Source of the DNA: Meiothermus sp.
Lineage (GTDB): Bacteria; Deinococcota; Deinococci; Deinococcales; Thermaceae
Direction: 5' to 3'
Length of the DNA stretch: 64,000 nucleotides
NCBI RefSeq assembly: GCF_026004055.1
Contig: NZ_BPIJ01000001.1
Location: 1,488,001-1,552,000 of the forward strand
Shown: positions 1 to 64,000 of the stretch, piece by piece
Position numbering within the stretch: position 1 is the stretch's first letter
Layout: every line of letters starts with the position of its first letter
The notes under the pieces: generated by a model
Told to the model about the DNA's origin: nothing
Seen by the model: only the letters and a program-made list of their open reading frames with translations
The model's database searches: none
Program-made: the position numbers and the translations under genes

Positions 1-752
1 TGGTCTGGGTGGAGGCTTCCGGGCCCGACCGGGGTGAGCTTCGCGCCTGGCAGGTGCTAAAGCCCCAGCCCACCCCCTGCGCCTTTGAGTGGATTTACTT
101 TGCCCGGGCCGACGCCACCCTAGACGGCATCGCCACCCACCCGGCGCGCGTTCGCATGGGGGAGCGGCTGGCCCAGGAGGCCCCCGCCCAGGCCGACGTG
201 GTGGTGCCGGTGCCGGACTCAGGGATAGGGGCGGCCATCGGCTACAGCCGGGCCTCGGGGATTCCTTTTGACTATGGCCTGCACAAAAACCCCTACGCGG
301 GGCGCACCTTCATCCAGCCCACCCAGGAGATGCGCGACCTGAAGGTACGGCTCAAGCTGGCCGCCACCCCGGCGGTAGCGGGCAAGCGGGTGGTGCTGGT
401 GGACGACTCCATTGTGCGGGGCACCACCTCGGGGCGCATTGTCCAGCTTTTGCGTGAGGCCGGGGCCACCGAGGTGCACGTGCGCATCTCCTCGCCGCCC
501 ATCCGGTTTCCTTGCTACTACGGCATCGACACCGCCGCCCGCAAGGAACTGGTGGCCGCTACCCACTCGGTGGAGGAGATTCGCGCCCTGATTGGGGCCG
601 ACTCGCTGGCCTTCCTGAGCGAACCAGGTGTGCGCGAGGCCATTGGCGGGCCGGTCTGTCTGGCTTGCTTCAACGGGCAGTACCCGGCGGGAAAGCCGGA
701 GGAGGAGATGCGCAAGGAGGCGCTCGAGACCGAAGGTGCGAGCGCTCGGTAA
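1..752 (+). CDS. purF: Amidophosphoribosyltransferase, C-terminal part (cut by window edge)
   Basis: This is the first committed enzyme of purine synthesis; it transfers glutamine nitrogen to PRPP. Only the C-terminal phosphoribosyltransferase half is in the window, and the reading frame is open from the left edge, so the glutaminase half lies upstream. The PRPP-binding loop is visible as [14 protein letters not shown] (about nt 388-429). Near the end are two cysteines in GPVCLACF, as in PurF proteins that carry an iron-sulfur cluster. The final residues LETEGASAR are encoded by the first unit of a 74-bp tandem repeat, so the C-terminal tail probably came from repeat DNA. A terminator follows at 994-1024. 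Confidence 0.93.
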
Positions 753-976
753 CCCGCCGGGCAATTTATTGAGCTTTACGAAGGTCTCGTCTTACGCTCG
801 AGACCGAAGGTGCGAGCGTCCGGTAACCTGCCAAGCAATTCATGGTGCGCTGCAAGGGTCTTGTCTTACGCTCGAGACCGAAGGTGCGAGCGCTCGGTAA
901 CCCGCTGGGCAATTTATTGAGCTTTACGAAGGTCTCGTCTTACGCTCGAGACCGAAGGTGCGAGCGTCCGGTAAGG
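721..976. repeat. 74-bp tandem repeat, about 3.4 copies, overlapping the purF 3' end
   Basis: Copies begin at 721, 795, 869 and 943, exactly 74 bp apart. Each starts CGCTCGAGACCGAAGGTG and carries an in-frame TAA about 30 bp later. Copies 1 and 3 are almost identical. Copies 2 and 4 share a GCGTCCGG variant where 1 and 3 have GCGCTCGG, giving an A-B-A-B pattern. Inside each unit, GGTCTCG and CGAGACC can pair across the copy boundary, and CGCTCG can pair with CGAGCG, so two mutually exclusive hairpins are possible. The first copy supplies the purF stop codon. Confidence 0.92.
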
Positions 977-993
977 CAAAGAAGGGTAGATAA

Positions 994-1024
994 AAGCCGG
1001 GCGGTGTTTCCACCCGGCTTCTTT
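994..1024 (+). terminator. Intrinsic terminator after purF
   Basis: The 8-bp arms AAGCCGGG (994-1001) and CCCGGCTT (1013-1020) are followed by CTTT. It lies between purF and the convergent CHRD gene and could serve both strands, since A residues precede the left arm. Confidence 0.75.
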
Positions 1025-1029
1025 GGAGG

Positions 1030-1527
1030 CTACATGACTAGAATTTGTCCCCGCAGCTCGCCCGCGCGGAAGGCGGCGGTGTGGATGTCGAAGTAGAGTT
1101 CACCCCGGTATAGGCGGTTGAGGTCGTCAAAGCTCAGCTCGAGCCGATCCGCAAAGGTGGCGCTCCGGCCGTCTGGGGCGCTCGTGACCTTTAGGGCCTG
1201 GAGCAAGGGGCCGTTTTGCCCCCTAGGCCCCCGGTGCAGGTGCACGGCGCTGGTCAGGCGGGCGTTCAGGGCCGGGTCGTCCACCGGGTCGCGGGTGTAG
1301 TCGCGGAAGGGCCCGGCCAGGTTGGCCACCGCCCCCTGGAGGCTCAGGGTAGACCCCACCAGCTCGAGCCGCACCACTGCCAAAGCCGGGGTGTTGGCCG
1401 GGTTGGGCACCACCTCGGCCCCGCTCAGCACCACCACCCGCACCACGCCGGCCCCTCCTTGGGCGCTTCCCAGGCCCAGGGCGACCAGGCTGGCCCCCAG
1501 GCCTCCTATAAACCTTCTACGCTCCAA
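1030..1527 (-). CDS. Exported CHRD-domain protein
   Basis: A 165-residue protein with an N-terminal signal (MERRRFIGGLGASLVALG), Tat-like because of the RRRF run, followed by one CHRD (chordin) domain. Typical CHRD features are the start SGAEVVP, the central VHLHRGPRGQNGP and the end FDIHTAAFRAGELRGQI. Such domains occur in secreted bacterial proteins whose biochemical role is mostly unknown. It is the last gene of the sigma/anti-sigma/ferritin-like operon, 12 bp after the ferritin-like gene, so it is probably induced by the same envelope or oxidative signal. The function is not established. Confidence 0.8.
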   Translation of the reverse strand: MERRRFIGGLGASLVALGLGSAQGGAGVVRVVVLSGAEVVPNPANTPALAVVRLELVGSTLSLQGAVANLAGPFRDYTRDPVDDPALNARLTSAVHLHRGPRGQNGPLLQALKVTSAPDGRSATFADRLELSFDDLNRLYRGELYFDIHTAAFRAGELRGQILVM

Positions 1528-1539
1528 AGCAGCCCTCCT

Positions 1540-2172
1540 TTACTTGCGGATGAAGCCCTGCACAGCCTGGGTGGCCTGCTGGGGGGTAATGGAGACCGCG
1601 AAGGCCCGGCCCACCGGGGTCTGGGGGCCCTCCACCCGCCCGCCTAGGCTCAGCACCGCGTCGCGCAGGAGGGCCAGGTGGGCCTCCTCGTTCATGGCGA
1701 TGCTGGCCGCTGCGGAGAGCACCGCTTTGTTTTGGATGAGGGGGATGGCCCCTAGGTAGGCTCCGGTGAAGGCGGTCTCGAGGGCCACCAGGGTTTCCAG
1801 CACCTTGAGGCGGTTGGCCGAGTTGAACTGCAGCTCGCCGTAGGTGAACTGAGGCCGGGCCACGGGCATGGCGCCAAAGGGGCCCCGGATGGTGTCGGTG
1901 AGGGCCTTGACATGGGCCTCCTCGTGCTTGAGGGCCTCCGCCAGGTAATCCCGGATCTCGCCCGGGAAGCCCACGGTCAGGGCCCGGGTGTAGGCGTCGG
2001 TGGCCAGGTACTCGGCGGTGAGGGCCAGGTTGAGCACATCCAGGTCGCTCACCCCCTGCGACTGGGCCAAGGCCCGGCCCACCAGGGTATGGGCCAGGGC
2101 CGCCGAGACGCCGGCGGCGGTCAAGACCTGCACGAACTTCCTACGGGCCGGGTTTTGGGGTTGCTTTTCCAT
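1540..2172 (-). CDS. Exported ferritin-like domain protein
   Basis: A 210-residue protein. The start is set at 2172 (MEKQPQNPARRKFVQV), which has GGAGG six bases upstream; reading further upstream only shadows the anti-sigma gene. The N-terminus is a Tat-type signal (ARRKFVQVLTAAG). The mature part is helical and carries a duplicated glutamate pattern (LTAEYLATDAY, then EEAHVKAL; ETAFTGAYL, then NEEAHLALL). This is the diiron signature of the ferritin-like family that includes Pfam Ferritin_2. A role in iron or peroxide handling outside the cytoplasm is inferred. A strong hairpin at 2179-2206 contains its ribosome-binding site. Confidence 0.82.
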   Translation of the reverse strand: MEKQPQNPARRKFVQVLTAAGVSAALAHTLVGRALAQSQGVSDLDVLNLALTAEYLATDAYTRALTVGFPGEIRDYLAEALKHEEAHVKALTDTIRGPFGAMPVARPQFTYGELQFNSANRLKVLETLVALETAFTGAYLGAIPLIQNKAVLSAAASIAMNEEAHLALLRDAVLSLGGRVEGPQTPVGRAFAVSITPQQATQAVQGFIRK

Positions 2173-2178
2173 TTTGCA

Positions 2179-2206
2179 CCTCCGCCCTGCTGTTCGCAGG
2201 CGGAGG
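2179..2206 (-). promoter_or_regulatory. Hairpin burying the ribosome-binding site of the ferritin-like gene
   Basis: On the minus strand CCTCCGCC pairs perfectly with GGCGGAGG across a 12-nt loop. The 3' arm contains the GGAGG Shine-Dalgarno sequence lying six bases before the ATG at 2172. Translation of the ferritin-like gene would require this hairpin to open. It could be a thermosensor, a protein-bound operator, or an element opened by ribosomes finishing the anti-sigma gene 45 bp upstream. Confidence 0.6.
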
Positions 2207-2216
2207 GGCATTTGGA

Positions 2217-2843
2217 TTAAGGGGTGGATTGGGGCAGGCCCAGCAGGGTGGTGGGCGCCGGGCTGCCGCCGGGGGGCTCGAGGGAGACCGCCAGGGCCTG
2301 GGCCTCGGGGGGAAGGCGCAGGCTCTTGATGGGGGTGCGGAAGGTGGGCAGGGGCAGCGGGCGGCCCTGGGCCAGCCCCCAGGCCTGGAAGACCTGGCCC
2401 TGGGGGGGCCAGCGATCCAGGAGCACCAAGGCGGCCCGATCCCTCCGCAGGAGAACCCGCCCCACCGCCTGGCCTTTGGGGTCGGCCAGGGTGACCACCT
2501 GGGTCTGGGGGTCGCGCAACGCGAGCAGCCAGTAGGCGCTCCAACCGCCGGTGTAGCCCAGGCCAAGCAAAAGGAGCAGCGCCGCGGCCCGGGCCAGCCA
2601 GACCGAAAGGCCGCGCCGCCGAGGGGGCCGCAGGCGGGCCATGACCTTCTCCTCCAGGCCGGGCGGCACCGGGGCCGGGGGCACCAGGCCGGCCAGGTCG
2701 GCGGCGGTTTCCTGCAGCGCGCGGGCCTCGGCCCAAAGCTCCGGGTAGCGCACCAGGGCGGCCTCGAGCCGCGCCCGCTCCTCGGGGTTTAGCGCCCCCA
2801 GGGCGTACAGCGGCAGAAGTTCGCGCACCTCTTCAGGCTTCAC
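2217..2843 (-). CDS. Anti-sigma factor with one membrane segment (RskA-like)
   Basis: A 208-residue protein, start set at the GTG at 2843, which overlaps the sigma gene by 11 bp and gives VKPEEVRELLPLYALGALN. The N-terminal LLPLYALGAL...EERARLEAAL pattern is typical of RskA-like anti-sigma domains, here without the HxxxCxxC zinc motif. A single hydrophobic segment (WLARAAALLLLLGLGYTGGW) is followed by an extracytoplasmic domain of the RskA type (LLDRWPPQGQVFQAWGL). It should hold the ECF sigma factor inactive at the membrane until a signal releases it. The overlap implies translational coupling. Confidence 0.88.
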   Translation of the reverse strand: MKPEEVRELLPLYALGALNPEERARLEAALVRYPELWAEARALQETAADLAGLVPPAPVPPGLEEKVMARLRPPRRRGLSVWLARAAALLLLLGLGYTGGWSAYWLLALRDPQTQVVTLADPKGQAVGRVLLRRDRAALVLLDRWPPQGQVFQAWGLAQGRPLPLPTFRTPIKSLRLPPEAQALAVSLEPPGGSPAPTTLLGLPQSTP

Positions 2844-3387
2844 GGAGCACCCCCTTGAGCCGCGCAAGCGCCCGCCGGGCCCGGGTCTTCAGGGTGCCCA
2901 GGGGAACGCCCAGCTTTAGCGCGGCCTCCTGATGAGCGTAGCCCTGGTAAAACAGCACCTCGATGACCTCCCGCTCCTCCTCGGGGAGCTGGGCCAGGGC
3001 CTGTTTGAGCCGGATACGGTTCAGATGGCCCTCTTCGTCTAGGCCAGCGCCCGGTAGGTCAAAGGCCTTGGCCTCCTCCTCTTCGGCCTCGAGGGGCTTG
3101 GGGCGGGCCTCCAGACGGCGGATATGGTCTACCGCGGTGTGGTGGGCGATGGCCAGAAGCCAGGCCCGGGCCGAGGCCCGCCGGGGGTCAAAGGTGCGCG
3201 CGTTTTGCCAGACCTTGCTGAAGGCTTCCTGCACCACATCCTCCTGGCTGGCCGAGTCTAGGCCCATGCGCCGGGCCAGCCCCAAAAAGGCCCCCGCGTA
3301 ACGACGAAAGAGCTGTTGTAAGGCGGCCTCTTCGCCCCGGGCTGCCAGGGCCAGCAGCGCTTCGTCGGAGAAGGCCTCGAGGCTCAT
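2833..3387 (-). CDS. ECF-type RNA polymerase sigma factor
   Basis: A 184-residue sigma-70 family ECF factor. Region 2 covers roughly residues 20-90 (FRRYAGAFLGLARRMGLDS, ASQEDVVQEAFSKVW, AWLLAIAHHTAVDHIRR). Region 4 covers roughly 125-180 (LPEEEREVIEVLFYQGYAHQ, LGVPLGTLKTRARRALARL). It is closest in style to SigK/RskA-paired factors. It starts the operon sigma, anti-sigma, ferritin-like, CHRD, and probably activates its own promoter. A 12-bp perfect palindrome, TATGCTAGCATA, lies just upstream. Confidence 0.9.
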   Translation of the reverse strand: MSLEAFSDEALLALAARGEEAALQQLFRRYAGAFLGLARRMGLDSASQEDVVQEAFSKVWQNARTFDPRRASARAWLLAIAHHTAVDHIRRLEARPKPLEAEEEEAKAFDLPGAGLDEEGHLNRIRLKQALAQLPEEEREVIEVLFYQGYAHQEAALKLGVPLGTLKTRARRALARLKGVLREA

Positions 3388-3395
3388 GCAGGGCC

Positions 3396-3407
3396 TATGC
3401 TAGCATA
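3396..3407. promoter_or_regulatory. 12-bp palindrome in the ECF sigma promoter region
   Basis: TATGCTAGCATA is a perfect palindrome 9-20 bp upstream of the sigma gene ATG. It contains TATGCT, the -10 form also seen before ccdA. It may be an operator overlapping the -10, or simply a -10 element that is fortuitously symmetrical. Confidence 0.35.
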
Positions 3408-3459
3408 CGTAAGCGACCCGACTTTTGGTTTCCGCTGTCTGTAGCGTTCTTTAACCTGC

Positions 3460-3465
3460 TACACT
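3460..3465 (+). promoter_or_regulatory. -10 element TACACT for leaderless trpS
   Basis: TACACT ends 7 nt before the GTG start of trpS and there is no Shine-Dalgarno sequence in between, so the mRNA should begin at or next to the start codon. No good -35 box is visible. Confidence 0.55.
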
Positions 3466-3472
3466 ATTCTGC

Positions 3473-4513
3473 GTGAAGCGCGTTTTCTCCGGCTTTCAGC
3501 CCACCGGCGACCTGCACATCGGCAACTACCTGGGCGCGATGGTCAACTACATCGCCCTGGGTGAGAAGCTTGGCCAGGACGCCATCTACTGCATTGTGGA
3601 CTACCACGCCCCTACCAACCCGGCGGCCTACGACAAAGACCTGCTGGCCCAGCGCACCTTTGAGGCAGCCCTGGTGAACATGGCGGCGGGCTTAGACCCC
3701 AACAAGGTAATCCTCTTCGTGCAGTCGCACGTGCCCGAGCACACCGAGCTGGCCTGGATTTTCACCACCCAAACCCCCTACGGCGACCTGACCCGCATGA
3801 CCCAGTTCAAGGACAAGGCTGCCAAGCTCGAGTCGGTTCCGGCGGGGCTGCTCATGTATCCGGTGTTGATGGCCGCCGACATTCTGATCTACAAAGCCGA
3901 TACCGTGCCCGTCGGCGACGACCAGACCCAGCACTTAGAGCTTACCCGCGAAATCGCCCGCCGCTGGAACCTGGAGTACGGCGAAACCTTCCCCGAACCC
4001 AACATTTACCTGAACCCCAACGCTCCCCGCGTACCCGGTATTGATGGCAAGGCCAAAATGTCCAAGAGTGTGGGCAACACCATCGGGCTTCTGGAGGATG
4101 AGGAGAGCATCTGGGCCAAGATTCGCACCATGCCCGACGACCCCGCACGCATCCGTCTCTCCGACCCCGGTGACCCCGAGCGCAGCGTGGTCTTCAAGTT
4201 TTTGCAGTACTTCGCTCCGCCCGAGCTGGTGCAGGTGCTCAAGGAGGAGTACCGCCGCCGTGGCATCGGCACCCTGTTGGTCAAGCAGCTTCTGATGCAG
4301 GAGATGATGAAAACCCTGCGGCCCATCCGCGAGCGGGCCGAGGCGCTTCGGGCAAACCCCGAGCGGGTGCTGGATGCCCTCGAGGACGGGGCCGCCAAGG
4401 CCCGTCGCATCGCCCAGGCCACCATGGAAGAGGTGCGGGAAAAGTTTGGCTTGCTCAGAGCCAGAGGCCAGAGGTCAGGGCTCCGGGAACAGGTGAAGGT
4501 CGCCTCCAAATAA
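3473..4513 (+). CDS. trpS: Tryptophan--tRNA ligase
   Basis: A 346-residue class I aminoacyl-tRNA synthetase that charges tRNA-Trp. The HIGH-type motif is HIGN at residues 15-18, and the KMSKS loop is exact at residues 195-199 (AKMSKSVGNT). The GDDQTQHLELTREIARR segment is typical of bacterial TrpRS. The start is a GTG placed 7 nt after a TACACT -10 box, so translation is probably leaderless. scpA begins 2 bp after the stop codon and is almost certainly co-transcribed. Confidence 0.97.
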   Translation: MKRVFSGFQPTGDLHIGNYLGAMVNYIALGEKLGQDAIYCIVDYHAPTNPAAYDKDLLAQRTFEAALVNMAAGLDPNKVILFVQSHVPEHTELAWIFTTQTPYGDLTRMTQFKDKAAKLESVPAGLLMYPVLMAADILIYKADTVPVGDDQTQHLELTREIARRWNLEYGETFPEPNIYLNPNAPRVPGIDGKAKMSKSVGNTIGLLEDEESIWAKIRTMPDDPARIRLSDPGDPERSVVFKFLQYFAPPELVQVLKEEYRRRGIGTLLVKQLLMQEMMKTLRPIRERAEALRANPERVLDALEDGAAKARRIAQATMEEVREKFGLLRARGQRSGLREQVKVASK

Positions 4514-4515
4514 GC

Positions 4516-5190
4516 ATGATCACCCTCACCTTCGACCGGTTCAGTGGAACGCCCAAAGAGCTTTCCGAGCAGGTACACAAAGGCAAAATTGCCGCCAAAG
4601 ACCTGCCCGTACTCACCCTGACCGAGCAAGCCCTGGCTCAGGTGCAGGCGTTGGGGCTTTCCGAACGGAGCGAGCTCTTGCCCCTCCTGGCCGAGCTGGT
4701 GCTCTTCAAGCTGCGGGCTTTTGCCAAGCGGCCCCAGGTCATGCCGGCCGAAGACGAGGAGGAGGCCCCCGAGGGTGGCCCGGCCTTCCTCGAGACCCTG
4801 ATCGCCCTGGAAGAAGCCATTGCCTTCCTCGAGCAACGCTCGCGCGAACGGGCCCGGGTGCTGCCGGTACCCCCCTCTCCCCTACCCAAAGACCGCCGCC
4901 TGCGGCCCATGCCGCTACAAATGCTGGTTCGGGCCGTCGAACCTTATGCCCGCCGGGCCGAGCTGCACCTGGAGCCCGAGACCTTCGGCCTGCGCGAAGC
5001 CTGGGAGCGCATCAAGGGCTTTTTGTGGGGGATGGGCCGGGCTTTGTTCGGCCACCTGCCTTTTCGCACCTGGGGTGAGCAAACAGTGGCTTTTGCCGCC
5101 TTGCTGGAGGCTAAAAAGCAAGGTGAGGTGGAGCTATTGCAAGAACAAAACTTCGGGGCGCTCGAGGTTGAGCTCAAAAGCGGTTCATGA
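4516..5190 (+). CDS. scpA: Segregation and condensation protein A
   Basis: A 224-residue kleisin subunit of the SMC-ScpA-ScpB condensin, which organises and segregates the chromosome. The N-terminus (MITLTFDRFSGTPKELSEQV) and the helical segment ALGLSERSELLPLLAELVLFKLRAF fit the ScpA N-terminal SMC-neck binding region. The C-terminal FGHLPFRTWGEQTVAFAALLEAKKQGEVELLQEQNFGALEVE is the conserved winged-helix end of ScpA, which binds the SMC head. An acidic linker (EDEEEAPEG) lies between them. It follows trpS with a 2-bp gap; scpB is not in the window. Confidence 0.85.
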   Translation: MITLTFDRFSGTPKELSEQVHKGKIAAKDLPVLTLTEQALAQVQALGLSERSELLPLLAELVLFKLRAFAKRPQVMPAEDEEEAPEGGPAFLETLIALEEAIAFLEQRSRERARVLPVPPSPLPKDRRLRPMPLQMLVRAVEPYARRAELHLEPETFGLREAWERIKGFLWGMGRALFGHLPFRTWGEQTVAFAALLEAKKQGEVELLQEQNFGALEVELKSGS

Positions 5191-5240
5191 ATCCCAGCAG
5201 CCCTCGCCAGAACCGCATTTGTCAGGGTCTCTTGTCACAG

Positions 5241-5263
5241 CGCTCTTCACAGACATGGCCGCC
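5241..5263. repeat. Interspersed 23-bp repeat, copy 1
   Basis: The 23-bp sequence beginning CGCTCTTCACAGAC and ending TGGCCGCC occurs here and at 13252-13274 with one difference (A or G at the 15th base). Both copies sit just downstream of an operon (scpA here, ttrA there). Confidence 0.6.
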
Positions 5264-5282
5264 TGGAAACTCTAAACCCAAG

Positions 5283-5316
5283 CACCCGTGGGCCGGGCCG
5301 GGCCCATGCCTGGGTG
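5283..5316 (+). terminator. GC-rich hairpin after scpA
   Basis: CACCC and TGGGCC pair with GGGCCCA and GGGTG around a small bulge. No T-run follows, so it is a stem-loop that may end or stabilise the trpS-scpA transcript; termination itself is uncertain. Confidence 0.4.
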
Positions 5317-5408
5317 TGTAACATACGTCTGGGATCAGACGCATTCTCGTTTTCATGAGCGACCTCGTCTTTAGAGCGCGATACGATCCATGCGGTGTAG
5401 TGCAAATT

Positions 5409-5437
5409 GCCGCCTACAGCCGTTTGCAGTAGGCGGC
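5409..5437 (-). terminator. Hairpin after the SSB-like gene
   Basis: GCCGCCTAC (5409-5417) pairs with GTAGGCGGC (5429-5437) over an 11-nt loop. On the minus strand it is followed by AATTT, which makes it a weak candidate terminator for the SSB-like gene that ends at 5454. Confidence 0.45.
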
Positions 5438-5453
5438 ATTGGCAAGAAGTGCC

Positions 5454-6182
5454 CTAGGCTGCTTTGGACTTGGCTTTTGCTTTGCCGCTTTTAGGAGCGG
5501 GCTCTCGAGGGCTTTGCTCGAGGGTACGGATGCGGGCCAGGGAGGTCACCCGCTGGACTTCCAAAACGCGCTTGTAGCGTTTGGTTTTGGTCTCTTTGTC
5601 TTCCCAGACTTCGGTTTTGAGCGAGCCCTCCAAAAGTACCTGTGAACCCTTTTTCAGGCCGGCAAACGACACTGCCAGCTCGCGCCAGGCCTCGAGCTCG
5701 AGGTAGTGGTTCTTAGCTTGCCCCGCCTCCCAGCTCGAGAAGCCCAGACCGGCCCTGGCCACCGGGGTTTTCTGCGAGGTCTGGCGAATTTCGGGGTCGG
5801 CGGTTAGGCCCCCCGATACAATCACGCGGTTTTCGGCCCCAAAGAGCACCGGGCCTTTTTCTTCCTGGCGCACATCGGCGTTTTCCAGCTTGAAGAGTTC
5901 TTCGCCCACCAGGCGCAGACGCGAGTTTTTTACTCCATCCGCTTCCCAGGACTCGTAAGCCAGGCGGCCCATGGCCTGATAGGCTTGCCCCTCTACCAGT
6001 TGTTCGGCCCAATGCTCGGCCAGCTTGCCGTAGAAGGTGAGGTCGGCGCGGAAGAAGAGGGCATTCCCGCCGACGGTGCGCTTACCCACGAGGGCGACCT
6101 CGAGCACCGGGGTGCCTTTGGGGGTGTAACGAAGTTCGTGCTTGCTGAGGGCGCCGCTGATGAGGACTAGATTGGTGGACAT
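5454..6182 (-). CDS. Single-stranded-DNA-binding protein paralogue with two OB folds
   Basis: A 242-residue protein with two OB-fold SSB domains in tandem, as in Deinococcus-Thermus SSB. Fold 1 is at about residues 3-100 (NLVLISGALSKHELRYTPKG) and fold 2 at about 116-215 (NRVIVSGGLTADPEIRQTSQ, GSQVLLEGSLKTEVW). Unlike the housekeeping Thermus and Deinococcus SSB, it has no acidic C-terminal tip. It ends in a basic tail (PKSGKAKAKSKAA), so it is unlikely to recruit repair proteins the same way. It is also not flanked by rpsF and rpsR. It is probably a specialised paralogue, perhaps for transformation or plasmid DNA. The ATG has AAGGAG 9 bp upstream. Confidence 0.8.
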   Translation of the reverse strand: MSTNLVLISGALSKHELRYTPKGTPVLEVALVGKRTVGGNALFFRADLTFYGKLAEHWAEQLVEGQAYQAMGRLAYESWEADGVKNSRLRLVGEELFKLENADVRQEEKGPVLFGAENRVIVSGGLTADPEIRQTSQKTPVARAGLGFSSWEAGQAKNHYLELEAWRELAVSFAGLKKGSQVLLEGSLKTEVWEDKETKTKRYKRVLEVQRVTSLARIRTLEQSPREPAPKSGKAKAKSKAA

Positions 6183-6782
6183 TTGGTTCTCCTTGTGCGT
6201 TACGGTCAGATTAGGTTTATGGATGTGGTTTTTGGGTCGAGGGCCGGAAAGCGGCTACAGCCGGACGTACTTTAGGGCTGGGGGTGGGGGGAATACTCGA
6301 GCTGCTCCATGGTTCACTTCCGTTTCGGTCTGCGCCCAAAGGCGCTTTTGCTAGGGGTTTGGGGTTTCGGTCGGCTCGTGAGGTGTGTGTTTCGGTCAGT
6401 TTCTCGGTTCCTTTGCGTTTTGCTTCCTTCCCCCGTTTGGTTGTGGCCAAATCGGATGGTGTAAGGTTACAACATAATCGGACTTTTGTCTAGGGCTTTT
6501 GACCAACACGCAAAAAATGCTGTACAGGTGAGGATTTATCCCGATTTGCAGTCCGATATTTTGTAGCGGTTTACCAGATGTTCGCCGGAGCCAATCCTGT
6601 ATATTCTGTTACGAGCGAAAAGCTCTGGGGGGCCTGGCAAGCCGGGAAGCCATGGCGAGTTTTTCACAATTTGCCGGGTTTAGTAAAAATCAACCGCTTT
6701 TCGCCACCTTCTCTATATATGGCGAGGGAACTCCGGGGGCGATGGCCAAGTTGCAAAAGTGTTGCAGAATAGTTGATGTTTT
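6183..6782. other. 600-bp intergenic region between two divergent genes
   Basis: No convincing gene is seen. The half near the SSB-like gene contains GACCGAAAC three times on the minus strand (6322-6330, 6364-6372 and 6389-6397). The half near the diguanylate cyclase is AT-richer and carries an inverted repeat, ATCGGACT (6477-6484) and AGTCCGAT (6550-6557), plus further CGGAT/ATCCG-like words. These look like regulatory sites for one or both divergent genes. A 77-codon minus-strand frame here is too repetitive to accept. Confidence 0.4.
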
Positions 6783-7856
6783 ATGCCGCAGCCGATTCCA
6801 GAAGATCTAGACCCCACGACCCCCCTACGGGCCAAGGCCTACTTTTTTATTCTGCCTATAGTGGCCTGGGCAGCGCTTTTTGCCTGGGCACAGCTCGACA
6901 TTGCCAACGAAGGAACCTTCTACGAGAAGTATTCCTTGCCCATCATGGCCTTTTGGTTGGGGCTGTGCTGGATCGGGTTATTGCTTCCCAAATGGGTTCA
7001 TTTTCACACCGTCGAGCGGGGCGTCTTCTGGAGCGCTGCGCTGCTGATGATACTCAATATCTACTACAACCTGCGGGCCCTCAAGAGCGAGGGGTTGTGG
7101 AATTCCTCGCTGTGGATAGCGGTGGTGTTTGTGCTGGCCTACTTTGTGTTTGCGCCGCGGCGGGCCTGGCTGGTTTCGCTGGGGGTTTTTTCGGGGTTTG
7201 TGGGAGCAGGTCTACTGGCCCTGCTGCCCCAGGCCCTGCAGGGATTGCCCATCGACCAAAACGCGGTGGTGCAGCTTTATGTCTCGCAGCTTAGCTACCT
7301 GGTGCTGTTCCGGCTCTTGGTACTCTCCAAAGAGCACTCCCTGAGGGTGCGCCTCGAGGCCGCGCAGTTATACGCGCTGGCCCATACCGACCCCCTAACC
7401 CAGATCGCCAACCGCCGCTCGATTATGGAGGCTTTGCACCGGGCCCTCGAGCAAAACCAACAAACCGGACAGCCCCTTTCGCTGGTGCTGCTAGATCTGG
7501 ATCGCTTCAAGCAAATCAACGACCAGTACGGGCACGAGGCGGGCGACCGGGTGCTGGTGCACACCGCTCAGGTCTTGCGGCAAAACCTGCGCCAGAGCGA
7601 CGTGCTGGGGCGGTGGGGCGGGGAGGAGTTTGTGCTGGTGCTACCCAACACCACTTTGCAGGAAGCCCAGCAGTTGTGCCAGCGGCTACAACAACAATTG
7701 GCCGCAAACCCGCTGGATAACCTGCGGCCCGTATCGGCCAGCTTCGGCGTGGCCACGGCTGTTCCGGGTGATACCCCCGACCATCTGATTTCGCGGGCCG
7801 ATACCGCCATGTACCTTTCCAAGCAGGCTGGGGGCAACCGGGTAGAGGTGGCCTAG
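6783..7856 (+). CDS. Membrane diguanylate cyclase (GGDEF)
   Basis: A 357-residue enzyme predicted to make cyclic di-GMP. About six hydrophobic segments fill residues 20-180, forming a membrane sensor with little outside the bilayer. A short coiled linker (SKEHSLRVRLEAAQLYALA) leads to a complete GGDEF domain. The active-site motif is GGEEF (279-283, preceded by RW). The inhibitory I-site RxxD is present (RQSD, 270-273), at the usual five-residue spacing, so product feedback is expected. TDPLTQIANRR and LLDLDRFKQINDQYGHEAGD are canonical. It is a single gene; neither neighbour suggests the signal sensed. Confidence 0.93.
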   Translation: MPQPIPEDLDPTTPLRAKAYFFILPIVAWAALFAWAQLDIANEGTFYEKYSLPIMAFWLGLCWIGLLLPKWVHFHTVERGVFWSAALLMILNIYYNLRALKSEGLWNSSLWIAVVFVLAYFVFAPRRAWLVSLGVFSGFVGAGLLALLPQALQGLPIDQNAVVQLYVSQLSYLVLFRLLVLSKEHSLRVRLEAAQLYALAHTDPLTQIANRRSIMEALHRALEQNQQTGQPLSLVLLDLDRFKQINDQYGHEAGDRVLVHTAQVLRQNLRQSDVLGRWGGEEFVLVLPNTTLQEAQQLCQRLQQQLAANPLDNLRPVSASFGVATAVPGDTPDHLISRADTAMYLSKQAGGNRVEVA

Positions 7857-7971
7857 AGCGGCCCCCCGGACAAGCCCAATACCGCCGTATTGAGGCGGGT
7901 ATTCCCAGGGACATTTGCCCTAGGACAACTGACCCAACCCTCCTCACTAGTCTTAGGGGTGGAGGCAACGT

Positions 7972-8868
7972 ATGCCAGAAAACCCTTCCACCCAAAGCAC
8001 CCTCGATGGGCTGGAAAACCGCCGGGCCTTCCTGGGAAAGTTTGCCAGCACGGTGTTTGCCGGGATGGTGATGGGCGGGGCAGCGGTTCGGGCCGAGGAG
8101 GTCAAAAAGCCGCTGCAACTGCCCACCAAAACCCCCGACGGCCCCATTCAGGCTGAACTCGAGTACGAGGACGTGCTGATACGGATGCAGCGCGAGCTCG
8201 AGGCTGCTTTACAAAAAGGCAGTACGCCCAAATGGGTGATGGTAATTGACACCCGCAAGTGCGTGGGCTGCCACGCTTGCACCATCGCCTGCGCGGTGGA
8301 GAACAAGCTGCCGCCGGGCGTGGTTTACCGTCCGGTAATTGAGGAGCAGGTGGGCGAGTACCCCAACGTTTCCTGGCGCTTCACCCCCCGCCCCTGCATG
8401 CAGTGCGATAAGCCCCCCTGTGTACCGGTCTGTCCGGTAGGGGCCACCTGGAAGAGCGAAGACGGCATCGTGGATATCGACTACAACGCCTGCATCGGTT
8501 GTCGCTACTGCCTCACGGCCTGTCCCTACCAGGCCCGCACCTCCGACTTTGGCGACCACTGGACCGATGGCACCCCCGGGGCAGGCCAGATGCCCTACGA
8601 AGAGTTACCCAGTTTCGAATACGGTCGGGAGTGGAAGCGCGAAAACCACCAAAGCCCGGTGGGCAACGCCCGCAAGTGTCACTTCTGCCGTCACCGGCTC
8701 CAGCACGGCCTGCTGCCGCAGTGTGTGACAAGCTGCATCGGGCGGGCCACCTTTTTTGGCGACGCCAACGACCCCAATTCGCTGGTTTCCCAGCTTATCC
8801 ACAAGCCCAACGCCACCCGCCTCAAAGAGGAGCTCGGCACCGAGCCCCGGGTCTACTACCTGGTCTAG
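7972..8868 (+). CDS. ttrB: Tetrathionate reductase-type iron-sulfur subunit B
   Basis: A 298-residue electron-transfer subunit with a Tat signal ([16 protein letters not shown]). It should bind four [4Fe-4S] clusters: the cysteine groups are [35 protein letters not shown] and CHFCRHRL plus CVTSC. This is the layout of the DmsB/NrfC/TtrB family. It passes electrons between the quinol-oxidising membrane subunit and the molybdenum subunit. Gene order B-C-A and subunit sizes match the Salmonella ttrBCA operon. ttrC starts 9 bp downstream. GGAGG lies upstream of the ATG. Confidence 0.78.
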
Positions 8869-8877
8869 GAGGAGCGT

Positions 8878-9999
8878 ATGAGCCGCACAGTTGGTTGGAT
8901 CTTGTTTGCAATCCTGGCCTTGGTGGGGCTGGTGGGGGTATTCCTCCGCTTCACCAGCAGCCGCGACCTGGCCGCCTACGGCAGCTACATCCCCTGGGGT
9001 CTGTGGGTGGCTACCTACATCTTTTTTGCCGGTCTTTCGGCAGGGGCCTATGCGGTGGCGGTGTTGGGCCAGGTGTTCGGGGTGGAACGGCTCAAACCCC
9101 TATCCCCCCTGGCCCTAGCCATCGCCCTAGCCTGTCTGGGAGCCGCTTTGGTCACGGTCTGGTTCGACTTAGGACACATGGAGCGGGTTTTTAACGTCTT
9201 CTTGCGGCCCAACTTCACCTCCATGATGGCCTGGATGGTCTGGCTCTATACCGCTTATGCCATTACGGTTCTGCTGGCTCTGTACGGCCTTTGGCGCGGC
9301 CACCCGGCGCTCACCCGCGGCGCCCTGATGGTGGGCACCCCGCTGGTCATCTTCTACCCCGGGGCCGCCGGGGCGCTGTTTGGCACGGTGGTGGCCCAAA
9401 GCCTGTGGCACAGCCCGGTATTCCCCATCTTGTTCTTGTTCGGGGGGGTGCTCTCGGGGGTAGCCCTGGTTACCTTTGCCGCCGCATTCTTTAGCCGCAA
9501 GGACACCGAATACCCCGAACGGGTCTGGCTGCTGGGGCGCATCACCCTGGGCTTGCTGGTGCTGTACTTGCTGCTGGAGTGGGCCGAGTACTCGATTCCC
9601 ATGTGGTACCAGGTAGGGCACGAGTTCGAAGCCCTGATGGGGGTGCTCTTCGGGCCCTTCTGGTTCGTGTTCTGGATCTTCCATCTGCTGCTGGGCATGG
9701 TGATTCCCATCGCGCTGCTGGTGTTTTCGCCGCGCAATCCACTGGCGGTGGGAACCGCAGGCCTGCTGGCGGCCTCGATGTTCCTGGCGGTGCGCCTGAA
9801 TCTGGTGATTCCCAGCCAGGTGCAGCCTCAGCTCGAGGGTCTAGTCAACGCCTACCGCGACCGTCGCCTGAGCTATAGCTACCTTCCTACCCTCTTCGAG
9901 TGGTCGGTGGTGGCTTTCTCGGTGGCGCTGGCCATCGCCATTGCCTATGCGGTGATTTGGTTCTTGAACCGTGAAAAGAAGCTCGAGGTGAACCCATGA
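8878..9999 (+). CDS. ttrC: Tetrathionate reductase-type NrfD membrane subunit C
   Basis: A 373-residue integral membrane protein of the NrfD/PsrC/HybB family with roughly nine to ten transmembrane helices. The family pattern is seen in SYIPWGLWVATYIFFAGLSA, FDLGHMERVFNVFLRPNFTS and SPVFPILFLFGG. It should oxidise menaquinol on the membrane and hand electrons to subunit B; no haem-ligand pattern is obvious. A GGAGG site precedes the ATG, and the stop codon overlaps the ttrA start by 4 bp (ATGA), indicating coupled translation. Confidence 0.78.
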   Translation: MSRTVGWILFAILALVGLVGVFLRFTSSRDLAAYGSYIPWGLWVATYIFFAGLSAGAYAVAVLGQVFGVERLKPLSPLALAIALACLGAALVTVWFDLGHMERVFNVFLRPNFTSMMAWMVWLYTAYAITVLLALYGLWRGHPALTRGALMVGTPLVIFYPGAAGALFGTVVAQSLWHSPVFPILFLFGGVLSGVALVTFAAAFFSRKDTEYPERVWLLGRITLGLLVLYLLLEWAEYSIPMWYQVGHEFEALMGVLFGPFWFVFWIFHLLLGMVIPIALLVFSPRNPLAVGTAGLLAASMFLAVRLNLVIPSQVQPQLEGLVNAYRDRRLSYSYLPTLFEWSVVAFSVALAIAIAYAVIWFLNREKKLEVNP

Positions 10000-12900
10000 A
10001 AAGCATCCAACGCCGCGACCTGCTCAAGCTGGGGGTGCTGGGGGGTGGGGCAGCCCTGCTGGGCAAACAGGCCGCCCAGACCCTCCAGGCCACAGCCGCC
10101 AACGTACCCTTCAGCTACCCCCTCCAGGAGGCCGAGAACATCCTTTACTCGGTCTGCTTGCAGTGCAACACCGGCTGTCCCATCAAGGTTAAGCTCTACG
10201 AGGGGGTGGCCGCCAAGATTGACGGCAACCCCATCACCCCCTGGACGCTGTACCCGCACCTGCCCTACAAAACCGGCCTCCAGGAGATGGCCCGGGTGGA
10301 CGGGGCGCTGTGCCCCAAGGGACAGGCTGGCATTCAGTCGGTCTACGACCCCTACCGCATCCGCAAGGTGCTCAAGCGGGCTGGGCCCAGGGGCAGCGGC
10401 AAGTGGGTAGAAATCCCCTTCGAGCAGGCCATCCAGGAGATCGTGGAAGGGGGCCCAACGTTTGCCTCCATCGGCGATACCCGCAACTACCCCGGCCTCA
10501 AGGACTACTGGGCCCTGCGCGACCCCAAGGTCATGAAGGCCATGAGCAAGGCCGTGGACGCCATCTGGGCCGAGAAGGACAAGGCCAAAAAGAAAGCCCT
10601 GGTCGAGCAGTTCAAGGTAGAGTTCAAAGACTACCTGGACACCCTGATTGACCCCGACCACCCCGACCTCGGCCCCAAAAACAACCAGGTGGTCTTCAAC
10701 TGGGGACGGCTCAAGGGCGGGCGTTCCGACTTTTTCAAGTGGTTCTTTGAACAGAGCTTCGGCACGGTTAACCTGCACGGCCACACCACGGTCTGCCAGG
10801 GCTCGCTCTACTTCACCGGAAAAGCCATGAGTGAGCAGCTCGATTTTGACGATAAGAAAGGCAAGTATGACTGGACCGGGGGCAAGAAGTTCTACTGGCA
10901 GGGCGATTTGAGCGGGGCCGAGTTTGCCATCTTCGTAGGCTCCAACGTCTACGAGGGCGGCTATGGCCCTCCGCTGCGGGTCAACCGCATCACCCAGGCC
11001 GTTGCCGAGGGCAAGCTCAAGTTTGTGGTGATTGACCCCCGCGCTCAGAAAGCCGTAGCCCACGCTGCGCGCTGGATCGCCCCCAAGCCCGGCACCGATG
11101 CGGCCATTGCGCTGGGCATGATTCGCTGGATTCTGGAGCAGGGCCGCTACGATGCCAAATACCTCTCGGCTGCCAACAAAGCCGCCGCCATGGCCGCGGG
11201 TGAACCCACCTGGAGCAATGCCACCTGGCTGGTCAAGCTCGATGAAAAGGGCTTCCCGGCCAAGCTGCTGCGGGCCAGCGACCTGGGGCTCCCCCCCTTG
11301 CGCAAAACCATTAAGGATGTAACCACCGACTTCGACCCACCCATCGCCCTGGTCAAGGGAGTGCCTACCCGCGTTGACCCGCAGAGCGAGGAGACCCCGG
11401 TAGTAGGTGACCTCTTCGTGAACACCACCCTGAACGGCATCCGGGTCAAGAGCGCCTTGCAGCTCATCCGTGAGGAGGCCAACAAAGAGAGCCTCGAGGG
11501 CTGGGCGCAGATTGCCGGCATCCAACCCGAGGACATTGCCTGGCTGGCCTACGAGTTCACCAACCACGGTAAGCGGGCCGCCATCGACATCCACCGGGGG
11601 GTCAGCCAGCACACCAACGGTTTCTACAACGTGCTGGCCTGGTACACCCTGGGCGCTTTGATCGGCAGCCACGACTGGCAAGGCGGGCTGGTACAGAACA
11701 GCACCTACGACGCGCTGGGCGAGAAGGCCGAAGGGCCCTTCTTCCTCAAAGAGCTTCACCCCAAGAAGCTTGCACCCTTTGGCATCTCCATCATTCGGCA
11801 CGGTGTGAAGTACGAGAACACCACCCTCTTCGAGGGCTACCCGGCCAAGCGCCCCTGGTACTACAACGCCTCCGATGTGTACCAGGAGGTGCTGCCCTCG
11901 GCTGCCCAGGGCTATCCCTACCCCATCAAGATTCTCTTTCACTACATGGGCTCACCCGCCTATGCCCTGCCGGCCGGCCATACCCAGATCGAGGCCATGC
12001 TCGACCCCGACAAGATCGGGCTGATTGTGGCCTCGGATATCGTGGTGGGCGATACCTATGCTTTCGCCGACTACATCTTCCCCGACCTTTCGTACCTCGA
12101 GCGCTGGGAGTTCCATGGCTCCCACCCCAACGTCATCTGGAAGACCCAGCCCCTGCGCCAGCCCACCATTGCTCCCATCCCCGAGACCGTGCGGGTCTTC
12201 GGCGAGGAGATGCCCCTTTCGATGGAAGCTTTGCTGCTGGGGCTGGCCGAAAAGCTAGGCCTGCCCGGTTTTGGCGAACAGGGCTTCGCCAACGGCATGC
12301 CCTTCAAGCGGCCCGAGGACTTTTACCTGAAGATGGTGGCCAACCTGGCCTATGGCGAGGCCAAAGACGGCAGCAAGGCGGTGCCCGAGGCCGACGACGC
12401 CGAACTAGCGCTCTTCGCCCAGGCCCGCCGCCACCTGCCCAAGAGCGTCTTCGACCCAGAGCGCTGGAAGGCGGCCATCGGCGAGGCCCACTGGCGCCGG
12501 GCGGTGTATGTGATGAACCGGGGCGGGCGCTTCGAGGACTTCAAGAAAGCCTTCGCCGAGGACGGCACGGTAGCCCACAAGTACGGCAAGCAGATCAACC
12601 TGTACCTGGAAAAACAGGCCGGGGCCAAAGACGCCATGACCGGCCAACCCTACTACCCCATTGCAGCCTACTTCCCGGCCTACCTCGACGCGAAAGGCCA
12701 GCCGATTGCCGATGCGGGCGAAGGCTACGAGCTGAACCTGCTCACCCACCGCATCATCACCATGACCAAAAGCCGCACCATCTCCAACTACTGGCTGCTC
12801 AACGTGCAGCCGGAGAACTTCATCGCCGTTTCTACCGAGGACGCCAAGCGCCTGGGGCTGCGGGACGGGCAGCAGGTCAAGGTGGTATCCAAGAGCAACC

Positions 12901-13199
12901 CCGAGGGTACTTGGAACCTGGGCAACGCCAAAAAACCCATGATCGGCAAGGTCAAGGTAGTGCCCGGCCTGCGCCCCGGCAGCGTGGCCTTCTCGCTGGG
13001 CTACGGCCACTGGGCCTATGGCGCTACCGATATCGAGGTGAATGGGCAGGTGGTTCGCGGCGACCCCCGGCGGGCCACCGGCATCCATGCCAATGCGGCC
13101 ATGCGGGTAGACCCGGTGCTGGGGGATGTCACCCTCTCCGACCTTACCGGCGGCAGTGCGGTTTTTTACGACACCAGGGTGCGGCTCGAGCCGGTCTAG
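9996..13199 (+). CDS. ttrA: Tetrathionate reductase-type molybdopterin subunit A
   Basis: A 1067-residue molybdo-bis-MGD oxidoreductase with a Tat signal (QRRDLLKLGVLGGGAALLG) and an N-terminal [4Fe-4S] site (CLQCNTGCPIKVK plus a later LCPKG). From memory of Salmonella TtrA, several segments match closely: GKWVEIPFEQAIQEIVEGG, DPDHPDLGPKNNQ, ALGMIRWILEQGRYDAKYL, GYPYPIKI and MNRGGRFEDF. The cysteine in HTTVCQGSLYF is the likely Mo ligand. It should face the periplasm and reduce tetrathionate or a related sulfur oxyanion. Arsenate or polysulfide reductase activity cannot be ruled out by reading alone. A strong terminator follows. Confidence 0.8.
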   Translation: MKSIQRRDLLKLGVLGGGAALLGKQAAQTLQATAANVPFSYPLQEAENILYSVCLQCNTGCPIKVKLYEGVAAKIDGNPITPWTLYPHLPYKTGLQEMARVDGALCPKGQAGIQSVYDPYRIRKVLKRAGPRGSGKWVEIPFEQAIQEIVEGGPTFASIGDTRNYPGLKDYWALRDPKVMKAMSKAVDAIWAEKDKAKKKALVEQFKVEFKDYLDTLIDPDHPDLGPKNNQVVFNWGRLKGGRSDFFKWFFEQSFGTVNLHGHTTVCQGSLYFTGKAMSEQLDFDDKKGKYDWTGGKKFYWQGDLSGAEFAIFVGSNVYEGGYGPPLRVNRITQAVAEGKLKFVVIDPRAQKAVAHAARWIAPKPGTDAAIALGMIRWILEQGRYDAKYLSAANKAAAMAAGEPTWSNATWLVKLDEKGFPAKLLRASDLGLPPLRKTIKDVTTDFDPPIALVKGVPTRVDPQSEETPVVGDLFVNTTLNGIRVKSALQLIREEANKESLEGWAQIAGIQPEDIAWLAYEFTNHGKRAAIDIHRGVSQHTNGFYNVLAWYTLGALIGSHDWQGGLVQNSTYDALGEKAEGPFFLKELHPKKLAPFGISIIRHGVKYENTTLFEGYPAKRPWYYNASDVYQEVLPSAAQGYPYPIKILFHYMGSPAYALPAGHTQIEAMLDPDKIGLIVASDIVVGDTYAFADYIFPDLSYLERWEFHGSHPNVIWKTQPLRQPTIAPIPETVRVFGEEMPLSMEALLLGLAEKLGLPGFGEQGFANGMPFKRPEDFYLKMVANLAYGEAKDGSKAVPEADDAELALFAQARRHLPKSVFDPERWKAAIGEAHWRRAVYVMNRGGRFEDFKKAFAEDGTVAHKYGKQINLYLEKQAGAKDAMTGQPYYPIAAYFPAYLDAKGQPIADAGEGYELNLLTHRIITMTKSRTISNYWLLNVQPENFIAVSTEDAKRLGLRDGQQVKVVSKSNPEGTWNLGNAKKPMIGKVKVVPGLRPGSVAFSLGYGHWAYGATDIEVNGQVVRGDPRRATGIHANAAMRVDPVLGDVTLSDLTGGSAVFYDTRVRLEPV

Positions 13200-13210
13200 C
13201 CAGCTTCAAA

Positions 13211-13247
13211 AAGAACCTCGAGCAGCGAGCTCGAGGTTCTTGTGTTT
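13211..13247 (+). terminator. Intrinsic terminator of the ttr operon
   Basis: Perfect 12-bp arms AAGAACCTCGAG (13211-13222) and CTCGAGGTTCTT (13230-13241) with a 7-nt loop, preceded by an A-run and followed by GTGTTT, 11 bp after the ttrA stop codon. Confidence 0.85.
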
Positions 13248-13251
13248 ATCG

Positions 13252-13274
13252 CGCTCTTCACAGACGTGGCCGCC
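13252..13274. repeat. Interspersed 23-bp repeat, copy 2
   Basis: Same 23-bp word as at 5241-5263 (CGCTCTTCACAGAC then TGGCCGCC at the end), one base different. It lies directly behind the ttrA terminator. Confidence 0.6.
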
Positions 13275-13538
13275 CACGAAAACGAGAAGGGACAAGCAGA
13301 CCTTGTCGGCGTTGCGCTTGGGCCCATCGCGCCTCCCACAAACACTGCCCTCGCGGCGGCCCGTGTTTTAAACCAGATTCGGTTAGTTTGTCACCATTTG
13401 GTGACAAACTAACCCGACCGACGGGAGCGCTCTAATGCTCTGGTAACAAAATACGCAGTATGGGGTTTAGCCTTCAGAACGCGCCGTGTCTCGTAAACCT
13501 GGGCCTTCGGTGTCTTGCCTGTACGGTCATGCAAAAAG

Positions 13539-13597
13539 CACCCCACCCCGCTTCGCCCCTTCCCTCCCCTACTGCGTAGGGGAGGCCAGGTGGGGTG
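13539..13597. repeat. Nested GC-rich hairpins
   Basis: Outer arms CACCCCACC (13539-13547) and GGTGGGGTG (13589-13597) enclose an inner hairpin CTCCCCTAC (13564-13572) and GTAGGGGAG (13576-13584). It lies within the inserted element and resembles bacterial interspersed palindromes. No gene is present. Confidence 0.55.
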
Positions 13598-13652
13598 GCT
13601 GACCTGGCCCTTCACGCAGCGGATTGGGGGCCTTGCCTGATACCCTCCCCCA

Positions 13653-13682
13653 CCCTCCCTACGCGGTAGGGAGGGCGTTTTT
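13653..13682 (+). terminator. Strong hairpin with T-run inside the inserted element
   Basis: Perfect 10-bp arms CCCTCCCTAC and GTAGGGAGGG with loop GCG, followed by CGTTTTT. It has the form of an intrinsic terminator on the plus strand. The inserted element therefore brings a terminator with it. Confidence 0.6.
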
Positions 13683-13868
13683 AGGCCATCTCGGGGGCCG
13701 AAGTGGGATGGAATCTCTACATCGATGTATTCGGTGTGCGGTACAAAACTTCGGAAATTTAGTTACCAGACCACTAGGATTCAAAAAGATAGCCCCCAGG
13801 GTTGTTTGTTTTGAAGACCATCTTTTTGAATCCGGTATTACCCAGTGCTTGCACCAACACCAGCCCAC

Positions 13869-13900
13869 ACCGCTGTTGGGGGTATTCGTGGGAACCGCTC
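13869..13900. repeat. Interspersed repeat with TATTCGTGGGAACCGCTC, copy 1
   Basis: A 32-bp stretch running ACCGCTGT, four to five variable bases, then TATTCGTGGGAACCGCTC. It recurs at 60598-60629. Here it ends at the stop codon of the TauE/SafE gene. Confidence 0.6.
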
Positions 13901-14625
13901 TAAAGCTGCGAGACCTTATACAAGGTCACCAACACGATCAGCACCCCGAAGATCTGCTTGATGCGGGCGGGGGGCACGTACAAGCTGGTGAGCCTCGAGC
14001 CCGCATAAGACCCTAGCGCCCCCACCACCAGCAGGGTGAGGGTGAGGCCGGGATCCAGCCGAGCAGTGCCCAGGTGGGGCAAAAACGAGGAAAAGGAAGG
14101 GGGGGTGACCGCAAAGGCGTTGATGCCGGCAGCCTTCTTGGGATCGTGGCCTGTAAGGATCAGGGTGGGCATCAGCAAAAAGCCCGGCCCCACGCCCAAG
14201 AACCCCGAGAGCACCGAGATGGGCGCGGCCAGGGCCAGTGCCAGTGGGAAGTTCTCGCGGGTAGCCGTCCCCTTGAGCGGGCGAAACAGGTTGAAGGCCA
14301 GGTAGACCACCGCTGCCAGGTAGACCCACCAGACCCACTGCACCTGTACCCGCTGCACCAGCCAGGCCCCCAAAGGGGCAAACAAAGTGGTCACCAGTCC
14401 CAGCAGCAGGGCCTTGCGCCAGTCCACGTGGCCGCTTTGGGCAAAGCCAAACACCGCAAACAGCGCCGTGACCCCGTTGAGCAACAGCGATAGGGGTTGT
14501 ACCTGGTGCACCAGGTCGGGCAAGAACAACGACAAAAAGGGCACCGCCGCAAAGGCCACCCCCAACCCCAGCATCCCCGAGACCACCGCCAACAACAGCA
14601 AGCCACCCACCAGCACCAGGTTCAA
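13900..14625 (-). CDS. TauE/SafE family sulfite/anion exporter
   Basis: A 241-residue membrane protein with about seven to eight helices and the two repeated TauE/SafE halves (GMLGLGVAFAAVPFLSLF and SGFLGVGPGFLLMPTLIL). The family exports sulfite, sulfoacetate or related anions. The start is a TTG at 14625, which overlaps the OsmC stop by 4 bp (TTGA). With the OsmC and DsrE genes upstream on the same strand it forms a sulfur-handling unit, presumably exporting sulfite formed in the cytoplasm. The stop codon lies inside an interspersed repeat. Confidence 0.85.
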   Translation of the reverse strand: MNLVLVGGLLLLAVVSGMLGLGVAFAAVPFLSLFLPDLVHQVQPLSLLLNGVTALFAVFGFAQSGHVDWRKALLLGLVTTLFAPLGAWLVQRVQVQWVWWVYLAAVVYLAFNLFRPLKGTATRENFPLALALAAPISVLSGFLGVGPGFLLMPTLILTGHDPKKAAGINAFAVTPPSFSSFLPHLGTARLDPGLTLTLLVVGALGSYAGSRLTSLYVPPARIKQIFGVLIVLVTLYKVSQL

Positions 14626-15026
14626 GGCGCCACCTCCCAGGAGCCCTCGAGCCGCACGGCCTGGGCCAGCGTTTGCAGCACCGTACTGTTGCGCTCTGCC
14701 AGCTCGAGCAGGCGCTCCAGGCGTTCGGGTGGGGCCGGGCTTTTAAGGTGAAGGCGGTAGCGAATCTGGGTTAGGGTGGGGGGTTTGTCTTGCCGGGTTG
14801 CTTCGAGTTCGACCCAGGCGCCTTCCAGGGGAATCTGGGAGGTCTGGGCCACAAACTGCAAGCCGGTCAGCAGACAGGCGCCCGCCGCCGATAAAAGGGT
14901 CTCGACGGGGTTGAAACCCGCCTCGGTATCGGCCCGGCGGGCCCCCAGCTCCAGGGTAAAGTCCCGTACCGAGGCCCGCGCATGCTGGGGGTCGGTACGC
15001 TCGACCTTGACGTGGTAAGTTTGCAC
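14622..15026 (-). CDS. OsmC family protein
   Basis: A 134-residue OsmC/Ohr-fold protein. The start is set at the GTG at 15026 (VQTYHVKVERTD), which has AGGAGG three bases upstream. The conserved core FNPVETLLSAAGACLLTGL carries the usual resolving or peroxidatic cysteine (C51). The first conserved Cys of Ohr is absent, placing it with OsmC-like rather than Ohr peroxidases. Many such proteins sit with DsrE, TusA or rhodanese proteins in sulfur-trafficking operons, which fits its neighbours. It is translationally coupled to the TauE/SafE gene. Confidence 0.75.
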   Translation of the reverse strand: MQTYHVKVERTDPQHARASVRDFTLELGARRADTEAGFNPVETLLSAAGACLLTGLQFVAQTSQIPLEGAWVELEATRQDKPPTLTQIRYRLHLKSPAPPERLERLLELAERNSTVLQTLAQAVRLEGSWEVAP

Positions 15027-15145
15027 ATTCCTCCTAGATTGCCCTACAGCAAAGGTGCTGCTTCCTAGCGAAGAAACCCGTTCGGTTTGAGCTTGGATGA
15101 TAGTCGGGTTTATTTGCACCGGGCCCGGCGCAAATCGAGCACACT

Positions 15146-15490
15146 CTAAAAGCTGATGACGGTCGCGCCCTCGAGGGCATATTCCACAAACTTATCCCGT
15201 GCATAGGCCAGCCGTAGGCCCCGCCGGCTCAGGCTTTCTTCGGCCCCCAGGGCCTTGGCAGTGTTCAAGCAGGTGTACACCGGCACACCCGCTCCGATGA
15301 GCCCGTCCACGGTAGCGTTGTAGTCCTGCAACTCGGGGTTCAGGAGGGCTTTTTCGGCGGGGCCAAAGATGTAGATTTCCAGATCTACCCCCCGCTCCTG
15401 CATCACCTGGCGAATCCGCTCCGAGACATGCGACCCGGCCCCAAGCGAGCTTTCGTCGGCGTGAAAGATATGAATCACCACTTTTTTCAT
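15146..15490 (-). CDS. DsrE family sulfur-relay protein
   Basis: A 114-residue DsrE/DsrF-like protein (MKKVVIHIFHADES, LEIYIFGPAEKALL, IGAGVPVYTCLNTAKALG). Cys74 in VYTCLNTA is at the position where DsrE-type proteins carry a persulfide. It is expected to bind or transfer sulfane sulfur in the cytoplasm. AGGAGG precedes the ATG. A 9-bp-arm palindrome 16 bp upstream and the divergent ArsR gene suggest repression by that regulator. OsmC and TauE/SafE follow on the same strand after 119 bp. Confidence 0.8.
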   Translation of the reverse strand: MKKVVIHIFHADESSLGAGSHVSERIRQVMQERGVDLEIYIFGPAEKALLNPELQDYNATVDGLIGAGVPVYTCLNTAKALGAEESLSRRGLRLAYARDKFVEYALEGATVISF

Positions 15491-15505
15491 TGCCAGCCTC
15501 CTCTA

Positions 15506-15527
15506 TGAATCAATCAGCATTGATTCA
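15506..15527. promoter_or_regulatory. Probable ArsR-family operator between dsrE-like and arsR genes
   Basis: Perfect inverted repeat TGAATCAAT-CAGC-ATTGATTCA. A second, weaker palindrome TTCAA-TATATG-TTGAA follows at 15524-15539 and overlaps a TATATT box on the minus strand. AT-rich inverted repeats of this size are typical ArsR-family operators. The position between the divergent genes fits control of the dsrE side, with autoregulation possible. Confidence 0.65.
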
Positions 15528-15581
15528 ATATATGTTGAATAATAAGCTCTCTGCGCTGCTGCCGCAAGGACATCTGTCGGC

Positions 15582-15610
15582 TTGACCCGCGTTGGGGCCT
15601 TCTATACACT
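15582..15610 (+). promoter_or_regulatory. Promoter of the arsR-type gene
   Basis: TTGACC (15582-15587), 17-bp spacer, TACACT (15605-15610), then 6 nt to the GTG start. A good sigma-A promoter giving a leaderless mRNA. Confidence 0.7.
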
Positions 15611-15616
15611 GCATTT

Positions 15617-15895
15617 GTGCTTATTTCAACGGATATTGATATAACCGTGCGAGGTTTCCAGGCCCTCGCCGACCCCACCCGGCTGCGCATCCTGCAAGCG
15701 CTCGAGGGCGGCCCGCGCTGCGTCTGCCAGATCCAAGAAGACCTGCCCCAGGTTGCCCCCAATCTGCTCTCCCACCACCTGCGGGTGCTGCGCGAGGCCG
15801 GCCTAGTTCACGCAACCAAGCGGGGACGCTGGGTCGATTATTCGCTCAACGGTGTTGCGCTCGAGGCCCTGCGCGCGTCTATTCCCCATCCGTAG
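15617..15895 (+). CDS. ArsR/SmtB family repressor (dsrE-linked)
   Basis: A 92-residue winged-helix repressor (FQALADPTRLRILQALEGG, LLSHHLRVLREAGLVHATKRGRWVDYSL). It carries Cys35 and Cys37 in RCVCQI, the CxC pair of the alpha-3 site found in arsenic- and cadmium-type sensors. Because it is divergent from a DsrE/OsmC/TauE group, a sulfane-sulfur or thiol signal is also possible. It is short for the family, with a GTG start 6 nt after the -10 box. Confidence 0.85.
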   Translation: MLISTDIDITVRGFQALADPTRLRILQALEGGPRCVCQIQEDLPQVAPNLLSHHLRVLREAGLVHATKRGRWVDYSLNGVALEALRASIPHP

Positions 15896-15902
15896 TTCCC
15901 TT

Positions 15903-16832
15903 TTAGGCCAGACCGCTAATCTCGAGCACAAACAGCCCGTACATCAGCAAAAAAAGCATTCCCTCCCAGCTCGAGATGCGCCGATCTTGTACCAAGAGGT
16001 AAAACAGCAGCGAAGAACCCACCACAAAAGGTAGGGCAAACCCCGTCAGTTCGGGCGGCGCCTTGGCCGTGCCGTAGACGGCCGCCGCACCCACCACGAC
16101 CAGCGCATTAAACACACAAGAGCCCAGGATGTTACCCACCGCCAACGAGGCCTTGCCCTGCCGTGCCGCCGTGAAGCTCACCACCAGCTCGGGCAGGGTG
16201 GTGCCCAGGGCCAACACCGTCACCGCCACGATGGCCGGGGGCACGCCCATAGCGGCGGCCAGGCCTTGAACGCTGTTCACCGTCCATTCGGCCCCAAAGT
16301 AGAGGCCCACCGCGCTGAGCCCTACCAGCAGCAGGTCGCGGGAGGCCAACGCCGGGCGGGGTTCACCGTTTTTCCGTCCACTGCTCCCCTCTTTGAGGAG
16401 ATACCCTACGTAGACCCCGTAAACGGCCAGCAAGCACAGCCCCTCCACCCGGCCCACCATCCCATCCAACATCACTACCCCCAGCACAAACGCCGAGCCC
16501 ACCAAAAAGTGCAAATCTATGGCAATGTAGGCCTCACCCAGGTAGACCGGGCGCAACACCGAAAAAACCGCGCTCACCCCCAGAATTAGCAGCAGATTGG
16601 AAGCGTTGGCCCCCAGCACGTTGCCACTCACAATCTGGGAAACCCCCTGGCTCACCGAAAAAAGCCCCGTGATTAGCTCGGGCAGCGAAGTGCCCACCCC
16701 CACAATGATGACCCCCACCATGAAGGTAGACAGGCCCAGGGCCAGCCCGATGCGCTCGGCAGCTCCGCTAAAAAGACGTGCAGCCATGATTAGCAAAGCC
16801 AGGCTGCCCGCAAAAGAGAGGAAAAGCAGCAT
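15903..16832 (-). CDS. Sodium/calcium exchanger family membrane protein (YrbG-like)
   Basis: A 309-residue CaCA-superfamily antiporter with two inverted halves of about five helices each. Both alpha-repeats are visible: VGTSLPELITG...GNVLGANASN in the first half and LGTTLPELVVSF...GNILGSCVFN in the second. These carry the ion-coordinating acidic residues. It probably exchanges calcium for sodium or protons. It is convergent with the upstream arsR gene and lies downstream of the second ArsR/GDCCVxC pair, perhaps co-transcribed with it. No link to arsenic chemistry is evident from its sequence. Confidence 0.88.
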   Translation of the reverse strand: MLLFLSFAGSLALLIMAARLFSGAAERIGLALGLSTFMVGVIIVGVGTSLPELITGLFSVSQGVSQIVSGNVLGANASNLLLILGVSAVFSVLRPVYLGEAYIAIDLHFLVGSAFVLGVVMLDGMVGRVEGLCLLAVYGVYVGYLLKEGSSGRKNGEPRPALASRDLLLVGLSAVGLYFGAEWTVNSVQGLAAAMGVPPAIVAVTVLALGTTLPELVVSFTAARQGKASLAVGNILGSCVFNALVVVGAAAVYGTAKAPPELTGFALPFVVGSSLLFYLLVQDRRISSWEGMLFLLMYGLFVLEISGLA

Positions 16833-16844
16833 CGAAGGTTCCTG

Positions 16845-16970
16845 TCAGGACAATACCCGAATGCCCTGCGCGGGCGCAATCGGGCCACACATCAGGTAGA
16901 GGCCGCCCGCCGTCCGATAACGAACCTTAGCCGAACCGCTCTCACCCTTCGGCAAGGTGAGGTGGGTCAT
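16845..16970 (-). CDS. Possible 41-residue protein (uncertain)
   Basis: A short frame whose ATG overlaps the stop of the GDCCVxC gene by 4 bp (ATGA) and which ends 12 bp before the exchanger gene, filling the gap exactly as a coupled gene would. The product begins MTHLTLPKGESGSAKVRY and contains GGLYLMCGPIAPAQG. I recognise no family. The fit between neighbours argues for it; the short length argues against it. Confidence 0.3.
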   Translation of the reverse strand: MTHLTLPKGESGSAKVRYRTAGGLYLMCGPIAPAQGIRVLS

Positions 16971-17188
16971 GCACTGCAGGCACCGCCCCCAGCGCAAGAC
17001 TGCTCTTGCTGTTTGGGCGGGCAGGGCACATCGCCGTAACTGCAAAACACACAGCAATCCCCCGGCTTGGGCCGCATCCAAAAGCCACAACCTGTGCAGA
17101 CATAGAAATGCTGGCAAGCGTCGGTGGGCATGGTGAGGGTCTCCTGCTGGCCGCAGGAGGGGCAGGTGAGGGTGGAGGTAAGCGTCAT
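16967..17188 (-). CDS. GDCCVxC-domain cysteine-rich small protein
   Basis: A 73-residue protein with eleven cysteines: CPSC (9-12), C25, CTGC (31-34), GDCCVFC (44-49), C56 in VPCPPKQ, and two near the end. The segment KPGDCCVFCSYGDVPCPPKQ defines a family annotated as GDCCVxC domain-containing (seleno)proteins; this member uses cysteine throughout. These proteins often accompany ArsR regulators and arsenic or mercury genes. Metal(loid) binding is inferred. The start overlaps the ArsR stop by 4 bp, so the two are coupled. Confidence 0.82.
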   Translation of the reverse strand: MTLTSTLTCPSCGQQETLTMPTDACQHFYVCTGCGFWMRPKPGDCCVFCSYGDVPCPPKQQEQSCAGGGACSA

Positions 17189-17532
17189 TGGGCCCGCTCG
17201 AGCCTTTGCAGGCGATGGGCGGAGCGGAGGGCCTCGAGATCGTGCAAAAGACCCTCGAGGCCCGCCGGCAACAGCCGGTAGTACGACCAGCGCCCGGCCC
17301 GCACCACCTCAATCAAGCCGGCCTCGCGCAGCACCTTGAGGTGATGGCTGACCGTGGGGGCCGAAACCCCCAGCCGCTCCTCGAGGTGGCAAAAACAAGC
17401 CCCCAGCGCTGCCCCGCAGCGCGGGTCACGTACCGTGTGTTCGTCGGGCAGCTCGGCCAGCAAGCGCACCAGCCGGAGCCGCACCGGGTCGGCAAGGGCT
17501 TTGAGGCGGGCTACCGCCAGCGTCTCGTTCAT
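17185..17532 (-). CDS. ArsR family transcriptional repressor (aio-linked)
   Basis: A 115-residue winged-helix protein (VARLKALADPVRLRLVRLLAEL, SAPTVSHHLKVLREAGLIEVVRAGRWSYYRL). An insertion before the recognition helices carries Cys39, Cys46 and Cys48 (DPRCGAALGACFCHLEERLG), a plausible As(III) or metal thiolate site. It faces the arsenite oxidase operon across 372 bp and is translationally coupled to the GDCCVxC gene. It may control both directions. Confidence 0.87.
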   Translation of the reverse strand: MNETLAVARLKALADPVRLRLVRLLAELPDEHTVRDPRCGAALGACFCHLEERLGVSAPTVSHHLKVLREAGLIEVVRAGRWSYYRLLPAGLEGLLHDLEALRSAHRLQRLERAQ

Positions 17533-17904
17533 AGGGGAGAGTGTAGCGCAAAGCCCCGTTTTGTTCCAACCAACCCAAGCGCCTTACCAAGCCTTTGCTC
17601 CAAGCGCGCCCGGAAAGCACGGGTTTTCCCCTTGCCATCATTTCAACGCTCGCACCAAGCCCATAGAAAGAGCTTCTCCTTATATAAAGCTTGCTTTCCT
17701 TTCCGATAAGGATATCTTTTGTAAAACCGTTGTAAACACGGCCAAAATTCAACTGAGGCCACATTTTGCCGGTTCTAAACAGAATTTAGCCCACCGTTTT
17801 GCGCAACATTGCCACACGGGATTGACATAGATCGCTTTGTTTCGATAATAATAAAACCCGTCCACATACCATCAAATGGACACGCAGAACTAAGGAGGAA
17901 GCGT
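17533..17904. other. Divergent control region upstream of arsenite oxidase
   Basis: About 370 bp, markedly richer in A and T than the genes on either side, with no convincing gene. It holds the aio promoter at 17822-17849 and TTGTAAAACCG/TTGTAAACACGG direct repeats around 17717. Operators for the ArsR-family regulator would be expected here, but I see no single dominant palindrome. Confidence 0.4.
17822..17849 (+). promoter_or_regulatory. Promoter of the aioBA operon
   Basis: TTGACA (17822-17827), 16-bp spacer, GATAAT (17844-17849). This is the best sigma-A match in this part of the window. It would give a leader of about 48 nt before the aioB ATG, with AAGGAGG as ribosome-binding site at 17892-17898. 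Confidence 0.7.
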
Positions 17905-18384
17905 ATGGTCGTCAGTCGCAGGCGCGTCGTGCAAGTGTTGGGTGGGGTCACCATGGCCTCGCTCACCGGCGCGGGCAAGGCCCAGTTCTGGTTTGCTCCC
18001 AGCCTGACCTATCCCGCCATCAAGATCGGCAACGTCAACAGCCTCAAAAACAACGAGCCGGTCTACTTCAACTACCCCGACGCCCGCTCCCAGGGCATCC
18101 TGGTCAAGCTGGGCCGCCCGGCCATCGGTGGGGTGGGGCGCGAACGGGATATTGTGGCTTTTTCGGCCACCTGCACCCACATGGGCTGCGGCGTGCAGTA
18201 CAAGGGCGGGCGCTTCCTCTGCCCCTGCCACTACTCCATGTTCGACCCGGCCAAGGCCGCCGTGGTCTACCAGGGGCTGGCTAGCACCGGGCTGCCGCAA
18301 ATCCAGCTGGGCATCGCACAAAACGGCGACATCTTCGCCAGAGCCGTCAACGGCCTGATCTGGGGCCGGGTCAAGAACATCTAA
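17905..18384 (+). CDS. aioB: Arsenite oxidase small (Rieske) subunit
   Basis: A 159-residue Rieske protein with a Tat signal (SRRRVVQVLGGVTMASL). The start is set at 17905, behind AAGGAGG; the frame is open further upstream, but that part lies in the promoter. The [2Fe-2S] ligands are C90, H92, C106 and H109 (CTHMGC and CPCH). C95 and C108 are placed to form the disulfide seen in Alcaligenes AioB. It carries electrons from the molybdenum subunit to a cytochrome c or similar acceptor in the periplasm. It also supplies the Tat signal for AioA, which has none. aioA follows after 10 bp. Confidence 0.93.
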   Translation: MVVSRRRVVQVLGGVTMASLTGAGKAQFWFAPSLTYPAIKIGNVNSLKNNEPVYFNYPDARSQGILVKLGRPAIGGVGRERDIVAFSATCTHMGCGVQYKGGRFLCPCHYSMFDPAKAAVVYQGLASTGLPQIQLGIAQNGDIFARAVNGLIWGRVKNI

Positions 18385-18394
18385 GGGAGGGAAC

Positions 18395-20974
18395 ATGTCC
18401 AACATCGGTCGTCGTGATGCACTGCCCATCCCGCCCACCAACGCAGAGGTCAAGAACACCGTCTGCCAGTACTGCACGGTGGGGTGTGGCTACAAGGTAT
18501 ACACCTGGCCGGTCGGGTCGCAAGGGGGCCTGGCCGCCAACCAGAACGCTTTTGGGGTAGACCTGCGCAACCCGCAGAACCCCCTGGGGGGCTTGGTCTA
18601 CACCGAGACCATGCACTCCATCGTGACGCGCAAAGACGGTCGCCAGTACCACGTAGTAATCGTGCCAGCTGGCGACTCTCCCATCAACTTCAAACGCGAC
18701 CACTCCTCCCGCGGGGCCACCAACGCCGTGGCCACCTGGAGCGACGCCCGCGCCACCAAGGAGCGGCTCAAGTACCCGCTTTTGCGCATGGGCGACCAGT
18801 TCCAGGTCATCACCTGGGACGAGGCCCTCACCATCCTGGCCGGGGTGGCCAAGGGCATCCGCGATAAGGACGGCAACGACGACAACATTGCAGTCAAGGC
18901 CTTCGACCACGGGGGCTCGGGCGCCGGCTTCGAAAACAACTGGGGGGTGGGCAGCCTCTTCTTCAAAGGCTTCAGCGTCAAGCACATCGCCATCCACAAC
19001 CGCCCGGCCTACAACTCCGAGGTCTGGGGCAGCCGCGAGCGGGGCGTCCACGAGCTCAACTACGACGCCATCGACGCCCGGCTGGCCGACACCATCGTGC
19101 TCTGGGGTGCCAACCCCTACGAGACCGCCAGCATCTTCTACACCGAGCACATGCAGCCCAACATCCAGGGGGCTACGCTGGATGAAAAGCGGCGCAATCT
19201 AAGTCGGGGGGAGCCGGTCGAAGCGGGCTATTTGATTGTGATAGACCCTCGTCGCACCAGCAGCCTGACCATCGCCGAGGCCATCGCCAAAGACCGCACC
19301 CTGCACCTGCGGCCCAACCTGGGCACCGACTACATCCTGGCCAACGCCATCGCTCGGGTCATGTGGGAGCGCAAGTACTACGATCAGCGCTTCCTGGAGA
19401 CCCGCACCGACATGGCCAAATTTGAGGAGTATAAGGAGAAGTCCCTCAAGCTGGGCACCCCCTACGCCCAGTTCATGGCCGAGGTAGAACGCATCACCGG
19501 CGTACGCCGAGCCGACATCGAGAAAGCCGCCGACTGGATCGCCAAGCCCAAGGCCGGGGGCTTTGCCCGCCGCACCCTCACCATCTACGAAAAAGGCATC
19601 ATCTGGAACATGAAAAACTACGACCAGGTGGCGGCCATCGTACAGATGGCGGTGCTGGGCAACAACGTGGGACGGGCCGGAACCGGCTGTGGCCGCCTGG
19701 GTGGGCACCAGGAAGGCTACGTACGTCCTCCCTCCCCCACCCCGGGCTCGATCTACAACGGGGGGCCGCCCGTCAACGTGGACAAGTACCTGACCGATGG
19801 CAAAGGCAAGCTGTACTGGGTGATCGGCACCAACCCCTACCTCTCCACCCCCAACAACCAGCTCTTCCGCAAGCGCATCCGCGAGCGCACCAAGGCCCTC
19901 TCGGACTTCCTGGGTCAGTCCGGTGAGCCCGGCACCACCCAGGAGCTGGTGGCCAAAATCCTGGAGGGCCTGGACGCCACCGGCGGGCTGTTTATGGTGG
20001 TGCAAGACCTCTACCTGATCCACACCGCCATGGACGCCCACCTGGTGCTCCCGGCCAGCGCCTGGGGCGAAGCCAACCAGACCTCCATCAACTGCAACAG
20101 CCGCCTCCTGCGCCTTTACGAGAAGTTCATGGATCCGCCGGGCGAGGCCAAGCAGGACTGGGAAATCTGCAAGCTGATGGGCCTCAAGATGGCCGAGCTG
20201 TACCGGGCCGAGGGCAAAGAAGAAGAAGCCAAAAAGTTTGAGTTCGGCAAGAACTGGCGCACCGACGAGGACGTCTTCCTGGACGGCGGCAACTCCTACC
20301 CCAACAACGCCATCCCGGCCAGCGAGGAGGCCACTCTGCCCGCCGAGTGCTACAAGGGCGTCACCTATGCCTTCTTGCGCCAGGTAGGGCAGCAGGGCAT
20401 CCGCACCCCGGTGCGGATCGAAAATGGCCGGCCGGTGGGCACCCTGCGGCGCTACAGCGTAAAGTTCGGCACCAAGGACGGTAAGTTTAGCTGGTACGGC
20501 ACCGACGACTGGGAAGGCTATCCCGAAGAGGTAGCCAAGTACCTGGAAGGCGAGAAGGCCCAGAAGTACCCCTTCTGGATGACCACCGGCCGGGCCCAGG
20601 CCATCTGGCAGACCATGTATAACGACCGCTTCCTGCCGGAGAAGATGAACACCCTGCCCATGCCCTACATCGAGATTCACCCGCAGGACGCCCAGCGGCT
20701 CGGGCTGAGAAACGGCGACCTGGCCCAGGTCTGGAACGAGGAGGGCAACGGCACCTTCCTGGTCTACGTGAGCGACTCGGTGCGGCCCGGCATGATCTTT
20801 GCCCTGCAGTACCACCACCTGGGCACCTCCAACAGTATGACCCCAGGCTACACCGATCCCAAGACCACCATCCCCTGGTACAAGGGCACCCGGGTGGCCA
20901 TCCGCAAGGTGCGGGGCGCCCTGCCCGACCTGCAGAACAACACCAGCTTCTTGCAGCAGAACAAGTTTGACTAA
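18395..20974 (+). CDS. aioA: Arsenite oxidase large (molybdopterin) subunit
   Basis: An 859-residue molybdo-bis-MGD enzyme that oxidises arsenite to arsenate. The N-terminal cysteines C24, C27 and C31 (CQYCTVGC) lack the fourth Cys, the AioA signature for a [3Fe-4S] cluster. There is no signal peptide, consistent with co-export with AioB. Long AioA-type segments are present (FKRDHSSRGATNAVATWSD, IYEKGIIWNMKNYDQVAAIV, GRAGTGCGRLGGHQEGYVRP, QYHHLGTSNSMTPGYTDP). GGGAGG lies before the ATG. A hairpin follows the stop codon. Confidence 0.95.
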   Translation: MSNIGRRDALPIPPTNAEVKNTVCQYCTVGCGYKVYTWPVGSQGGLAANQNAFGVDLRNPQNPLGGLVYTETMHSIVTRKDGRQYHVVIVPAGDSPINFKRDHSSRGATNAVATWSDARATKERLKYPLLRMGDQFQVITWDEALTILAGVAKGIRDKDGNDDNIAVKAFDHGGSGAGFENNWGVGSLFFKGFSVKHIAIHNRPAYNSEVWGSRERGVHELNYDAIDARLADTIVLWGANPYETASIFYTEHMQPNIQGATLDEKRRNLSRGEPVEAGYLIVIDPRRTSSLTIAEAIAKDRTLHLRPNLGTDYILANAIARVMWERKYYDQRFLETRTDMAKFEEYKEKSLKLGTPYAQFMAEVERITGVRRADIEKAADWIAKPKAGGFARRTLTIYEKGIIWNMKNYDQVAAIVQMAVLGNNVGRAGTGCGRLGGHQEGYVRPPSPTPGSIYNGGPPVNVDKYLTDGKGKLYWVIGTNPYLSTPNNQLFRKRIRERTKALSDFLGQSGEPGTTQELVAKILEGLDATGGLFMVVQDLYLIHTAMDAHLVLPASAWGEANQTSINCNSRLLRLYEKFMDPPGEAKQDWEICKLMGLKMAELYRAEGKEEEAKKFEFGKNWRTDEDVFLDGGNSYPNNAIPASEEATLPAECYKGVTYAFLRQVGQQGIRTPVRIENGRPVGTLRRYSVKFGTKDGKFSWYGTDDWEGYPEEVAKYLEGEKAQKYPFWMTTGRAQAIWQTMYNDRFLPEKMNTLPMPYIEIHPQDAQRLGLRNGDLAQVWNEEGNGTFLVYVSDSVRPGMIFALQYHHLGTSNSMTPGYTDPKTTIPWYKGTRVAIRKVRGALPDLQNNTSFLQQNKFD

Positions 20975-20985
20975 GCCTTTTCGCT

Positions 20986-21015
20986 CTACCCGCCTCCAAA
21001 GATGGGGGCGGGTAG
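20986..21015 (+). terminator. Hairpin between aioA and the small downstream gene
   Basis: Perfect 9-bp arms CTACCCGCC (20986-20994) and GGCGGGTAG (21007-21015), with no T-run, ending 13 nt before the ATG at 21029. It may stop part of the aio transcript or protect the 3' end of the aioA message. Confidence 0.5.
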
Positions 21016-21028
21016 GCCTGTGCATTGT

Positions 21029-21298
21029 ATGAAAACCCTCGAGCAGCGCGTGCGCAACTTCCTAGAACGTCCCCTCCCCGACGAGGTGGCCCTCCACTAC
21101 GAGCCCGACTCCCTCACCGAGATGTTCCTCCGCACCTTTGCCCAGGGCCAGCCCCTGGATGCGGGCCTTATTCAGATGGGCAAAATCTGCTTGGGCGAGC
21201 TGGATCAGACCATCGCCCAGGTCAACACCGAGGCCGCACGCGAGTACTTTATCGAGTGCCGCAAGCTGCTAACCGAGGTGCTGCAGCAGGTGATTTGA
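21029..21298 (+). CDS. Small helical protein of unknown function downstream of aioA
   Basis: An 89-residue soluble protein starting MKTLEQRVRNFLERPLPDEV. It has no signal peptide and two cysteines (KICLGELD and FIECRKLL), and looks all-helical (EVALHYEPDSLTEMFLRTFA, ECRKLLTEVLQQVI). I do not recognise the family. It is 54 bp after aioA on the same strand, separated by a hairpin, so it may be an accessory factor for arsenite oxidase assembly or sensing; this is inference from position only. Its end overlaps the convergent mnmA gene by 30 bp. Confidence 0.65.
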   Translation: MKTLEQRVRNFLERPLPDEVALHYEPDSLTEMFLRTFAQGQPLDAGLIQMGKICLGELDQTIAQVNTEAAREYFIECRKLLTEVLQQVI

Positions 21299-22366
21299 AG
21301 CTTCCCAGAGGTTGTATAGGGGCCGGGCAATAAACCCCCCGCCCAACAGCCGCTCGCCCTGGTACAGCACAGCCGACTGCCCCGCCGTTACGGCAAACTG
21401 GGGCTCCTCGAGCCGGACTCTCATCCGGTTCGGGGTTATTTCTTCCACTCGAGCCGGCACCGGCCGGGTGCGGTAGCGCACCTGCACTTCGATTCGCTCC
21501 GGCAAGTCCTGCAGCTCTACCAGCAGGTTGATCTCGCGGGCCTCGAGGCCCCCCCACAAGCAAGCCTCCCGGGGCCCTACCACCACCTCGTTTCGGGCCA
21601 CATCTATTCGCACCACGTAGCGCTCGAGGTGGCTCTTCCACAGGCCCAGCCCCTTCTTCTGGCCCACCGTGTAGAACTGCGCCCCGCTGTGCTCGCCAAT
21701 CTGCTCGCCGGTTTCCAGGTCTAGGAGGGGCCCCGGGCGTGCGGTCAAGTGTCCCGCCAAAAAGTCTCTCAGGTCGCCCTGCACAAAGCAGATGTTCTGG
21801 CTCTCAGGTTTTTTGGCTGTGGGCAGGCCAAACTGCTCGGCCAGCGCCCGCACCTGGGGCTTTTCCAGGTGCCCCACCGGGAAGAGCATGTGGGGAATGG
21901 CCTCCCTGGGCGTGCCCCACAGGAAGTAGGTCTGGTCTTTCTTGAGGTCGCCCCGGTACAGCCCGCCCTCCCGGTTAATCACATAGTGCCCGGTGGCCAC
22001 ATAGTCGCAGCCCAGCATGCGGGCCTTCTTCAAGAGCGAGTCGAACTTGACCCGCGTGTTGCAGTTCACGCAGGGGTTGGGCGTCTCGCCCGCCTGGTAG
22101 CCGGCAATGAAGGGGTCGATGATTTTGGCCTGGAACTCCTCGCGGTAGTCGAGCAGGTAGAAGGGAATCCCAATAATATCCGCGACTCGCCGGGCCTCGT
22201 AGGCCGCGTCGGGCGAGCAGCAGGTCTCGAAACAGTCGTCCTGCTTATTGTCGGGCCAGAAGCGCATCATGGCCCCGATTACCTCGTAGCCCTGGGCTTT
22301 GAGCAAAGCCGCACTCACGGAGGAGTCTACCCCCCCGCTCATGGCCGCCAGTACACGCTTGCCCAC
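21269..22366 (-). CDS. mnmA: tRNA-specific 2-thiouridylase
   Basis: A 365-residue enzyme that thiolates U34 of tRNA-Lys, -Glu and -Gln. The PP-loop SGGVDSSVSAALL is at the N-terminus. The catalytic cysteines lie in NPCVNCNTRVKFD and in the SQNICFV segment. ATGHYV and QIGEHSGAQFYTVGQKKGLG are diagnostic. It starts with GTG at 22366. A TACACT -10 box at 22399-22404 gives a short leader with a GGGAGC/GCTCCC hairpin. It is convergent with, and overlaps by 30 bp, the small gene after aioA. Confidence 0.96.
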   Translation of the reverse strand: MGKRVLAAMSGGVDSSVSAALLKAQGYEVIGAMMRFWPDNKQDDCFETCCSPDAAYEARRVADIIGIPFYLLDYREEFQAKIIDPFIAGYQAGETPNPCVNCNTRVKFDSLLKKARMLGCDYVATGHYVINREGGLYRGDLKKDQTYFLWGTPREAIPHMLFPVGHLEKPQVRALAEQFGLPTAKKPESQNICFVQGDLRDFLAGHLTARPGPLLDLETGEQIGEHSGAQFYTVGQKKGLGLWKSHLERYVVRIDVARNEVVVGPREACLWGGLEAREINLLVELQDLPERIEVQVRYRTRPVPARVEEITPNRMRVRLEEPQFAVTAGQSAVLYQGERLLGGGFIARPLYNLWEASNHLLQHLG

Positions 22367-22398
22367 AAAGAACCTCGGGAGCTTGCTCCCAAAGATTA

Positions 22399-22404
22399 AG
22401 TGTA
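22399..22404 (-). promoter_or_regulatory. -10 element TACACT for mnmA
   Basis: On the minus strand TACACT is followed by a leader of about 26 nt containing GGGAGCAAGCTCCC, a 5-6 bp hairpin, before the GTG start. Confidence 0.45.
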
Positions 22405-22463
22405 CCTGATGCTTTTAGGAGATAGGACACACTTCTGTTATTTAGGCTCTGGTCAGGTGAAGC

Positions 22464-22865
22464 ATGCAGCATCTGTTGTCACTGCTTTGGGTACTACTGA
22501 TGGGCACGGCCTTGGCTCAGAACAATCCCCTTCTGGACACCCGCTGGACGCTGGCCGCCTATGCCCAGGGCGGGCGCATGGTGCCGGTGAGTCTGGAGGT
22601 GGGGGCTACGCTCGAGTTCACCCAAAGCCGCGCCGGGGGGCAATCCGGCTGCAACAGCTTTGGGGGTAGCTACACCCTCGAGGGCCCTACTCTACGCTTT
22701 GGCCCGCTCGTACAAACCATGATGGCCTGCCCCGACGAGGCCACTAACCGCCTGGAGCGGGCCTACCTGCAAGCCCTGGAAAAAGCCGAGACTTTCCGCA
22801 TTGTGGGCCGCCAGCTCACCCTCTACGATGCAGACGGAAAAATCTTGCTAAATCTATCCCGTTGA
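22464..22865 (+). CDS. Exported META-domain protein (HslJ-like)
   Basis: A 133-residue protein with a Sec signal peptide (MQHLLSLLWVLLMGTALAQ) and one META domain. Typical features are the start LLDTRWTLAAY, the conserved SGCNSFGGSYTLEGPTLRFGP and the TMMACPDEATNRLERAYLQAL segment with its cysteine. HslJ-type META proteins are linked to heat or novobiocin resistance in E. coli, but the molecular role is unclear. It is a monocistronic gene convergent with the Uma2-type gene. Confidence 0.83.
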   Translation: MQHLLSLLWVLLMGTALAQNNPLLDTRWTLAAYAQGGRMVPVSLEVGATLEFTQSRAGGQSGCNSFGGSYTLEGPTLRFGPLVQTMMACPDEATNRLERAYLQALEKAETFRIVGRQLTLYDADGKILLNLSR

Positions 22866-22892
22866 TCACGAATCGCCACGTATGAGTTCTAG

Positions 22893-23465
22893 TCAGGATT
22901 CACTTTCACTGCTCCCGACATAGTAAGGAAACAAATCCTCCACCGGCATCCGCCAACCCGGCACGGCAGGCTCGGCTTCGGCCACATCACCCCGGCGGTA
23001 AACGGTCGGATTGGGGTCGCTGGCTCGGTATACTCGCACTACCTCCACCCCCAGCATGTCTACATCCCAGACTACCAAGGTGCCCGCCGCAAAATAGTCG
23101 GCTCGTTTCTGTGCCATCTCCTGCTCGGCTTTCTTCCCATAATCGCCGTCACTACGAACTTCAACGGCAAACACCGGGGCGCCTTCTAGGAACTTCATCC
23201 CCGAGTGAGGGCCTTTATAGTAAGCAGCATCTGGGCTAAAGCTCTTGCGTCTGGGCAAATCTACCGCAAATCCCACATTGTCACCCACCGCATAGCCGTT
23301 CCGATGCACTAGGGCGTACTCATGTAAACTGAACAGAATTCGCATTGCAGCAAAACCAGGCAGAAATCCAGTTGGCGGCATAAGCACAATCTCTCCGTTC
23401 ACCAGCTCGGCTTTACCGGGCACCTGCATGAGATCCTCGAGAGTGGCTTGCTTGACCTTAGCCAT
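22893..23465 (-). CDS. Uma2 family (DUF820) putative PD-(D/E)XK endonuclease
   Basis: A 190-residue protein starting MAKVKQATLEDLMQVPGKAE at 23465. The family core is visible: ELVNGEIVLMPP, FSPDAAYYKG and FAVEVRSDGDYGKKAEQEMAQKRADYFAAG, with the acidic and Lys residues of a PD-(D/E)XK nuclease-like site. Uma2/DUF820 proteins are abundant in cyanobacteria and Thermus relatives, and their substrates are unknown. A TACACT -10 box lies 6 nt before the ATG, implying leaderless expression. It diverges from the pyr operon. Confidence 0.82.
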   Translation of the reverse strand: MAKVKQATLEDLMQVPGKAELVNGEIVLMPPTGFLPGFAAMRILFSLHEYALVHRNGYAVGDNVGFAVDLPRRKSFSPDAAYYKGPHSGMKFLEGAPVFAVEVRSDGDYGKKAEQEMAQKRADYFAAGTLVVWDVDMLGVEVVRVYRASDPNPTVYRRGDVAEAEPAVPGWRMPVEDLFPYYVGSSESES

Positions 23466-23471
23466 GCCTCT

Positions 23472-23477
23472 AGTGTA
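23472..23477 (-). promoter_or_regulatory. -10 element TACACT for the Uma2-type gene
   Basis: On the minus strand TACACT ends 6 nt before the ATG; TTGGTT lies 16 bp further upstream. The mRNA is predicted to be leaderless. Confidence 0.55.
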
Positions 23478-23486
23478 TCGCAGTTG

Positions 23487-25123
<1,637 letters not shown>

Positions 25124-25186
25124 TCACAGGTAGCCGATAGCCCACTGCGTCCTTGGTTTGCTATCGCTACCACTGCAAGGAGCCTT

Positions 25187-26506
25187 ATGAAGGGTGAAAT
25201 CCTGATCAAAAACGCAACACTGGTAGACGGGCGCGGCCAGCATGGCCAGGCCGACGTGCTGATTGGAGAGGGGCGCATTCTTTCGTTCGCCGGCGGTGAG
25301 GCCCCAAAGGTGCTGGACGCCACTGGGAAGGTACTGTCGCCGGGGTTTTTCGACCCCCACGCCCACCTGCGCGAACCCGGACAGGAAGTGAAGGAAGACT
25401 TGCAAAGCGGCCTGGCGGCAGCCGCTAAGGGGGGCTACACCGATGTGGTCTCGATGCCCAACACCTCGCCTGTGGTGGACAGCGCCGAGATGGTGCGGGC
25501 CCTGAAGGAAAAAGCTGCCCAGATAGGACGGGCCCGGCTTCACCCCGCCGCCGCCTTGACCCAGGGACAAGAGGGCAAGGTACTGAGCGAGGCCCGGTTG
25601 CTGCGCGAGGCGGGGGCCGTAATGCTTACCGACGATGGACGCACCAACGAGGATGCCGGCGTGCTGGCTTTGGGCCTCCAGTACGCCGCTTCGTGGGGAC
25701 TGGTGGTCTCGGTGCATGCCGAGGATGCCGGGCTCAGGCGGGGCGGGGTAATGAACGAAGGGGCGGTTTCGTTCCGGCTGGGGCTGCCGGGGAACCCCGG
25801 CTATGCCGAGGCCGCCCGCATCGCCCGAGACTTGGAGATTGTGCGCTACGTGATAGAGGGGTCGGGGATCGCAAGTGGGAAGGCGGGCAAAAGCTTGTTG
25901 CACGTGCAGCATCTGAGCACCCGCCGGGGTCTGGAGTTGCTGCGGCAGGCCAAGCAGGCGGGGCTACCGGTCAGCACCGAGGTGGGGCCGCATCACCTGA
26001 CGCTGACCGATGAGCGCCTCGAGAGCCTCAACCCCATCTACAAGGTGGCCCCGCCGCTGCGCACCCAGGCCGATGTGGAGGCGCTGGTGGAAGGGCTTTT
26101 GGACGGAACGATTGACTGCATCGGCAGCGACCACGCCCCCCATACGCAAGACGAAAAAGAGCTGGACATGCTGCGGGCCCCTTTTGGCATTCCCAACCTC
26201 GAGGTCTGCTGGCCCCTGCTCTACAGCGAGCTGGTGCTCAAACGAGGCTTCCCCCTGCCCACCCTGGTAGAGCGCATGACCGATGCCCCCCGGCGGCTTC
26301 TGGGCTTCCCCCCCATCCACCTGACCGAGGGGGCCGAGGCCAGCCTGGTGCTGTGGAACCCCGACGAAGAGCGCCCGGTGGAGCCCCACACCTTTGCCTC
26401 CAAGGCCAAATACAGCCCCTGGGCCGGCTGGGTGCTCTCGGGCTGGCCCTCCCTAACGCTGGTGGAAGGGCGGGTGGTGTATGAACAAGGCGCGGTACAA
26501 AAGTGA
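25187..26506 (+). CDS. pyrC: Dihydroorotase
   Basis: A 439-residue type I dihydroorotase of the amidohydrolase superfamily, closing the dihydroorotate ring. Metal-site motifs are present: [43 protein letters not shown] and [16 protein letters not shown]. The C-terminal [13 protein letters not shown] is standard for bacterial DHOase. The ATG has AAGGAG upstream. No gene lies between pyrB and pyrC, unlike the Thermus ZO5 cluster, where a frame called bbc was reported there. Confidence 0.96.
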
Positions 26507-26529
26507 GGCCTTTTCATCTACGGCTGCGC

Positions 26530-26535
26530 TACACT
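26530..26535 (+). promoter_or_regulatory. -10 element TACACT for the lipoprotein gene
   Basis: GCTACACT ends 8 nt before the ATG at 26544, immediately behind pyrC. The leader would be absent or only one to two nt long. Confidence 0.5.
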
Positions 26536-26543
26536 TGGGAGCC

Positions 26544-27026
26544 ATGAGAACTGCTGTCCTTGCCATGCTGCTTGGGGTGCTGATGGGCTGCACCAACGCC
26601 CCCATCTCGGTCGCCATCCAGGATTTTGACGTAGACATCGCCGCTGTACAGTCCGGGCAGGCCGTGTTCGTCAAGCAGGGCTTTAGCAAACCCCCGGTGG
26701 GTCTGTCGAGGGTGGCCCTCGAGGGCCAGCTCAACTACCCTCAGACCTCTGCCAGCTTTACCTTTTTTGCTACCGACACCGAGCCCTGTTCAAACCAAAC
26801 CAATGGCCTATACCTTTGTGACCCCAACGCCTCCCATATCGAGCAAGCTGGCACGGTTAACTTTCAGAGTGGCCCGTCCCAACCCCTGCAGCTTTCCGGC
26901 GAGAAACTGACCCGCGGCATCAACAACGGCGAGCTCTGGCTAGGAGTGCGGCTCGAGAGTGGGTTTGCCACGGCTGGAACCCTCCAGTTTCGCAACCTGG
27001 TGGCCAAGGTGGCCCTATTACCTTGA
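26544..27026 (+). CDS. Predicted lipoprotein of unknown function
   Basis: A 160-residue protein with a lipoprotein signal (MRTAVLAMLLGVLMGCTNAP; lipidated Cys16). The mature part looks like a single beta-rich domain with one likely disulfide pair (EPCSNQTNGLYLCDPN) and the ending GTLQFRNLVAKVALLP. No family is recognised. The start was placed at 26544 because the signal peptide begins there and a TACACT box lies 8 nt upstream. It is independent of the pyr operon. Confidence 0.7.
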   Translation: MRTAVLAMLLGVLMGCTNAPISVAIQDFDVDIAAVQSGQAVFVKQGFSKPPVGLSRVALEGQLNYPQTSASFTFFATDTEPCSNQTNGLYLCDPNASHIEQAGTVNFQSGPSQPLQLSGEKLTRGINNGELWLGVRLESGFATAGTLQFRNLVAKVALLP

Positions 27027-27050
27027 AATCAATGTGGATCTTAAGAACTA

Positions 27051-27079
27051 TCGAGAAATGACGGGAGGGTCGTTATACT
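27051..27079 (+). promoter_or_regulatory. Promoter of the response regulator gene
   Basis: TCGAGA (27051-27056), 17-bp spacer, TATACT (27074-27079), 12 nt before the ATG at 27092. There is no Shine-Dalgarno sequence, so the leader is very short. Confidence 0.5.
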
Positions 27080-27091
27080 CCGTATAAGTAT

Positions 27092-27766
27092 ATGGAACGC
27101 TTATTGATTGTCGAAGATGACCCCCAGTTGGCCCATCTCATTACCTCGGCCCTCGAGCGCGAGGGGTATTCAACCATACTGGCTATCAACGGCCTGGATG
27201 CCGTGCAGATGGCACCCCAGGCCGACCTAATGCTGCTCGACCTCGGCTTGCCGGGGCTGGGGGGCCTCGAGGTGATCCGGGAGCTGCGCGAAGCCGACTG
27301 GAACCTCCCCATTCTGGTGGTGAGCGCCCAGGGTTCGGAAGATATGCGGATTCGGGCTCTGGAACTCGGCGCCGACGACTACCTTACCAAGCCCATGAGC
27401 ATCCGGGAGATGGTGGCAAGGGTACGGGCCTTGCTGAGGCGGGCCCGACCAGAACAGGAGATTTGTGTGGGGGATCTGCGCATTGTGCTCAAGCAACGCC
27501 AGGCCTTCATCCGGGAACGGCCGCTCGAGCTATCGCCTACCGAACTTGACTTGCTACTTACCCTGGCCCAAAACCCCGGCGAGGTCTGGAGCCGGGAGCG
27601 CCTGCTGCACCGGGTCTGGGGAGCCGAGCGCGGCAGCGCAGTAGACGAGCGGGTGGTGGATAGCTATGTGGCGCTGTTGCGCCGCAAACTTGGAGACAAC
27701 CCCAGGGCCCCGCGCTACCTTGAAACCGTTTTTGGCCAGGGATACCGCCTGCGTCCCCAACCTTAG
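27092..27766 (+). CDS. OmpR-family response regulator
   Basis: A 224-residue two-component regulator. The receiver domain spans residues 1-115, with acidic pocket D9/D10, phospho-acceptor D50 (LMLLDLGLPGLGG) and the conserved Lys near residue 100 (DDYLTKPMS). The C-terminal OmpR/PhoB winged helix spans about 130-222 (LSPTELDLLLTLAQNPGEVW, RVVDSYVALLRRKLGDN, YLETVFGQGYRL). It resembles KdpE. No histidine kinase is adjacent. It sits immediately upstream of the DUF11 surface-protein cluster, a plausible but unproven target. Confidence 0.93.
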   Translation: MERLLIVEDDPQLAHLITSALEREGYSTILAINGLDAVQMAPQADLMLLDLGLPGLGGLEVIRELREADWNLPILVVSAQGSEDMRIRALELGADDYLTKPMSIREMVARVRALLRRARPEQEICVGDLRIVLKQRQAFIRERPLELSPTELDLLLTLAQNPGEVWSRERLLHRVWGAERGSAVDERVVDSYVALLRRKLGDNPRAPRYLETVFGQGYRLRPQP

Positions 27767-28049
27767 ACCATCTCAGCTTGACGAGAACCTCCAGTAGAGT
27801 TATTTTTTTGAAAAGAAATCACATTCTCTTAGCAATTTCAAGTCCTAAGCAATACTTTATTTCAAGTACACATATACCCCCAATTGATACCTCAACCACA
27901 AGATATCTCCAGTTGCGCGTTACGTTGTCTTTTTTCGTTTAGATCGAGAAGTTTTTCTTTTTTTGTAAAACCTATGAAAATCACGCAAGTCAAACTCCCG
28001 GGGGGTACTTACACAAATAACCAAAGCTTTTACAAAAGACCCCAGTATA
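27767..28049. other. AT-rich intergenic region before the surface-protein cluster
   Basis: About 280 bp, strikingly AT-rich compared with the rest of the window (long T- and A-runs around 27800 and 27950). ATTTCAAGT occurs twice (27835-27843 and 27859-27867), with TAGCAAT/AAGCAAT words beside them, forming a direct-repeat pattern of the kind bound by OmpR-type regulators. No convincing gene is present. Horizontal origin or a dense regulatory region would both explain it. Confidence 0.45.
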
Positions 28050-28078
28050 TTGGCATTTGTGACTGGGCATCCTATAAC
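28050..28078 (+). promoter_or_regulatory. Promoter of the DUF11 surface-protein cluster
   Basis: TTGGCA (28050-28055), 17-bp spacer, TATAAC (28073-28078). Transcription would begin near 28085. The first gene must therefore start downstream of that, which supports the start chosen at 28107. Confidence 0.6.
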
Positions 28079-28106
28079 TACTATAGCTTTTGAAGGAAAA
28101 GTACAG

Positions 28107-28610
28107 CTGAAGCGTTGGTTGTTTGCTGGTGTGGTGGTTTTGCTGGGACTTCTTCTGGCCCAGGGTGCCGATATCCGGCTCGACCTTAAGGCCTATCGGG
28201 TGGTGAGCGTACAGCAGGAAGGCCGCAGCGTGGAACGGCTCGAGGCCGCCCTGGACGCCAAACCAGGCCAGCTCATCGAGTACCAGCTCAGCGCTCAAAA
28301 CACCAGCGACAAGCCCCTGCGCCAGGTGATCCTAGTCATACCTATCCCTGCAAGCACCGCCTACCAGGCGCTGAGCGCCCAGCCCTTGCAGCTAGGCGAA
28401 ACCCTGGTAACACCCGATTTCAGCTTCGACGGCGGGCGCACCTACGGCAAGCCCCCGCTCAAGCGTAAGGTTCGGGTGGTGGAAAACGGCAAGGAGGTCG
28501 AGAAGGAAGTCGAAGTGAAACCCGAAGAATACACCCATGCCCGCTGGATTTTGCCCCAGATGGCGCCCAAACAAACCGTTTTGCTCAAACTTCGTACTGT
28601 TGTGCGATAG
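28107..28610 (+). CDS. Small exported protein with one DUF11-like domain
   Basis: About 167 residues: a signal peptide (LKRWLFAGVVVLLGLLLAQG) and a single beta-sandwich of the DUF11/CARDB kind (GQLIEYQLSAQNTSDKPLRQ, VILVIPIPASTAYQAL). The best start is an unusual CTG at 28107, preceded by GAAGGA; the frame is open upstream, but that part overlaps the promoter. It has a basic segment (LKRKVRVVENGKEVEKEVEV). It is first of five exported DUF11-type genes, 13 bp before the next one. Its role is unknown, possibly a periplasmic partner or cap. Confidence 0.65.
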   Translation: MKRWLFAGVVVLLGLLLAQGADIRLDLKAYRVVSVQQEGRSVERLEAALDAKPGQLIEYQLSAQNTSDKPLRQVILVIPIPASTAYQALSAQPLQLGETLVTPDFSFDGGRTYGKPPLKRKVRVVENGKEVEKEVEVKPEEYTHARWILPQMAPKQTVLLKLRTVVR

Positions 28611-28623
28611 GAGGAACCAAGGA

Positions 28624-31320
28624 ATGAACAAACTTTTTGCCCTGTTGGTTGCAGCGTTGGTGCTGTTTGGGGCTGTACTGGCCCAGCAGACCCCGGCCGG
28701 CACCAACATCTCCAACCAGGCCTCGGCCAGCTATATCGACTCTGCCGGACAGGCCCGCACCACCACCTCCAACCAGGTCATCACCGTGGTGCAGCAGGTG
28801 TACAGCTTCAGTATCACCCCCGACGGCACCCAGGCCGCTCCTGGCCAGACCCGCAGCGCCTTACCCGGTGCCCCGGTCTATTTCAGCTACACGGTCAGCA
28901 ATACCGGTAACGGCTCTGATACCATCAACCTGACCACTGTGCAAGATGCGGGCGATAACTTCGACCTGAGCAGCACTGCTATCTACCTCGACGCCAACTG
29001 CAACGGCACCATTGACCCAGGCGAAACCACCGCCATCACCAGTGTGAACCTGACCCGCCAGGGCACCCCTGGGGCCAGCGCCTGTGTGATTGTGGCCGGC
29101 ACCATACCGGCCTCAGCCACCGGCGGCCAGTACGGCAACCTCAACCTGAGCGGCACCTCGGCAGGTAGCCCCAGTGTGACCGACACCAACAACTGGGCTC
29201 GGGCCACCGCTACCACCAGCGCTGCGCTCACAGCAACCAAGTCGGCCAGCCCCGCCGGTAGTGTGAACCCTGGCAGCAGCATCACCTACACCATCAGCGG
29301 TTCGAACGTGGGCGGTAGTGCAGCCAGTGGCGTGAGCGTGAGCGGCCTCAGCGGCAGTGGGATTCTGATCCGCGACACCATCCCCAGTGGCCTGATCGTG
29401 AGCACCCTGCCCACCGGCAGCGCGGGCGCTGGAACGGTACAAATCGTCTACACCACCGACGGCACTACCTGGGCCCCCCTGCTCGCTGGGAACCTGCCGC
29501 TCACCGGCAACGGCACCGTTGCGGTCGGGATGTTTGTCAGCGGAACCGGCGCCTTCTTCCCCCAGACCGCTTCCTACACCTTTAGCTTCCAGGCCACCGT
29601 ACCGGCGGCCTCGGCAGCCGGAACCACCTACCCCAACAGCGCCACCGTGCTCTTCAACAACGGCACGGCCAACCAGACCGTCACCTCCAACACCACCACC
29701 AACACCACTGCCAGCCGCTTTAGCGTGGCCATCGGCGGTACCGGCGCGAGTGCCGTGGACGGGGCCGATACCCAGACCCTGGCTTCGGCCTTCTCGGGCA
29801 GTACCGTCAGCTTCAACTCCACCCTGCAAAACACCGGCAATGCCTCAGACAGCTTCACCCTGAGCTTGGGCCCCAGCACCATTGGGGTCTGCACCCTGTT
29901 CCAGTCCGACGGCGTGACCCCCCTCTCCGGCCCGGTGGGACCCCTGGCGGCGGGTGCTACTTACACGGTGGTGGTGCGCTGTGCAATACCCGCCAGCCAG
30001 ACCACCGGCGGTAACGTGACCCTGACCGCCACCTCGGTCAGCAACCCCAGCGGTAATGTGGCCACCCTGCTCGACGGTGTGGATGCCACCACCCTGGCCG
30101 TCACCACGGTGGTCTCGGGTTATGGCGTGGATACCGCCCACAACACCAACGGCGCCGCCGGCGGCGAAGCTGGCGACCCCGCCAACGATAGCCGTGCGGG
30201 CTACAACCCGGCGGTAAACCCCGGCGGCACCGCCCTCTTCCCCTTCGAGGTGAGCAACACCGGCCAGAACCCCGACAGCTACACCTTCTCCTCTACCCTG
30301 CCTTCCGGCTGGACGGTGGCTTTCTACCCCGACAGCAACTGCGACGGCAGCATGGACACCCCCACGCCGGCTCCCCTCAGCGGCACGGGTCTGCTGAACA
30401 ATGGCAGTACCGGCTGTTACATCGCGGTGGTACAGGTACCGGCTGGAGCCGCCCCCGTAGACGCCACCCCGGTCACCGGTGACAACGTGCAGTTCACCAT
30501 CACCAGCACCACCCTGGGCAGCGTCAGTGATACCATCCGGGGGGCGGTGGATGTGAATCTGGTGGCCCAGATTAGCCTCGAGCCCCCTCGCACCGGCACC
30601 ATCACCACCCCCGGCACCCTCACCTACACCCACACCCTGGTCAACAACTCCAACCAGAGCGGGGTGTGCAGCATCGCAGGGGATGGCGGCAGCTTCGGTT
30701 GGACCTACCAATACTCGCTGGATGGCAGCACCTGGTCGGCCAGCTTGAGCGGGGTCTCGGTAGCGGCCAACGGCGGCAGCCAGACCCTCTATGTGCGGGT
30801 GCTGACCCCGGCCGGACAACCCATCGGGCGCACCGATGTCAATACCCTCACGGCCACTTGCACCGTGGGCAGCGCCACTGCCAGCGACACCACCACCGAT
30901 ACCACCACCGTGGTAGGGGGCGACCTGCGCCTGACCAAAACCGGCGTGAGCTATGTGGGTAACAGCAGTACCGTGCGGGATGCCAACGCTGCCAGCGCGC
31001 TCCCTGGCGATGTGATCGAGTACACCGTAGTGGCCAGCAACATCGGTACCAGCAATCTCACCCAGGTGGTGATTACCGACCCGCTGCCGTCCTACACCAG
31101 CTTTGTCAGCGTGAGCGCCACCATCAGCGGCTTCAGCGGCGGCACGGTGCTCTACTCCACCAACGGCACCACCTGGAGCGCTACCGCGCCCACCAGCCTT
31201 AGCGCGGGTAGCTCGATCTACGTGGCGGTGGACACCAACGGCGACAATACCATCAGCAGCGCCGACCTGATGCCACCTTCGGCCACCATCACCATCGTCT
31301 TCCGCGTCCAGGTACAGTAA
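28624..31320 (+). CDS. Large secreted DUF11-repeat surface protein
   Basis: An 898-residue protein with a Sec signal (MNKLFALLVAALVLFGAVLA). The rest is almost entirely Thr/Ser/Gly/Asn-rich beta domains. It has at least five DUF11-like units marked by patterns such as YFSYTVSNTGNGSDTINL, ITYTISGSNVGGSAASGV, LFPFEVSNTGQNPDSYTF and IEYTVVASNIGTSNLTQV, plus Asp-rich EF-type loops (YLDANCNGTIDPGE, YPDSNCDGSMDTP, VDTNGDNTISSAD) likely to bind calcium. It ends in FRVQVQ, the last strand of a DUF11 domain, with no anchor. It is a probable structural or adhesive surface protein. RBS AGGAGG/AAGGA. Confidence 0.75.
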   Translation: MNKLFALLVAALVLFGAVLAQQTPAGTNISNQASASYIDSAGQARTTTSNQVITVVQQVYSFSITPDGTQAAPGQTRSALPGAPVYFSYTVSNTGNGSDTINLTTVQDAGDNFDLSSTAIYLDANCNGTIDPGETTAITSVNLTRQGTPGASACVIVAGTIPASATGGQYGNLNLSGTSAGSPSVTDTNNWARATATTSAALTATKSASPAGSVNPGSSITYTISGSNVGGSAASGVSVSGLSGSGILIRDTIPSGLIVSTLPTGSAGAGTVQIVYTTDGTTWAPLLAGNLPLTGNGTVAVGMFVSGTGAFFPQTASYTFSFQATVPAASAAGTTYPNSATVLFNNGTANQTVTSNTTTNTTASRFSVAIGGTGASAVDGADTQTLASAFSGSTVSFNSTLQNTGNASDSFTLSLGPSTIGVCTLFQSDGVTPLSGPVGPLAAGATYTVVVRCAIPASQTTGGNVTLTATSVSNPSGNVATLLDGVDATTLAVTTVVSGYGVDTAHNTNGAAGGEAGDPANDSRAGYNPAVNPGGTALFPFEVSNTGQNPDSYTFSSTLPSGWTVAFYPDSNCDGSMDTPTPAPLSGTGLLNNGSTGCYIAVVQVPAGAAPVDATPVTGDNVQFTITSTTLGSVSDTIRGAVDVNLVAQISLEPPRTGTITTPGTLTYTHTLVNNSNQSGVCSIAGDGGSFGWTYQYSLDGSTWSASLSGVSVAANGGSQTLYVRVLTPAGQPIGRTDVNTLTATCTVGSATASDTTTDTTTVVGGDLRLTKTGVSYVGNSSTVRDANAASALPGDVIEYTVVASNIGTSNLTQVVITDPLPSYTSFVSVSATISGFSGGTVLYSTNGTTWSATAPTSLSAGSSIYVAVDTNGDNTISSADLMPPSATITIVFRVQVQ

Positions 31321-31328
31321 GGCTTATC

Positions 31329-31352
31329 CTCACCCCCCGTTTGGGGGGTGAG
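31329..31352 (+). terminator. GC-rich hairpin after the first large DUF11 gene
   Basis: Perfect 10-bp arms CTCACCCCCC and GGGGGGTGAG with loop GTTT, 8 bp after the stop codon; no T-run. It probably stabilises the upstream message. Confidence 0.55.
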
Positions 31353-31372
31353 GAAATAACCCGGAAAACACC

Positions 31373-31432
31373 GTGCGAGAGCCTATGATTGACCCTGAGC
31401 GGACTGACCACAGGCTCTCGCACCACTTTTTT
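31373..31432 (+). terminator. Internal intrinsic terminator in the surface-protein cluster
   Basis: Perfect 12-bp arms GTGCGAGAGCCT (31373-31384) and AGGCTCTCGCAC (31412-31423) with a 27-nt loop, followed by CAC and six T (31427-31432). It lies between the second and third genes of the cluster and should let only part of transcription continue into the barrel and later genes. Confidence 0.7.
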
Positions 31433-31453
31433 GAAGAAACCCCACAACAACAG

Positions 31454-34147
31454 ATGAAACTCTCCAAACTCGCATCAGCTCAAACCGCCTTGATGGCCGC
31501 ACTCCGCCAGGGAATGCGGATCGGGTGGGGTCTGGTGCTGGTTTTGCTGCTCAACCTGGTCTGGGCCGCCCCTGCCGGTACGGTCATTCGCAACCAGGCG
31601 CTGGCCATTGTGGATGGGCAAACCTACCTGTCGAACGTAATTGAGACGGTGGTGCAGGCAGTTTGTGTACCCGCCCTGACCCCAAACGGAAGCCCGGGGG
31701 CCCCCGCCCAGCGCGCGGTGGTTCCGGCAGGAGGGTTTGCTTATTTTGCCTATTTGCTGCGCAATAGCGGCAACCAGGGCTTTACTTTCAACCTAGGCTG
31801 GGTGCAGGACGGCGCCCCCTGGACGCCCACGGTGCGGTTGTATCACGATGCCAACGCCAACGCCCGGCTGGATGCCGGGGAAGTGGAGCTGAGCAGCGCT
31901 ACCCTGGCCCCAGATCAGGAAATTCGGCTTATTCTGGCGCTGCAAACCCCGGTCGCGGCTTTTGGCGATCTGCACATTAGCCCGGTGGCCACCTGCCCCG
32001 ACGGTACCCGCGACGACGACAACTACAGCCGGGTCAGCATTGGCAGTGGGGCGGCGCTCAACGTGGCCAAATCGGTGGATACCCAGGAGGCCCTCGAGGG
32101 GCAGGAGGTACGCTTCAGTATTCGGGTCTGGAACCTGGGCAACGCACGGGCCGAGGGGCCCATTTATGTGAGCGACCTGCTGGATGCCCCGGAGCTGCGC
32201 GACCTGAGCTACGTGACGGGTTCGGCCAGCGCCAGCAAAGGACGCCTCGAGTACAGCGACGGAGCCACCTGGAGCAGCGCCGAAACCCAGGTGCGGGGCA
32301 TCCGCTTGGTGCTGGAGGGCCTCGAGGCCGGTGAGGAGGCGCTCTTTAGCTTCCGCATGCGGGTAGGAGCCGGGGCGCCGGCGGGATCGAGGCGCAACGC
32401 CGTCAGCGCCGAGTCGCCCAGCAGCAGCGCCCAGGCCTCGGTAGAACTAAAAATTGCAGCCCAGTATGCCCATGCCCTGGGGCCCCAGGACAACCCCCAA
32501 GCGGTGGGATCCGCCGACCAGCAAAGCACCCTGGTGCTGGCCGGGCAGCTCTTCTGCTTCAACCATACCCTGCTCAATAGTGGCAACACTGCCGATGCCT
32601 ACACCCTGGAGGCAGTTGGGCTGCCAAGCGGGGTGAGCCCGATCTACCGCACGCCGGCAGGCAGCCCTCTACCCACCCCCATCACCCTACCGGCGGGGGC
32701 CCGCCTGAGCTTTGCCGTCTGCCTGCCGGGACTGCCCGTAGGTACACCCCCCTTCGATTTCACCTTGCTGGCCCGCTCGGCGGCCACCGGCCAGACCGAC
32801 CCCACCCTCGACCGGGTGGCACAGGTGCTAGACCCTGCCCTAATCGTCCTGCGCAAAAGCAGCAGCGCTGGCCCCACCGTATCCCCCGGTGAGCCGGTGG
32901 TTTATACGCTGACAATTGAGAACCCTCTGCCCATTGCGCTCGAGAATGCCGTAGTGGAAGACGTACTGGATGCGGGCCTGGAGTTCGTCTCGGCCTCCCT
33001 GGGCGGGGTGTACCTGGCCCAAAGCCGCACGGTGCGCTGGAACCTGAGTCTGGCCGCCGGCAGCACCCATACCCTGCGCCTCGAGACCCGCGTGGGTACC
33101 CCCGACAACGCCTCCATTCCCAACCGCTTTAGCCTGCGCGCCGAGGCCATCCGCAACCCGCTTTTCTCCAACACCGTAACCCTGAACGTGCTAACCGTGC
33201 TCCTGCTGGAGAAGCAGGTGCAGCCCAGCCGGGCCAGCGTGGGCGACCTGCTCACCTATACCGTCACGGTGGTGAATGCAGGCCGGGCGCCCCTCTCGGT
33301 GCGCCTCCTGGACACCCCGGAGGCCGGCCTGGCTTACGTCCCCGGCAGCGCCAGCCCCGCCGAGCCGCTACTGCAAGGGGGGCAGCTTATTTGGGACAAC
33401 CTGGCCCTAGCCCCCGGCGCCCGTACCGTGCTGAGCTACAAGATGCGCGTGCTGGCCGGGGCCGGCCCCCAGCTTCGCAACACCGCTCAGGCCATCGGCA
33501 GCAATGGCAACAATGCCGCGGTGGCCAGTGCGGTGGCTTCGGCGGTAGTACAGCTCCAGCAGGGGGTGTTCACCCCACCCCACAACCTGCTGGGACGGGT
33601 CTTCCTGGACGCCGACCGCGATGGCCGTTACACCGCCGGCCTGGACGTGCCGCTGCCGGGCGCCCGGGTGCTTTTGAGCAATGGGCTACAAACCCTGACC
33701 GACGGCGAGGGCCGCTACAGCTTCCGCAATCTGACCGGGGGGCTGTGGGAGGTGATGCTCGAGCCTGCCTCGGCCCCTTTCCGGCCCCTCCCCCACCCCG
33801 AAGCCTTGGGTGACGGCTACCGCCACCGGGTGCGGATAGAGGGCCTGACCATAAGCGACTTCCCGCTCGAGCGCCCTGTGGGCCTGGCCCGGGCCCAGCG
33901 CGAGACCACACTGGAGTTTGGGCCCCTGAAGGTGGAGAAAAAACTGCTGCCGCTCCCGAGTGGTGTGCGGGTAGTGCTGGTGCTACGCTCCGCCGAAACC
34001 CTCACCGACCTGACCCTCACCGACCCCCTGCCCGAGGGCGGGGAACGGGTGTTCCGGTTTGAGCAGTTTCAGGGCACCCAGACCCTCACCTACGACCTAC
34101 CAAGTGGATTCTTGACCGATCCTCAGGTGCGCTGGAGGTATCCGTGA
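31454..34147 (+). CDS. Secreted DUF11 / SdrD-B-like surface protein
   Basis: About 897 residues from the ATG at 31454. A start at 31514 (MRIGWGLVLVLLLNLVWAAP) would give a more ordinary signal peptide. The N-terminus of the mature protein (PAGTVIRNQALAIVDGQTYL) parallels that of the preceding gene, so the two are paralogues. Several DUF11 domains follow (VVYTLTIENPLPIALENAVV, LLTYTVTVVNAGRAPLSVRL, LLDTPEAGLAYVPGSASP). Near the C-terminus is an SdrD-B/Cna-B-like domain with a calcium-type loop (GRVFLDADRDGRYTAGLD, DGEGRYSFRNLTGG). It overlaps the next gene by 4 bp (GTGA). Confidence 0.75.
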   Translation: MKLSKLASAQTALMAALRQGMRIGWGLVLVLLLNLVWAAPAGTVIRNQALAIVDGQTYLSNVIETVVQAVCVPALTPNGSPGAPAQRAVVPAGGFAYFAYLLRNSGNQGFTFNLGWVQDGAPWTPTVRLYHDANANARLDAGEVELSSATLAPDQEIRLILALQTPVAAFGDLHISPVATCPDGTRDDDNYSRVSIGSGAALNVAKSVDTQEALEGQEVRFSIRVWNLGNARAEGPIYVSDLLDAPELRDLSYVTGSASASKGRLEYSDGATWSSAETQVRGIRLVLEGLEAGEEALFSFRMRVGAGAPAGSRRNAVSAESPSSSAQASVELKIAAQYAHALGPQDNPQAVGSADQQSTLVLAGQLFCFNHTLLNSGNTADAYTLEAVGLPSGVSPIYRTPAGSPLPTPITLPAGARLSFAVCLPGLPVGTPPFDFTLLARSAATGQTDPTLDRVAQVLDPALIVLRKSSSAGPTVSPGEPVVYTLTIENPLPIALENAVVEDVLDAGLEFVSASLGGVYLAQSRTVRWNLSLAAGSTHTLRLETRVGTPDNASIPNRFSLRAEAIRNPLFSNTVTLNVLTVLLLEKQVQPSRASVGDLLTYTVTVVNAGRAPLSVRLLDTPEAGLAYVPGSASPAEPLLQGGQLIWDNLALAPGARTVLSYKMRVLAGAGPQLRNTAQAIGSNGNNAAVASAVASAVVQLQQGVFTPPHNLLGRVFLDADRDGRYTAGLDVPLPGARVLLSNGLQTLTDGEGRYSFRNLTGGLWEVMLEPASAPFRPLPHPEALGDGYRHRVRIEGLTISDFPLERPVGLARAQRETTLEFGPLKVEKKLLPLPSGVRVVLVLRSAETLTDLTLTDPLPEGGERVFRFEQFQGTQTLTYDLPSGFLTDPQVRWRYP

Positions 34148-37100
34148 AGGGGATAGAGCGGAGGGCTCAGGGCTCAGAACTCAGAAAGAGGGGCCTGTAC
34201 CCTGGCGTGCTGCTGGCCCTGGGCTTTTGGCTCCTGGCCTTCGGCGGCATAGCCCTGGCCCAGGCCCGCACCGATCTACGGGGCATCGTGCCGGGCGACC
34301 GGCTGGGCTGGGAGATCCAGGAGCTCAGGGCCAGCGTGGTGGTGAACAAACCCACCCTCCTGAACCTGCAAATCTACTCGCCCGGCTTCGACCCCGGCGA
34401 TTACCGCCGGGCCCTGAGGGGCCAGGAAGAGCTCGGCGACGAGCGCTACGACAAGGGCCAGGGCGAGATGGTGGCAGAGTTTGTGCTCGCGCGAGACGGG
34501 CAGATCCTGGCCCAACAGATCTACCAGGTGGAGCCCCACCGCTGGGTGCTCTTTTTCCGGGGGCCGGTTGAGCCCGGCGTGTACCAGCTTTCCAGCCGCC
34601 TCTTGGGCCTGGGCAAGAATGCCTTCCGCTACCGCATCCAAACCAGCGTGCCAGACGCCGCCGAGCTGCTGGTAGACCCCACCTTGCAGGTTTACGATGT
34701 GCGGCAGTTTCATCTTAGCAACCCCCTCTCGGTCGCGACCATCAAGGGGCAGGATTGGCTCGAGCCCTTCGTGCTCAACGTGAGCCCCGAGGTACTGCCG
34801 CTGCGGGTGGGCTTCTACGACGAAGACGGCGCCAAGGAACTGGAGGGCCGGGTACGGCTGCCGGACGGGCGCATTGAGCCGCGCAGCGTCTCCGGGGATC
34901 GCGACTGGGCCTATTACGACATCCGCCAGCCGGGGGTGATTACCTTTGGCTTCCGCCAACCCAAAACCGCCACCCAGTACTCCAACACCATCGGCTTCCG
35001 GGTGGATGCCTGCATGGAGGTTGAGCAAAACGCCTTCCGGGTGGTGGCCCCGCGCCCAGTCACGGCGGCGGTGGTGGATACCGAGGGCCACCCCCTGAAC
35101 CTGCCCATCGCCACCGAGGGCGACAAAATTCGAACCCTGACCCTTTCCACCCTGCCGGAAGGCTACCGCCTGGCGCGGCTGGAGGTGCAGGGCGGCGAAC
35201 GCCTGGATGAGCAGAGCGTGCGCTTTGGCTGTGCGGGGGGCCAGGCCCGCTTTGTGCTGGAAAGAATCGCTCCCCCTCCGGCCACGCTGGAGCTCGAGGC
35301 GGTGCTGGTGCGGCCCGATGGCGAACAACCCTTTGACCTGCCCCTTCGGGTAGGCGACCAGGCCGTGACCCTGCAAGAGGGCAAGGGCCACCTTGACCTG
35401 CCCGCTGGGGCCCACACCCTGACGCCCGAGCTGGAAGGGGCCCGCATCGAAGGCCCCACATCGGTGCGGCTAGAGAGCGGCCAGACCGGACGGGTGCGCT
35501 TTTTGGTCTACCCACAGGTGCGGCTCAGCCTGGAGGCCACCCCGGCCACCCTGCGGGTCGGCGAACAGACCACCCTGACGGCCCGCGTCCGCACGGCTTT
35601 CCCCCGCCTGCTGCCCGCCGACGTAGAACTAGAGCTGCCCCCCTGCCTGGAGGCCCTAAGCGCCACCCGCCTGACCGCCCCCGTGGCCCAGGGCCGCGAC
35701 GCCGTGTTGCAGGTACCGGCCCGGGCCACCTGCAAAAGCGAGCCCGTAGTGGGCGCCGTCCTGGCCCCCTGGCAGCAGCAAGCCCAGGCCCGGCTGCGCG
35801 TCCTCCAGCCCGCCACCTTCACCCTGCGCAAGGAAGCCCTCACCCCCAGCGTGGCGGTGGGCAGCGAGGCCGTCTGGCGCTTGCGGGTGCAGAACACCGG
35901 CGACGAGGCAGGCCGGGTGCGGGTGCAGGATCCCCTGGCTGCCGGGTTGCAGGGCCTGCCGCTCGAGCAGAGCCTGGAGCTGTTGCCCGGTGAGGAGCGC
36001 GTGCTCGAGGTACGGGCCCGCGTAACCCCCGAAGCCCCCACCACCCTTGCCAACACCGCCCGGCTGCTAAGTGAACGGGGCGAACCCCTGGCCGAGGCCC
36101 GCGCCGAGGTGCAGGTGCTGCGCCCGGTGGCCGAACTCTCGCGCTCGCTGGACAAACGAGTGGTGGTGCCGGGGGAGGAGGTGGAGGTGCGGCTGGTGGT
36201 TCGTAATACCGGCCAGACCCCCCTGGCCTACACCCTGCACGACACCTACCCCGAGTGGCTCGAGGTGGCGCAAGCCCCCGAGTTCGGCGGCGAACTGGCC
36301 CCCGGCCAAAGTACGACCCATACCTACCAAGCCCGGGTGCGCTTTGGTGCTCCGGCGGAGGGGCTCTTCCAGGCCCAGCTCCGGTCGAACGGCGGCGACC
36401 TGAGCACCCCGGATCGCCTCCAGCGCACCCTGCTGCGTCTGGAAAAAACCGTGGAGCCGGCGCGGGTGGTGGTAGGCGGCAAGGCGGTGTTTATCCTCCG
36501 TCTGAGCAACCCCACCGACCATGCCATAACCCTCGAGCTGCAAGAGTCGCCCGACGAGGGCCTCAAAATGCAACTGCCCGACAACCTGCGCTTCACCCTA
36601 CAGGCCGGCGAAGTGCGCGAACTCCAGCTCGAGGCCGAGGCAGGGCGGGTGGGCTTGCTGGAGAACCAGGCCACGGCCTTTGTGAGCGGAACCCCAGCCT
36701 CCTTCCCCACCAAGGCAGTGCTGTCCGTACTGCCTGTACTGGAGCCCCTGCGGCTTTCTACTGTTCACCTCGAGTTCAACCTCCAGAGCACCGGCGGAGA
36801 ACGCCTGCTGCTAACCCACCAGCCGCCGCCGGGGGCCTTCTACGAACCCGGTTCGGCCCGGCTGGATGGCCGGCCCCTGCCCGACCCCCGGATAGATGAT
36901 GCAGGCCGGCTCTACTTCGAGCTGCCCTACCAGGCCCAGGGGGTGGTCTCCTACGGGCTGCGCCACCGCGAGTCCCTGGGGCCCGTGGCCGAACCCACCC
37001 TGACCCTGCGCCTCGCCGACCGGGAGGTGTATTTGCAAGGCCAGCAAACCTTCGCCAGCTTTGAAAAAGCCCGGCCCCTGGAGATGAGAACCCGCGAGGG

Positions 37101-39708
37101 CTTCATTCAAGAACCCCTGCCTGGCACCCTCTTCCGGGTAGACAAGGCCCGGGTGGTGCTGCAAACCCCCTTGGGCCTCGAGACCCGCCTGACCCTGAAC
37201 GGCCAGCCCATGGACGCCAAAAACCTGGGCCAGGCCACCTACGACAGCGGCCGGGGCCTCCAGCGCTTGGAGTACTATGGCCTGCCGCTGCAACCGGGGC
37301 GCAACCTAATTGAGGTGCAAACTCCGGCAGGCGCCGACCGGGTGGAGGTCTTTTTGGTGGGCAGCCCCGTCCGGCTGGAGGTGCGCCCCCTGCGCCTGTT
37401 GGCCGATGGTCGCACCCCTTTGGAGCTGGAGATACGGGCCCTGGATGCCCTGGGCCTGCCGGCTGGCTTTGGCGCCGTTACGGTGGAAACCCAGGGCGAG
37501 CCCCTCGAGCCCGACGCCTTCCCGCTTCTCTCGGGCTATCAGGTGCTGCTCAAGGACGGGCAGGCCCTCCTGCGGCTCAAACCCACCGCCACCCCCACTT
37601 CCCTGCGCCTGCGGCTGGCTTTTGGCGAGCTCGAGGGCCAGGCCGAGTTTTTCGTGCTGGGCCGCCAGAACCGGCTGTGGCAGCTCCAGGGCAGCGTGGG
37701 GGTGCGGCTTGGGGAAAGTGTCCAGGTGTTTGGAATGGGACGCGGCTATCTGGAAAGCCCCTTGGGCGGCGGTACCCTGCGGGCCGCCCTAGATGGCTCG
37801 CTGCGCTTCAACCAGGGCCAGCCCGAGGTGGAAAGCGGCCTGCGGGACTTGCCCGACCCCACCGGGCGCTTCCCCCTCACCGGTGCGGGCAACGAGGCCC
37901 AGTGGCCCCTGCGCTCCGACGACCCGGTGGCCCTGCGCTACGACCAGGAGGGCTTTAGCCTGGGCTACTTTGCCGACCGGTTGAGCGTGTTCGGGGTGGG
38001 CGAGCTACCCCAGGGCACCGCCCTGCGCTTGGAGACCCGCGACGACCTGGCCCTGCAAGGCTTCGTGGGCTGGCTGCCGGTGGGCAGCAAAACCGACCTC
38101 ATCGTGCCCGATGGCACCCGCTTCTACCGGCTTTCTGGCCCTGCCGAACCCGGCAGCGAACAGGTGGTGCTCCTGGTTGGGGCCAGCGAGAAACGCCTGG
38201 AACGCCTCAAGGACTACGTGCTGGACGCTGCCAGCGGCATTCTGACCCTCTCCGAACCGCTCTGGCCCAGCAGTCCTGAGTTCGAGCCGGTGCGGCTGCG
38301 GGTGGTCTATGCCCCACTGGGGGGCGCCCGCGAGCTGGGCTACGGGGCCGGGGCCAGATGGCGGGTGGGCGAGTTTAGCCTTGGGGCGGGGGCCGCGTAC
38401 CTGCCCGGCAATGGCTGGCGCTACGGGGCCGAAGCCGCCTACCAGCTTCCTGGGTTTGGCCTGCGGGCCACCTACAGCCGGGGCACGGCCGAGCGCTTTG
38501 GCCTCGAGCTTTCCGGCAAGAATGGCCCCCTGGAGTCCACCGCCAACCTGACCTACCAGGGCAAGCTCCAGGGCCAGGCCCAGGTAGCCTACAGCCTGAG
38601 CGAGGCCGACCGGGTCTCCCTAGAGCACCAGACCACCGAAACCAACCAAACCGGCCTGCTCTATACCCGCCGCCTGAACCCCGCCTTCTCGGTGGGGGGC
38701 GGGCTGGGTTACACCTGGGAGACCGGCACACTCTTGGGTCTGGGGCGGCTGGGCCTGCAAAGCGGGGCCCTCTTTGCCGAGCTGACCCACGCCCAACCTT
38801 TTAGCCTTATGCAAAGCGCTTCCACCCGTCTGCGGAGTAGCTACGCCTTCGACCCCAACCTCACCGCCGAGGCCGACCTGACCCAGACCTGGGGCCTGGG
38901 CTTCTCGGGCAGCTTTGGCCTGAAGCAAAAACTGGGGAGCGCCAACCTGGCCTTGTCCTACCAACTGCCCGGCGCGGCGGGAGAGGGCAACCGGGCCCGC
39001 TTTGGACTGGAGGCCCCCCTCCCCCTCTCCGAACGCTGGAGCCTGAATGCCAGCGCAGGCTACGAGCGGAGCCTCTCCACCGGGGCCGACCAGGCCGCTT
39101 TTGGCCTGGCCCTGCGCTACGGGGCCGAGGGGTTTAGCGCCACCCTGGGAGCCGAGACGGCCTGGGCCGCCGGGGGGCCCAAGGTGGTGCTCAGGGCCGG
39201 GGCCACCGGGCAGCTCGACGCCCAGCAGACCCTCTCGCTGGACGCCAACGCCCAGGTCGCACCCACCTTCGAGGGTCGCTTTACCCTGGCCTACGCCCTG
39301 CGTGGGCGCGATGTGTCGCTCCTCAGCTACCACCGCCTGAATAGCGGGAATGAGCGGGTGCTCGAGGGCGCCCTGGCCACCAGCTACCACCCCGAGCCCC
39401 GCTTCCAGCTCCGTCCCAGCCTGGCCTACCGCCTCAAGCTCGACGACCCTGCCGGCCATACCTACCAGCTGGGCCTGGGCGGCAACTACTACTTCACCGA
39501 TTGGCTGGGCCTGGGGGCCGCGGTCTACCACCAGCTCCAGCCCGGAACCTCCACGAGCGCCACGGCGTTCTCGCTCGAGGCCAGCTTCCGCCTGGTGGAG
39601 GGGGTGTGGTTCAACCTGGGTTACACCTTCGGTGGCTCCCTGGGCCTCACCCCGGACACCGCGCCCGGCTTTTACCTGCGCCTGGACTTTTTGGGAGGGG
39701 AAAGGTGA
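34144..39708 (+). CDS. Giant outer-membrane protein: DUF11/Ig-like repeats with C-terminal beta-barrel
   Basis: An 1854-residue protein, GTG start, signal peptide within residues 1-40 (LALGFWLLAFGGIALAQA). An N-terminal beta region (about 40-380) leads to a PEGA-like segment (HLDLPAGAHTLTPELEG), then DUF11-like repeats (about 560-900; AVWRLRVQNTGDEAGRVRV, VEVRLVVRNTGQTPLAYTL). An invasin-type Ig-like domain follows (LRLLADGRTPLELEIRALDA). From about residue 1170 alternating amphipathic strands rich in Tyr, Gly and Leu run to the end (YGAGARWRVGEFSLGAGAAY, GFYLRLDFLGGER), as in an outer-membrane barrel. It is the likely membrane anchor or exporter of the cluster. Exact family not recognised. 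Confidence 0.72.
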   Translation: MKGIERRAQGSELRKRGLYPGVLLALGFWLLAFGGIALAQARTDLRGIVPGDRLGWEIQELRASVVVNKPTLLNLQIYSPGFDPGDYRRALRGQEELGDERYDKGQGEMVAEFVLARDGQILAQQIYQVEPHRWVLFFRGPVEPGVYQLSSRLLGLGKNAFRYRIQTSVPDAAELLVDPTLQVYDVRQFHLSNPLSVATIKGQDWLEPFVLNVSPEVLPLRVGFYDEDGAKELEGRVRLPDGRIEPRSVSGDRDWAYYDIRQPGVITFGFRQPKTATQYSNTIGFRVDACMEVEQNAFRVVAPRPVTAAVVDTEGHPLNLPIATEGDKIRTLTLSTLPEGYRLARLEVQGGERLDEQSVRFGCAGGQARFVLERIAPPPATLELEAVLVRPDGEQPFDLPLRVGDQAVTLQEGKGHLDLPAGAHTLTPELEGARIEGPTSVRLESGQTGRVRFLVYPQVRLSLEATPATLRVGEQTTLTARVRTAFPRLLPADVELELPPCLEALSATRLTAPVAQGRDAVLQVPARATCKSEPVVGAVLAPWQQQAQARLRVLQPATFTLRKEALTPSVAVGSEAVWRLRVQNTGDEAGRVRVQDPLAAGLQGLPLEQSLELLPGEERVLEVRARVTPEAPTTLANTARLLSERGEPLAEARAEVQVLRPVAELSRSLDKRVVVPGEEVEVRLVVRNTGQTPLAYTLHDTYPEWLEVAQAPEFGGELAPGQSTTHTYQARVRFGAPAEGLFQAQLRSNGGDLSTPDRLQRTLLRLEKTVEPARVVVGGKAVFILRLSNPTDHAITLELQESPDEGLKMQLPDNLRFTLQAGEVRELQLEAEAGRVGLLENQATAFVSGTPASFPTKAVLSVLPVLEPLRLSTVHLEFNLQSTGGERLLLTHQPPPGAFYEPGSARLDGRPLPDPRIDDAGRLYFELPYQAQGVVSYGLRHRESLGPVAEPTLTLRLADREVYLQGQQTFASFEKARPLEMRTREGFIQEPLPGTLFRVDKARVVLQTPLGLETRLTLNGQPMDAKNLGQATYDSGRGLQRLEYYGLPLQPGRNLIEVQTPAGADRVEVFLVGSPVRLEVRPLRLLADGRTPLELEIRALDALGLPAGFGAVTVETQGEPLEPDAFPLLSGYQVLLKDGQALLRLKPTATPTSLRLRLAFGELEGQAEFFVLGRQNRLWQLQGSVGVRLGESVQVFGMGRGYLESPLGGGTLRAALDGSLRFNQGQPEVESGLRDLPDPTGRFPLTGAGNEAQWPLRSDDPVALRYDQEGFSLGYFADRLSVFGVGELPQGTALRLETRDDLALQGFVGWLPVGSKTDLIVPDGTRFYRLSGPAEPGSEQVVLLVGASEKRLERLKDYVLDAASGILTLSEPLWPSSPEFEPVRLRVVYAPLGGARELGYGAGARWRVGEFSLGAGAAYLPGNGWRYGAEAAYQLPGFGLRATYSRGTAERFGLELSGKNGPLESTANLTYQGKLQGQAQVAYSLSEADRVSLEHQTTETNQTGLLYTRRLNPAFSVGGGLGYTWETGTLLGLGRLGLQSGALFAELTHAQPFSLMQSASTRLRSSYAFDPNLTAEADLTQTWGLGFSGSFGLKQKLGSANLALSYQLPGAAGEGNRARFGLEAPLPLSERWSLNASAGYERSLSTGADQAAFGLALRYGAEGFSATLGAETAWAAGGPKVVLRAGATGQLDAQQTLSLDANAQVAPTFEGRFTLAYALRGRDVSLLSYHRLNSGNERVLEGALATSYHPEPRFQLRPSLAYRLKLDDPAGHTYQLGLGGNYYFTDWLGLGAAVYHQLQPGTSTSATAFSLEASFRLVEGVWFNLGYTFGGSLGLTPDTAPGFYLRLDFLGGER

Positions 39709-42700
39709 AAAGGCTCCTCTTCTTCCTGCTGGTTCTCGCGCTGGGCCTGGCCCAGGCCCAGGTCATTCGCAACTTCACCTCGCGCTACAGCACCAACACC
39801 ACCGGCGACATTGTGATTATCGGCAATACCCTGATGACCTGCCCCACAAGCACCGACTGCACGAACGCGCGCAACGGTAGTGGTAGCATATTGAACAACA
39901 ACAGCTTTGCAATGGTATACGTGGATGCCGATAGCGACCCCACCACCTTCAACTCCTCCTCGGCCACCCTGAACCTGCCCACTGGGGCCTCGGTGCTCTG
40001 GGCCGGGCTCTACTGGGGTGCCGAAGCGCCGAGCCTCCCCAGCCCCAACACCGTGCACTTCCGCACCCCGGCCACCGCCGGCTACCAGACCCTCATCGCA
40101 AGCCAAACCGACTCTCTTACGGCCGCCGCGGGCAGAATCCGGTACCAAGGTTTCGTAGAGGTTACCGCCCTGGTTCAGGCAGGGGGTAACGGCACCTACT
40201 GGGCCGCGAACGTGACCGGCAGCCCCAACAATGCCGACCGCTACGCCGGCTGGAGCCTGGTGGTGGTCTACCAGCACCCCAGCCAGCCCTTGCGCCACCT
40301 GAACGTGTTTGATGGCTACGCCTCAGTAACCGGCACTACTACAGTAAACACCCCGGTGAGCGGCTTCCTGACCCCGGCCACCGGCCCGGTCAACGTCCGG
40401 CTGGGTACGGTGGCCTACGAGGGCGACCTGGGAACCACCGGTGACCGAATGCAGCTCAACGGCACCGACCTCTCCAACGCCACCAACCCCGCTACCAACT
40501 TTTTCAACTCCACCATCAGCGACCTAGGCGCGCACTTAACCAGCAAAACCCCCAACTACATCAACCAGCTCGGCTTCGACATAGACCGGCTGGAAGTCAG
40601 CGGGCCGATTGGCAACAACCAGAGTTCTGCTACGGTGTCCTTTGTTACCTCGGGCGACGCCTACTACCCCGGCGTGCTCACCTTTACGGTGAACATCTAC
40701 GCCCCCAACCTCACCACCACCTTCACCAAGACCGTGGCCGACGTCAACGGGGGGAATGTGCTGGTGGGCGACGTCCTGGAGTACACCATCAGCTTCACCA
40801 ATACCGGGCAGGACGGGGCCACCAACGTGGTGGTGCGCGACCCCATCCCAGCGGGCACCCAGTACGTGCCGGGAAGCCTCCAGGTGCTCTCCAACGCCGC
40901 CGCGGCCCCCACCGGCTCCTTCACCGACGCCAGCGGCGACGATATCGCCGAGTACGCCGCGGCCTGCCCCGAACTTTCGGGCAGCCCCCCCTGCGTGCGC
41001 TTCCGGCTGGGCACCGGAGCGAACGCCACCCAGGGCGGCCTGATCCTCCCCACCCAGGGGGCCAGTATGCGCTTTAGGGTGCAGGTGCTGCCCAGCGCCG
41101 CCGGCACCACCCTGACCAACACCGCCCAGGTCAGCTACAACGGCCAGACCCTGGGCACGGCCTTCAACCAAAGCGCAAGCGCCACGGCCAGCAGCAGCGT
41201 GCCCACCCCACCCAGCCTGAGCAAAGCCTTTAGCCCGGGCAGCATTCCCGCAGGCGGCACCAGCACCCTCACCATCACCCTTTCCAACCCCAATGCCCAA
41301 GCTGCGACGCTCACCGCGGCCCTGGTAGACAATTTGCCCTCGGGTCTGACGGTGGCCAGTCCACCCGCCGCTTCCACCACCTGCCCGGGTGGAACCCTCA
41401 CGGCCACCCCTGGCAGTAGCTCGGTAAGCCTCGGTAGCGGAGCCCAAATCCCCGCCAGCGGCTCCTGTTCGATCAGCGTGAACATTACGGGCAGCGCCCC
41501 CGGCAGCTACACCAATACCCTACCCGCCGGAGCTCTGCAGACCAACCAGGGCAATAACACCGCCGCGGCCAGCGCCACCCTGAGCATCCTGGGGGCCAGC
41601 CTCTCGGGCCGGGTCTACGCCGACCAGGAACCCAACGGGGTGGCCGAGCCTTCTGAGGGCTGGAGTGGGCCCACCGTGTATGTGAACCTGGTACAGGGCA
41701 GCAGCGTGGTGCAGTCGGTAACGGTAAGCGCGGGCAGCGGCGCCTACACCTTTAGCGCGGTGCCCCCCGGCAGTTATACCCTGGTGGTGGCCACCACCCC
41801 TACGGCCACCACCCCCGCAGCCCCTGCGGGATGGCTCTTTGTGAACCCGGCGGGTTCGCGGAGCATCACCATGAGCGGCAGCAGCCTCGCGGGCCAGGAT
41901 TTCGGCCTGTTCAACGGCTCGCGCATCCGGGGCACGGTGTTCCGCGACGATGGACAAGGCAGCGGCACCGCCAACAACGCCCTGCAAGACGGGGGGGAGC
42001 CCGGCATTCCCAACGTTTTGGTCACGGCCTCGAGCGGAAGCAACAGCCGCAGCGCCTACACCGATGCCAACGGTCTTTACGCGCTGTTTATACCGGCCAG
42101 CTTTGGTTCCACCCTGACCCTGAGCCACCCCCAGCAGCCTGCCACCGGCAGCAACGTGGGGGGCTCGAGCGTGAGCTTAGCCGCCAGCTACGGCGCGCCA
42201 GCCGCCGCCAGCCGTACCATCGGCAGCTTTGCCGCCGGCCAGTATTACGAGGGCTACAACTTCGGGGTGGTGCGCGAGAGCCGCCTGAGCCCGGATCAGT
42301 CGGGGCAGGCTCCCAGCCCCGGCGCCATCACCTACAGCCACCTCTACCGCCCCGGCACCCTGGGCACGGTGAACCTTAGCCAGAGCGGGGGTGGCTATAC
42401 CTACGCCCTGCGCCGCGATGGGAACTGCGACGGCGATTTTTCCGACGCGGGCGAGGGCTTCCAACCCTTGCCGCAGAGCTTTACCGTGGATGCCACCTGG
42501 CCTCGAGAGAGCGACGGGAGCTTGCGGGCCTGCGCCCTGGAACTGCAGGTAACGGTGCCCGCCGGTCTGCCGGGGGGGCGGGTGGACATGGCCCAGCTTC
42601 AGGCCGCCCTGGGCTGGGGGAGCAATCCCTCGGTTACCGACACCCGGCGGGTTTTCGATAGCACCACGGTAGTCACGGCAGGAAGCCTGCAACTCCTGAA

Positions 42701-43073
42701 GGAAGTACGCAACGTGAGCAGTGGAAGCCCCTTCGCCCAGAGCGCCCAGGGGCGGCCCGGCGAGGTGCTCGAGTACCGCATCGCCTATCAGAACATCGGC
42801 AGCCAGCCCATCTTCAATGTGGTGCTCACCGACCCCATTCCCTTCTTTACCACCCTGGTACAAAACGCCTACGGCGGTACCGGCGAGCTCGAGCTGGCCT
42901 GCCCCAATGGCGCCCTGGTACGCCCCGACCTGGGCAGCGTGTCCAGCATCAGCCTCAACCTGGCCTCGCTGTGCAGCCTCAGCACCGCCCCCAACCCCAG
43001 CGGCAGCGGCACCCTGCCGGCGCTGCTACCGGGCCAGGGGGGATACTTCCTGTACCGGGTGCAGGTGCAGTAG
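39705..43073 (+). CDS. Large secreted DUF11 / Cna-B-like surface protein
   Basis: An 1122-residue protein, GTG start overlapping the barrel gene stop by 4 bp (GTGA); the frame is open upstream but only shadows that gene. Signal peptide VKRLLFFLLVLALGLAQA. An N-terminal domain (LPTGASVLWAGLYWGAEAPS, RYAGWSLVVVYQHPSQPLRH) is followed by DUF11 repeats (VLEYTISFTNTGQDGATNVV, STLTITLSNPNAQAATLTA). Two SdrD-B/Cna-B-type domains come next (LSGRVYADQEPNGVAEPSEG, IRGTVFRDDGQGSGTANNAL), then a final DUF11 domain ending YRVQVQ. The same last residues end the 898-aa protein. It is a likely surface adhesin or fibre subunit. Confidence 0.75.
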   Translation: MKRLLFFLLVLALGLAQAQVIRNFTSRYSTNTTGDIVIIGNTLMTCPTSTDCTNARNGSGSILNNNSFAMVYVDADSDPTTFNSSSATLNLPTGASVLWAGLYWGAEAPSLPSPNTVHFRTPATAGYQTLIASQTDSLTAAAGRIRYQGFVEVTALVQAGGNGTYWAANVTGSPNNADRYAGWSLVVVYQHPSQPLRHLNVFDGYASVTGTTTVNTPVSGFLTPATGPVNVRLGTVAYEGDLGTTGDRMQLNGTDLSNATNPATNFFNSTISDLGAHLTSKTPNYINQLGFDIDRLEVSGPIGNNQSSATVSFVTSGDAYYPGVLTFTVNIYAPNLTTTFTKTVADVNGGNVLVGDVLEYTISFTNTGQDGATNVVVRDPIPAGTQYVPGSLQVLSNAAAAPTGSFTDASGDDIAEYAAACPELSGSPPCVRFRLGTGANATQGGLILPTQGASMRFRVQVLPSAAGTTLTNTAQVSYNGQTLGTAFNQSASATASSSVPTPPSLSKAFSPGSIPAGGTSTLTITLSNPNAQAATLTAALVDNLPSGLTVASPPAASTTCPGGTLTATPGSSSVSLGSGAQIPASGSCSISVNITGSAPGSYTNTLPAGALQTNQGNNTAAASATLSILGASLSGRVYADQEPNGVAEPSEGWSGPTVYVNLVQGSSVVQSVTVSAGSGAYTFSAVPPGSYTLVVATTPTATTPAAPAGWLFVNPAGSRSITMSGSSLAGQDFGLFNGSRIRGTVFRDDGQGSGTANNALQDGGEPGIPNVLVTASSGSNSRSAYTDANGLYALFIPASFGSTLTLSHPQQPATGSNVGGSSVSLAASYGAPAAASRTIGSFAAGQYYEGYNFGVVRESRLSPDQSGQAPSPGAITYSHLYRPGTLGTVNLSQSGGGYTYALRRDGNCDGDFSDAGEGFQPLPQSFTVDATWPRESDGSLRACALELQVTVPAGLPGGRVDMAQLQAALGWGSNPSVTDTRRVFDSTTVVTAGSLQLLKEVRNVSSGSPFAQSAQGRPGEVLEYRIAYQNIGSQPIFNVVLTDPIPFFTTLVQNAYGGTGELELACPNGALVRPDLGSVSSISLNLASLCSLSTAPNPSGSGTLPALLPGQGGYFLYRVQVQ

Positions 43074-43101
43074 ACCACCAAGGGCCAGGCCCAAGAAGAT
43101 T

Positions 43102-43107
43102 TACACT
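43102..43107 (+). promoter_or_regulatory. -10 element TACACT for ygfZ
   Basis: TTACACT ends 6 nt before the ATG at 43114; no ribosome-binding site lies between them. Leaderless transcription is predicted. Confidence 0.55.
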
Positions 43108-43113
43108 GAAGCT

Positions 43114-44091
43114 ATGTCGTTGCAAGCATTGCATGAGTCGCAGGGGGTGCAGTGGCAGCAGCAGGGTACGCAAGCCATTCCCTGGAACTATGGCGCGGTC
43201 GAGGCCGAGCTCGAGGCCCTTCAGTACGGCGCGGGCCTGCTGGATTTTTCCGAATACGGCTTGCTGGAGCTCAAAGGGCCCGACCGCACCGAGTTTTTGC
43301 ACAACCAATGCACCTCCGACATCCGCTCGATGCTGCGCCATAGCTGGCTCGAGACCCTCTTCCTGAACGCCAAGGGCCAGATCGAACATCTGGGACTGGT
43401 TTTGCATACGGGCGAGTCCTTCTGGATTAGCTCGCCCAGCGCAACAGCGTTGGCCAACCGTTTTCGCCGATACATCGTGTTCGATCAGGTCGAGGTTGCC
43501 GAGCTTCCCTGGGCGCTTTTACGCTTGCAAGGCCCCGACGCCGAAAACGTAGCCCAGCAGCTCTTTGCCCTACCCCCGCGTTGGGGTCTGCGTATCACCT
43601 CAGATCTGCTATCGGTGCGCGATGAACTGGGCCTGTGGTTGTTTGTACCCTCCTCCCAGGCCGCCCGGCTGGCCCAACAGTTGCTCGAGGCCGGCGCCCG
43701 CTTAGTAGGCCGCGAGGCCTGGCAGATCTGGCGGGTCGAGCGCGGCCTGGCCGACCTGCCCGAGGCCCTGGGCGAACTCCCCCAGGAAGTCGGCTGGGAG
43801 GGACGGGTCAGCTACAAAAAAGGCTGCTACCTGGGGCAAGAGATTATGGCCCGGCTCGAAGCCCGGGGCAACACCCGTTACCAACTGATGGGCCTTCTGG
43901 GACAAAAAGAAATCCCCTCGGGGGCTCTTGTGTACCGCGAGGGGAGACAGGTCGGTCGAGTCGGTACATCGGTGGAATCACCCCGTCTGGGGGCCATTGC
44001 CCTGGCCTTGCTACGCAAGGAACTAGCCCCCGGCGACCAGGTTCAGATTGAGGGCTGGTCGGCCACCGTATCGGGCCTGCCCATGCAATAA
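43114..44091 (+). CDS. ygfZ: YgfZ/GcvT family folate-binding protein
   Basis: A 325-residue protein of the YgfZ family, related to the T-protein of the glycine cleavage system, which helps make or repair [4Fe-4S] clusters in a folate-dependent way. The signature KGCYLGQEIMARLEARG contains the conserved cysteine. The N-terminal half (LLDFSEYGLLELKGPDRTEF, LHNQCTSDIRSM) is the folate-binding GcvT fold. The start follows a TACACT box. A link to the many Fe-S enzymes in the window (Ttr, Aio, Rieske) is plausible but general. Confidence 0.9.
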   Translation: MSLQALHESQGVQWQQQGTQAIPWNYGAVEAELEALQYGAGLLDFSEYGLLELKGPDRTEFLHNQCTSDIRSMLRHSWLETLFLNAKGQIEHLGLVLHTGESFWISSPSATALANRFRRYIVFDQVEVAELPWALLRLQGPDAENVAQQLFALPPRWGLRITSDLLSVRDELGLWLFVPSSQAARLAQQLLEAGARLVGREAWQIWRVERGLADLPEALGELPQEVGWEGRVSYKKGCYLGQEIMARLEARGNTRYQLMGLLGQKEIPSGALVYREGRQVGRVGTSVESPRLGAIALALLRKELAPGDQVQIEGWSATVSGLPMQ

Positions 44092-44105
44092 AAGCGCATC
44101 CGGTA

Positions 44106-45266
44106 TCAGGGCTGGTCTTCCAGCCGCCAAACTTGTCCACTAAATAGGCTCATCACATACAGCTCCCCCTGTTCGTCCTCGCCGAAGGAGGCCAGGCCAT
44201 TTCCTGCCGAGGCAATCTCGGTCTTGCGTGTCCAGGTGCCGTTTTCCAGGCGCAGGCTCCAGAGGTGGCCGCGGCCAAAGTCGGTGAAGAAGTAGTGGCC
44301 TTTCATGCGAGGGAAGCGGGTGCCTCGGTACATGTAGCCACCCGTCACCGAGTAGCCATCGCCGCGCCCATAGGTATGTACGGGAGGGGTCAGGCTGCTG
44401 CTGTTACAGCCGGGGGCGATGCTGTTGTCGTAGCAGGCATTGCCCTCCATGATCTTCCAGCCGTAGTTGAGGCCCTTGACGCCCTTCTTGCCCAGGCTGA
44501 TCTCTTCCTCTCTGTCCTGACCTACATCGCCGATCCACAGGTCGCCGGTCTGCCGGTCGAAGCTACTGCGCCAGGGGTTGCGCAGGCCATAGGCCCAGAT
44601 TTCCGAGACCCGCCCGCCCAAGCTAGGGTTATCGGCTGGAATACGGTAGTTACGGCCCTGTTCGGTGCCGTTCACGTCTATGCGCAGCACCTTGCCCAAC
44701 AGGTGCCGGTTCCCGCTCTGGGTCTCGAGGCGCTGGGCATAGTTTTGGGGGTCGCCCCCGAAGCCGCCATCCCCCAAGGGAATGTAGAGCATCCGGTCGG
44801 GGCCAAAGCCCAGCCAGCCGGCGTTGTGGTTGGCGTAGGGCTGGTCTACCTCGAGCACGATCTGCTCGGCGTTCGGGTCGGCCACCTTGCTGCTACGGTT
44901 GGCGGTGTAGCGGGCGATTACGGTATCGCCGGAAGTATTGGTGTAGTTGACGTAAAACAACCCGTTGTTGCGGTAGTCGGGGTGGAAGGCCAGGCCCAGT
45001 AAGCCCTGTTCGCCCCCCTTGGAGGTCTTGCCGCTGATGTCCAGAAAAGGCTGGGAACGCAGGGTGCCGCCCGTAATCAGCCGGATGCGTCCCTCTTTTT
45101 CCACCACGTACAGATCTCCGCTGCCATCCCCGGCGTGGGTTAGGTAGAGTGGCTGTTGCAGGCCGGCAGCTACCAAGGCCAAACGAAGCTGGGGTTCGCC
45201 CGTAGGCGGCGGGGGCAGCACTTCCTGGCAACCCACCAACAGCACGCAAGCCACAACATAACGCAT
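44106..45266 (-). CDS. PQQ-dependent sugar dehydrogenase-like lipoprotein
   Basis: A 386-residue six-bladed beta-propeller of the soluble glucose/aldose sugar dehydrogenase family (GSDH). The signal ends in a lipobox (VACVLLVGC; Cys13). Hallmarks are EQGLLGLAFHPDY, YIPLGDGGFGGDPQN, LGKVLRIDVNG, EIWAYGLRNPWRSSFD and LWIGDVGQDREEEI, the last carrying family substrate- and calcium-site residues. It would oxidise sugars at the cell surface with PQQ; whether PQQ is made here is not visible. RBS GGAGG. It faces a MITE-like element on its upstream side. Confidence 0.88.
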   Translation of the reverse strand: MRYVVACVLLVGCQEVLPPPPTGEPQLRLALVAAGLQQPLYLTHAGDGSGDLYVVEKEGRIRLITGGTLRSQPFLDISGKTSKGGEQGLLGLAFHPDYRNNGLFYVNYTNTSGDTVIARYTANRSSKVADPNAEQIVLEVDQPYANHNAGWLGFGPDRMLYIPLGDGGFGGDPQNYAQRLETQSGNRHLLGKVLRIDVNGTEQGRNYRIPADNPSLGGRVSEIWAYGLRNPWRSSFDRQTGDLWIGDVGQDREEEISLGKKGVKGLNYGWKIMEGNACYDNSIAPGCNSSSLTPPVHTYGRGDGYSVTGGYMYRGTRFPRMKGHYFFTDFGRGHLWSLRLENGTWTRKTEIASAGNGLASFGEDEQGELYVMSLFSGQVWRLEDQP

Positions 45267-45582
45267 ACAACCTCCTTCACCCTTAGCCCAGACGGAGCTT
45301 ATACCAGATTCGGTTAGTTCGTCACCGAATGGTGACGGACTAACCCGACCGAAGGGAGTGCTCTAGGATTCAAAAAGATAGCCTCTGGGTTTTTGGTTTT
45401 GAAGAGTATCTTTTTGAATCCGGTATTAGTTGAGCCTATTTGCGGCCTCTGAGGGTTTGCTGAAAAAATGGTCAACTTGAAACAAGAACAGGCGTATCTT
45501 CAGGGCTTGGTAGGGCTCTCCTGATGGATGTTTGACCTCGAGCGGTTATAGAATGGGCTGGCAATATAGCCTAGGAGGAAGC
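45267..45582. other. Intergenic region holding a MITE-like element
   Basis: A region of 316 bp between two divergent genes. The MITE-like element occupies 45302-45425. The remaining 150 bp contain the start region of the nucleotidase gene with RBS AGGAGG; no clear -10/-35 pair stands out. Confidence 0.5.
45302..45425. mobile_element. MITE-like palindromic element, copy 2 (intact, 124 bp)
   Basis: Begins TACCAGATTCGG, ends GAATCCGGTA, and is flanked by TTA on both sides (45299-45301 and 45426-45428). Two stems are present: GGTTAGTTCGTCACC with GGTGACGGACTAACC (one T:G pair, loop GAAT), and GGATTCAAAAAGATA with TATCTTTTTGAATCC. Compared with copy 1, the loop changes but pairing is kept, so structure appears to be selected. 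No open reading frame. Confidence 0.7.
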
Positions 45583-47253
45583 ATGCGCCGTAGAGATGTA
45601 CTCAAAGCAGGTTTGGTAGGCGGAGCCACCCTGGCGGGCCTGACGAAGGCCCAGAACGGTGGCAATTTCACCATGACCATCGTCCACATCAACGATACCC
45701 ACGCCCACCTCGAGCCCACCGGCGGCCTAACCCTGGGGGGACAGCAGAACCAGCGTCTGGGGGGCTTTGCGCGGGTGATCTCGTTTTTTGACCGGATGCG
45801 GGGTACCGCCACCAACCCCCTGTTCTTGCACGCAGGGGACGTATTCCAGGGCACCCTCTACTTCAACCAGTACCAGGGGCTGGCCGACCGCTACTTCCTG
45901 CACCGCATGGGCATCCGGGCCATGGCCCCCGGCAACCACGAGTACGACCTGGGGCCCGACGGGCTGGCCAACTTTTTGAACGGGGTACGCTTCCCGGTGG
46001 TCTCGGCCAATACCGATGTCTCGAGGGAACCCAAGCTGGCCGGACGCATCAAGCCCTATACGGTGGTAAGCGTGGGGGGCCAGCGGGTGGGCATCATCGG
46101 CCTCACCACCCCCGATACCACCATCATCGCCAACCCCGGCCCCAACGTGCGCTTCACCGACCCGGTTCCAGCCACCCAGCAAGCGGTGGTAGAGCTGCTG
46201 GCCCGGGGCGTGAAGAATATCGTGGTGCTTTCGCACCTGGGCTACTCACAAGACCAGGAGCTAGCCCGCAGGGTCACAGGGGTGCAGGTGATCGTGGGAG
46301 GCCACAGCCACACCCTGCTGGGCCAGACCCCCTACCCCGAGCTACGCCCCGGCGGGGCCTATCCCACCATTGTCAAGAACCCCGAAAACAAGGATGTCCT
46401 GGTGGTGCAGGCCTGGGAGTGGGCCAAGGTGGTGGGCCGCTTACAGATCACCTTCAATGCCCAGGGCGAACTGGTGGCTCATCAGGGTCAGGTCATCCCC
46501 ATGGCGGCCAACCTGCCCGAGGATCGCTTTGCCCTGGACGCCATTACCGCCTACGGCATGCCCATTGCGGCCCTGCGGGCCCAGGTGGTTTCCAGGACTA
46601 CCGTGCCGCTCAATGGCGAACGCAACGACGTGCGCCGCCGCGAGACCAACCTGGCCAACCTGATTGCCGACGCCATGCTCTGGAAAACCCGCTCCGCGGG
46701 GGCTACCATCGCGTTGCAAAACGGGGGGGGCATCCGGGCCAGCATTCCGGCGGGGAACATTACGGTAGGACAGGTGAACGAGGTACTACCCTTCGGCAAT
46801 ACTTTGGTGGTGCTCGAGCTCAAAGGCAGCGAGATTCTGGCCGCTTTAGAGAACGGCGTTTCGCAGTGGGAGCAGCTTGCCGGCCGCTTCCTCTCGAGCG
46901 TGGCGGGCCTCCGCTATACCTTCGACCTTAGTCGTCCGGCGGGCAGCCGCGTAACCCAGGTGCAAGTCCAGACCCCAACTGGCTTCCAGCCCCTCGACCC
47001 GAATGCCTCCTACCGGGTTGTGACCAACAGCTTTACAGCAGCCGGTGGCGACGGCTTTACCTCCTTCCGCGATGCCAAGGGCTTCCGGGTCGACACCGGC
47101 TTCAGTGACGCCGAGGTGCTCATCGAGTACCTGCGCACCCAGCCCTCCTGGGAACCCCGGGTGGAAAACCGCATCACCATCCTCAACGAGCCCAGAGGCC
47201 AGCGCTGGGAAGGGCCGTTTTATGTGGATAGCTTCCTCCGGGTGGGCGCGTAA
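45583..47253 (+). CDS. Tat-exported 5'-nucleotidase / metallophosphatase
   Basis: A 556-residue periplasmic UshA-type enzyme that dephosphorylates nucleotides. It has a Tat signal (MRRRDVLKAGLVGGATLAGL); the start at 45583 follows AGGAGG. The N-terminal metallophosphatase carries HINDTHAHLE, LFLHAGDVFQG, APGNHEYDLG, VVLSHLGYSQD and GGHSHTLL, a complete dimetal site. The C-terminal 5'-nucleotidase domain has LQNGGGIRASIPAG and LPFGNTLVVLELKG. It salvages phosphate and nucleosides outside the cytoplasm. A bidirectional terminator follows. Confidence 0.93.
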   Translation: MRRRDVLKAGLVGGATLAGLTKAQNGGNFTMTIVHINDTHAHLEPTGGLTLGGQQNQRLGGFARVISFFDRMRGTATNPLFLHAGDVFQGTLYFNQYQGLADRYFLHRMGIRAMAPGNHEYDLGPDGLANFLNGVRFPVVSANTDVSREPKLAGRIKPYTVVSVGGQRVGIIGLTTPDTTIIANPGPNVRFTDPVPATQQAVVELLARGVKNIVVLSHLGYSQDQELARRVTGVQVIVGGHSHTLLGQTPYPELRPGGAYPTIVKNPENKDVLVVQAWEWAKVVGRLQITFNAQGELVAHQGQVIPMAANLPEDRFALDAITAYGMPIAALRAQVVSRTTVPLNGERNDVRRRETNLANLIADAMLWKTRSAGATIALQNGGGIRASIPAGNITVGQVNEVLPFGNTLVVLELKGSEILAALENGVSQWEQLAGRFLSSVAGLRYTFDLSRPAGSRVTQVQVQTPTGFQPLDPNASYRVVTNSFTAAGGDGFTSFRDAKGFRVDTGFSDAEVLIEYLRTQPSWEPRVENRITILNEPRGQRWEGPFYVDSFLRVGA

Positions 47254-47282
47254 ACTGCGATAAAGAACCAACCCCAAACCAT

Positions 47283-47305
47283 AAACCCCCGCCATGCGGG
47301 GGTTT
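47283..47305. terminator. Bidirectional terminator between nucleotidase and sdrP
   Basis: Perfect 10-bp arms AAACCCCCGC and GCGGGGGTTT with loop CAT, serving two convergent genes. The TTT in the right arm and the AAA in the left arm supply short U-tracts on the two strands. Confidence 0.75.
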
Positions 47306-47325
47306 GACTTTGCGGGTGGGTTGCG

Positions 47326-47934
47326 CTAGGCGGCTTCCTTCGAGAGGCGCTCGAGGCCGCTGGGGTTCTCCAACACCAGCTTGCCGTAGCCGGAGCGGAT
47401 GTAGCCCTCGCGGGTCAGCTCGCCGATCACCTTGGTAACGGTCTCGCGCACCGACCCCACTGCCGAGGCAATTTCGTCGTGGGTGGCCCTGACCCCCACC
47501 CGCCCGTTTTTCTCGGTGTAGGCCACAGGGGTACGGGAAAGGTCGAGCAAGGTGGCGGCAATGCGGTTCTTGAGCCGCTGGCCGGAGATGCGCTGGATGG
47601 TCTGGTAGGTTTGGGATAGGGCTTTGACCAGGCCTTGCACCAGATCGGCCATTTCCTGAGCAGAGAGCTGGGCAGGGGCCAGGGCATCTACCTTGGTCTC
47701 GGTAACGGCCTCGGCAAAGTAGGTGCGCTCGGCCCCGGAAATGACCTCTTCGCCAAAATACTCACCCGGCCGCACAAAACGCAGGGTTAGAGCATTGCCT
47801 TCGTTATCTACGCTTTGGAGCCGTACCAGACCCTCCCGCACCCGGTAGAGCTGATCCTTGGGGCTGGGCTCTCCGGGGTAGAGAATGATCTCGCCAGGAT
47901 CGAAGGTTAGGGTGTCCAGGATGCTGGTTTGCAT
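47326..47934 (-). CDS. sdrP: CRP/FNR family regulator, SdrP orthologue
   Basis: A 202-residue CRP-fold transcription activator. It matches Thermus thermophilus SdrP closely in segments I recall: ILYPGEPSPKDQLYRVREGL, NEGNALTLRFVRPGEYFGEE and ATHDEIASAVGSVRETVTKV, followed by IGELTREGYIRSGYGKLVLE. In T. thermophilus SdrP acts without an effector and activates oxidative, nutrient and stationary-phase stress genes. The N-terminal cyclic-nucleotide-like domain lacks an obvious cAMP pocket signature. A near-consensus promoter (47956-47984) and AGGAGT ribosome-binding site precede it. Confidence 0.92.
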   Translation of the reverse strand: MQTSILDTLTFDPGEIILYPGEPSPKDQLYRVREGLVRLQSVDNEGNALTLRFVRPGEYFGEEVISGAERTYFAEAVTETKVDALAPAQLSAQEMADLVQGLVKALSQTYQTIQRISGQRLKNRIAATLLDLSRTPVAYTEKNGRVGVRATHDEIASAVGSVRETVTKVIGELTREGYIRSGYGKLVLENPSGLERLSKEAA

Positions 47935-47955
47935 GTGTCTTACTCCTCGATATTG

Positions 47956-47984
47956 AATATAGCAGGCTTTGGTGATTTTGTAAA
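47956..47984 (-). promoter_or_regulatory. Promoter of sdrP
   Basis: On the minus strand TTTACA (47979-47984), 17-bp spacer, TATATT (47956-47961). The leader carries the ribosome-binding site AGGAGT. It is the closest sigma-A consensus match on the minus strand of the window. Confidence 0.7.
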
Positions 47985-48113
47985 CATTTGTGTTTATTTA
48001 TTTGAGTTAAATGAGAGCTTGTTTACAAATAGGGGATGTGGGTCAGACACTCCTATATACGACCAGCATAAGCAAAGCAGATGCGGGCACGGTGTATTCC
48101 CGACTACCCCAAC

Positions 48114-49022
48114 CTACCACCAGTTGCGGCGTTTCATCCAAAAGGCCAGCCCCCCGCCAATCAGCAGCAGCCCCCCCCAAAAATACAACCGCCCGCCGGC
48201 CCACTGGTACTCGGTGAAGGCTTCGAAGTTGGTGCCGTAGATGCCGGCCCAGAGGGTCATGGGCAAAAACAGCACCGAGATTACCGTGAGGGCCTGTACC
48301 ACCCGGTTGAGCCGGTTGTTCTGGGCCGAAAGGTGCACCTCCAGCACATTGGACAGCTCGTCCCGCGCCGCGTCGAGGCCCTCGTAGACCCGGCCCATGC
48401 GGTCGGTGAGGTCGCGGAACAGATAGGCCTCGGCGCCCAGCAAAGGCAGGCGCTCGAGGTGCAGCAAGGCCTCGCGGGCCTGCGAGACCAACCGCCGCAC
48501 CCGCAGCACCTCCCGCCGGCCGGCAAACACCTTTCGGGGGGTCTCAGAGGTATTGTCGCCGTCCAGGGCCAGCTCCTCCAGATCTTCTACCCGGTCGGTG
48601 AGGGCATCGGTGTACTCAAAAAAGGTTTGTACCCCCTGGTCGAGCAGGCGCTGCCACAAGCGCAAGCAGGCACCCCCACGAAAGCTATTCCAGATTTGCT
48701 CGAGGTAGTCTACCGGCTCGTTGCGGTAGGTGAGCAATACCTGGGTCTCGGGAAAATAGAAGTACGAAACCCGCTCGGTACGGCTGTGGGCGTTGTGGGG
48801 GGTCTCGAGGGTACGAAAAATCAGAAAGAGGTGTTTGGGATACTCCTCAAAACGGCTCCAGTGGCCGATCTCCTGGGCATCGGCCAGGGCCAGGGGGTTG
48901 AGGGGGTAGTGTTTTTGAATTAAGGCGAGTTCCTCCGGGCTGGGGGTCTCCACATCCACCCAGACCTGGCTTTCCAACAGGCCACAGGCCGCGCCGTCGG
49001 AAAGTTGTTTGGCCCGAATCAT
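48114..49022 (-). CDS. CorA-like divalent cation transporter with variant GTN motif
   Basis: A 302-residue protein with the CorA layout: a soluble N-terminal domain (1-235), a long helix (VLEVHLSAQNNRLNRVVQAL) and two C-terminal membrane helices (LTVISVLFLPMTLWAGIYG and LYFWGGLLLIGGGLAFW). The pore-loop signature is YGTNFE in place of the YGMNFE of classical CorA. ZntB exporters use GIN, so substitutions here can change ion choice. Mg, Co or Zn transport is plausible; the direction is not decided by sequence. No neighbour clarifies the substrate. Confidence 0.85.
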   Translation of the reverse strand: MIRAKQLSDGAACGLLESQVWVDVETPSPEELALIQKHYPLNPLALADAQEIGHWSRFEEYPKHLFLIFRTLETPHNAHSRTERVSYFYFPETQVLLTYRNEPVDYLEQIWNSFRGGACLRLWQRLLDQGVQTFFEYTDALTDRVEDLEELALDGDNTSETPRKVFAGRREVLRVRRLVSQAREALLHLERLPLLGAEAYLFRDLTDRMGRVYEGLDAARDELSNVLEVHLSAQNNRLNRVVQALTVISVLFLPMTLWAGIYGTNFEAFTEYQWAGGRLYFWGGLLLIGGGLAFWMKRRNWW

Positions 49023-49077
49023 GGTTTATAGCTTATCGCCTACGGTTCATAACTCCCAAAAACCACCGGCAGCCTGT

Positions 49078-49386
49078 TTAAGTGCTTTGAGTAATCCAGT
49101 CAAGGTAGCTCTTCAATCCTGTCTCGATTTTGAGAGCGATGATCTCGGGAACCTGGTACGGGTGCAGTTCTTTGATGCGGGCCTCCAGAGCCCCATAGTG
49201 CTCCTGTCGCGTTTTGATGAGGAGCAGCACCTCCGAGGTTTCCTCCATCTGGCCCTGCCAGCGGTAGATCGAGGTAAGGCCTGGGAGCAAATTAACGCAC
49301 GCGGCCAACCCTTCGTGCACCACAGCCTGGGCAATGCGCCGGCCACTCTTTAGGTCGGGTACGGTACAAAAAACCGTCAGATACAT
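49078..49386 (-). CDS. cutA: CutA-like protein
   Basis: A 102-residue trimeric ferredoxin-like-fold protein (CutA1). Diagnostic segments are MYLTVFCTVPDLKSGRRIAQ, EGLAACVNLLPGLTSIYRWQ, SEVLLLIKTRQEHYGALEAR and KELHPYQVPEIIALKI. The name comes from copper tolerance in E. coli; the cellular role is still debated. The start is set at the ATG at 49386, 7 bp after the ornithine cyclodeaminase-like gene, with which it is probably co-transcribed. Confidence 0.93.
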   Translation of the reverse strand: MYLTVFCTVPDLKSGRRIAQAVVHEGLAACVNLLPGLTSIYRWQGQMEETSEVLLLIKTRQEHYGALEARIKELHPYQVPEIIALKIETGLKSYLDWITQST

Positions 49387-49393
49387 ACTCAGC

Positions 49394-50287
49394 TTACTGG
49401 ATACCCAACGAGCTAATCGCCAGGCGGGCCGCCGCCAAGTCCCACAGGGCATGGCCCACACTTTTGAACAACACCCTACCGCCTGGCTTGGGCTGGTGTA
49501 AAGCCCTGGCCAAAGGCTGAACCTGGTTCCAATCCACCCCCGCTTGGAGCAGATCGCCCGCTTCGGCACGGGCCCCCTCGAGGGTATCCACATAAAGCGC
49601 TGCCTGCCGCACCACTTCCGGCCCCACCTCGGCCATCTCGGGCCGGTAGGCCCCCACCGCTGCGATAAAAGCCCGATCCGGGGCCCGCAGCAAAACCGGC
49701 GTGGGGCTGGTCGTAGCACAGACAATCAGGCTTGCTTCGTCCAGGGCAGGCTCGAGGCTCCCAACAGCCTGGCCCAGCATCCGGCGTTGACGGGCATACG
49801 AGGCCAGCGCCTCGGCATGTTCTCGGCTACGCGAATAGATGTACACCTTGTCGGTACCCAGCCCCTCCTGGAATGCTTCCAGGTGGCTTTTGCCCTGGGT
49901 ACCCGCTCCAATGATGAGGAGCGGCCCCGAGGGGTTGGGGGCCAGTGTTTGAGCCGCCAGCAGCGATACCGCCGCAGTGCGGCGGGCCGTGACCACCGAA
50001 CCCTCGAGCAAGGCCAGCCGCTCTCCACTGTCGGTACGCATAACCCAGACCTCGCCCCGCACGCTGGGGCGGGCGTGGGGGTGTACCGTTACCAGCTTGG
50101 TGATGGTGAGGGTGGGATCGGCTGCCGGCATCAACAGCAAGGTAGCCCCTCCCGGTAACGGCATCACCAGGCGTTCGGGTGCGCTAACCCGGCCCTGGGC
50201 ATGGTCGGCCAGCACCTGCGCAATGGTTGCGGCCAGGGCCTGGTAGGGCAGCAGGGCCGCGGTTTCTTCCGCCGAAAGAATGCGCAT
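49394..50287 (-). CDS. Ornithine cyclodeaminase / mu-crystallin family protein
   Basis: A 297-residue NAD(P)-binding protein. Family features are the N-terminal MRILSAEETAALLPYQALA, the ALLEGSVVTARRTAAVSLLAAQ segment, and the dinucleotide fold LLIIGAGTQGKSHLEAF, followed by VCATTSPTPVLL. Members include ornithine cyclodeaminase, alanine dehydrogenase (archaeal type) and ketimine/piperideine-2-carboxylate reductases; the sequence as read does not decide between them. The cutA gene follows 7 bp downstream. Confidence 0.82.
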   Translation of the reverse strand: MRILSAEETAALLPYQALAATIAQVLADHAQGRVSAPERLVMPLPGGATLLLMPAADPTLTITKLVTVHPHARPSVRGEVWVMRTDSGERLALLEGSVVTARRTAAVSLLAAQTLAPNPSGPLLIIGAGTQGKSHLEAFQEGLGTDKVYIYSRSREHAEALASYARQRRMLGQAVGSLEPALDEASLIVCATTSPTPVLLRAPDRAFIAAVGAYRPEMAEVGPEVVRQAALYVDTLEGARAEAGDLLQAGVDWNQVQPLARALHQPKPGGRVLFKSVGHALWDLAAARLAISSLGIQ

Positions 50288-50325
50288 GGGCCCAGCCTAC
50301 CCTGAAAACCGCATAGGTGAAGCGG

Positions 50326-50769
50326 CTAGGTGGTTTGCGGGGTTCGCACGCGCACCGCATCGCCCAACCGCACCACCCCGCCCCGGAGCACCCGGGCATA
50401 CAGGCCCCGCCGGCCCAGTAGCACCTTGGGCAGGCGCAGGTCGAAGACTGAAAGCGAGTTGCATACGGTACAAACCCCGCTCAGCTCCAGCAGCGTCTCC
50501 CCTACCTCAAGCTGCGCCCCCGGGCCGAGCAGGTGGGGGTCAAAGTCTAGCAGGATGTTTTCGCCCAGGGCACCCAAAGGCAGTTGGATTCCGGCTAAAG
50601 CCGCCCGCTCGTAGCTCGAGCGCCCCGCTACCAACACAGCCCGGTCGGGGTGTTTGCCAAAGTGGCGGTCTCCCTCCAGACCCTGGCCCTCGACCAGCCT
50701 GGCCTGGGCGATGGCAGGCTTGGGCAGGGTGCTGCCCTGGCCTGCGTGAAGAGAGAGGACTTTTGGCAT
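50326..50769 (-). CDS. MOSC-domain protein
   Basis: A 147-residue single MOSC domain (the molybdenum cofactor sulfurase C-terminal fold). It has EGQGLEGDRHFGKHPDRAVL near the N-terminus and LELSGVCTVCNSLSVFD, whose cysteines match the persulfide-accepting Cys position. MOSC proteins handle sulfur for the molybdenum cofactor or act as molybdoenzymes. Directly downstream of a sulfite oxidase-type operon, a role in Moco or sulfur metabolism is likely. The ATG overlaps the stop of the cytochrome gene by one base (TGATG). Confidence 0.85.
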   Translation of the reverse strand: MPKVLSLHAGQGSTLPKPAIAQARLVEGQGLEGDRHFGKHPDRAVLVAGRSSYERAALAGIQLPLGALGENILLDFDPHLLGPGAQLEVGETLLELSGVCTVCNSLSVFDLRLPKVLLGRRGLYARVLRGGVVRLGDAVRVRTPQTT

Positions 50770-51461
50770 CAAGGAAGGCTGAGCTTGGCCCGTTCGGCGA
50801 GCACTTGCTGCGGCGAGAGCTGTTTGCGCAAGCCTTTGATCTCGCTTTCGGTATATGGCTTGAAATCCTTGAGTAGCTTGTCGTTGCCCCAGGCGGTAGC
50901 AATGTAGTTCAGGACTGCCACCAGTTGAGCGTCGCTCAGGCTGGAAAAGCCGGGCATGGGGGTGCTGTAGTTAACGCCGCCCACCCGAATCGAACCCTGA
51001 AGCCCATTGACGATGACCAGAGGCAGGTACTCACGCCCCCCTTTGGTATTGAGAATATCGGCAACGTGCTTGACCAGGGGAGGAAAAGCCCCCGGTACCC
51101 CCGCACCGTTCGCTTGGTGGCAACCCTGGCAAGCGGCATAGGCCTGTGCGCTGGCACTGGCAGCCGGAGCTTGTTGCGCCGAGCTGCTGGAAGGGCCAAA
51201 ATTGGTAGCCAGGTACTCTACTATAACCTTGCGTTCCTCCGGACTCACCGGCGCACCGTTGTTGATCATCTGCCCAACCAGGAAATCCCAGTCGGTCGCA
51301 CTTAAGCGCTGATTAACCGTTACTTCCAGGCCATGGCAGATCGCACACTTCTGTTCCACCAGGCTTTTGCCAGGCCCTTCTGGTAGCTGGGTTTGTGCAA
51401 CGGCCCAGATTAATCCACTCAGCGCAATACTTGCAAAAACCCAGTAACTTTGCTTCCTCAT
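50769..51461 (-). CDS. sorB: Di-haem cytochrome c, probable electron acceptor of the sulfite dehydrogenase
   Basis: A 230-residue exported cytochrome with two c-type haem sites, CAICH (39-43) and CQGCH (111-115), joined by a Ser/Ala/Gln linker (SSSSAQQAPAASASAQ). The N-terminal signal is KQSYWVFASIALSGLIWAVA. The second domain has the Met-ligand region STPMPGFSSLSDAQLVAVL. Gene order places it behind the molybdenum sulfite dehydrogenase gene by 67 bp, matching SorAB-type sulfite:cytochrome c oxidoreductases. The start at 51461 has GAGG upstream. The first domain resembles quinohaemoprotein-type c domains. Confidence 0.78.
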   Translation of the reverse strand: MRKQSYWVFASIALSGLIWAVAQTQLPEGPGKSLVEQKCAICHGLEVTVNQRLSATDWDFLVGQMINNGAPVSPEERKVIVEYLATNFGPSSSSAQQAPAASASAQAYAACQGCHQANGAGVPGAFPPLVKHVADILNTKGGREYLPLVIVNGLQGSIRVGGVNYSTPMPGFSSLSDAQLVAVLNYIATAWGNDKLLKDFKPYTESEIKGLRKQLSPQQVLAERAKLSLP

Positions 51462-51528
51462 GACCACCTCGTCACAAAAACGCTACCCGCCTGTTGAAGA
51501 TTCCTGGTCAAGGCGGGTAGCCGATAGA

Positions 51529-52779
51529 TCAGCCGACTTTGATTTTTACTTTATCCACAGCGTTCCATTCGTAGCCGTTGGGGTTCCAGAAAATTGCACC
51601 ATCGATGGGCTGACTGCGTCCTAGCGCATCGGTGGCCCTGGCCCAAACCTCGGTGTCGCCGGCTGCTACCAGCACCCGCAGGCGCCAGAGGTACCACCCA
51701 TAGGGCGAGGAAGGCTTTTCCAGGTTGGCAGTTTGCCAGCTTCGCCCGCCGTTGGTCGAAACCTCTACCGAGGTGATCGGGGCTGCGCCATCGTTCCAAG
51801 CAGCTCCCCTGACCTCGATAATGCCACTTACCGCTTCGCCTTCGGTAGGACTAAAGATGATGGCCTTTACATTTTGCTTCCAGTTGGGGCGGCTGTTCTC
51901 GAGCGTGAACTGGAAACTGCTGCCAACCGCAATGGGATTGTTGGGGACGCGGTAGCGCGGAATCATGGTGTTGTTGTTGGAAGGAGCGGCCTCGAGGCGC
52001 AGCTTATTCACCCACTTGATGTTGTTGATGCCATAGTAACCGGGTATGACCAGGCGCAGCGGCCCACCATGCACCGTGGGGAGGGGTTCCCCGTTCATCT
52101 CATAGGCCAAAATAGCGTTGGCCAGCACATCCGCCAAGGGAATGCTGCGTTCGATGTCGGCGGCCGTGGCAGAGGCGGGCTGGTCGGCGCCTTCAGCTGT
52201 AAGGAAACGGGCTTCGGCCTTGATACCCGCGTCCTGGAGCAGCGTTGCCAGCTTAACCCCTTTCCAGCGCACGTTGGCCAAGCTACCCCGCTCCCACTGG
52301 GCACCGCTGGCCCGCGCATACTTAGAGAAGAAGCTGCGCCCATTCCCGGAGCATTGCAGCACCATCTCGAACTCTGTTGCAGGCAGGTTTTTGAGCTGCG
52401 AGAGGCGCAGGGTAAGGGGTTTATCCACCAGCCCGGTTACCTCTACGATCCAGTCGTCCACTTTTGGGGGGTCGGTCGTGTTGGCCATTCCCGGAGGCAC
52501 CGGCTGGTTGTTGCGGATATACATGATGTTCTTGGGGGTGAAGCGGTGTTGCCGCAGCAGGGTGACCGGGGTCTCGAGCTCGATGGGATTGGCATTGCGT
52601 ACAATCAAGCCGGGGTCTTTCCCAGCCACCAAAGCATCGGCTGTGGGTGTCTGGGCCTGGGCAAACTGAAACACGCTTGGGAATACCCCCACCATGGTAG
52701 CCGCAGCACCCGAGAGCCGCAAAAACTTACGCCGATCCATGCTTTCCTGCAACAAAACTTCCTTCTCTTGCTCTTGCAT
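51529..52779 (-). CDS. sorA: Sulfite:cytochrome c oxidoreductase molybdenum subunit
   Basis: A 416-residue sulfite oxidase-family enzyme with a Tat signal (MDRRKFLRLSGAAATMVGVF). The start is set at 52779, behind AGGAGG. The Moco-binding cysteine is C143 in LQCSGNGRSFF; VHGGPLRLVIPGYYGINNIKW is typical. The C-terminal dimerisation domain of sulfite oxidases follows (VRGAAWNDGAAPITSVEVST). It oxidises sulfite to sulfate in the periplasm and passes electrons to the cytochrome encoded next. A sulfite-oxidising enzyme of this family is known from Thermus thermophilus. Confidence 0.88.
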   Translation of the reverse strand: MQEQEKEVLLQESMDRRKFLRLSGAAATMVGVFPSVFQFAQAQTPTADALVAGKDPGLIVRNANPIELETPVTLLRQHRFTPKNIMYIRNNQPVPPGMANTTDPPKVDDWIVEVTGLVDKPLTLRLSQLKNLPATEFEMVLQCSGNGRSFFSKYARASGAQWERGSLANVRWKGVKLATLLQDAGIKAEARFLTAEGADQPASATAADIERSIPLADVLANAILAYEMNGEPLPTVHGGPLRLVIPGYYGINNIKWVNKLRLEAAPSNNNTMIPRYRVPNNPIAVGSSFQFTLENSRPNWKQNVKAIIFSPTEGEAVSGIIEVRGAAWNDGAAPITSVEVSTNGGRSWQTANLEKPSSPYGWYLWRLRVLVAAGDTEVWARATDALGRSQPIDGAIFWNPNGYEWNAVDKVKIKVG

Positions 52780-52846
52780 ATAAGGCCTCCTGGTTTTTTT
52801 TGTATTTTTCCAATCCCCAAGGCTTTCATTTGTAAGATACCATAAG

Positions 52847-52859
52847 GTTACATTGTAAC
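52847..52859. promoter_or_regulatory. 13-bp inverted repeat upstream of sorA
   Basis: GTTACATTGTAAC is a perfect palindrome around a central T, about 68 bp before the sorA ATG. It is a candidate operator for the sulfite-oxidation genes; its binding protein is unknown. Confidence 0.4.
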
Positions 52860-52887
52860 TATTTGAGTACCCAGCGTGGGTATATAA

Positions 52888-55022
<2,135 letters not shown>

Positions 55023-55056
55023 ACCGTGCACCCCAAAGCATAAGCTGCGGCTCCTG

Positions 55057-56046
55057 CTACAAACCGCCCAGGTATTGCAGCAAAGCCGCCAGCTCCGCCT
55101 CATTGAGAGGAACCGCCGGCATCTGGCCCCGCCCTTTGAGGACAATTTCCCTTACCGCCTCCGGCACCTTGCGGATGGGGTTGCCCTGCAAGCGGGGGCC
55201 AATGCCGCCTTGGGCCTGGGCACCGTGACAGGCCGCGCACTTACTCAAGTACACCTGCTGACCGGTAGAAGTGGCATTGAGCTGGTCTTTCGCAGTTTGG
55301 ATGAGGTTTTGCACCCGCTCGCGGGCCTCGCCCCCGGCCTTCAGGTAGCCCTCCCAGGCCCTGATGGCCTCGGCGGGCCGGCCTAGCTGGAAGTAGGCGT
55401 TGCCCAGAAAAAGCCAGCCCTCGGCCACCTCGGGCTCGGCCTGCACCGCGAGCTCGAGGGCCTGCGCTCCTTCCTCGGGCCGCCCGCTCATGAAGAGCAG
55501 CATGCCAATACGCCGCACGGCGTTGGCATTGCGGGGCTCGAGCTCGATCACCTTCAGGTAGCCCTGCACCGCCCGCTCAAAGTCTTGCAGGTCGTAGGCC
55601 TTGTTGGCGTAGGCCAGCCAGTCGGCGGCTTTGCCGCTCTGCTCGGCCTGGCGCTCTAGATTGCCCAGTTCGCGGGCCTCGTTGCGGCTGGTAATGATGG
55701 TCTCGCCGGGCAACCGGGGCACCGTGTAGGCCCAAAGCCCCACCCCCAGGGCGACCAGGCTCAGGGCTACGGCCCCCAGCGTGACCGGGCTCAGGCGGCG
55801 AGGCGCGGGGTTTTCTGAGCCCAACTCAGCCAGTTGGCGCTCGAGCCGCACCGCCTGGGCTAAGAGGCGCTTGCGCTCCTCCCCCTCGGCTTCTTGGGCC
55901 AGCGATTTGAGCACCCCCAGCTCGGCCCGGAGCTCCTCCGGGCGGGGGCTTGCGGGAAAGGGTTGGGCCGATTGGAAGAAAGGCCGCAGGGCATAGGCCA
56001 GGGCCAACACAAAGAGCAGTGCAAGAAGAAGGTAGGCCAGTATCAT
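55057..56046 (-). CDS. CcmI-like TPR protein fused to a c-type cytochrome domain
   Basis: A 329-residue membrane protein. Two helices near the N-terminus (ILAYLLLALLFVLALAYAL and VTLGAVALSLVALGVGLWAY) flank a cytoplasmic helical region, as in CcmI/CycH. About three TPR repeats follow (residues 140-250; EGWLFLGNAYFQLGRPAEAI). Unlike CcmI, the protein then continues into a class I cytochrome c domain with CAACH near residue 270, GIGPRLQGNPI, and a Met-ligand segment GQMPAVPL. It overlaps ccmH by 4 bp. It probably holds apocytochrome for haem attachment and is itself a cytochrome. Confidence 0.82.
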   Translation of the reverse strand: MILAYLLLALLFVLALAYALRPFFQSAQPFPASPRPEELRAELGVLKSLAQEAEGEERKRLLAQAVRLERQLAELGSENPAPRRLSPVTLGAVALSLVALGVGLWAYTVPRLPGETIITSRNEARELGNLERQAEQSGKAADWLAYANKAYDLQDFERAVQGYLKVIELEPRNANAVRRIGMLLFMSGRPEEGAQALELAVQAEPEVAEGWLFLGNAYFQLGRPAEAIRAWEGYLKAGGEARERVQNLIQTAKDQLNATSTGQQVYLSKCAACHGAQAQGGIGPRLQGNPIRKVPEAVREIVLKGRGQMPAVPLNEAELAALLQYLGGL

Positions 56047-56543
56047 GATTTTCCTGGGGTTTGTAGCTCGGCCTCGAGGCGGGCAATTTCTTCTTCGGAA
56101 ACGTCGCCGATGGGCGCTTGAGCCTGGGCCCTGACTCGTTTGGTGTACTGCCACAGCCCCAGCCCCAGCAACGCCAGACCAATCAGGGGCGAGAGCCAGA
56201 CCCACAGCGTCGGGCCCCGGGCGGGCGGCTCGTACAGAATCCAGTCGCCGTAGCGCTCCACAAAAAACTGCCGGATCTCGGTCTCACTCTTGCCCTGGGC
56301 TAGCTGCTCGGCAATAATCCGGCGCATCTCTACCGCAATGCCCGCATTGGACTCCGCCGCCGACTCCCCCTGGCAGACCGGGCAGCGCAGCTCGCGGGCA
56401 ATTTCAAAGACCCTGGGCGGGAAGTCGGGGGGTGGGGTGTTGGGGGTAGGCTGAGCGAACGAAACTGCCGCAAGCCAAAGGCCCAAAGCCAGAAGCCAGA
56501 ACCATTTTTCTGCTACCCTGTCCCCTATCCCCGGTACCCTCAC
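56043..56543 (-). CDS. ccmH: Cytochrome c maturation protein CcmH
   Basis: A 166-residue thiol-disulfide partner in haem ligation. The start is the GTG at 56543, which overlaps the ccmG stop by 4 bp (GTGA). A signal helix (WFWLLALGLWLAAVSFAQ) precedes the CcmH core ELRCPVCQGESAAES with redox pair C54/C57, the helical segment AVEMRRIIAEQLAQGKSETE and FFVERYGDWILYEPP. A C-terminal membrane helix follows (WVWLSPLIGLALLGLGLW). It reduces the CXXCH cysteines of apocytochromes in the periplasm. Confidence 0.93.
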   Translation of the reverse strand: MRVPGIGDRVAEKWFWLLALGLWLAAVSFAQPTPNTPPPDFPPRVFEIARELRCPVCQGESAAESNAGIAVEMRRIIAEQLAQGKSETEIRQFFVERYGDWILYEPPARGPTLWVWLSPLIGLALLGLGLWQYTKRVRAQAQAPIGDVSEEEIARLEAELQTPGKS

Positions 56544-57064
56544 TGCAACACCTGCCTCAGATAACCCTGCAACTGAGCCTCGCTCAACTCCCCGGCGTGG
56601 CGGGCCCGCACAATGCCGTTTCGGTCGATCACAAAGGTCTCGGGTACGCCATAGTAGCCGTACTCGATGCCGATGCGGCCCCGGCCATCGTAAACGCTGG
56701 GAAAGGTCAGGCCGTACTGCTGCACGAATTTCAGGGCCTCGCTTTCCTTGTCCTGGACGTTGACCCCCAGAATCAGCACCCGGTCTTTGTACTGTTGGTG
56801 ATAGCGCTCGAGCAGCGGGGCCTCGGTGCGGCAGGGGATGCACCAACTGGCCCAGATATTGAGCAGAACCGGCTTGTTCAGGCCCTCTCCCACCCCCATC
56901 TGGGGGCCGTACTGGGCCCGGTAGGGCTCCAATAGCGGCAGGCTAAAGCTGGGCGCCGGCTTGCCTACCAGTACCGACTTGAGCTCGTTCGGATTGGGGC
57001 GCTGCATCCCCCAGTAGAAAAGCCCTCCCAGCAGCAACACCCAGATGGGCCAGAACCTAATCAA
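56540..57064 (-). CDS. ccmG: Thiol:disulfide interchange protein CcmG/DsbE
   Basis: A 174-residue TlpA-family thioredoxin tethered by one N-terminal helix (FWPIWVLLLGGLFYWGM). The redox site is WCIPC (C75 and C78) in NIWASWCIPCRTEAPLLERY, and the cis-Pro segment is YGVPETFVIDRNG. The start is a TTG at 57064 with GAGGTGG upstream, because an ATG just before it runs into a stop. It passes reductant from CcdA to CcmH during cytochrome c maturation. Confidence 0.93.
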   Translation of the reverse strand: MIRFWPIWVLLLGGLFYWGMQRPNPNELKSVLVGKPAPSFSLPLLEPYRAQYGPQMGVGEGLNKPVLLNIWASWCIPCRTEAPLLERYHQQYKDRVLILGVNVQDKESEALKFVQQYGLTFPSVYDGRGRIGIEYGYYGVPETFVIDRNGIVRARHAGELSEAQLQGYLRQVLQ

Positions 57065-57079
57065 GGGCCACCTCTTTCA

Positions 57080-59071
57080 TCAGTCTCCTGCCGTAGGGGC
57101 CATCTGGCGGCTGGTCACCCTAGCCCCGCTGGGCCAGAGAATATACAGCGTCCCCAACACAATAATCAGGCCCGATACCCACAGCCACCAGACCATAGGG
57201 GTCACGATCAGCTTGAGGGTTGCCCACTGACCTTTTTCCTGGTCGAACTGCATCAAAACGAAGTAGTAGTCGTTGTAGAGCGAGTATTTGACCACCGGGG
57301 TGGCCAGCGGCGAGCCCATCTGGGGGTAGAAGTTGAGCCGGGTCTCATAGCGGCCGTCCGCCCCCCAGCCCTCGCGCCCGGTCGAACGCACCTCGATGGG
57401 GGCAATGGCGGCAAAGCGGTTGGCCTCTTCCCGGGCCTGGATCGAAAGCAGGCGCACCTGGAGCCCCCGGGTCTGCCAGGTCTCGCCGACCTGGAGGGTC
57501 TTTTGTTCGGTGACCCGGTAGGTCTGGCTAAAGGCGATGGTCAGGGCAGCCAGGGCAATGCCGAAGTGCACGATGTGCGAGCCAAAGCGACGTTTGTGGC
57601 TCGAGGCCAGTTCCACCAGGGCTTGCCCCGCCGAGATTCCCAGCGAGCGGGCCCGCTCGCGCACGCCCTGGGCCACCATCAGCCAGATGGCGGTCAGGTT
57701 GTAGGCAAAAAGCCCAATGGCCAGCGAGACCCCCAGGGTCAGGCCCAGTCCAAAGCCCAGCAGGGTACCCACCCCCAGGGCCACGAGCATGGCCGAGAGG
57801 TGCCGCACTACCTGGGCGTTGGTATTCCGCCAGGGCAAAACCGGCCCAATGCCCATCAGGAGCAGCATGAAGATGCCCAGGGGAACGGAAACCTGGTTGA
57901 AGAAGGGGGCCCCCACCGAGACCTTGGCCCCACTCACAATTTCCACCACCAGCGGCCACAAGGTGCCCAGCACCACCACAAAGGCAAAGGTGCCAAAGAA
58001 CAAAGCCCCGGCCAACAAGGCCCCCTCGCGGCTTTTCCAGCGCACCTCGCCGGCCTCGCGCACTTCGGCGGAAACCCGGGCCAAAAGCCCCAGCCCCCCT
58101 GCCATCACGCCCAGCAAAAACAGCAAGAACCAGGCCCCCACCGGCCCACTGGCAAAGGCATGCACCGACTGGATCACCCCGGAGCGGGTCAGGAAGGTGC
58201 CAAACACCGTAGCCGCGAAGGCCAGGGTGATGAAGGCGAAGTTCCAGGCCTTGAAAAGCCCCTTGCGCTCTTGCACCTGGGCGGTGTGCAAGAAGGCCGT
58301 AGCCAGCAGCCAGGGGATGATGGAGGCGTTCTCGACCGGATCCCAGGCCCAATAGCCGCCCCAGCCCAGAATCTCGTAGCTCCACCATTTGCCGGTGAAG
58401 ATGGCGGCGGTCAGGAAACCCCAGGCCACCAAGGTCCACCATCGGGTCTCGAAAATCCAGCTCTGGAAGCGCTTGGCCACCATGGCCGCCACTGCATAGG
58501 CAAACGGCACCGAGAGTCCCACAAAACCCAGGTACATCAAGACCGGGTGCACCGCCATCATCCAGTGGTTTTGCAGAAGCGGATTGGTGCCCCGGCCATC
58601 GGGGGGTGGGTTGGGCACGGCATCGAAGGGATGGGCCACAAAGACCATCACCGCAAAGAAGAAGGCCTGTACGGCAAACAGCGTTCCCAGTGCCACCGGG
58701 GCCCGCCAGACGTCCAGGCTCTGACCCGCCCGCAGGCTCACCAGCCAGGTGTAGGCGGTCTGGAGCAGGGCCCACAGCAGAATGGAGCCCTCCAGCGCCG
58801 CCCAGGGCGTGACCAGCTTGACCCACAGGGGGTTGTTGGCGGAGCTGTGGTTGGCCACGTAGGAGACGCTAAAGTCGTTGGTCAGGATGGCCCACTCGAG
58901 CGCCCCAAAACTCACCAGTGCGGCCAGCAAGGAGAGGGCCGAGAGGCGCTTGGCCGCCTCGAGGTAGCGCCCATCCCACAGGGTGTGGGCCAGTGTCGCC
59001 AAAACCAGGCCCAACAGCGAAAAAATCAGGGCCGCCACAAGGGCAATACCGCCCAACAGCCCCGGCGTCAT
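57080..59071 (-). CDS. ccmF: Cytochrome c haem lyase subunit CcmF
   Basis: A 663-residue polytopic membrane protein of the haem-handling family. The WWD domain is near residues 232-246 (GWGGYWAWDPVENASIIPWL). Conserved histidine regions include NHWMMAVHPVLMYLGF and LATAFLHTAQVQERKG, with FGTFLTRSGVIQSVHAFA after the WWD motif. A periplasmic C-terminal region (about 520-630) follows. It joins haem delivered by CcmE to apocytochrome cysteines with CcmH and CcmI. ccmG lies 15 bp downstream. Confidence 0.96.
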   Translation of the reverse strand: MTPGLLGGIALVAALIFSLLGLVLATLAHTLWDGRYLEAAKRLSALSLLAALVSFGALEWAILTNDFSVSYVANHSSANNPLWVKLVTPWAALEGSILLWALLQTAYTWLVSLRAGQSLDVWRAPVALGTLFAVQAFFFAVMVFVAHPFDAVPNPPPDGRGTNPLLQNHWMMAVHPVLMYLGFVGLSVPFAYAVAAMVAKRFQSWIFETRWWTLVAWGFLTAAIFTGKWWSYEILGWGGYWAWDPVENASIIPWLLATAFLHTAQVQERKGLFKAWNFAFITLAFAATVFGTFLTRSGVIQSVHAFASGPVGAWFLLFLLGVMAGGLGLLARVSAEVREAGEVRWKSREGALLAGALFFGTFAFVVVLGTLWPLVVEIVSGAKVSVGAPFFNQVSVPLGIFMLLLMGIGPVLPWRNTNAQVVRHLSAMLVALGVGTLLGFGLGLTLGVSLAIGLFAYNLTAIWLMVAQGVRERARSLGISAGQALVELASSHKRRFGSHIVHFGIALAALTIAFSQTYRVTEQKTLQVGETWQTRGLQVRLLSIQAREEANRFAAIAPIEVRSTGREGWGADGRYETRLNFYPQMGSPLATPVVKYSLYNDYYFVLMQFDQEKGQWATLKLIVTPMVWWLWVSGLIIVLGTLYILWPSGARVTSRQMAPTAGD

Positions 59072-59084
59072 ACAAACCTCCTGA

Positions 59085-59516
59085 TCACTGGGTCTCCTCG
59101 ATCAGCTTGCGCACCTGTTCGGGCGTCCACCCCTCTTTGGGGGCCTGGTAGGTTTCAGAGTGCTTGACCAGCAGGTTCTGGCTCACAAAGGTCTCACCCT
59201 GGAACCTGCCCTCCACCACCACCCCCCGGTTTTCGCCGAAGAGGGCCGGGGGGGTAGCGCCTGAAGACCTGATGGGAATCTCCTTGACCCCATCGGTCAC
59301 CACAAAGCGCAGTTCCAAAGTTTGGGGGTTGTAGTCCAGCGACCCCTGCTTGACCAGCCCCCCCAGGCGCACCGGGCGGTTTTGGTAGCGGTCTACTTGC
59401 TGGAAGTACTCGCTGGGGGTGATGAAGTAGACCAGGTTCTGACCCAGACCACCAAAAATCAGGTAGGCCAGGGCCCCGGCCAGCACCACCAGTCCGATGA
59501 TGTATTTGGGCTTCAT
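59085..59516 (-). CDS. ccmE: Haem chaperone CcmE
   Basis: A 143-residue periplasmic haem chaperone tethered by one helix (YIIGLVVLAGALAYLIF). The OB-fold core is present (LGGLVKQGSLDYNPQTLELR, FGENRGVVVEGRFQGETFVS). The covalent haem site is intact: H119 and Y123 in LVKHSETYQAP, the HxxxY type. The start is set at 59516, since the upstream extension overlaps ccmD. It accepts haem at CcmC and delivers it to CcmF. Confidence 0.95.
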   Translation of the reverse strand: MKPKYIIGLVVLAGALAYLIFGGLGQNLVYFITPSEYFQQVDRYQNRPVRLGGLVKQGSLDYNPQTLELRFVVTDGVKEIPIRSSGATPPALFGENRGVVVEGRFQGETFVSQNLLVKHSETYQAPKEGWTPEQVRKLIEETQ

Positions 59517-59532
59517 AATGTACCTCGAGGCT

Positions 59533-59655
59533 TTATTTGGTGCGCTGGTAACGCCAGATAAGATAACCCAGATAGCCAAACACCAACGCATACACAGCCA
59601 CAAAAGTCCAGACCACAAACGGGTTGGCCGGGTTCCACAGGGGGTTCTCGGGCAC
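59533..59655 (-). CDS. ccmD: Cytochrome c maturation protein CcmD (40 residues)
   Basis: A short gene exactly between ccmC and ccmE. A GTG start one base after the ccmC stop codon (TAA-A-GTG) gives MPENPLWNPANPFVVWTFVA and a further 20 residues ending WRYQRTK. It has one membrane helix (PFVVWTFVAVYALVFGYLG) followed by a short basic tail, the CcmD pattern, and GAGGTG as ribosome-binding site. CcmD stabilises the CcmABC-CcmE complex and the release of haem-loaded CcmE. Confidence 0.82.
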   Translation of the reverse strand: MPENPLWNPANPFVVWTFVAVYALVFGYLGYLIWRYQRTK

Positions 59656-59656
59656 T

Positions 59657-60349
59657 TTACACCTCTTCTTTGGCCGCCTCGCGGGCCGCAATGAGGCTCC
59701 GCAGTCGCACCAAACCGATAAATAGCAGCGTGAAGGCCGCCAGGTTGACCAACATGGGTATGAGGATGGTCGCGTCTACGTTAATTTTGCCGGTGGTGAG
59801 GTCGATGGACTGGGTCTGGTGCAGGCTGCGCCACCACTTCACCGACATGTAGCTGATGGGCACGTTGATGGAACCCAAAATGGCCACCCCCGCAGCGGCC
59901 TTGGCCCGCAGCTCGGGGTCTTCGATGGCCCCCCGCACCACCACATACCCCACATAGATAGCAAACAGAATGGCGGTGGTGGTCAGGCGGGGCTCCCAGT
60001 CCCAGTACACCCCCCAGGTGGGCCGGGCCCAGAGCATCCCGGTGAGCAGGGCCAGGGCCATGAAGATCAGGCCCACCTCCACCACCGCCGCGGCCACCCG
60101 GTCGTGGTGAGCTTTGCGGCGGATTAGATAGGCCACCGAGTAGCCCAGCGCGGCAAAACTAGCCACGTAGGCCATCCAGGCCATGGGTACATGGAGATGA
60201 AAGATTCGGGCCACAAAACCCTGGCTCTGGTCGGGGGGGGCGGTAATGGCCAGGAAAAACCCCACCCCTGCGCCCAGCAGGCCCAGCCCCAGAATGCCCA
60301 GGGTCAGGCCGTCGAGTCGGTTGGTTGGGTTAGAACGTGCAAGCTGCAT
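59657..60349 (-). CDS. ccmC: Haem exporter protein CcmC
   Basis: A 230-residue membrane protein with about six helices. The WWD motif lies near residues 110-120 (TWGVYWDWEPRLTTTAIL), with flanking histidines in IFHLHVPMAWMAYV and in SVKWWRSLHQTQS, the axial haem ligands of the family. It loads haem onto CcmE. The ATG has AAAGGAGAGG upstream. It begins a run of six or more ccm genes downstream, but 490 bp of non-coding DNA separate it from ccmB. Confidence 0.95.
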   Translation of the reverse strand: MQLARSNPTNRLDGLTLGILGLGLLGAGVGFFLAITAPPDQSQGFVARIFHLHVPMAWMAYVASFAALGYSVAYLIRRKAHHDRVAAAVVEVGLIFMALALLTGMLWARPTWGVYWDWEPRLTTTAILFAIYVGYVVVRGAIEDPELRAKAAAGVAILGSINVPISYMSVKWWRSLHQTQSIDLTTGKINVDATILIPMLVNLAAFTLLFIGLVRLRSLIAAREAAKEEV

Positions 60350-60838
60350 TCAAGTCCTCTCCTTTGTATATGTATTCTGACCGGAACTGGATTAAAAGGC
60401 GTAAACCATATTACATCTACCGCGCGCCGGGCCTCGAGCAGGGCCCGTCAAGATTGGTGCTTCAAGCTTACCCCGGTGGGGTACACCCGGTTTTACTTTT
60501 GGTTATGACCACCATTACTCTAGGCAATCGGGCACTTATCGCGGTTCCGACCAAAAGGGCCCACGCGGTGGCTCGTATTGCAGTCCCTACAGCAAAAACC
60601 GCTGTAGGGACTATTCGTGGGAACCGCTCCAGGCAAACATAGCAGCACTACGGTTTTGCTAAATATCCGTAGGGGTGCGGATGCCCAAAAATCCTGTAGG
60701 AAAGACAATTGACCACCCACCGCACTTGCGTCAATTGGCAAACCACGCCAAAAGAATCCCCTACACCAACGCACTTAAACCCGCGCTGGGCCGTTGCCCT
60801 GTGGCCTCTTTGCGACAGGTAAACCAAAACAGAGCCGA
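60350..60838. other. 490-bp non-coding gap inside the ccm cluster with palindromes
   Basis: No gene is supported. It holds the hairpin/repeat at 60582-60629 and a further inverted repeat CAATTGAC (60706-60713) with GTCAATTG (60730-60737). The part next to ccmC carries its ribosome-binding site and a possible TATACA box at 60365-60370 (minus strand). The gap probably separates a ccdA-ccmA-ccmB transcript from a ccmC-to-Rieske transcript. Confidence 0.5.
60582..60629. repeat. Palindrome plus interspersed repeat with TATTCGTGGGAACCGCTC, copy 2
   Basis: Perfect 12-bp arms AGTCCCTACAGC (60582-60593) and GCTGTAGGGACT (60601-60612) with loop AAAAACC. The right arm runs into ATTCGTGGGAACCGCTC, also found at 13883-13900. 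GCGGTTCC at 60541-60548 can pair with GGAACCGC at 60620-60627 as an outer stem. This has the look of a small non-autonomous element. Confidence 0.55.
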
Positions 60839-61504
60839 TTAGCCCTCGAGCATGTACGGAAAAACCATCGCGCACACCGTCACGTAAATCACATCAAAAA
60901 CCAGCAACAAGCGCAGCCAGTCCAACAGCTCGGCCACCGGAACGCCCTCTGCAAGCCCTTGGGTAAAGCGCACCGCAGCCAGCACCACCGGGATCACCAG
61001 GGGGAAAAGCAACAGCGGCAGAAGCACCTCCCGCCCCCGCAGGCGGGCCAGCATCCCGGCGTAAAAGGTGGAGATGGCCGCATAACCCAGGGAGCCCAGC
61101 ACCAGCACCAGCATGAACCAGCCCCAGTTTTGCAAGGGTAAGTAAAAAAGCCCGGCGGTCAGCACCAGCAAGGCCAGCCCCACAAAAAGCAACAGAACGA
61201 ACTGAAACAAGAGCTTCCCAAAGTAAATCCACTCCCGGCTGCCCGGGGTAAGGAGCAGGTCGTCGAGGGTGCCATCCTCGACCTCGAGGCCAAACGCCCG
61301 TCCGGCCAGCAAGCTGCCCGCAAAGGCCAGCGCGACCCACAGCACCCCCGGCGCCGCCTTTTGTAGGTTCTGGGGGTTGGGGCCAAAGGCCATGGCCAGG
61401 ATAAAGAGCATCACCGCCAAGAAAAATACGGCCGACAAGATGCCGGTGCGACCCCGAAACTCCAACACCAGATCGCGCCAGGCCAGCCAGAAAATCCGCT
61501 GCAC
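60839..61504 (-). CDS. ccmB: Haem exporter membrane subunit CcmB
   Basis: A 221-residue ABC-transporter membrane subunit with six helices. Family segments include LAWRDLVLEFRGRTGILSAV at the N-terminus, AFGLEVEDGTLDDLLLTPGS and LLPLLLFPLVIPVVLAAVR. It works with CcmA to release haem-loaded CcmE from CcmC. It lies 75 bp after the end of the frameshifted ccmA frame on the same strand and is probably co-transcribed with it. Confidence 0.95.
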   Translation of the reverse strand: MQRIFWLAWRDLVLEFRGRTGILSAVFFLAVMLFILAMAFGPNPQNLQKAAPGVLWVALAFAGSLLAGRAFGLEVEDGTLDDLLLTPGSREWIYFGKLLFQFVLLLFVGLALLVLTAGLFYLPLQNWGWFMLVLVLGSLGYAAISTFYAGMLARLRGREVLLPLLLFPLVIPVVLAAVRFTQGLAEGVPVAELLDWLRLLLVFDVIYVTVCAMVFPYMLEG

Positions 61505-61579
61505 AGGGCTCAGGGTATCGGTTTGGGTGCGGGACGTAAAGGGTGGGGGCCGATCCCAGCCGGGCCCAAAGGCCGGAAA

Positions 61580-62168
61580 TTAACCGGGCCGGAGCTCCAC
61601 CACCCGGTCTACCAGGGAAAGCCAGCTTTGGTCATGGGTCGCAATCACCACCCCCCCCGGAAGCCCTGGCAAAGCTCACCAGGTCTTCCAGCAGGCTCCG
61701 CCCCTGCGCATCCAGGGCGGCTTCGGGTTCGTCCAGCAGCCAGATGTCCGGGTTTTGCAAGCGCAATCGGGCCATGGCCAGACGCTTTTTCATGCCGCTG
61801 CTGTAGCCCAGCACCGGCTTATCGTGGGGGAGCCCCACTTGCTCCAGGGCCAGGCGAATCTGGGCGCGATCATCGGCCCGCCCATCGAGTCGCAGGGCAT
61901 AGTGCAGGTTTTCGGCGCCGGTAAAGTGTCGGTGAAACGCCGGGGGATTGGCCAGAAAACCCACCCTTCCCTCGAGCCGGACGGTGCCCTGGGTAGGCCG
62001 CACCAGCCCGGCCAACACCCGTAGCAAGGTGGTCTTGCCCACCCCGTTGGGCCCTACCAGGGCCACCGCTTCGTGCTTGGCCAGCCGGAAGTCCAGGCCG
62101 CGCAGCACCCAGTCCCGGCCGTAGCGTTTGGCAACGGATTGGGCCTCAATCAGCATCGGTTCCATCAT
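61580..62168 (-). CDS. ccmA: Haem exporter ATP-binding subunit CcmA, with frameshift in a G8 tract
   Basis: ABC ATPase with Walker A GPNGVGKTT (residues 39-47), signature LGYSSGMKKRLAMARL and Walker B IWLLDEPEAALD. The uninterrupted frame stops at 61632, after ARASGGGGDCDP. At the C8 run 61651-61658 (G8 in the mRNA), removing one base gives SGGVVIATHDQSWLSLVDRV and a stop at 61580, restoring the H-loop histidine (ATHD) and about 195 residues, the normal CcmA length. This is a sequencing error, a real mutation, phase variation, or slippage. The ATG is at 62168; an in-frame ATG at 62156 is also possible. Confidence 0.85.
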
Positions 62169-62174
62169 ACGTGC

Positions 62175-62855
62175 TTACTGGCCGATTAGGTTTTTCTCGA
62201 GGTTCAGCAGCCACTCGGGCGTGATTTTGAGGAAAAAGCTGTTGAGTTGGGTAAAGGTGCCGGTCAGCATCAACACCCCAATGGCCACCAGCACCACCCC
62301 GGCCGTCACCTCGGCCCAGCGGGAAAACCGAGCTGCCCGGCGCAAAACCGGGCGAACCCGGTCGGCAAAAAGGGCCACCAGCAAAAAGGGAATGGCCAGG
62401 CCCAGGATGTAGGACAACAAAAAGCCAACCCCCCCTCCTGCCGCCGTGAGGGTTAGAATGCCGCCCAGAATCGGGCCAATGCAAGGCGTCCAACCCAACC
62501 CCAAAACCAGGCCCAGCACAAAGGCCCCCCAAGGCCGGCCGGTATCCCCCTGGTAGCGCAGGTTCACCCCCCATTTGGGCTTCAAGCCCAGCATGTAGAG
62601 CCCAAACAGCACCATCACCACCCCGCCCACCTGGCTTAGCCCTTGCCGGTTTTCCGCCAACAGCCCGCCCAGAAGGGTGAAGGGCAACCCCAACAACAAA
62701 AACACCAGCGAAAAACCCCCCACAAAGAAGAAGGCGTTGAACAGAGGCCGCCCCCGCTCGCCGCCCAAATAGAGCAGATAGGTAGGCACCAGCGGCAACA
62801 CGCAAGGAGACAGAAAAGAAAGAATCCCGGCCAAGAAGGCAGCGGTCAAGCTCAT
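62175..62855 (-). CDS. ccdA: CcdA-type cytochrome c biogenesis membrane protein
   Basis: A 226-residue DsbD-like membrane protein with six helices. The two redox cysteines are C18 in LSPCVLPLVPTY and C125 in GWTPCIGPILGG. It carries electrons from cytoplasmic thioredoxin across the membrane to CcmG. It is first of a run with ccmA (6-bp gap) and ccmB. A TATGCT box 6 nt before the ATG implies a leaderless transcript. Confidence 0.94.
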   Translation of the reverse strand: MSLTAAFLAGILSFLSPCVLPLVPTYLLYLGGERGRPLFNAFFFVGGFSLVFLLLGLPFTLLGGLLAENRQGLSQVGGVVMVLFGLYMLGLKPKWGVNLRYQGDTGRPWGAFVLGLVLGLGWTPCIGPILGGILTLTAAGGGVGFLLSYILGLAIPFLLVALFADRVRPVLRRAARFSRWAEVTAGVVLVAIGVLMLTGTFTQLNSFFLKITPEWLLNLEKNLIGQ

Positions 62856-62861
62856 GGGTCT

Positions 62862-62867
62862 AGCATA
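62862..62867 (-). promoter_or_regulatory. -10 element TATGCT for ccdA
   Basis: On the minus strand TATGCT ends 6 nt before the ATG at 62855, with no ribosome-binding site. No clear -35 box. Confidence 0.5.
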
Positions 62868-62913
62868 GAGGAGATGGACTAGGAGTTTCGTAAGTCTTTC
62901 AAGAATTGCTCGG

Positions 62914-62919
62914 TATGAT
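62914..62919 (+). promoter_or_regulatory. -10 element TATGAT for the histidine kinase gene
   Basis: TATGAT ends 7 nt before the ATG at 62927, supporting that start over in-frame candidates upstream (62906, 62915 and 62918), which lie upstream of or within the -10 box. Confidence 0.5.
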
Positions 62920-62926
62920 GGCGGCG

Positions 62927-63952
62927 ATGCGGGAAAATTTGGAATATCAGCGTGAACAGCGTATTCGCACCATTCTGGAGGCGATTCCCGACGATTTGAT
63001 GCTCGTGGATACAGCAGGCAACATCCGCGAGTACAAAGCGGGTAAAAGCGCCTCCCATCTGCCCATGGATCGCTTTTTGGGCACTACCTTGGGCGAGCTA
63101 TTTAACCAAAGCCTGGCCAACCTGCTCCAGCGCGCCATTGGCGAGGTTCTGGACACCGAGCAGGCCCAGGTGATTGAGTTCAACCTGGAGGGGCGCGACT
63201 TCGAGGCCCGCATCGTCCCGATGGAAAGCGACATGGCCCTGATTCTTTTTCGGGATATCACGCTGGAGCTCGAGGCCGAGCGGCTAAAGTCGGAGTTCAT
63301 CGCCGCGGTTTCGCACGAGCTCAAAACCCCGCTGGCCTCCATTCTGGGGTTCAGCGAGCTGCTCCTAGACCATAGTTATAGCCCCGCCGAACTCCAGGAG
63401 TTTTTAGAGAACATCCAGCACAGCAGTTTGCGGCTGAAGGATATGGTCAACAACCTGCTGGACACCTCCCGCCTGGAAGCCGGGCGGTTCAGCATCAGCA
63501 GACAGCCGGTAGACTTACAGCTTACCCTGGCCCAGACCGCCCGTAGCTTTGCCGGGGTGGCCAAGCTCAGCCAAATTCAGTTTGTCTGGGAGTTTGACCC
63601 CCTCCCTATCATTGAGGCCGACCCGGAGCGCATCGGGCAGGTGGTGGGCAACCTCCTTTCCAACGCCTTCAAGTTTTGCCCCCGGCAAGGCACCGTCTGG
63701 CTGCGGGCCAGGCCCCATGGGGGGGTGCTGCTCGAGGTCGAGGACACCGGCCCCGGCATCCCGCTGGCCGAGCAGGGACACCTATTCCAGCGCTACAGCC
63801 GCACCCAGAGCGCCATCTCGAGGGGCATTGTGGGTACCGGCCTGGGGCTTTTCATCTCCAGGGCCATCGTCGAGGCCCATCACGGGCGCATCTGGGTGGA
63901 GTCGGAGGAGGGCCGGGGCGCAAAGTTCTGTGTGTGGCTGCCGCTCCAGTAG
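62927..63952 (+). CDS. Soluble PAS-domain histidine kinase
   Basis: A 341-residue sensor kinase without membrane segments. A PAS-like domain covers about residues 10-115 (ILEAIPDDLMLVDTAGNIRE, VIEFNLEGRDFEARIVPM). The HisKA domain has phospho-acceptor H130 in AVSHELKTPLASILGFSELL. The HATPase domain shows N box QVVGNLLSNAFKFCP, G1 VEDTGPGIP and G2 GTGLGLFISRAIVEAHHG. The input is cytoplasmic and unknown. The nearest response regulator in the window is 35 kb away, so its partner probably lies beyond the right edge. Confidence 0.93.
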   Translation: MRENLEYQREQRIRTILEAIPDDLMLVDTAGNIREYKAGKSASHLPMDRFLGTTLGELFNQSLANLLQRAIGEVLDTEQAQVIEFNLEGRDFEARIVPMESDMALILFRDITLELEAERLKSEFIAAVSHELKTPLASILGFSELLLDHSYSPAELQEFLENIQHSSLRLKDMVNNLLDTSRLEAGRFSISRQPVDLQLTLAQTARSFAGVAKLSQIQFVWEFDPLPIIEADPERIGQVVGNLLSNAFKFCPRQGTVWLRARPHGGVLLEVEDTGPGIPLAEQGHLFQRYSRTQSAISRGIVGTGLGLFISRAIVEAHHGRIWVESEEGRGAKFCVWLPLQ

Positions 63953-63977
63953 GCTAAAGGCTCGAAAATATGGAATT

Positions 63978-64000
63978 CTCGGATTCGCTGTCGCTGGTCA
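63978..64000 (+). CDS. Possible start of the next gene (cut by window edge)
   Basis: An ATG 25 bp after the kinase gene opens MEFSDSL in a frame that stays open to the edge. There is too little sequence to identify it. Confidence 0.25.

Follow-up and report, generated by a model that had tools for sequence, protein, structure and literature searches.

The window analysed here is a stretch of 64,000 nucleotides of Meiothermus sp. DNA (contig NZ_BPIJ01000001.1) that carries, on one strand, an operon of ccm genes in the order CcdA/DsbD-like, ccmA, ccmB, ccmC, ccmE, ccmF, ccmG, ccmH, followed by a gene that fuses ccmI to a cytochrome c domain and, as the last gene of the operon, a Rieske gene (Table 1). 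The fusion gene occupies one intact reading frame from ATG to stop, and its start codon lies in a 4-nt overlap with the stop of ccmH. At the other end of the operon, the CcdA/DsbD-like membrane protein is, judged by family resemblance, the probable electron donor of CcmG. Promoter and terminator scans at the locus gave nothing useful.

Table 1. Genes of the ccm–Rieske operon and parts of the fusion protein, with positions in the window.
Feature	Position	Strand	Basis or remark
CcdA/DsbD-like membrane protein	62175..62855	-	DsbD-like model NF045694 E 1e-15, far below cut-off; SPCVLP and TPCIGP cysteines
ccmA, frame broken near 3' end	61632..62168	-	family models
ccmB	60839..61504	-	family models
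ccmC	59657..60349	-	family models
ccmE (haem chaperone)	59085..59516	-	family models; start read by eye
ccmF (haem lyase)	57080..59071	-	family models
ccmG (membrane-anchored thioredoxin-like)	56540..57064	-	TIGR00385 9.8e-33, below its cut-off
ccmH (thiol-disulfide component, LRCPVC)	56043..56543	-	PF03918 1.3e-34; GTG start read by eye
ccmI-cyt c fusion gene, 329 aa	55057..56046	-	reading frame, Pfam, hydropathy
first membrane helix, residues 1-26	55969..56046	-	hydropathy; helix 2-24 in AF2 model
residues 27-83	between both membrane helices		predicted cytoplasmic helical loop, charged
second membrane helix, residues 84-110	55717..55797	-	hydropathy; helix 87-108 in AF2 model
TPR domain, residues 121-255	55282..55686	-	Pfam TPR models, AF2, Foldseek; predicted periplasmic from topology
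cytochrome c domain, residues 258-326	55069..55275	-	PF13442 E 2.2e-13
CAACH haem-attachment motif, residues 270-274	55225..55239	-	CxxCH invariant, 102/102 rows
Met309, likely distal haem ligand	55120..55122	-	Met in 102/102 rows; ligand role by analogy with class I cytochromes c
Rieske [2Fe-2S] protein, twin-arginine-like N-terminal anchor	54435..55022	-	PF00355 22.9 bits (cut-off 20.3); 34 bp behind ccmI-cyt c

The frame of ccmA ends near position 61650 (minus strand) in SFARASGGGGDCDP and a stop codon, and a neighbouring frame runs on to GGVVIATHDQSWLSLVDRVVELRPG and a stop codon, which we take to be the usual CcmA ending. The break corresponds to a frameshift at a run of G, which may be a sequencing error or else a true or a programmed shift. 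In two other Meiothermus records (L119 and L120), the stretch of about 890 bases ahead of ccmB yielded no recognisable ccmA.

Hydropathy analysis with 19-residue windows places two membrane segments in the fusion protein, in windows that begin at residues 1–8 and 84–92. Several TPR models of Pfam score over their cut-offs (TPR_2, 1.7e-10), and the C-terminal match to Cytochrome_CBB3 (PF13442) scores 50.8 bits (cut-off 27). The protein contains only two cysteines and one histidine in total, all of them within the CAACH motif, and any CxxCH arises in 1 of 200,000 shuffles of its sequence. A cytochrome c domain that combines CxxCH with a distal methionine is of the class I type, and both elements are found here. 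An earlier note on this DNA had described a TPR protein and a CAACH cytochrome domain in one polypeptide, with a Rieske protein encoded next: the intact frame, the Pfam matches and the phylum-wide recurrence described below bear out the former, and the family match of the adjacent gene the latter.

Only the two Meiothermus records L119 and L120 proved to be full-length relatives among 80 loci in a contig scan with a general cytochrome pattern, and the AF2 model was therefore built from three sequences. Its pLDDT values are 72–93 in ten-residue blocks over the TPR region (residues 121–260) and 31–44 in the cytochrome domain; a helix is predicted with low confidence at the C-terminus (residues 316–327). 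The Foldseek listing for the model contains TPR chains and no cytochrome.

The identity of the N-terminal part emerges from profile comparisons rather than from single models. The CcmI-specific TPR model PF23914 gives 35.6 bits on the window protein, under its cut-off of 42, and the CcmI model TIGR03142 gives no match to the window protein itself; among relatives, TIGR03142 matches 10 of the 21 that were aligned (best E 1e-6) and PF23914 matches 15 of 19 at E 0.001. When the profile of the 21 relatives is compared by hhalign with that of eight unfused CcmI proteins, columns 1–262 align with 1–265 of 267 (probability 99.8%, E 2.9e-30). The reference set comprises seven proteins from a search of Chloroflexota and one, L236, whose genome is recorded as gammaproteobacterial, and all eight genes adjoin ccmF, ccmG or ccmH. 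The seven stop after the TPRs, and the remaining one extends into an Ig-like domain (PF23892). Residues 1–256 of the window protein thus align end to end with complete unfused CcmI, and the fusion is therefore a complete CcmI with an added cytochrome. PF23914 has 10 matches in the window's genome; a search there with the fusion-family profile also returned 10 matches, of which the window gene is the sole one to extend over the N-terminal part of CcmI, so that the unfused copy elsewhere in the genome, which the earlier note had named among the findings that would speak against its reading, was sought and not found. The CcmI-like identity proposed in that note is upheld by the hhalign alignment and by the position of the gene in a ccmFGH-I arrangement. 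With two N-terminal membrane helices, a TPR domain, full-length homology and a gene beside ccmH, the window protein is, on sequence criteria, the CcmI protein of System I.

The distribution of the fusion was assessed in 111 genomes of the phylum, representing five families. A search with the window protein gave a match in 102, and a profile made from longer versions in family f5 recovered five further full-length copies. Reading of the loci shows a cytochrome domain behind CcmI in 101 of the 111 genomes and in all five families. Two genomes of a single genus, g30, have a complete CcmI without the cytochrome domain (G108, G109), three have a reading frame cut at a contig end ahead of the cytochrome region (G075, G076, G079), and no CcmI was found in the remaining five (G003, G014, G020, G021, G098). 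The domain pair that the earlier note had suggested looking for across the Thermaceae is indeed present there; it is, however, not confined to that family. The recurrence of the fusion in 101 of the 111 genomes and in the two Meiothermus records, whose proteins are 81–89% identical to that of the window, rules out an assembly or sequencing artefact. The fusion was apparently gained in the ancestor of the phylum and would thus be an old feature of these heat-loving relatives of Thermus and Meiothermus as a whole.

Both CxxCH and the distal methionine are kept in all 102 aligned cytochrome domains (101 genomes, one of them entered twice). In other Thermaceae genera (28 sequences), the cytochrome domain has a mean identity of 71% to the window protein, the TPR domain one of 56% and the N-terminal part one of 50%; the corresponding values in family f4 are 60%, 48% and 43%. 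Outside the genus of the window, the cytochrome domain is therefore better conserved than the chaperone part that carries it.

Several loci depart from the common form. In four draft genomes of one family, all counted among the 101, the frame is broken or shortened ahead of an intact cytochrome domain (G068, G060, G064 and G069; loci L060 7703–8813, L093, L095 and L097). In family f5 (L048–L051, L053, L054 and others) CcmI is about 500 aa long, and the TPR block before the cytochrome domain is apparently doubled. Genus g30 (L052 6975–8426, L117 1205–2506) shows a low-complexity tail of Pro, Ala and Thr in place of the cytochrome domain and keeps the Rieske gene. A 541-aa protein with three CxxCH motifs also matches the fusion profile (L074 1636–3261, G096).

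No fusion was found in 1,589 genomes sampled from four other phyla (400, 398, 396 and 395, assigned as in the record titles), with up to five candidates scored per genome at E of at most 1e-18, nor in 50 further genomes reached through loci. None of nine unfused CcmI-like proteins with ccm context from these searches contains a CxxCH. The literature searched, which took in few subscription papers, contains no description of a CcmI–cytochrome fusion, in agreement with the remark in the earlier note that no characterised example was known. The CcmI family itself is already known; it is the architecture and the partnership with a Rieske protein that appear new. CcmI/CycH of Rhodobacter capsulatus and Pseudomonas aeruginosa, as described in PMC3884852, shares with the window protein the two N-terminal helices, the cytoplasmic loop, the periplasmic TPR domain and a gene beside ccmH. 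In proteobacterial CcmI, the place of the cytochrome c domain is taken by a domain of Ig-like alpha/beta type (PF23892 in L236). Fused CcmI TPR domains have a precedent in E. coli, where PMC3601427 presents NrfG and a CcmH that is a CcmH–CcmI fusion; in the latter, however, CcmI is joined to another assembly factor, whereas in the window protein it is joined to a putative cytochrome substrate. The added domain shares CxxCH, distal methionine and PF13442 with class I, CBB3-type cytochromes c and differs from them in being a covalent part of an assembly factor.

The Rieske gene adjoins ccmI in 96 of 106 loci, that is, in 91 of 101 (including the two of genus g30) and in all of five more, and the four cluster ligands are intact in each of the 91 adjacent Rieske relatives (91/91). 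Of the ten loci without adjacency, three lie at a contig edge and six are from family f4; in the tenth, G002 of family f2, no Rieske gene was found within the 3.9 kb fetched behind ccmI. The six f4 genomes have a Rieske orthologue elsewhere, with 56–65% identity to that of the window. In G009 the operon is split, with ccmF-G-H-I(c) at 1.98 Mb and ccmA-B-C-E, directly followed by the Rieske gene, at 0.43 Mb; the Rieske gene thus clings to the ccm genes and not to the fusion gene only. The latter group (L264 4579–7800) stands alone, with a CcdA-looking ORF upstream. Conversely, both genomes of genus g30 have a Rieske gene beside a CcmI that lacks the cytochrome domain, so that the machine can run without that domain. 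The pairing of Rieske and cytochrome genes is therefore strong and not obligate, and in our reading both proteins are functionally linked to maturation with neither absolutely dependent on the other.

The window Rieske protein has the usual cluster motifs, separated by a longer spacer than in bc-type motifs, and two arginines precede its N-terminal anchor. Its best match in the protein data bank is an AioB chain of arsenite oxidase, and QcrA-type Rieske chains are matched too. The native electron acceptor of the arsenite oxidase AioAB is given as cytochrome c552 (PMC10071563). The family thus shares its cluster-binding motifs with AioB and with the Rieske proteins of bc complexes; it differs from the latter in the longer spacer and in being encoded with ccm genes, and no cytochrome b was recognised, by its start sequence, among the downstream ORFs of 18 loci. 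On contig C2, a separate, weaker Rieske homologue has as neighbours a cytochrome-like ORF and an ORF that probably encodes a membrane cytochrome b.

The interpretation we favour, with a probability of about 0.45, is that the fusion protein is the CcmI subunit of the CcmF–CcmH–CcmI haem lyase, that it has a built-in electron-transfer haem and that it retains its chaperone work. Docking on CcmF and CcmH and the presentation of apocytochromes, which are ordinary CcmI work, would fall to the paired membrane helices together with the TPR domain; CcmI is described as binding the C-terminal helix of apocytochromes and as forming complexes with CcmF and CcmH (PMC3884852). The C-terminal cytochrome domain would be loaded with haem by the same lyase, so that the chaperone would be its own substrate, and once loaded the domain would remain anchored there as a carrier of single electrons. 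On one side this carrier may exchange electrons with the CcmF haem, the CcmE haem or the new holocytochrome, and on the other with the dedicated membrane-anchored Rieske protein or with other periplasmic carriers. The earlier note had likewise suggested that the assembly factor is also a substrate and perhaps a redox relay to the Rieske protein, a suggestion that the sequence data support in part. Haem loading, location in CcmFHI and electron exchange with its direction are the steps that we infer. A c-type cytochrome that feeds the maturation machine has been reported in Shewanella oneidensis, where NapB donates electrons to CcmG (PMC8782879); NapB, however, is a separate nitrate-reductase subunit presented in a bypass role, whereas the fusion cytochrome is part of a lyase subunit. 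Since the CcdA/DsbD-like donor encoded upstream of ccmA would serve the thiol branch, the haem branch is the likelier site for an extra carrier. Several observations count against the favoured interpretation: the CcmI of genus g30 lacks the cytochrome domain beside a retained Rieske gene, the Rieske and cytochrome genes are separated in the six f4 genomes, G002 has no recognised Rieske gene in the stretch behind ccmI, the window protein falls short of both CcmI models, and the thiol branch is already provided with a donor in the operon.

The potentials of His/Met cytochromes c and of Rieske clusters normally lie well above that of the CcmF haem. Unless the potentials are tuned, electrons would therefore leave the lyase rather than enter it. 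Such values would favour the drawing of electrons off the CcmF haem, the CcmE haem or the product, for example to keep or restore an oxidised state, and the thermodynamics argue against a simple reduction of haem. A study of 2023 that works from the crystal structure of Thermus thermophilus CcmF gives the membrane haem of CcmF at −147 mV and proposes it as the reductant of the haem to be attached; there, the reductant of this membrane haem is called unknown (PMC10663686). How System I reduces haem ahead of its attachment is unsettled. CcmF with its membrane haem b, the cytochrome c of CcmI and the Rieske protein might even form a small bc-like chain within the synthase, which would determine whether the haem at the attachment step is oxidised or reduced and be the missing electron partner of CcmF throughout the phylum, an extension that we regard as doubtful.

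Other explanations differ in what they assign to the cytochrome domain. It might act as a pseudo-substrate or in quality control, as a test substrate built into the lyase, with the protein's own C-terminal helix lying in the TPR groove until another apocytochrome displaces it or haem arrives; the haem would then gate or report the state of the machine, and electron transfer would be secondary. This is consistent with the recognition by CcmI of the C-terminal helix of its clients, as described in PMC3884852, with the presence of such a helix at the protein's own C-terminus (316–327, in the low-confidence part of the model), with cytochrome domain and TPR groove being parts of one polypeptide and with the invariance of the haem ligands. 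A pseudo-substrate, however, would not need a dedicated Rieske gene, adjacent in 96 of 106 loci, and the AF2 model shows no readable docking; we consider this role unlikely. It is also rather improbable that the domain is an ordinary membrane-tethered respiratory electron carrier that is merely translated together with CcmI and takes no part in maturation. Rieske proteins and class I cytochromes c are standard respiratory partners; the domain is of a common CBB3/c550-like type and can be lost, as in genus g30. Yet throughout the five families the domain remains attached to CcmI and encoded behind ccmH; the loci read gave no recognisable cytochrome b gene in its vicinity, and as a respiratory shuttle a carrier bound to a lyase of low abundance would probably perform poorly.

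The loss of the domain in one genus without loss of the ccm genes would equally suit a vestigial or neutral fusion retained by descent. Haem ligands that are invariant in 102 of 102 rows, in a domain conserved above the rest of the protein, disfavour that explanation, which is extremely unlikely. Finally, the failure of TIGR03142 on the window protein and the sub-threshold score of PF23914 could mean that the protein is not CcmI at all and that a TPR–cytochrome redox protein without a chaperone role took the place of CcmI in the operon. The end-to-end profile match is, however, to unfused CcmI of ccmFGH-I operons, TIGR03142 does match 10 of 21 relatives, topology and operon position equal those of CcmI, and no other CcmI was found in the genome; substitution of this kind is very unlikely.

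A CcmI with an electron-transfer haem of its own, as in the favoured interpretation, opens the question of the electron source or sink of the haem-attaching machine. Its haem site and the dedicated Rieske protein are both candidate partners in electron transfer, and each can be removed or altered separately in tractable Thermus strains. If the domain is loaded with haem as proposed, it also provides an example of bootstrapping, since the assembly factor would depend on itself for its own maturation. In addition, the fusion is a clean evolutionary marker: every one of the five families has it, and it was seen in none of the genomes sampled elsewhere.

Two further sets of redox genes lie in the window. 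Positions 17809–20974 (plus strand) hold aioB and aioA, the genes of the small (Rieske) and large subunits of arsenite oxidase, both over curated cut-offs. Positions 50769–52914 (minus strand) hold two genes, one for a SorA/SorT-like sulfite dehydrogenase that scores below the curated cut-offs and, behind it, one for a SorB-type c-type cytochrome.
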